A stretch of 14,995 nucleotides of DNA from Paracoccus sp. (in: a-proteobacteria) (GTDB lineage: Bacteria > Pseudomonadota > Alphaproteobacteria > Rhodobacterales > Rhodobacteraceae), in NCBI GenBank assembly GCA_018056045.1, contig JAGPGI010000021.1:1-14995 (forward strand), in the 5' to 3' direction. Shown piece by piece: positions 1 through 14,995 of this stretch. Positions within the stretch are counted from its first letter, which is position 1. Every line of letters begins with the position of its first letter. Below the pieces are notes generated by a model that was not told the origin of the DNA, did no database searches, and saw only the letters and a program-made list of their open reading frames with translations. Position numbers and translations under genes: made by a program.

Positions 1-1001
1 GTCGATCCGCCGCCAAGGCGCGGGTTCAGCCCGGCCTCGAGCCACCAGCGCGCGGCCTTGACCGGCTCGCGGTAAAGCTGGCGGCGATAGACCCATGCCG
101 CCGCGCGCGAGGCCCAGCCCGAGCCCTGAGCCGGCGGCAGATCCTGTTGATCGGTATCCGGGCGATAGGCGATCATCAGCCCGTCGCGCAGGAACTCGGC
201 CCGCGCCACCGACAGCCGGCCATAGGCCATGCTCACCGCAGGGTCGGTCAGCGCCGTGGCAAAGGCATCCGCCAGGCCGCCGCCCGGCATGGTCTGGAAG
301 GTCGGCGTCAGCCGCTGGTTCAAAGCCGCCTCGGCCTCGACCGACAGGATCAGGCCGATCAGGCCATAGCCGCCCATGGCCATGCCGAACAGATCGGGGT
401 TTTCGCTGCGCGAGGCGGTGACGATTTCACCGTCGGGCAGCATCAAATCGATGCTGCGCACGGTTGCGCCCATCGGGCCATAAGGCACCGGCCAGCCATG
501 GGCGTTGACCGAGAATGTCGCGGCGATGCCGAAATCATGGTTGGATTGCATGACCTTGGGCGACAGCCCGGCCGGGTCCAGCGCGGCGACGATCTGCGAC
601 CAGCGCGCGCCTGCCGCCGCGCGATAGGTCCGGGCGCTGCTGTCGATCTCGATCCGGCCGCTGTCCCATGTGAGGGCAGACCCCATGCGCGGGATGCATT
701 GCCCGCCCATCGAATGCCTGGCGGCAGAAAGGCAGAGCGGCCGGCCCGCGCTGCGCGCCTCAGCGAGTTCGCTGCGCAGCCGGGCGATCAGCGCCGCGCC
801 GGGGTCATCCGTCAGAACGATATGTCTGGCGACGGGCGTCGCCGAAAGCTGCGAGGCATCGTCGAGCATTTGCGCGCCAGTTGCAGGCGTCAGCGCCACC
901 CCGTCCAGAGCGCCCCGCCACGGTGCCAGCCGCGTTCCCACGACCCAGCCCAGTGCCGCACCCGAGCCGAACAGCAATGCCCGCCGGGAGAACCCGCGCA
1001 T
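1..1001 (-). CDS. Tat-exported FAD-binding oxidoreductase (VAO/PCMH family), 3' end cut by the window edge
   Basis: I translated the minus strand from an ATG at 1001; the frame stays open to base 1, so about 333 residues are visible and the C-terminus is missing. The N-terminus reads MRGFSRRALLFGSGAALGW: a twin-arginine pair (R6-R7) followed by a hydrophobic stretch, which suggests Tat export of a folded, cofactor-loaded enzyme. Residues about 55-225 resemble the FAD-binding (PCMH, FAD_binding_4) domain of the vanillyl-alcohol-oxidase superfamily: an AARHSMGGQ segment with H96 at the place where such enzymes contact or covalently bind FAD, later GPMGATVRSIDLMLPDG, then a GGYGLIG segment. The substrate cannot be told. 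The ATG lies one base after the xthA stop (TAGGATG), so the two genes are probably translated in series. The family call is firm; the exact reaction is unknown. Confidence 0.8.
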   Translation of the reverse strand, partial: MRGFSRRALLFGSGAALGWVVGTRLAPWRGALDGVALTPATGAQMLDDASQLSATPVARHIVLTDDPGAALIARLRSELAEARSAGRPLCLSAARHSMGGQCIPRMGSALTWDSGRIEIDSSARTYRAAAGARWSQIVAALDPAGLSPKVMQSNHDFGIAATFSVNAHGWPVPYGPMGATVRSIDLMLPDGEIVTASRSENPDLFGMAMGGYGLIGLILSVEAEAALNQRLTPTFQTMPGGGLADAFATALTDPAVSMAYGRLSVARAEFLRDGLMIAYRPDTDQQDLPPAQGSGWASRAAAWVYRRQLYREPVKAARWWLEAGLNPRLGGGS

Positions 1002-1002
1002 C

Positions 1003-1788
1003 CTACAGATCGAAACTGGCCAGAACCGGCACATGGTCGCTGGGCTGTTCCCAGCCGCGCACCGGCCGCAGGATGCGGCTGCCATGACCGGCATTGGCGA
1101 TGTCGGGCGTGGCCCAGATATGGTCCAGACGGCGGCCCTTGTCAGCGGCATCCCAATCCTTGGCGCGATAGCTCCACCAGCTGTAAAGCAGGCCTTCGGG
1201 AATGTCCTTGCGGGTGATATCGACCCATTTCCCGGCATCCTGCGCGGCGCCCAGATGCTCGACCTCAACCGGGGTGTGGCTGACGATTTTCAGAAGCTGC
1301 TTGTGCGACCAGACATCGTCTTCGCGCGGAGCGATGTTCAGATCGCCCACGAGAATGGCTCGGGACGGGTTGTCGGCATGGAAGGCGTCGCGCATCTCGG
1401 TCAGGAAATCCAGCTTCTGGCCGAATTTCTCGTTCTGCTCGCGGTCGGGAATATCGCCCCCCGCCGGGACATAGAAGTTATGGATGATGACGCCATTTTC
1501 CAGCCGCGCCGCGACATGGCGAGCATGGCCAAGGTTGGCATAGTCCCGGTCGCCCGCATCCTCGATGGGCAGCTTCGACAGGATGGCGACACCGTTATAG
1601 CCTTTTTGCCCGCGCGCCACGAGATGGCGATAGCCCAGCGCCGCAAAGCCATCGACCGGGAACTTGTCGATCGGAGTCTTGATTTCCTGCAGACACAGGA
1701 TATCGGGCGCCTCTTCGGTCAGCAGGCGGGTGACCAGCGCCTCACGCAGGCGGACCGAGTTGATGTTCCAGGTGGCGATGGTGAACAT
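1003..1788 (-). CDS. xthA: Exodeoxyribonuclease III (AP endonuclease)
   Basis: This 261-residue protein is full length for ExoIII, the Mg-dependent enzyme that cuts DNA 5' of abasic sites and removes 3' blocking groups in base excision repair. The endonuclease/exonuclease/phosphatase fold motifs appear in order: WNIN with N8, LQEIK with the metal-binding E35, GYNGVAILSK (63-72), FYVPAGG with Y106, GDLNIAP with D149 and N151, WWSYR (204-208), RLDHIW with D222, and the terminal SDHVPV with the catalytic pair D251-H252. Nothing essential is missing. The start is supported by AGGAG seven bases before the ATG. The FAD oxidoreductase gene follows after a single base, and the response regulator gene lies upstream on the same strand, separated by the inverted-repeat element at 1852-1982. 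Confidence 0.95.
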   Translation of the reverse strand: MFTIATWNINSVRLREALVTRLLTEEAPDILCLQEIKTPIDKFPVDGFAALGYRHLVARGQKGYNGVAILSKLPIEDAGDRDYANLGHARHVAARLENGVIIHNFYVPAGGDIPDREQNEKFGQKLDFLTEMRDAFHADNPSRAILVGDLNIAPREDDVWSHKQLLKIVSHTPVEVEHLGAAQDAGKWVDITRKDIPEGLLYSWWSYRAKDWDAADKGRRLDHIWATPDIANAGHGSRILRPVRGWEQPSDHVPVLASFDL

Positions 1789-1851
1789 GGGCAGGCTCCT
1801 GATTGCGGGCAGAGCCTAGGGGCGAGGGGATCGCTTGTCCACCGCCGCCGG

Positions 1852-1982
1852 GCGGGGGCGCTTCGCCCCCCGCACCCCCCGAGGATATTTTTCCATGAAA
1901 GAATAGGGAAAGGTCGCCGCCTCCGCGCCTTTCTTTCATGTCCAAATATCCTCGGGGGGTCCGGGGGACGCGACGTCCCCCG
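1852..1982. repeat. Two head-to-head copies of a hairpin + GAGGATATTT repeat (large inverted repeat)
   Basis: Copy 1 on the plus strand has a GC hairpin at 1852-1873 (nine-base arms with one bulged C, loop CTT), then ACCCCCC, then GAGGATATTT at 1881-1890, then CATGAAAGAA at 1894-1903. Copy 2 on the minus strand mirrors it: TTCTTTCATG at 1931-1940, AAATATCCTC at 1944-1953, GGGGGGT, and a perfect nine-base-arm hairpin at 1962-1982 with loop CGA. The inner arms 1874-1903 and 1931-1960 match at 27 of 30 positions around a 27-base loop. The hairpin sequences differ but keep their pairing. It lies between the 3' end of the response regulator gene and the 5' end of xthA, so it may end transcription or protect the upstream mRNA. 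A third copy is at 6661-6710. Apart from this element I see no gene in 1789-2080. Confidence 0.85.
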
Positions 1983-2080
1983 TGCGCCAGTGCAAACGGA
2001 AAGCCCGGCCGCCGGTTATCCGTGGCCGGGCATGACGAGTGGCCGCATCCGCCGACCACTGGGCTTGGGAAGGGATCCGG

Positions 2081-2767
2081 TCAGGCGACCAGACGATAAC
2101 CACCGGATTCGGTGACCAGCAATCGTGCGTTCGAGGGATCAGGCTCGATTTTCTGGCGCAGGCGATAGATATGGGTTTCCAGCGTGTGCGTGGTCACGCC
2201 GGCATTATAACCCCAGACCTCGTGCAGCAGGACGTCGCGCGGAACCACGCCATCCTGCGCCCGATACAGGAACTTCAGGATATTGGTTTCCTTTTCGGTC
2301 AGGCGGATCTTGCGGTCCTTCTGGTCGATCAGCATCTTCATCGCCGGCTTGAATGTATAGGGGCCAAGCTGGAAAATGGCGTCCTCGGACTGTTCGTGGG
2401 TGCGCAACTGGGCGCGCAACCGGGCCAGCAGCACCGGGAACTTGAAGGGCTTGGTGATGTAGTCGTTCGCGCCGCTGTCGAGGCCCAGAATGGTGTCGGC
2501 ATCGGTATCGTGTCCGGTCAGCATCACGATGGGGCATTTCACGCCCTGCTTGCGCAGCCGTTTGCACAGTTCGCGCCCGTCGGTGTCGGGCAGGCCCACG
2601 TCCAGCACGACCAGATCATAGATCGCGCCCTTGGTCTTTTCGACCGCCTCAGCCCCGGTGCCCGCCTCGGCCACTTCGAAGTCTTCGGTGGCGGCCAACT
2701 GTTCGGCCAGCGCCTCGCGCAGGTCCTCTTCGTCATCAACCAACAGGATCTTTTTCAGTCCGGCCAT
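2081..2767 (-). CDS. cenR: OmpR-family response regulator, CenR-like
   Basis: This is a complete 228-residue two-domain regulator. The receiver domain (about 5-120) has the acidic pair D11-D12, the phosphoacceptor D56 in VVLDVGLPD, T84 in MLTGHD and K106 in ITKPF. The C-terminal winged helix (about 130-227) has the IRLTEKETNILKFL and TTHTLETHIYRLRQKIE segments of OmpR/PhoB DNA-binding domains. The GHDTDADTILGLDSGANDY, HEQSEDAIFQLGPYTF and WGYNAGVTTHTLETHIYRL stretches match my recollection of CenR, the essential envelope and cell-division regulator of Caulobacter and Rhodobacter. CenR assignment is family recognition, not proof. No histidine kinase is next to it, as is usual for CenR. The start has a strong AAAGGAGG ribosome-binding site. 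Confidence 0.88.
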   Translation of the reverse strand: MAGLKKILLVDDEEDLREALAEQLAATEDFEVAEAGTGAEAVEKTKGAIYDLVVLDVGLPDTDGRELCKRLRKQGVKCPIVMLTGHDTDADTILGLDSGANDYITKPFKFPVLLARLRAQLRTHEQSEDAIFQLGPYTFKPAMKMLIDQKDRKIRLTEKETNILKFLYRAQDGVVPRDVLLHEVWGYNAGVTTHTLETHIYRLRQKIEPDPSNARLLVTESGGYRLVA

Positions 2768-2870
2768 TCTTGCCTCCTTTGGCGTTATGGCGGAAACGTG
2801 AGGATGCGACGGCCTTGCGTCCAGCCTATTGCAGCAATTCTCACATGGAGTTGTCGGAAAAAGGCCCTAT

Positions 2871-2890
2871 GTTTCAGTTTGTTTCAATTT
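2871..2890. promoter_or_regulatory. Tandem decamer GTTTCArTTT in the cenR/ribA divergent region
   Basis: The 133-base region between the divergent cenR-like and ribA genes (2768-2900) contains GTTTCAGTTT followed directly by GTTTCAATTT. The copies are identical at nine of ten positions and start exactly one helical turn apart, ending ten bases before the chosen ribA ATG. Tandem half-sites with about 10-bp spacing are the usual layout of OmpR/PhoB-family operators, so autoregulation or control of ribA by the neighbouring regulator is possible. That is inference only. No FMN riboswitch is evident. Confidence 0.35.
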
Positions 2891-2900
2891 CGCGGATGCC

Positions 2901-3962
2901 ATGAGCCTGATCCCGACCCTGACCGAGACCCTGTCGCGTGCCCGCGCCGACCTGCGCATGGGCCTGCCCGTGGTGATCGGAGGCTATCTGGTGGCGGCAG
3001 TCGAGACGGTTTCGGCTGACCGCGCGGCGGCGATGCGCGCGCTTGGCCCGGCGGTTCTTGCGGTGACCTCTTGGCGGGCCGAAACGCTGAAGGCGCGCGT
3101 CTATGATGGCGACGTGGCCCGGATCGAGGTGCCCTTGGACGCCGATCCGCGCTGGCTGCGGGCGGTCGCGGACCCGGCGGGCGATCTGATGACGCCGATG
3201 AAGGGACCTTTGCGCAGCGCGCGCGGAGGTGACGCGCAGCCCCATCGCGCCGCCATCGCGCTGGCGAAGTCGGCGCAGCTTTTACCCGCAGTGCTGATGG
3301 TGCCGATTGCTGACGCCCCTGAGGGGCTGACGCATCTGACCGCCGGCCCGGCGCTGGCGCAGCTTGCGAGCGAGGCAGCACTTGCCCCGGTCGCCGCCGC
3401 CCGCCTGCCCTTGCTGTCGGCCGAGAATTCGAAACTGCACATCTTTCGCCCCGACAATGGCGAGGCCGAGCATTACGCCATTGAGATCGGCGCCCCGCAT
3501 CGCGACCAGCCCGTGCTGGCACGGCTGCATTCGGCCTGCTTCACCGGCGATGTTCTGGGCAGTCTGAAATGCGATTGCGGCCCACAACTGCATGCGGCGC
3601 TGAACGCCATGGGGCAGTCTGGCGAAGGGGTGCTGCTCTATCTGAACCAGGAGGGGCGCGGTATCGGGCTGGCCAACAAGATGCGTGCCTATGCCCTGCA
3701 AAATCAGGGTTTTGACACCGTCGAGGCCAATCACCGGCTGGGGTTTGAGGATGACGAGCGTGATTTTCGCATCGGAGCCGGCATCCTGCGCAAGATGGGG
3801 TTCGGCGCCGTGCGGCTGATGACCAACAACCCGCGCAAGGTGACGATGCTGGAGGGCCACGGGATCCGCGTGGCCGAGCGGGTTCCGCTGATCACCCCCC
3901 GCAACCGGCACAATAGCGGCTATCTGGATGTGAAAGCGCAGAAATCCGGACATCTGCTATGA
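2901..3962 (+). CDS. ribA: GTP cyclohydrolase II with a degenerate DHBP-synthase-like N-terminal domain
   Basis: The C-terminal half (about 175-353) is a canonical GTP cyclohydrolase II, the first committed enzyme of riboflavin synthesis. It opens the GTP imidazole ring, releasing formate and pyrophosphate. Zinc ligands are C213, C224 and C226 in CFTGDVLGSLKCDCG; LNQEGRGIGLANK, YALQNQG (Y264), DTVEANH, ERDF and MTNNPRK follow, ending in GHLL. The first ~175 residues resemble RibB (DHBP synthase) in layout: SRARADLRMGLPVVI, then LVAAVETVSADRAAAM, then LRSARGGDAQPHRAAIALAK. The acidic DDEDRE-type catalytic cluster of RibB is absent, so this half is probably inactive. The ATG at 2901 is preferred; a TTG at 2829 would add 24 unsupported residues and the ribosome-binding site is weak. 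Its stop overlaps the next ATG (ATGA). Confidence 0.92.
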   Translation: MSLIPTLTETLSRARADLRMGLPVVIGGYLVAAVETVSADRAAAMRALGPAVLAVTSWRAETLKARVYDGDVARIEVPLDADPRWLRAVADPAGDLMTPMKGPLRSARGGDAQPHRAAIALAKSAQLLPAVLMVPIADAPEGLTHLTAGPALAQLASEAALAPVAAARLPLLSAENSKLHIFRPDNGEAEHYAIEIGAPHRDQPVLARLHSACFTGDVLGSLKCDCGPQLHAALNAMGQSGEGVLLYLNQEGRGIGLANKMRAYALQNQGFDTVEANHRLGFEDDERDFRIGAGILRKMGFGAVRLMTNNPRKVTMLEGHGIRVAERVPLITPRNRHNSGYLDVKAQKSGHLL

Positions 3963-4495
3963 GACTGGCGCTGACGCCCATGGGGCTGCGCGCGGGCGGG
4001 CGGGTCATTCCCTGCAGCATCGGGCGCGGCGGCATCAGCGCCACCAAGCGCGAGGGCGATGGCGCAACACCCATGGGTGCGCATCGCATTCTGGGCGTGC
4101 TTTACCGGCCCGACCGGCTGGCGCGGCCAAGCCCCTGGGCGCAGCCGATCCTGCCGGGGGATCTGTGGTGCGATGCATCAGACCACCCGGATTATAACCA
4201 GCATGTCCGCGCACCCTTTCGCCCCAGCCATGAGGCGATGCGGCGGCCTGACCCGCTTTACGATATCGTGCTGGTCACCGACTGGAACTATCCCGATGCC
4301 GAAGCGGGGCGCGGATCGGCCATCTTTCTGCATCAATGGCGGCGACCCGGTTTTCCGACGGCGGGCTGCATCGCCATGGCGCGCCGCGATCTGATCTGGC
4401 TGGTCGGGCGGATCGCGCCCGGCGACAGGCTGGATATTCCCGCCCTGCCGCGCTGGCCCGCGCGGCGGGCTGTGGCGCGGCACGGCAAGGATTAA
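3959..4495 (+). CDS. L,D-transpeptidase (YkuD) domain protein without a signal peptide
   Basis: A 178-residue protein with the YkuD catalytic signature: H125 in GSAIFLHQW and the nucleophile C137 in FPTAGCIAM, spaced as in the family motif. The N-terminal part (IPCSIGRGGI, KREGDGATPMGAHRIL, residues 17-45) is typical of the short ErfK/YbiS relatives grouped as COG3786. Enzymes with this fold make 3-3 peptidoglycan cross-links or attach lipoproteins through an acyl-enzyme on the cysteine. I see no signal peptide, membrane segment or LysM domain, so how it would reach the periplasm is unclear and its true substrate is uncertain. Translation is probably coupled to ribA through the ATGA overlap. 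At its 3' end the TAA overlaps the convergent methyltransferase stop. Confidence 0.85.
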   Translation: MRLALTPMGLRAGGRVIPCSIGRGGISATKREGDGATPMGAHRILGVLYRPDRLARPSPWAQPILPGDLWCDASDHPDYNQHVRAPFRPSHEAMRRPDPLYDIVLVTDWNYPDAEAGRGSAIFLHQWRRPGFPTAGCIAMARRDLIWLVGRIAPGDRLDIPALPRWPARRAVARHGKD

Positions 4496-5697
4496 AGCGG
4501 ACCGGTCTGGTAAAGCCGGATCTTCAACCCGCCATGGGCGATATAGGGGCCGGGTTCGCGAAAGGGCAGGCCGGTGGCGCGGACCAGCTGCGCGTCGCTG
4601 GTGACGATGCCGACACGCCAGCCCTGAAAGCGGCTGCGCAGGACCTCGCCCATCGCCGCATGAAGGCCGAAAAGCGGCCCCTTGTTGCCGATGCGCGCAC
4701 CGTAAGGCGGGTTGATGATGACAAGGCCCGGCGGCCCCTCGGGGCGGGTCAGATCGCCGATGGCGCCGGTCTGGAAATCGGTCCAGCTTTGCAGGCCGGC
4801 GCGGATGGCGTTTTCCTGGCTCATGCGGATCGCGCCGGCATCGCGGTCGCGGCCGAAAAAGCGGATCGCCCGGGGCGCGAGCGGGATCGCCGGCGCGGCG
4901 CGCATCGCCTGCCACGCGGCATCGTCATAGCTGGCCAGCTGTTCAAAGGCGAAATGCCGCATCCGGCCGGGTTTCAGTCCGGTCGCGATCTCGGCCGCCT
5001 CGATCGGAAAGGTGCCCGAGCCGCACATCGGGTCCAGCACCGGCCCCTGCCCGTCAAAGCCGCACAGGCGCAGGAACATCGCCGCCATGGTTTCGCGCAT
5101 CGGCGCCTTGCCGACCGCCTGCTTGTGGCCGCGCTTGTGCAGCGACTCGCCCGAGCTATCCAGACTGATCGTACACAGATCGTCCTCGATGCGGATTTTC
5201 AGCGTGACCGGCGCATCCTCGGCGATGGGGGCGCCAAGGGTTTCGCTGATAGCGGCCTGAAAGCGCTGGATGATGGCGCCGGCGTGATAGATGCGGGACT
5301 TGCGGCTGGTGGCCTCAATGCGGATGGGCACGTCCGGGCGCAGCCAGTCGGCCCATGGAAAGCGGCGCGCACGCTTGTCCAGTTGCGCGGGATGCATGGC
5401 GCGAAAGGCGCCGATGCGGGCCAGGACGCGGGTGGCGCCACGCAGCTCAAGATTGGCGCGCCAGACATCCGGCCAGCCGCCGGTAAAGGTCACGCCGCCG
5501 GGCTGGACCTGCGCGTCAAAGCCGCATTCACGGGCCTCATCGGCCAAGGGGTCCTCAAGACCCGGGGTGGCGACCAGAAAGATCTCCATCCGCGCAGGAT
5601 CGGCAGCCAAAGGCGCGGCCTCGGGCGGTTGTGCGGCTTTCGCGGCGGGTTTCTGGGCAGGCTTGGGCGGGCGCTGCGGGCGGGTCTTGGGGGTCAT
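4492..5697 (-). CDS. THUMP-domain class I RNA methyltransferase (RlmL/YpsC-like, probable 23S rRNA m2G)
   Basis: From the ATG at 5697 the protein has 401 residues. Residues 1-36 are a Pro/Lys/Ala-rich tail. A THUMP RNA-binding region follows (about 37-150, from MEIFLVATPGLE). The GESLHKRGHK segment (about 183-192) is characteristic of the RlmL N-terminal methyltransferase family. The Rossmann-fold methyltransferase carries the SAM motif DPMCGSGT (about 222-229) and the catalytic IINPPYG (about 327-333), the N-P-P-Y signature of amino-group methylation. By family it should make N2-methylguanosine in 23S rRNA; the exact site is inferred. Alternative upstream starts (ATG at 5724 or 5727, TTG at 5751) lack a ribosome-binding site, whereas GGA precedes 5697 by five bases. 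The gene is convergent with the transpeptidase gene, sharing TTAA as both stops. Confidence 0.88.
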   Translation of the reverse strand: MTPKTRPQRPPKPAQKPAAKAAQPPEAAPLAADPARMEIFLVATPGLEDPLADEARECGFDAQVQPGGVTFTGGWPDVWRANLELRGATRVLARIGAFRAMHPAQLDKRARRFPWADWLRPDVPIRIEATSRKSRIYHAGAIIQRFQAAISETLGAPIAEDAPVTLKIRIEDDLCTISLDSSGESLHKRGHKQAVGKAPMRETMAAMFLRLCGFDGQGPVLDPMCGSGTFPIEAAEIATGLKPGRMRHFAFEQLASYDDAAWQAMRAAPAIPLAPRAIRFFGRDRDAGAIRMSQENAIRAGLQSWTDFQTGAIGDLTRPEGPPGLVIINPPYGARIGNKGPLFGLHAAMGEVLRSRFQGWRVGIVTSDAQLVRATGLPFREPGPYIAHGGLKIRLYQTGPL

Positions 5698-5765
5698 CGG
5701 TATCCGGCGGCAAGGGTCCCGCATCATGCGCCGGGCCGCAGGCGAAGGCAATTGGCAGAGATTAT

Positions 5766-5805
5766 CGCCATTTCGGCGTCAGTATTCCCCGACTTTCGCC
5801 ATTTC
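5766..5805. promoter_or_regulatory. Direct repeat CGCCATTTC in the divergent methyltransferase/VOC promoter region
   Basis: The 159-base region between the divergent genes contains CGCCATTTC twice in the same orientation, at 5766-5774 and 5797-5805, with start points 31 bases apart, close to three helical turns. The VOC start codon is about 50 bases downstream, so the copies could be operator half-sites or lie near its promoter. No clear -35/-10 pair stands out. This is a suggestion from position and repetition only. Confidence 0.25.
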
Positions 5806-5856
5806 AGAACAGGCCCCGCGCACCTATCTTGGCACCAAGGATTACAGGAGATCATC

Positions 5857-6651
5857 ATGGCAACGAGTGACGCCCCCCTTCAGATCGGCCGGGTCGTGCT
5901 GACCGTCAACGACCTGGCCAAGGTCGGCGATTTCTATCAGGACACCATCGGCTTGCAGCACCTGTCCGGCGATGCGGCCGGGATGGTGCTGGGCGCCGAC
6001 GGCGCGCCCCTCCTGGAGTTGCGCCGCGACGCCGCCGCGCGGTTCCGCCCGCAAGAGGCGGGGCTTTTCCACACCGCCTTTCTGCTGCCCGACCGACGCG
6101 CCCTGGGAAGCTGGCTGCGCTGGATCGCCGAGACCCAGACCTCGCTGGACGGCGCCTCGGACCATCTGGTCAGCGAGGCGATCTATCTGCGCGACCCCGA
6201 GGGCAATGGCATCGAGGTCTATGCCGACCGGCCCCGCGACAGGTGGGACCGAAACGGCGCCGAGGTGCGGATGGACACTGTGGCGCTGAACCTGCAGGAT
6301 CTGCTGGCCGCGGGACGCGACCCCTGGCGGGGCGTGCCCGCGGGCACGGTGGTCGGCCATGTGCATCTGCAGGTCGGCGATGTGGCGCAGGCCGAGGATT
6401 TCTACATGAACCGGCTGGGTATGGACCGCACCGCCCATGTCTTTGGCGCCAGCTTCTTTGCCAGTGGCGGTTATCACCATCATCTGGCCGGAAATATCTG
6501 GAACAGCCGCGGCGCGGGTCCGCGCAGCGCGGATGCGACCGGGCTGTCGGAGCTGGTTCTGGCGGCGGATGCCGGGGTTCTGGCGGCGCTGGGGGCGCGG
6601 GAATTCGTGGACCCCTGGGGAACGAAGATCCGCGTCGAGGACAAGGCTTGA
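5857..6651 (+). CDS. Two-domain VOC-family protein, CatE-like (catechol 2,3-dioxygenase/glyoxalase superfamily)
   Basis: A 264-residue protein made of two vicinal-oxygen-chelate modules, about 8-125 and 165-262. The first has IGRVVLTVNDLAKVGDFYQDTIGL, GLFHTAF with H72, and DPEGNGIEVYADRPRDRW with E120. The second has VGHVHLQVGD (H168/H170) and GGYHHHLAGNIWNS (207-209 all His). This layout matches the COG2514 CatE-like proteins, metal-dependent ring-cleavage dioxygenases or relatives. H72, E120 and a histidine of GHVHL are plausible metal ligands. The physiological substrate is unknown; catechol-type activity is inferred from the family only. The start is clear: AGGAG at 5846-5850, six bases before the ATG. 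The frame is open a further ~500 codons upstream, but that part is antisense to the methyltransferase gene. A hairpin repeat lies just after the stop. Confidence 0.85.
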   Translation: MATSDAPLQIGRVVLTVNDLAKVGDFYQDTIGLQHLSGDAAGMVLGADGAPLLELRRDAAARFRPQEAGLFHTAFLLPDRRALGSWLRWIAETQTSLDGASDHLVSEAIYLRDPEGNGIEVYADRPRDRWDRNGAEVRMDTVALNLQDLLAAGRDPWRGVPAGTVVGHVHLQVGDVAQAEDFYMNRLGMDRTAHVFGASFFASGGYHHHLAGNIWNSRGAGPRSADATGLSELVLAADAGVLAALGAREFVDPWGTKIRVEDKA

Positions 6652-6660
6652 GGGCCGCAC

Positions 6661-6710
6661 CGGGGGGGCTCGCCCCCCCGACCCCCGAGGATATTTGCGT
6701 GAAGAAGAAG
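6661..6710 (+). repeat. Third copy of the hairpin + GAGGATATTT repeat; probable bidirectional 3'-end element
   Basis: A perfect eight-base-pair stem (6661-6668 with 6673-6680, loop CTCG) is followed by ACCCCC, then GAGGATATTT at 6687-6696, then a purine-rich GTGAAGAAGAAG tail. It is the same architecture as the two copies at 1852-1982, with the tail more diverged. It fills the 61-base gap between the convergent VOC and phosphoesterase genes and touches the end of the latter. The stem is GC-rich without a clean U-tract after it, so intrinsic termination is possible but not of the classical form. Confidence 0.8.
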
Positions 6711-6712
6711 GG

Positions 6713-7501
6713 CTAGAGGCTTTGCCAGACGCCGGTGCGGCGGGTGAAGCGCAGATATTCGGGGGGGCGGAAGACCGGTTCGGACATGGGGGCGATGTGG
6801 CGTTCGACCAGAAGGTCATGGCCCTGAAAATCCAGCACGGCAAATTCGTTCTGAAGATCGCCCGGCCGGGCGCAAAGTGCGGTGCCGGCCTGAATCTGCA
6901 AGAGGCTGCGCCCGCTTGCGCCCTGAAAGGCGCCGATCGACCAGATATGCAGATGGCCGGTCAGAACGACGTGGATGCCGGCGCTTTCAAAGCCCGCCAA
7001 GGCCTCGGGCGCGCCTTCGGCCAGGGCCTTGTCCACCTCGGGGCGCTGTTGCAGCGGGTGGTGCAGCGCCACGATATTGATGCAAGCGGGGTCCAGCGCG
7101 CGGGTCACGCGGGCGACCTGATCGGCGCTGATCGCGCCGCGCTGCCAGGCCATCGGATCGACGCTGTTCACGCCCTGCACCCGGATATCGCCGACATGGC
7201 CGATCGGCTCCAGCGTCTGGGCAATCGCATCGTGATAGCGGCGATAGGGGCGCATGATCCGGTCGGTCAGCTTATAGAGCGGGATATCGTGATTGCCCGG
7301 CACCGCGATCAGCGGCGCCTCGATCCTGTGCAGAAAGGCCGCCGCCTGCGCGAATTGCGCCGAGCGGCCGCGATGGGTCAGATCGCCCGAGACCACCACC
7401 AGATCGGCGCGGGCGGCGTTCACCAGATCGAGCAGGGGCGCGATCAGCGCCGTGCGTTCACGGCCGAAATGCAGGTCGGAAAGATGCAGGATACGGGTCA
7501 T
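6713..7501 (-). CDS. Calcineurin-like metallophosphoesterase
   Basis: The 262-residue protein has all five metallophosphatase motifs: LHLSDLHFG (D9, H11), VVSGDLTHRG (D40), VPGNHD (N70, H71), ALHHP (H147/H148) and TGHLH (H183, H185). Together these bind a di-metal centre that hydrolyses phosphate esters. Length and motif spacing are close to the CpdA-like 3',5'-cyclic-nucleotide phosphodiesterases of COG1409, but the motifs do not fix the substrate, and a lipid or nucleotide phosphodiester is as possible. No signal peptide is seen, so it should be cytoplasmic. Its ATG overlaps the stop of the upstream lipid kinase gene as ATGA, which implies translational coupling and perhaps a shared pathway. 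Confidence 0.88.
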   Translation of the reverse strand: MTRILHLSDLHFGRERTALIAPLLDLVNAARADLVVVSGDLTHRGRSAQFAQAAAFLHRIEAPLIAVPGNHDIPLYKLTDRIMRPYRRYHDAIAQTLEPIGHVGDIRVQGVNSVDPMAWQRGAISADQVARVTRALDPACINIVALHHPLQQRPEVDKALAEGAPEALAGFESAGIHVVLTGHLHIWSIGAFQGASGRSLLQIQAGTALCARPGDLQNEFAVLDFQGHDLLVERHIAPMSEPVFRPPEYLRFTRRTGVWQSL

Positions 7502-8463
7502 GCCTTGTCCTGCCCCCCCGCCCCTCCGGGGACCAGCACCTTGAGCGCATTGCGTCGCACCCGGATATCGAAGGGTGAATCCATCCAGGTCTTTTCGCCG
7601 TCATGGGCGACATATTCATGCGGTGGATTGGCTTTGATGCGCATTTCATCGGCGCAGATCAGGTCGAAATCGGCATAGCGCGCGGTCTTGCCAAAAGCCA
7701 GCCGCAGCGCCGCGCGAATTAGCGGCCCCGGCTTTCGGGCGCGGGCGATGAGCAGCGCCAGATGGCCTTCACGGACGCGCTCGGCGCCCTCGAGGCCGAA
7801 GGTTTCGAGCTGATAGGCGCTTTTGGCCACAAAGGCGAGCGCGGTGGTGAAATGCTGCTCCTGCCCCTCGGCCTGCACGGTCAGGTGCAAGGGGTGGCGC
7901 AGGTTCCACAACGCGACCAGCGCCGACCAATAGGCCGCGATGCGCGAACGACCCCAGCGCCGATAGATGCTTTCGCGGCGCTTGAGGATTTCGGGATAAG
8001 CGCCGAAGCTGATATTGTTCAGAAATATCATGCCATTGACGTCTCCGACATGGACATGGCGCACTTGCGGCGCGTCGAAGATCTTCAGCGCCTCGTCGAC
8101 GGTCTCACCCGAACCGAGATCGCGGGCGAAATAGTTGAAGGTGCCGCCGGGGATCACCGCCATGGCGACATCGGTGCCGGCCAGCGCGCTGGCCACCGCG
8201 GCCTGCGTGCCGTCACCGCCCGCCGCCACGACAACATCAAAGCCCTCCTCGACCGCCTGACGGGCCATGTCGGTCAGGTCGGCGCCCTCTTCCACGCGGC
8301 GGATATCCACATCCGCCGCACGATCCTGCAGCACCTGTTGCAGCCGGGCAGCGATGTCGCCGCCGGCCTTGCGGCCCGAACCCATGTTCACGATCACGCA
8401 GACCCGCTTGCGGGACAGGTCGAGCAGGGCCTCGTCGGGGATTTGCGGGGGTTGGCTGAACAT
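7498..8463 (-). CDS. Diacylglycerol-kinase-family (YegS/DagK-like) lipid kinase
   Basis: From the ATG at 8463 the protein has 321 residues, normal for the family. The N-terminal DAGKc domain shows VCVIVNMGSGRKAG (21-34), the nucleotide-binding AAGGDGTQAAVASAL (80-94) with GGDGT at 82-86, and IPGGTFNYFARDLG (104-117). The remainder fits the beta-rich C-terminal domain, including FLNNISFGAYPEIL. Such enzymes phosphorylate diacylglycerol or related lipids with ATP at the inner membrane; the lipid here is unknown. The start has GAGGA three bases upstream, a rather short gap. An ATG at 8508 and a codon at 8643 extend the frame, but the added residues do not look like the family. The gene overlaps the phosphoesterase gene by four bases. 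Confidence 0.87.
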   Translation of the reverse strand: MFSQPPQIPDEALLDLSRKRVCVIVNMGSGRKAGGDIAARLQQVLQDRAADVDIRRVEEGADLTDMARQAVEEGFDVVVAAGGDGTQAAVASALAGTDVAMAVIPGGTFNYFARDLGSGETVDEALKIFDAPQVRHVHVGDVNGMIFLNNISFGAYPEILKRRESIYRRWGRSRIAAYWSALVALWNLRHPLHLTVQAEGQEQHFTTALAFVAKSAYQLETFGLEGAERVREGHLALLIARARKPGPLIRAALRLAFGKTARYADFDLICADEMRIKANPPHEYVAHDGEKTWMDSPFDIRVRRNALKVLVPGGAGGQDKA

Positions 8464-8799
8464 GCGTCCTCGGGCGGTTGGGCTAGGGCAAACATGGATG
8501 GACCGCATCCGGTTCCATGTCCCGGCAAAGCAGGATCTTATATCCGACTTTTTTACTTTACTTTCGGATTTCACTCGTCCAGATTGTGCGAGGGCAGCCA
8601 AACCGGCCGTTCGCGACCACCAGACAGCCCGGTTGCAGGCCACGCCACCCCTATAAAATCAATGACTTGATCCGCGCAGGAGCATTCCGCCCGACAGATA
8701 ACGCCGCTTTGCGGCGCGCGCGCCCGTTGCGGTGGCGCTGACGTTGTCCGGGCAGGCGACTGTCGCGATGCCGCCCCCTTCCCAGCAATGAGACAGAGC
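8464..8799. other. 336-base divergent intergenic region between the lipid kinase and siderophore operons
   Basis: I find no convincing gene here; short frames lack codon bias or homology I recognise. It is visibly richer in A/T than its flanks around 8535-8580 and 8652-8671. It must hold the promoter of the minus-strand lipid kinase operon and that of the entC operon. Visible elements are a TATAAA with an adjoining inverted repeat (entered separately) and a small perfect hairpin at 8702-8716 (six-base arms CGCCGC/GCGGCG, loop TTT) that would lie in the entC leader if transcription starts near 8665. Confidence 0.6.
8652..8671 (+). promoter_or_regulatory. Candidate entC promoter -10 with adjoining inverted repeat
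   Basis: TATAAA at 8652-8657 is a rare A/T hexamer in this GC-rich DNA and could be a -10 element. It is followed immediately by the inverted repeat ATCAA-TGAC-TTGAT (8658-8671, five-base arms), where a repressor could block initiation. No good -35 hexamer sits 16-18 bases upstream; the nearest TTG (TTGCAG, 8633-8638) leaves only 13 bases. Iron control would be expected for the operon but is not shown by this site. Confidence 0.3.
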
Positions 8800-10017
8800 A
8801 TGAATATTCGTCTTTCCGATCCTCGTGATGGCGCGGCCACTCCTACGCCTGCCCGACCGGAGGCGCAGATCGCCTTCGCCTTCAATGGTCTGGCGGGCAG
8901 CATTCAGGGGCGCGGCACGGCGCGGCCGGTTGCGCCCGGCACGGCGCGCACGCTGGCCACGCGGATCCATGACGCCTTTGACGAGGCCGGGCCGGGCCAG
9001 ATGATCGGCGGGGCGTTACCTTTTGACCGCGCGGCGCCCGATTGCCTGTGGCTGTGCGATGTTGCGCCCCCGGGTCCGATCTCTGCATCGGACACGCTGG
9101 CCCTGCGGGACTGGTCGCTGACCCCCGAACCGGCGGCGCGGGACTATGCCCGCAACGTCACGCAGGCGCTGGCGATCATGGACGGGGAGCGCGGCATGCC
9201 CGGCGCGCTGCAAAAGCTGGTCCTGGCGCGCACACTGATGCTGCGTGCCGCCGATCCGATCCCGGTCGACGCCCTGATGGCGCGGCTGGGTGCTGACCCC
9301 AGCGCCACCGCCTTTCGCGTTGAGCTGCCGCCCGCTCAGGGTCGCCAAGGCCGCCAGCTTTGCGGCGCGACGCCGGAGCTGCTGGTCGAAAAGCGCGGCG
9401 CACGGGTGCTGTCGCATCCGCTGGCCGGCTCGGCCCGGCGCCAGATCGACCCGCAACTGGACCGCGCCGCCGCAGCCGGGCTGGAGCAATCCGGCAAGGA
9501 TCACCGCGAACACGCCATGGTGGTCGAGGCGATCCTGGACACGCTGACGCCATGGTGCCGCGATCTGCGCTGCCCGGAGGGCACGCGCGTCACCTCGACC
9601 CGCAGCATGTGGCATCTGGGCACAAGGATCGAGGGGCGGCTGAAGGATGTCGAAACCCCCGCCGTGGTGCTGGCCTCGGCGCTGCATCCGACGCCGGCGG
9701 TGGGCGGCGTTCCGACCGCCCGGGCCGAGGGGCTGATCAGGACGCTTGAACCCGTGGCGCGGGATTTCTATGCCGGGGCCGTCGGCTGGTGCGATGCGCG
9801 GGGCGATGGCGCCTGGTATGTCGCCATCCGCTGCGCCGAGATCAGCGGCCGGCAGGCGCGGCTTTATGCCGGGGCGGGGATCGTCCCCGGATCAGAGCCG
9901 ATGGCCGAGGCGGCCGAGACCGGCGCCAAGTTCGGCGCGCTGCTGGCCGCGCTTGGCCTGCCCGCAGATGCCGGTCTGGCCGGCGTCCTGCGCATGGAAG
10001 AAGAAGGAGTGAACTGA
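8800..10017 (+). CDS. entC: Isochorismate synthase (EntC/DhbC-like)
   Basis: A chorismate-binding-family enzyme of about 405 residues that converts chorismate to isochorismate, the entry step to 2,3-dihydroxybenzoate. Family motifs in order are LQKLVLART with the probable catalytic-base K139, GATPELLVEK (189-198), SHPLAGSARR (205-214), SGKDHREHAMVVEAI (231-245), SMWHLGTRIEGRL (269-281), LHPTPAVGG (295-303), DFYAGAVGW and VAIRCAEI (Mg-binding acidic residue), and YAGAGIVPGSEPMAEAAETGAKF. The full set suggests an active enzyme. ATG 8800 has GAG seven bases upstream; ATG 8788 is in frame four codons earlier but lacks any ribosome-binding site. The stop TGATG overlaps the isochorismatase ATG, so this is the first gene of an entC-entB-entA operon. 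Confidence 0.92.
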   Translation: MNIRLSDPRDGAATPTPARPEAQIAFAFNGLAGSIQGRGTARPVAPGTARTLATRIHDAFDEAGPGQMIGGALPFDRAAPDCLWLCDVAPPGPISASDTLALRDWSLTPEPAARDYARNVTQALAIMDGERGMPGALQKLVLARTLMLRAADPIPVDALMARLGADPSATAFRVELPPAQGRQGRQLCGATPELLVEKRGARVLSHPLAGSARRQIDPQLDRAAAAGLEQSGKDHREHAMVVEAILDTLTPWCRDLRCPEGTRVTSTRSMWHLGTRIEGRLKDVETPAVVLASALHPTPAVGGVPTARAEGLIRTLEPVARDFYAGAVGWCDARGDGAWYVAIRCAEISGRQARLYAGAGIVPGSEPMAEAAETGAKFGALLAALGLPADAGLAGVLRMEEEGVN

Positions 10018-10676
10018 TGGCCCTGCCCGGCATCGCCCCCTATGACCTGCCCCGCGAAAGCGACCTGCCAAAGGCGCGCGGGCCGTGGCAGCCCCGGGGC
10101 GACCGGCTGGCGCTGCTGGTCCATGACATGCAGCTCTATTTCTGCCGCCCCTATCCTGAGGGCGCACCGCTGACCCCGGCCATCGCCAATATCGCGCGCC
10201 TGATCGCGGGGGCGCGCAGGGCGGGCGTGCCGGTCCTTTACACCGCGCAAAAGGGCAATCAGTTCCGCCCCGATCGCGGTCTTCAGGCCGATCTGTGGGG
10301 TCCGGGCATGAGCGCCACCCCCGAGCATGAGGAGATCCTGCCCGATCTGGCCCCAGCGAATGGCGATATCGTGCTGGTCAAGCACCGCTACAGCGCCTTT
10401 CAGCGCTCGAATCTGGAAACGCTGATGCGCGCGCGGGGGCGCGACCAGTTGATGATTTGCGGGATTTACGCCCATATCGGCTGCCTTGCCACCGCGATCG
10501 AGGCTTTCCAGCGCGATATCGAGACCTTTGCCGTCGCCGATGCGCAGGCCGATTTCTCGCGCGAGAAACACGACATGGCGATGGGCTGGATCGCGGCGAC
10601 CTGCGGCGTGGTGCTGTCCACAGATCAGGCGGTCGCAGCGATGGACGCCGTTGAAAAGGTCAGATCATGCGCCTGA
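10017..10676 (+). CDS. entB: Isochorismatase lacking the aryl carrier domain (EntB N-terminal domain only)
   Basis: The enzyme hydrolyses the enolpyruvyl ether of isochorismate to 2,3-dihydro-2,3-dihydroxybenzoate and pyruvate. The 219 residues follow the EntB isochorismatase domain closely: LLVHDMQLYF with D37, YTAQKGNQ, DLWGPGM, LVKHRYSAF with K122, and GIYAHIGCLATA, where G155 takes the place of the nucleophilic cysteine of other cysteine-hydrolase-fold enzymes, as in EntB and PhzD. DAQADFSREKH follows. EntB is usually about 285 residues because an aryl carrier protein is fused at its C-terminus; here the protein ends soon after the hydrolase domain, and a separate carrier gene is at 11483-11725. 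AAGGAG at 10004-10009 precedes the ATG by seven bases. It overlaps entC by one base and entA by ten. Confidence 0.92.
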   Translation: MALPGIAPYDLPRESDLPKARGPWQPRGDRLALLVHDMQLYFCRPYPEGAPLTPAIANIARLIAGARRAGVPVLYTAQKGNQFRPDRGLQADLWGPGMSATPEHEEILPDLAPANGDIVLVKHRYSAFQRSNLETLMRARGRDQLMICGIYAHIGCLATAIEAFQRDIETFAVADAQADFSREKHDMAMGWIAATCGVVLSTDQAVAAMDAVEKVRSCA

Positions 10677-11440
10677 GCGGATTTGCCGGGCAAACCGCCA
10701 TCGTCACCGGCGCGGCGGGCGGCATCGGGCAGGCCGTGACCCGCGCCCTGCTTGAGGCCGGCGCCCGTGTCACCGCCGCCGATACCGAGGCCGCGCTCGC
10801 CGCGAACCCGCCCCCGCCCGGTGCCACAGCCGCCGCGCTGGATGTCCGCGACGGCGCGGCGCTTGAGGCGCTGGTATCTCAGACCGAGGCCCGGCTGGGC
10901 CCGCTGGCGCTTGGCGTCCATGCCGCCGGAATCCTGTCGATCGGGCCGCTGCTGGACCTTCAGCCCGAGGAATGGGAGCGGGTGATCGGCGTCAACACCA
11001 CCGGCAGCTTCAACACCCTGCGGGCCTTTGGTCGGGCGATGGTGCGCCATGGCCGCGGCAGCATTGTCACCATCAGTTCGAACGCGGCGGCGCTGCCGCG
11101 CATGAACATGGGCGCCTATGCGGCCTCAAAGGCCGCCGTCACGATGCTGGTGCGCTGTCTGGGGCTGGAACTGGCCGGACAGGGCGTGCGCTGCAATATC
11201 GTCGCGCCCGGCTCGACCCTGACGCCGATGCAGACCGGTATGTGGGCCGACCAGGCCGCCAATGGCGAGCGTGCGGTGATCGAGGGCAGTCTGGAAAGCT
11301 ATCGCACCGGCATCCCGCTGAAAAAGCTGGCGACGCCCGAGGATGTCTCGGATGCGGTGATGTTTCTGCTGTCGGATCAGGCCGGCCACATCACCATGGC
11401 CGATATCTTTGTCGATGGCGGCGCGACCCTGCGCGCCTGA
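10667..11440 (+). CDS. entA: 2,3-dihydro-2,3-dihydroxybenzoate dehydrogenase (EntA/DhbA-like SDR)
   Basis: This short-chain dehydrogenase/reductase of 257 residues oxidises 2,3-dihydro-2,3-dihydroxybenzoate with NAD+ to 2,3-dihydroxybenzoate. It has the nucleotide-binding TGAAGGIG (14-21), the VHAAG variant of NAAG (84-88), N110, the catalytic S138 in ISSNAA, and Y151/K155 in GAYAASK. Downstream segments LELAGQGVRCNIVAPGST, GIPLKKLATPEDV and HITMADIFVDGG closely follow E. coli EntA, which with the gene neighbourhood separates it from other SDRs. Its ATG lies inside the end of entB, indicating tight coupling, and it is the last gene of the plus-strand DHB operon. The operon converges on the aryl carrier protein gene 42 bases away. 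Confidence 0.92.
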   Translation: MRLSGFAGQTAIVTGAAGGIGQAVTRALLEAGARVTAADTEAALAANPPPPGATAAALDVRDGAALEALVSQTEARLGPLALGVHAAGILSIGPLLDLQPEEWERVIGVNTTGSFNTLRAFGRAMVRHGRGSIVTISSNAAALPRMNMGAYAASKAAVTMLVRCLGLELAGQGVRCNIVAPGSTLTPMQTGMWADQAANGERAVIEGSLESYRTGIPLKKLATPEDVSDAVMFLLSDQAGHITMADIFVDGGATLRA

Positions 11441-11455
11441 CGGCGGATATGCGGG

Positions 11456-11472
11456 GCCGGCGCACCGGCGCC
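11456..11472. terminator. GC-rich hairpin between convergent entA and carrier-protein genes
   Basis: In the 42-base convergent gap, GCCGG-CGCA-CCGGC (11456-11469) or the alternative GGCGC-ACCG-GCGCC (11459-11472) can form a stem. There is no U-tract on either side. A role as a bidirectional end of transcription is suggested by position only. Confidence 0.3.
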
Positions 11473-11482
11473 CGCCCATCGC

Positions 11483-11725
11483 TCAGGCCCGCGCGGCGAT
11501 CAGCGCCCACCAGTCGTTCAGCGTCGGCTGACGCGCCAGTTCCTCGAAGCTGGCCTTGATGCCCATCTGATTCAATTCGGACGAGAAGGTCATCACGGCG
11601 ATGGAATCGAGGCCGTAAAGCACCAGATTCTCGGCCGGGTCGATCTCGCCATCATCCTCGATCATCTTCTGGACCCGGGCCAGCAGCCAGTCGGGGCTGA
11701 GGCGGGTTTTCTCGGCGGTTTCCAT
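11483..11725 (-). CDS. Stand-alone aryl carrier protein (ArCP)
   Basis: An 80-residue acyl/peptidyl-carrier fold protein with the phosphopantetheine attachment motif YGLDSIAVM; the serine is S41 counted from the ATG at 11725. The arm carries DHB as a thioester after loading by the EntE-like ligase. The sequence resembles the C-terminal carrier domain of EntB/VibB, here encoded as a separate protein. The ATG at 11725 is chosen because AAAGGG (11737-11732) lies six bases upstream of it; an ATG at 11731 would have no spacing from the same site. It begins 12 bases after the entE stop on the same strand, so ligase and carrier are co-expressed. The phosphopantetheinyl transferase it needs is not in this window. 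Confidence 0.88.
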   Translation of the reverse strand: METAEKTRLSPDWLLARVQKMIEDDGEIDPAENLVLYGLDSIAVMTFSSELNQMGIKASFEELARQPTLNDWWALIAARA

Positions 11726-11737
11726 GGTCATCCCTTT

Positions 11738-13357
11738 CTAAGCGGCGATTGTGGTCAGACTGTCGCGCAGGCTGCGCTTGTCGATCTTGCCCACCGCCGT
11801 CAGCGGCAATGCGGGCAGAAAGCGGAAACGGTCGGGCAGCTTGTATTCGGCCACGCCCAGATCCAGCAGGTGGCGGCGCAGCGCGGGCGGCGAAAGCTTT
11901 TCGGCCCCCTCGCGCAGCACGAGGAAGGCGCAGCTTTTCTCGCCCAGATGCGCATCGGGCGTGGCGACCAGCCCAGCATGGGTGATGTCGGGATGGCGCA
12001 GCAGCAGGTTCTCGATCTCCTCGGCGGCGATCTTTTCGCCACCCCGGTTGATCTGGTCCTTGATGCGGCCGACGACGCGCAGATAGCCGCCCTGCCGCAC
12101 CACCATGTCGCCGGAATGGTAAAATCCATCCGCATCAAAGGCCTGCGCGTTATGATCAGGGCTGCGGTAATAGCCCCGGAACGTATAGGGGCCGCGTGTC
12201 GCCAGTGCGCCGGGAATGCCGTCGGGGACGGGGCGGCCGTCCTGATCCAGCACCCGGATTTCGTCATCGGGGCTGATCGGGCGGCCTTGGGTGGTAAAAA
12301 TGGTCTCGGCGCTGTCCTCAAGCCGGGTATAGTTCACCAGCCCCTCGGCCATGCCAAAGACCTGCTGCAGGCGGCAGCCCAGCAGTTCGGGGACGCTGCG
12401 CGCGGTCGTTTCGGCAAAGCTGGCGCCGCCGACCAGCATCTGGTTCAGCGTCGCCAGTTGGGCGCGGCGGGCGGGGTCCTCCTCAACCGCGCGCAGCCAC
12501 AGGGCGACGGCGGGCGGGACCAGCGACGCCATGGTCACACCTTCGCGCGAGATCAGGTCGAAACAGGTCTGCGGCTCGGGGCTGGGCGCCATGATGACGG
12601 TGCCCCCGGCATGGAACACACCCAGCGCCCCGGGCGAGCTGAGCGTGAAGTTATGCCCCGCCGGCAGCGCGCACAGAAACCGCGTCTGCGCGGTCACGCC
12701 GCAGATCTCGGCGCTGGCACGGACCGAGTAATCGTAATCGTTATGGGTGCGCGGGATCAGCTTGGGCGTGCCGGTGCTGCCGCCCGAAAGCTGGAAGAAG
12801 GCGACCTGATCGGCAGGGGTCGGGCCGGCGCCCTCGGGCAGATCTGCGCCCGGCTCAAGCCAATGGCTCAGGCTGCGTTCGGGTGCCGCTTCACCCAGAA
12901 ATAGCAGGGTCTCAGCACCAGCGGCGCGCAATTCATCGGCGAAGGCGTCATCCCGGAACAACTCATGCCCGCGCGCGGCGATGACAAGGCGCGGCGCGAT
13001 CTGGGCGGCATAGGCGGCCAGCTCCAGCCGGCGATGGCTGTATAGCGCATTCACCGGCACCACGCCGATGCGCAACAGCGCAAAGAACACGATGTAGAAC
13101 TCGGCCACATTCGGCAGTTGCACCAGCGCCGTGTCGCCATGCCCCAGCCCCGCCCGCGCCAGCCGCGCCGCCAGATTGCGCGACAGCCGGTCCAGATCGG
13201 CATAGCTCAGCCGGCGGTCGCCGCAGACCAGCGCCCCGGCCGCCGGGCGCGCGGCAAGCTGGGCATCAAGGATGCCGGTCAGAGGCTGGTCGATCCAATA
13301 GCCGGCACGACGATAGCGCGCCGCCAGATCCTGAGGCCAGGGGCTGAATTCGATCAT
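11738..13357 (-). CDS. entE: 2,3-dihydroxybenzoate-AMP ligase (EntE/DhbE/VibE-like)
   Basis: From ATG 13357 the enzyme has 539 residues. It activates 2,3-dihydroxybenzoate with ATP and loads it on the aryl carrier protein. ANL-superfamily motifs are LSGGSTGTPK (190-199), FGMAEGLVNYTR (334-345), the SGD of HSGDM (415-417), GRIKDQINRGGEKI (430-443) and the catalytic lysine K524 in AVGKIDK. The aryl pocket segment is GHNFTLSSPG: N236 and S241 agree with DHB ligases, while F237 replaces the usual tyrosine. The start matches the N-terminus of E. coli EntE (MIEFSPWPQDLAARY against a similar WP-containing opening) and has AAGGG seven bases upstream; codon 13378 lacks this support. The carrier protein gene follows directly, and the VibH-like gene is divergent. 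Confidence 0.94.
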   Translation of the reverse strand: MIEFSPWPQDLAARYRRAGYWIDQPLTGILDAQLAARPAAGALVCGDRRLSYADLDRLSRNLAARLARAGLGHGDTALVQLPNVAEFYIVFFALLRIGVVPVNALYSHRRLELAAYAAQIAPRLVIAARGHELFRDDAFADELRAAGAETLLFLGEAAPERSLSHWLEPGADLPEGAGPTPADQVAFFQLSGGSTGTPKLIPRTHNDYDYSVRASAEICGVTAQTRFLCALPAGHNFTLSSPGALGVFHAGGTVIMAPSPEPQTCFDLISREGVTMASLVPPAVALWLRAVEEDPARRAQLATLNQMLVGGASFAETTARSVPELLGCRLQQVFGMAEGLVNYTRLEDSAETIFTTQGRPISPDDEIRVLDQDGRPVPDGIPGALATRGPYTFRGYYRSPDHNAQAFDADGFYHSGDMVVRQGGYLRVVGRIKDQINRGGEKIAAEEIENLLLRHPDITHAGLVATPDAHLGEKSCAFLVLREGAEKLSPPALRRHLLDLGVAEYKLPDRFRFLPALPLTAVGKIDKRSLRDSLTTIAA

Positions 13358-13396
13358 GGAAATACCCTTGTTCAACACGATATCCCGCCCGTCATC

Positions 13397-13444
13397 TTGA
13401 CCCGGCAGGATAGTCGAGTATTTTTATCTGAAATGTCACATCAA
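13397..13444. promoter_or_regulatory. Divergent entE/vibH promoters with a TGA-N9-TCA (IRO-box-like) operator
   Basis: The 150-base gap contains two overlapping sigma70-like promoters. For the plus-strand vibH-like gene, TTGACC (13397-13402) and TATTTT (13419-13424) are 16 bases apart. For entE on the minus strand, TTGATG (13444-13439) and AATACT (13422-13417) are also 16 bases apart. TGA-N9-TCA, the core of the RirA iron-responsive operator known in rhizobia, occupies 13429-13443. It covers the entE -35 and sits just past the vibH -10, where one repressor could silence both directions. Each element is a weak match alone; their arrangement is the argument. Confidence 0.4.
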
Positions 13445-13507
13445 GGCAAGCCGGATACAACCCACAGGATGTTCGGCCCGCCCTTCTCAGATATCCGGAC
13501 CCAAGAC

Positions 13508-14854
13508 ATGACCCAGTATCAACCCGACGCCGACTGGATGCCGCTGACGCTGGCCCAGCTGGACTTCTGGGAGGAGTTCTGCCTGCATCCCGACACCGCC
13601 GTCTCGACCGTGGCGCATGTGATCGAGCTGCGCGGCGTCACCCATCCCGGCGCGCTGCGCCGCGCCATCGAGACCACCGCCGCCGAGACCGACATCACCG
13701 CGCTGCGCTTTTCGCTGGGCGCCGATGGCCAGCCCCGGCAGCGGGTCGACCGGCACCATCGCCCGCCGCTGCGGCGCATCGTCCTTGACCGGCAAGAGGA
13801 CGGACGGGCGCGGGCCTTTGCCATGATGCAGGCCGATGTGGACGCGCCCCTGGACCTGCTGACCCGTCCCATCGCCGCACAATGGCTGATCCGGCTGGGC
13901 GAGGGGCATTACCTGTGGTTCAATCGCGGCCATCACATCGCGCTGGACGGCTATGGCATGGCGCTGGTCGAGCGGCGCTGCGCGGCGCTATATGGCGCGC
14001 TGACCCAGGGCACCGATCCGGGGCCGCCGCTGCGCCCGCTGGCCGACTACCTGAACGAGGAAACCGATTACCGCGCCAGCCCCCGCCATGCCGCCGATGG
14101 CCGGCACTGGGCCGGGGTGCTGGCCGAGGCGCCCGCGCCGCAGGTTCTGCAGAAAGGCTCCGAGAACTATCCGACCACCGCGCTCGAGGCCGGCCATGAC
14201 CTGTCGGCGCTGCGCGGGCCGCTGCTTGAGCGGGCGAGCGCGCTTGGCATCGGCTGGCCGGATCTGTTGACGGCGCTTTGCGCGGTCTGGGCGGCGCTGC
14301 GGATCAGGGACGGCTCGGCCCGCTGCGAACAGGACGGCGACGGCCGGATCCGGATGCCGGTCTGGCTGCCCTATATGAGCCGCATGGGCAGCGTCAGCGT
14401 CTCGGTCCCGGCGCTGGTGGTCAATATCCTGCCTCTGCTGGTCGATCTGCACCCCGACGAACCGCTGGAGACGGTGCTGACCCGGCTGGGCTCCAGCCTG
14501 CGCATGCTGCGCCGCCATGGCCGCTACAGGATCGAGCAGATCGCGCAAGATCACGGCCTTGGCGCGCAAAGCCGGTTCTTCTTTTCGCCGCTGATCAACG
14601 TCCTGCCCTTTGACGAGGCGCATTTCCCCGGCTGCGAGGCCACACGCGAGGTGCTGTCGAACGGGCCGGGCGACGGCTTCAACATCACCATCCGCAGCGA
14701 CGGGCAGGCCGAGGGGCTGGAGCTGCTGATCGAGGCCGATCCGGCGCTGACCCCCGCCGGGGCCTTCGAGGGGCTGGCCGCCGGCCTGCCACGCTTTCTG
14801 GCGCAGGCGCTGCTGGGGGACATGTCCCGGCCGCTGCGCGAACTGCCGGGCTGA
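13508..14854 (+). CDS. VibH-like stand-alone NRPS condensation domain (DHB-polyamine amide synthase)
   Basis: The 448 residues form one complete condensation domain with no adenylation or carrier domain, close in length to VibH (about 440). The active-site motif HHxxxDG is intact (H142-H143, D147-G148, in RGHHIALDGYGM). GIGWPD holds W250, WLPYMSRMGSV and VNILPLL follow, then HGRYRIEQIAQDHGL (337-351), SPLINVLPF with N364, and NGPGDGFNITIR. These segments resemble VibH as I recall it, including its tryptophan and asparagine near the acceptor site. VibH couples carrier-bound DHB to a free polyamine; spermidine is the likely acceptor in Paracoccus-type parabactin, but this is inferred. ATG 13508 has GGA eight bases upstream; ATG 13469 has AGG with no spacing. 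The gene is divergent from entE. Confidence 0.88.
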   Translation: MTQYQPDADWMPLTLAQLDFWEEFCLHPDTAVSTVAHVIELRGVTHPGALRRAIETTAAETDITALRFSLGADGQPRQRVDRHHRPPLRRIVLDRQEDGRARAFAMMQADVDAPLDLLTRPIAAQWLIRLGEGHYLWFNRGHHIALDGYGMALVERRCAALYGALTQGTDPGPPLRPLADYLNEETDYRASPRHAADGRHWAGVLAEAPAPQVLQKGSENYPTTALEAGHDLSALRGPLLERASALGIGWPDLLTALCAVWAALRIRDGSARCEQDGDGRIRMPVWLPYMSRMGSVSVSVPALVVNILPLLVDLHPDEPLETVLTRLGSSLRMLRRHGRYRIEQIAQDHGLGAQSRFFFSPLINVLPFDEAHFPGCEATREVLSNGPGDGFNITIRSDGQAEGLELLIEADPALTPAGAFEGLAAGLPRFLAQALLGDMSRPLRELPG

Positions 14855-14890
14855 GGCGCTATTTCTGTTAGGGGATCGTCACCGCCGCCC

Positions 14891-14986
14891 CCGATTTCGG
14901 CGACGGGGCATATTGCCGGCCAATGCAGCCATTGGCATCGCGGCCCCATGGGCGGCGCGTCCCCGGGGGCGGGGTTTCGAAATCGG
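14891..14986. repeat. Nested inverted repeats downstream of the vibH-like gene
   Basis: In the 141 bases after the vibH-like stop, CCGATTTCG (14891-14899) is mirrored exactly by CGAAATCGG (14978-14986). Inside them GCCAAT-GCAGCC-ATTGGC (14919-14936) forms a further six-base stem. I see no gene in this stretch. The structure could be a 3'-end element or part of the control region of the next gene beyond the edge; the evidence is the base pairing alone. Confidence 0.35.
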
Positions 14987-14995
14987 CACACAGCC

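Follow-up and report, generated by a model that had tools for sequence, protein, structure and literature searches.

A six-gene locus for a predicted catecholate siderophore

Which siderophore does a Paracoccus locus make when it pairs the genes for 2,3-dihydroxybenzoate (DHB) with a VibH-type condensation enzyme and holds no EntF? We addressed this question for a window of 14,995 bases, which is one whole contig (C301) of a MAG of 3.04 Mb (491 contigs, 71.8% complete). The locus spans positions 8788-14854, and all six genes were present and open by profile and frame checks. A first-pass annotation had placed entC, entB and entA on the plus strand, ArCP and entE on the minus strand and a VibH-like gene divergent from entE, and had seen no EntF; all six genes were found on the strands claimed, and a profile search of the window returned a single Condensation match and no EntF. 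The features are as follows.

8788..10017, plus strand: entC, isochorismate synthase (Chorismate_bind, E 6e-66; TIGR00543, 242.4 bits against a cut-off of 224.75)
10017..10676, plus strand: entB, isochorismatase domain only, 219 aa, without a fused ArCP (Isochorismatase, E 1e-40; frame checked)
10667..11440, plus strand: entA, 2,3-dihydro-2,3-DHB dehydrogenase (TIGR04316, dhbA_paeA, 305.1 bits against a cut-off of 300)
11483..11731, minus strand: ArCP, free-standing aryl carrier protein with a GLDSI phosphopantetheine site (PP-binding, E 3e-11)
11738..13378, minus strand: entE, DHB-AMP ligase (NF008192, 862 bits, cut-off 783; TIGR02275, 791.5 bits, cut-off 723.55)
13397..13428, plus strand: vibH promoter by motif scans, with TTGACC, 16 bases and TATTTT; GAGTATTTTTATC lies at 13416-13428, over the -10
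13508..14854, plus strand: VibH-type free-standing condensation enzyme, a predicted amide synthase of 448 aa with the motif HHIALDG (Condensation domain; best PDB match 1l5a)

Genes for both the synthesis and the activation of DHB are therefore present by profile search, with ArCP and entE converging on entA. The window showed neither a TonB receptor nor an exporter.

Among solved structures, the VibH-type protein matched VibH best (PDB 1l5a; residues 14-435 of 448, E 7e-69), followed by ObiF1 (5e-42) and EntF (5ja1, 8e-36). The VibH-type proteins split from EntF C domains in a tree with support of 100/100, and the active-site motif fits HHIxxDG, which amide synthases are described as carrying in passages of PMC7962358; the same passages hold that the polyamine substrate is unreadable from a VibH sequence. 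From its sequence, the enzyme is predicted to acylate a free polyamine from aryl-ArCP. The earlier proposal of a polyamine catecholate is supported by this match, by the DHB genes, by the locus having its own ArCP and, from another part of the MAG, by a gene that resembles carboxyspermidine decarboxylase (E 1e-120; 399 bits, slightly below the 409-bit cut-off).

The layout is conserved among relatives

A scan of genome contigs returned nine related loci. The three-transcript layout had been called unusual, yet gene order and strands were identical in all eight named Paracoccus species (L009-L016; VibH identity 69-86%) and were found again in P. seriniphilus. Rhodovulum MB263 and a locus from a 47% MAG (L017) have an NRPS inserted between entE and vibH. 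Among 29 loci drawn from a search of the genus (L065-L093, some species repeated), 27 have entE and vibH in divergent orientation, and the other two showed no entE within the short stretch covered. Left of the locus in the window lie a lipid/DAG-kinase-like gene (7498-8643, minus strand) and a phosphoesterase-like gene (6713-7501, minus strand), which flank the locus in most relatives too and thus indicate a fixed chromosomal site.

The first-pass annotation had also expected a VibF-like NRPS beyond the right edge, and this expectation is contradicted by the comparison. The same two small genes lie right of vibH in L009-L016 (8/8), where no NRPS or VibF adjoins vibH on that side. The last 132 bases of the window (14862-14993, minus strand) already hold the final part of the first of these genes, the small non-NRPS gene next to vibH in all eight relatives, at 73% identity to its P. 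lutimaris counterpart.

VibH, VibF and EntF across Paracoccus genomes

A VibH-type match (E below 1e-100) was present in 39 of 125 Paracoccus genomes, a match to the first VibF cyclization domain in 11 and an EntF relative in 35, counting the frame-shifted G130. The 481-aa EntF-like frame of G130 was considered as a third lone C domain and rejected, as EntF continues there in another frame. The 39 VibH-bearing genomes comprise nine with VibF (four of them with EntF), 13 with EntF and no VibF, two with a lone C domain (the MAG and P. lutimaris), 12 with VibH alone and three others; VibF lies on another contig than VibH in five of the nine and beside it in four, and 30 of the 39 show no VibF. 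No match to the VibF cyclization domain was found in the MAG, at 71.8% completeness, nor in P. lutimaris, the closest isolate (99% complete).

In the 12 genomes with VibH alone, all at least 99% complete, VibH is the sole PF00668 match in the genome (E 1e-6). Seven of the eight that we inspected hold the full six-gene unit; the eighth (G044; L102 = G044:C10:395000-414000) has a VibH-type gene at 8972-10294 and no DHB genes within 19 kb. The VibH-only pathway is thus common, and since these genomes hold no other condensation domain, neither parabactin nor vibriobactin nor enterobactin would be expected from them.

P. denitrificans offers the most instructive comparison. Its parabactin/brucebactin pathway shares the six-gene layout (identity 68% for entC, 82% for entE and 71% for VibH) and the vibH promoter element, but adds an intact EntF and a separate VibF locus. 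In strain DSM 413, VibH and EntF are accompanied by a 1917-aa protein (VibF) with Pfam matches to Condensation in three stretches, the last at 1473-1894, and to AMP-binding and PP-binding. We infer from the sequence that the first two Condensation stretches are cyclization domains; DxxxxD occurs in the protein (DMIAADPSC, DALPLDGAG), and the exact pattern DxxxxDxxS was not found in it. Around VibF lie a second DHB-AMP-ligase-like enzyme (645 bits, below the DHB cut-off of 723.55), a second carrier protein (ArCP), ABC transporter genes, a binding-protein-like gene recognised by eye and the end of a frame that resembles a TonB receptor and shares 51% identity with the receptor of the Rhodovulum locus. 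A search of P. denitrificans for salicylate synthase gave three matches, none above the cut-off. The VibF locus is likely the parabactin-specific one of the species. Brucebactin, parabactin and enterobactin are all reported as detected in PD1222 in the portions consulted of PMC13251462, and VibH, VibF and EntF match these three products, one per assembly enzyme; the main text of that paper does not contain the terms VibH or amide synthase.

A promoter element is shared by vibH and vibF

The sequence AGTATTT[TC]T[AG]T occurs in 28 of 28 entE-vibH intergenic regions, mostly downstream of a TTGAC box, a count that is descriptive only because the motif was read off those same sequences. P. denitrificans and G068 each carry two copies of the pattern TNRAGTATTTTTATC, one in front of vibH and the other in front of vibF; the MAG has one copy, before vibH, and P. 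lutimaris none, its site differing by one base. The reversed pattern gave zero matches in these four genomes. Across the 125 genomes, the wider pattern GAGTATTTYTRTC was matched 38 times, in 30 genomes, and its reversed control 11 times, and the exact 13-base GAGTATTTTTATC occurs in 24 copies, 14 before VibH and 9 before VibF, these 23 lying 2-148 bases upstream on the correct strand. Two more GAGTATTTYTRTC sites fall at vibH by their coordinates (G038 and G122), which leaves 12 unassigned, about the control number. The exact GAGTATTTTTATC is present at VibH in 14 of the 39 VibH-bearing genomes and absent from 25, with variants in the rest of those examined. Neither the EntF loci nor the lone C loci that were scanned carry a good match to the element. 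The shared promoter element thus ties the VibH and VibF loci together.

The 24th copy, in G062, adjoins entE at the place expected for vibH, where vibH is gone, and the VibF match of the same genome extends only to residue 1485 (of 1917), shortly after the last C domain begins: a case of joint decay. These features of G062 lie in L125 (G062:C1:1864000-1882000) near 10309 and in L126 near 7104, and its VibF is nearly identical to the P. denitrificans protein.

A candidate iron box before vibH, the RirA-type motif TGA-N9-TCA, has one copy in the window, but was rejected with 2 occurrences in the 28 intergenic regions against 0.63 expected. A search of the open-licence PMC literature gave no paper linking the 'Iron-Rhodo-box' with Paracoccus, and any control of the locus by iron is presumed.

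A bis-catechol polyamide is the likely product

We give a probability of about 0.66 to the reading that the product of the locus is a bis-(2,3-dihydroxybenzoyl) polyamide, with N1,N8-bis-DHB-spermidine as the likeliest compound, the one to which the name brucebactin presumably refers in P. denitrificans. EntC, EntB and EntA would convert chorismate to DHB, EntE would adenylate it and load the free ArCP, and VibH would then act twice, each time moving DHB from ArCP onto a primary amine of a free polyamine; with VibF missing, no oxazoline arm would be added. A mono-DHB product may be an alternative; VibH of V. cholerae makes a mono-amide. Parabactin in P. denitrificans would come from the same six genes together with VibF from its distant locus, under the same promoter element. 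Of the products named in the first-pass annotation, bis-DHB-spermidine holds as the best reading. Its parabactin/agrobactin alternative lacks support for this genome, because VibF was not found in the incomplete MAG or in P. lutimaris; 30 of the 39 VibH-bearing genomes show none, and a bis-catechol polyamide of the brucebactin type is likely rather than parabactin.

A lone condensation domain at the EntF site

Besides VibH, the only C-domain place in the MAG is a lone C domain gene on a separate contig (G000:C214:478-1770), and no EntF with the C-A-PCP-TE architecture was found there. The gene sits at the chromosomal site of EntF in both the MAG and P. lutimaris, where it is also kept, and is 60-66% identical to the C domain of Paracoccus EntF, from which it differs in having lost A-PCP-TE and in the changes HHxxxDG to HHxxxDC and Asn to Lys. 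A tblastn search with EntF found nothing beyond the C domain on C214 or in L048. EntF relatives are common in the genus and the EntF C domain persists here, but in both genomes the EntF site has lost the adenylation, carrier and thioesterase domains together with the esterase and uptake genes, and the rest of the MAG was searched for C domains; enterobactin or another DHB-peptide is a very improbable product.

The lone C domains form one clade (support 100/100) and are under purifying selection (dN/dS 0.28, from a set that left out the window-P. lutimaris 'vibH' row and the 'entB' row, whose frames run into non-coding or overlapping sequence, and in which some other VibH rows run slightly upstream of the start, so that their values may be raised). 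The predicted fold is that of a whole C domain. Of 65 columns common to EntF-C and VibH, all 10 lone C rows keep 45, both His included, and 15 are partly kept; the other five are replaced, two of them at positions named as acceptor determinants in the sections consulted of PMC6996325. Fixed changes in the family fall at VibH G131 (Gly to Cys or Ser) and N335 (Asn to Lys or Arg). Free-standing C domains of the OaaC type, which make fatty acid amides and are likened here by description, have a free amine acceptor and, like the lone C family, often carry a residue other than Gly behind the catalytic Asp (Ser 42%, Ala 36%, Gly 17% in the part consulted of PMC13142362), but use another acyl donor.

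On the boldest reading, the lone C domain is a second amide synthase. A deletion in this lineage might have trimmed one EntF to its C domain, which went on as a free-standing aryl-amide synthase that uses a different free amine as acceptor. A VibH-like enzyme would then have arisen a second time, independently, and the G131 and N335 changes would mark the acceptor switch; we hold this to be a tentative possibility, with the odds against it. That both enzymes take part in making the product of the locus, VibH acylating one amine and the EntF-derived C domain either the next one or a different free amine, for instance that of an amino acid, is unlikely: the selection, single clade, whole fold, kept columns and replaced acceptor positions speak for it, but 12 other genomes have VibH alone, the lone C gene lacks the VibH/VibF promoter element, and its changes might equally have killed catalysis.

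Parabactin or agrobactin would result if a VibF locus in the missing quarter of the MAG added an oxazoline arm, which we consider improbable. VibF could be unassembled, the MAG being only 71.8% complete, and it could be missed where, as in five of the nine VibF-bearing genomes (P. denitrificans is among the nine), it lies on another contig. Against this stand the near-complete P. lutimaris without a VibF match, the two C-domain places of the MAG, the 30 genomes that show no VibF and the single copy of TNRAGTATTTTTATC in the MAG, at vibH. A bis-DHB polyamide thus remains our preferred product.

Comparison with known systems

The free-standing VibH-type amide synthase is shared with the vibriobactin system of V. 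cholerae (VibABCDEFH) and stands here with DHB genes and an ArCP. In V. cholerae the EntB-type isochorismatase is fused to ArCP, whereas EntB is unfused here and no VibF lies in or beside the locus. The locus on P. seriniphilus plasmid p449297 has the same six genes in three transcripts but is plasmid-borne, with a phosphopantetheinyl transferase and a TonB receptor as its neighbours; the receptor is divided by an IS110-family transposase gene (L005, 6668-10299).

Other replicons carry related genes. An E. coli plasmid (NZ_AP022088.1; L006, 16001-31189) pairs a VibH-type gene with a large VibF-like NRPS and also encodes FepB, permeases, a TonB receptor and a protein of about 920 aa with a C domain. 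The annotation of the 33 kb examined lists no DHB genes, so host DHB might be used; NZ_CP146684.1 came up as a further hit. Where VibF adjoins VibH, the locus also encodes an additional protein of 700-920 aa with a C domain (L004, 20403-22505; L017, 14631-16988; L006, 27270-30029). On pDG3-1f of Agrobacterium salinitolerans (L008, 16001-17140), a VibH-type gene (43%) follows large NRPS-like frames and DHB genes and is a candidate for the agrobactin amide synthase, an enzyme called unidentified in the portions consulted of PMC7962358.

Implications

The paper of Wang et al. 2014 (PNAS) is reportedly cited by others for parabactin NRPS genes, so the assignment of a parabactin locus may partly be in print. 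Parabactin is cited from papers of 1975-1979, with its gene cluster 'yet to be identified' in 2021 (passages of PMC7962358), and its pathway was counted among those 'not well characterized' in 2025 (passages of PMC12005286). The shared promoter element, the co-occurrence of VibH and VibF and the single instance of joint decay suggest that the pathway is divided between two loci far apart in the genome, an arrangement that gene-cluster finders may overlook.

If the lone C domain is a second amide synthase, two kinds of DHB amide would be made from one DHB supply. The EntF-derived free C domain itself illustrates a natural path by which a modular enzyme can give rise to a stand-alone one. The VibH-only genomes, for their part, suggest that six proteins may suffice for a polyamine-catechol pathway.
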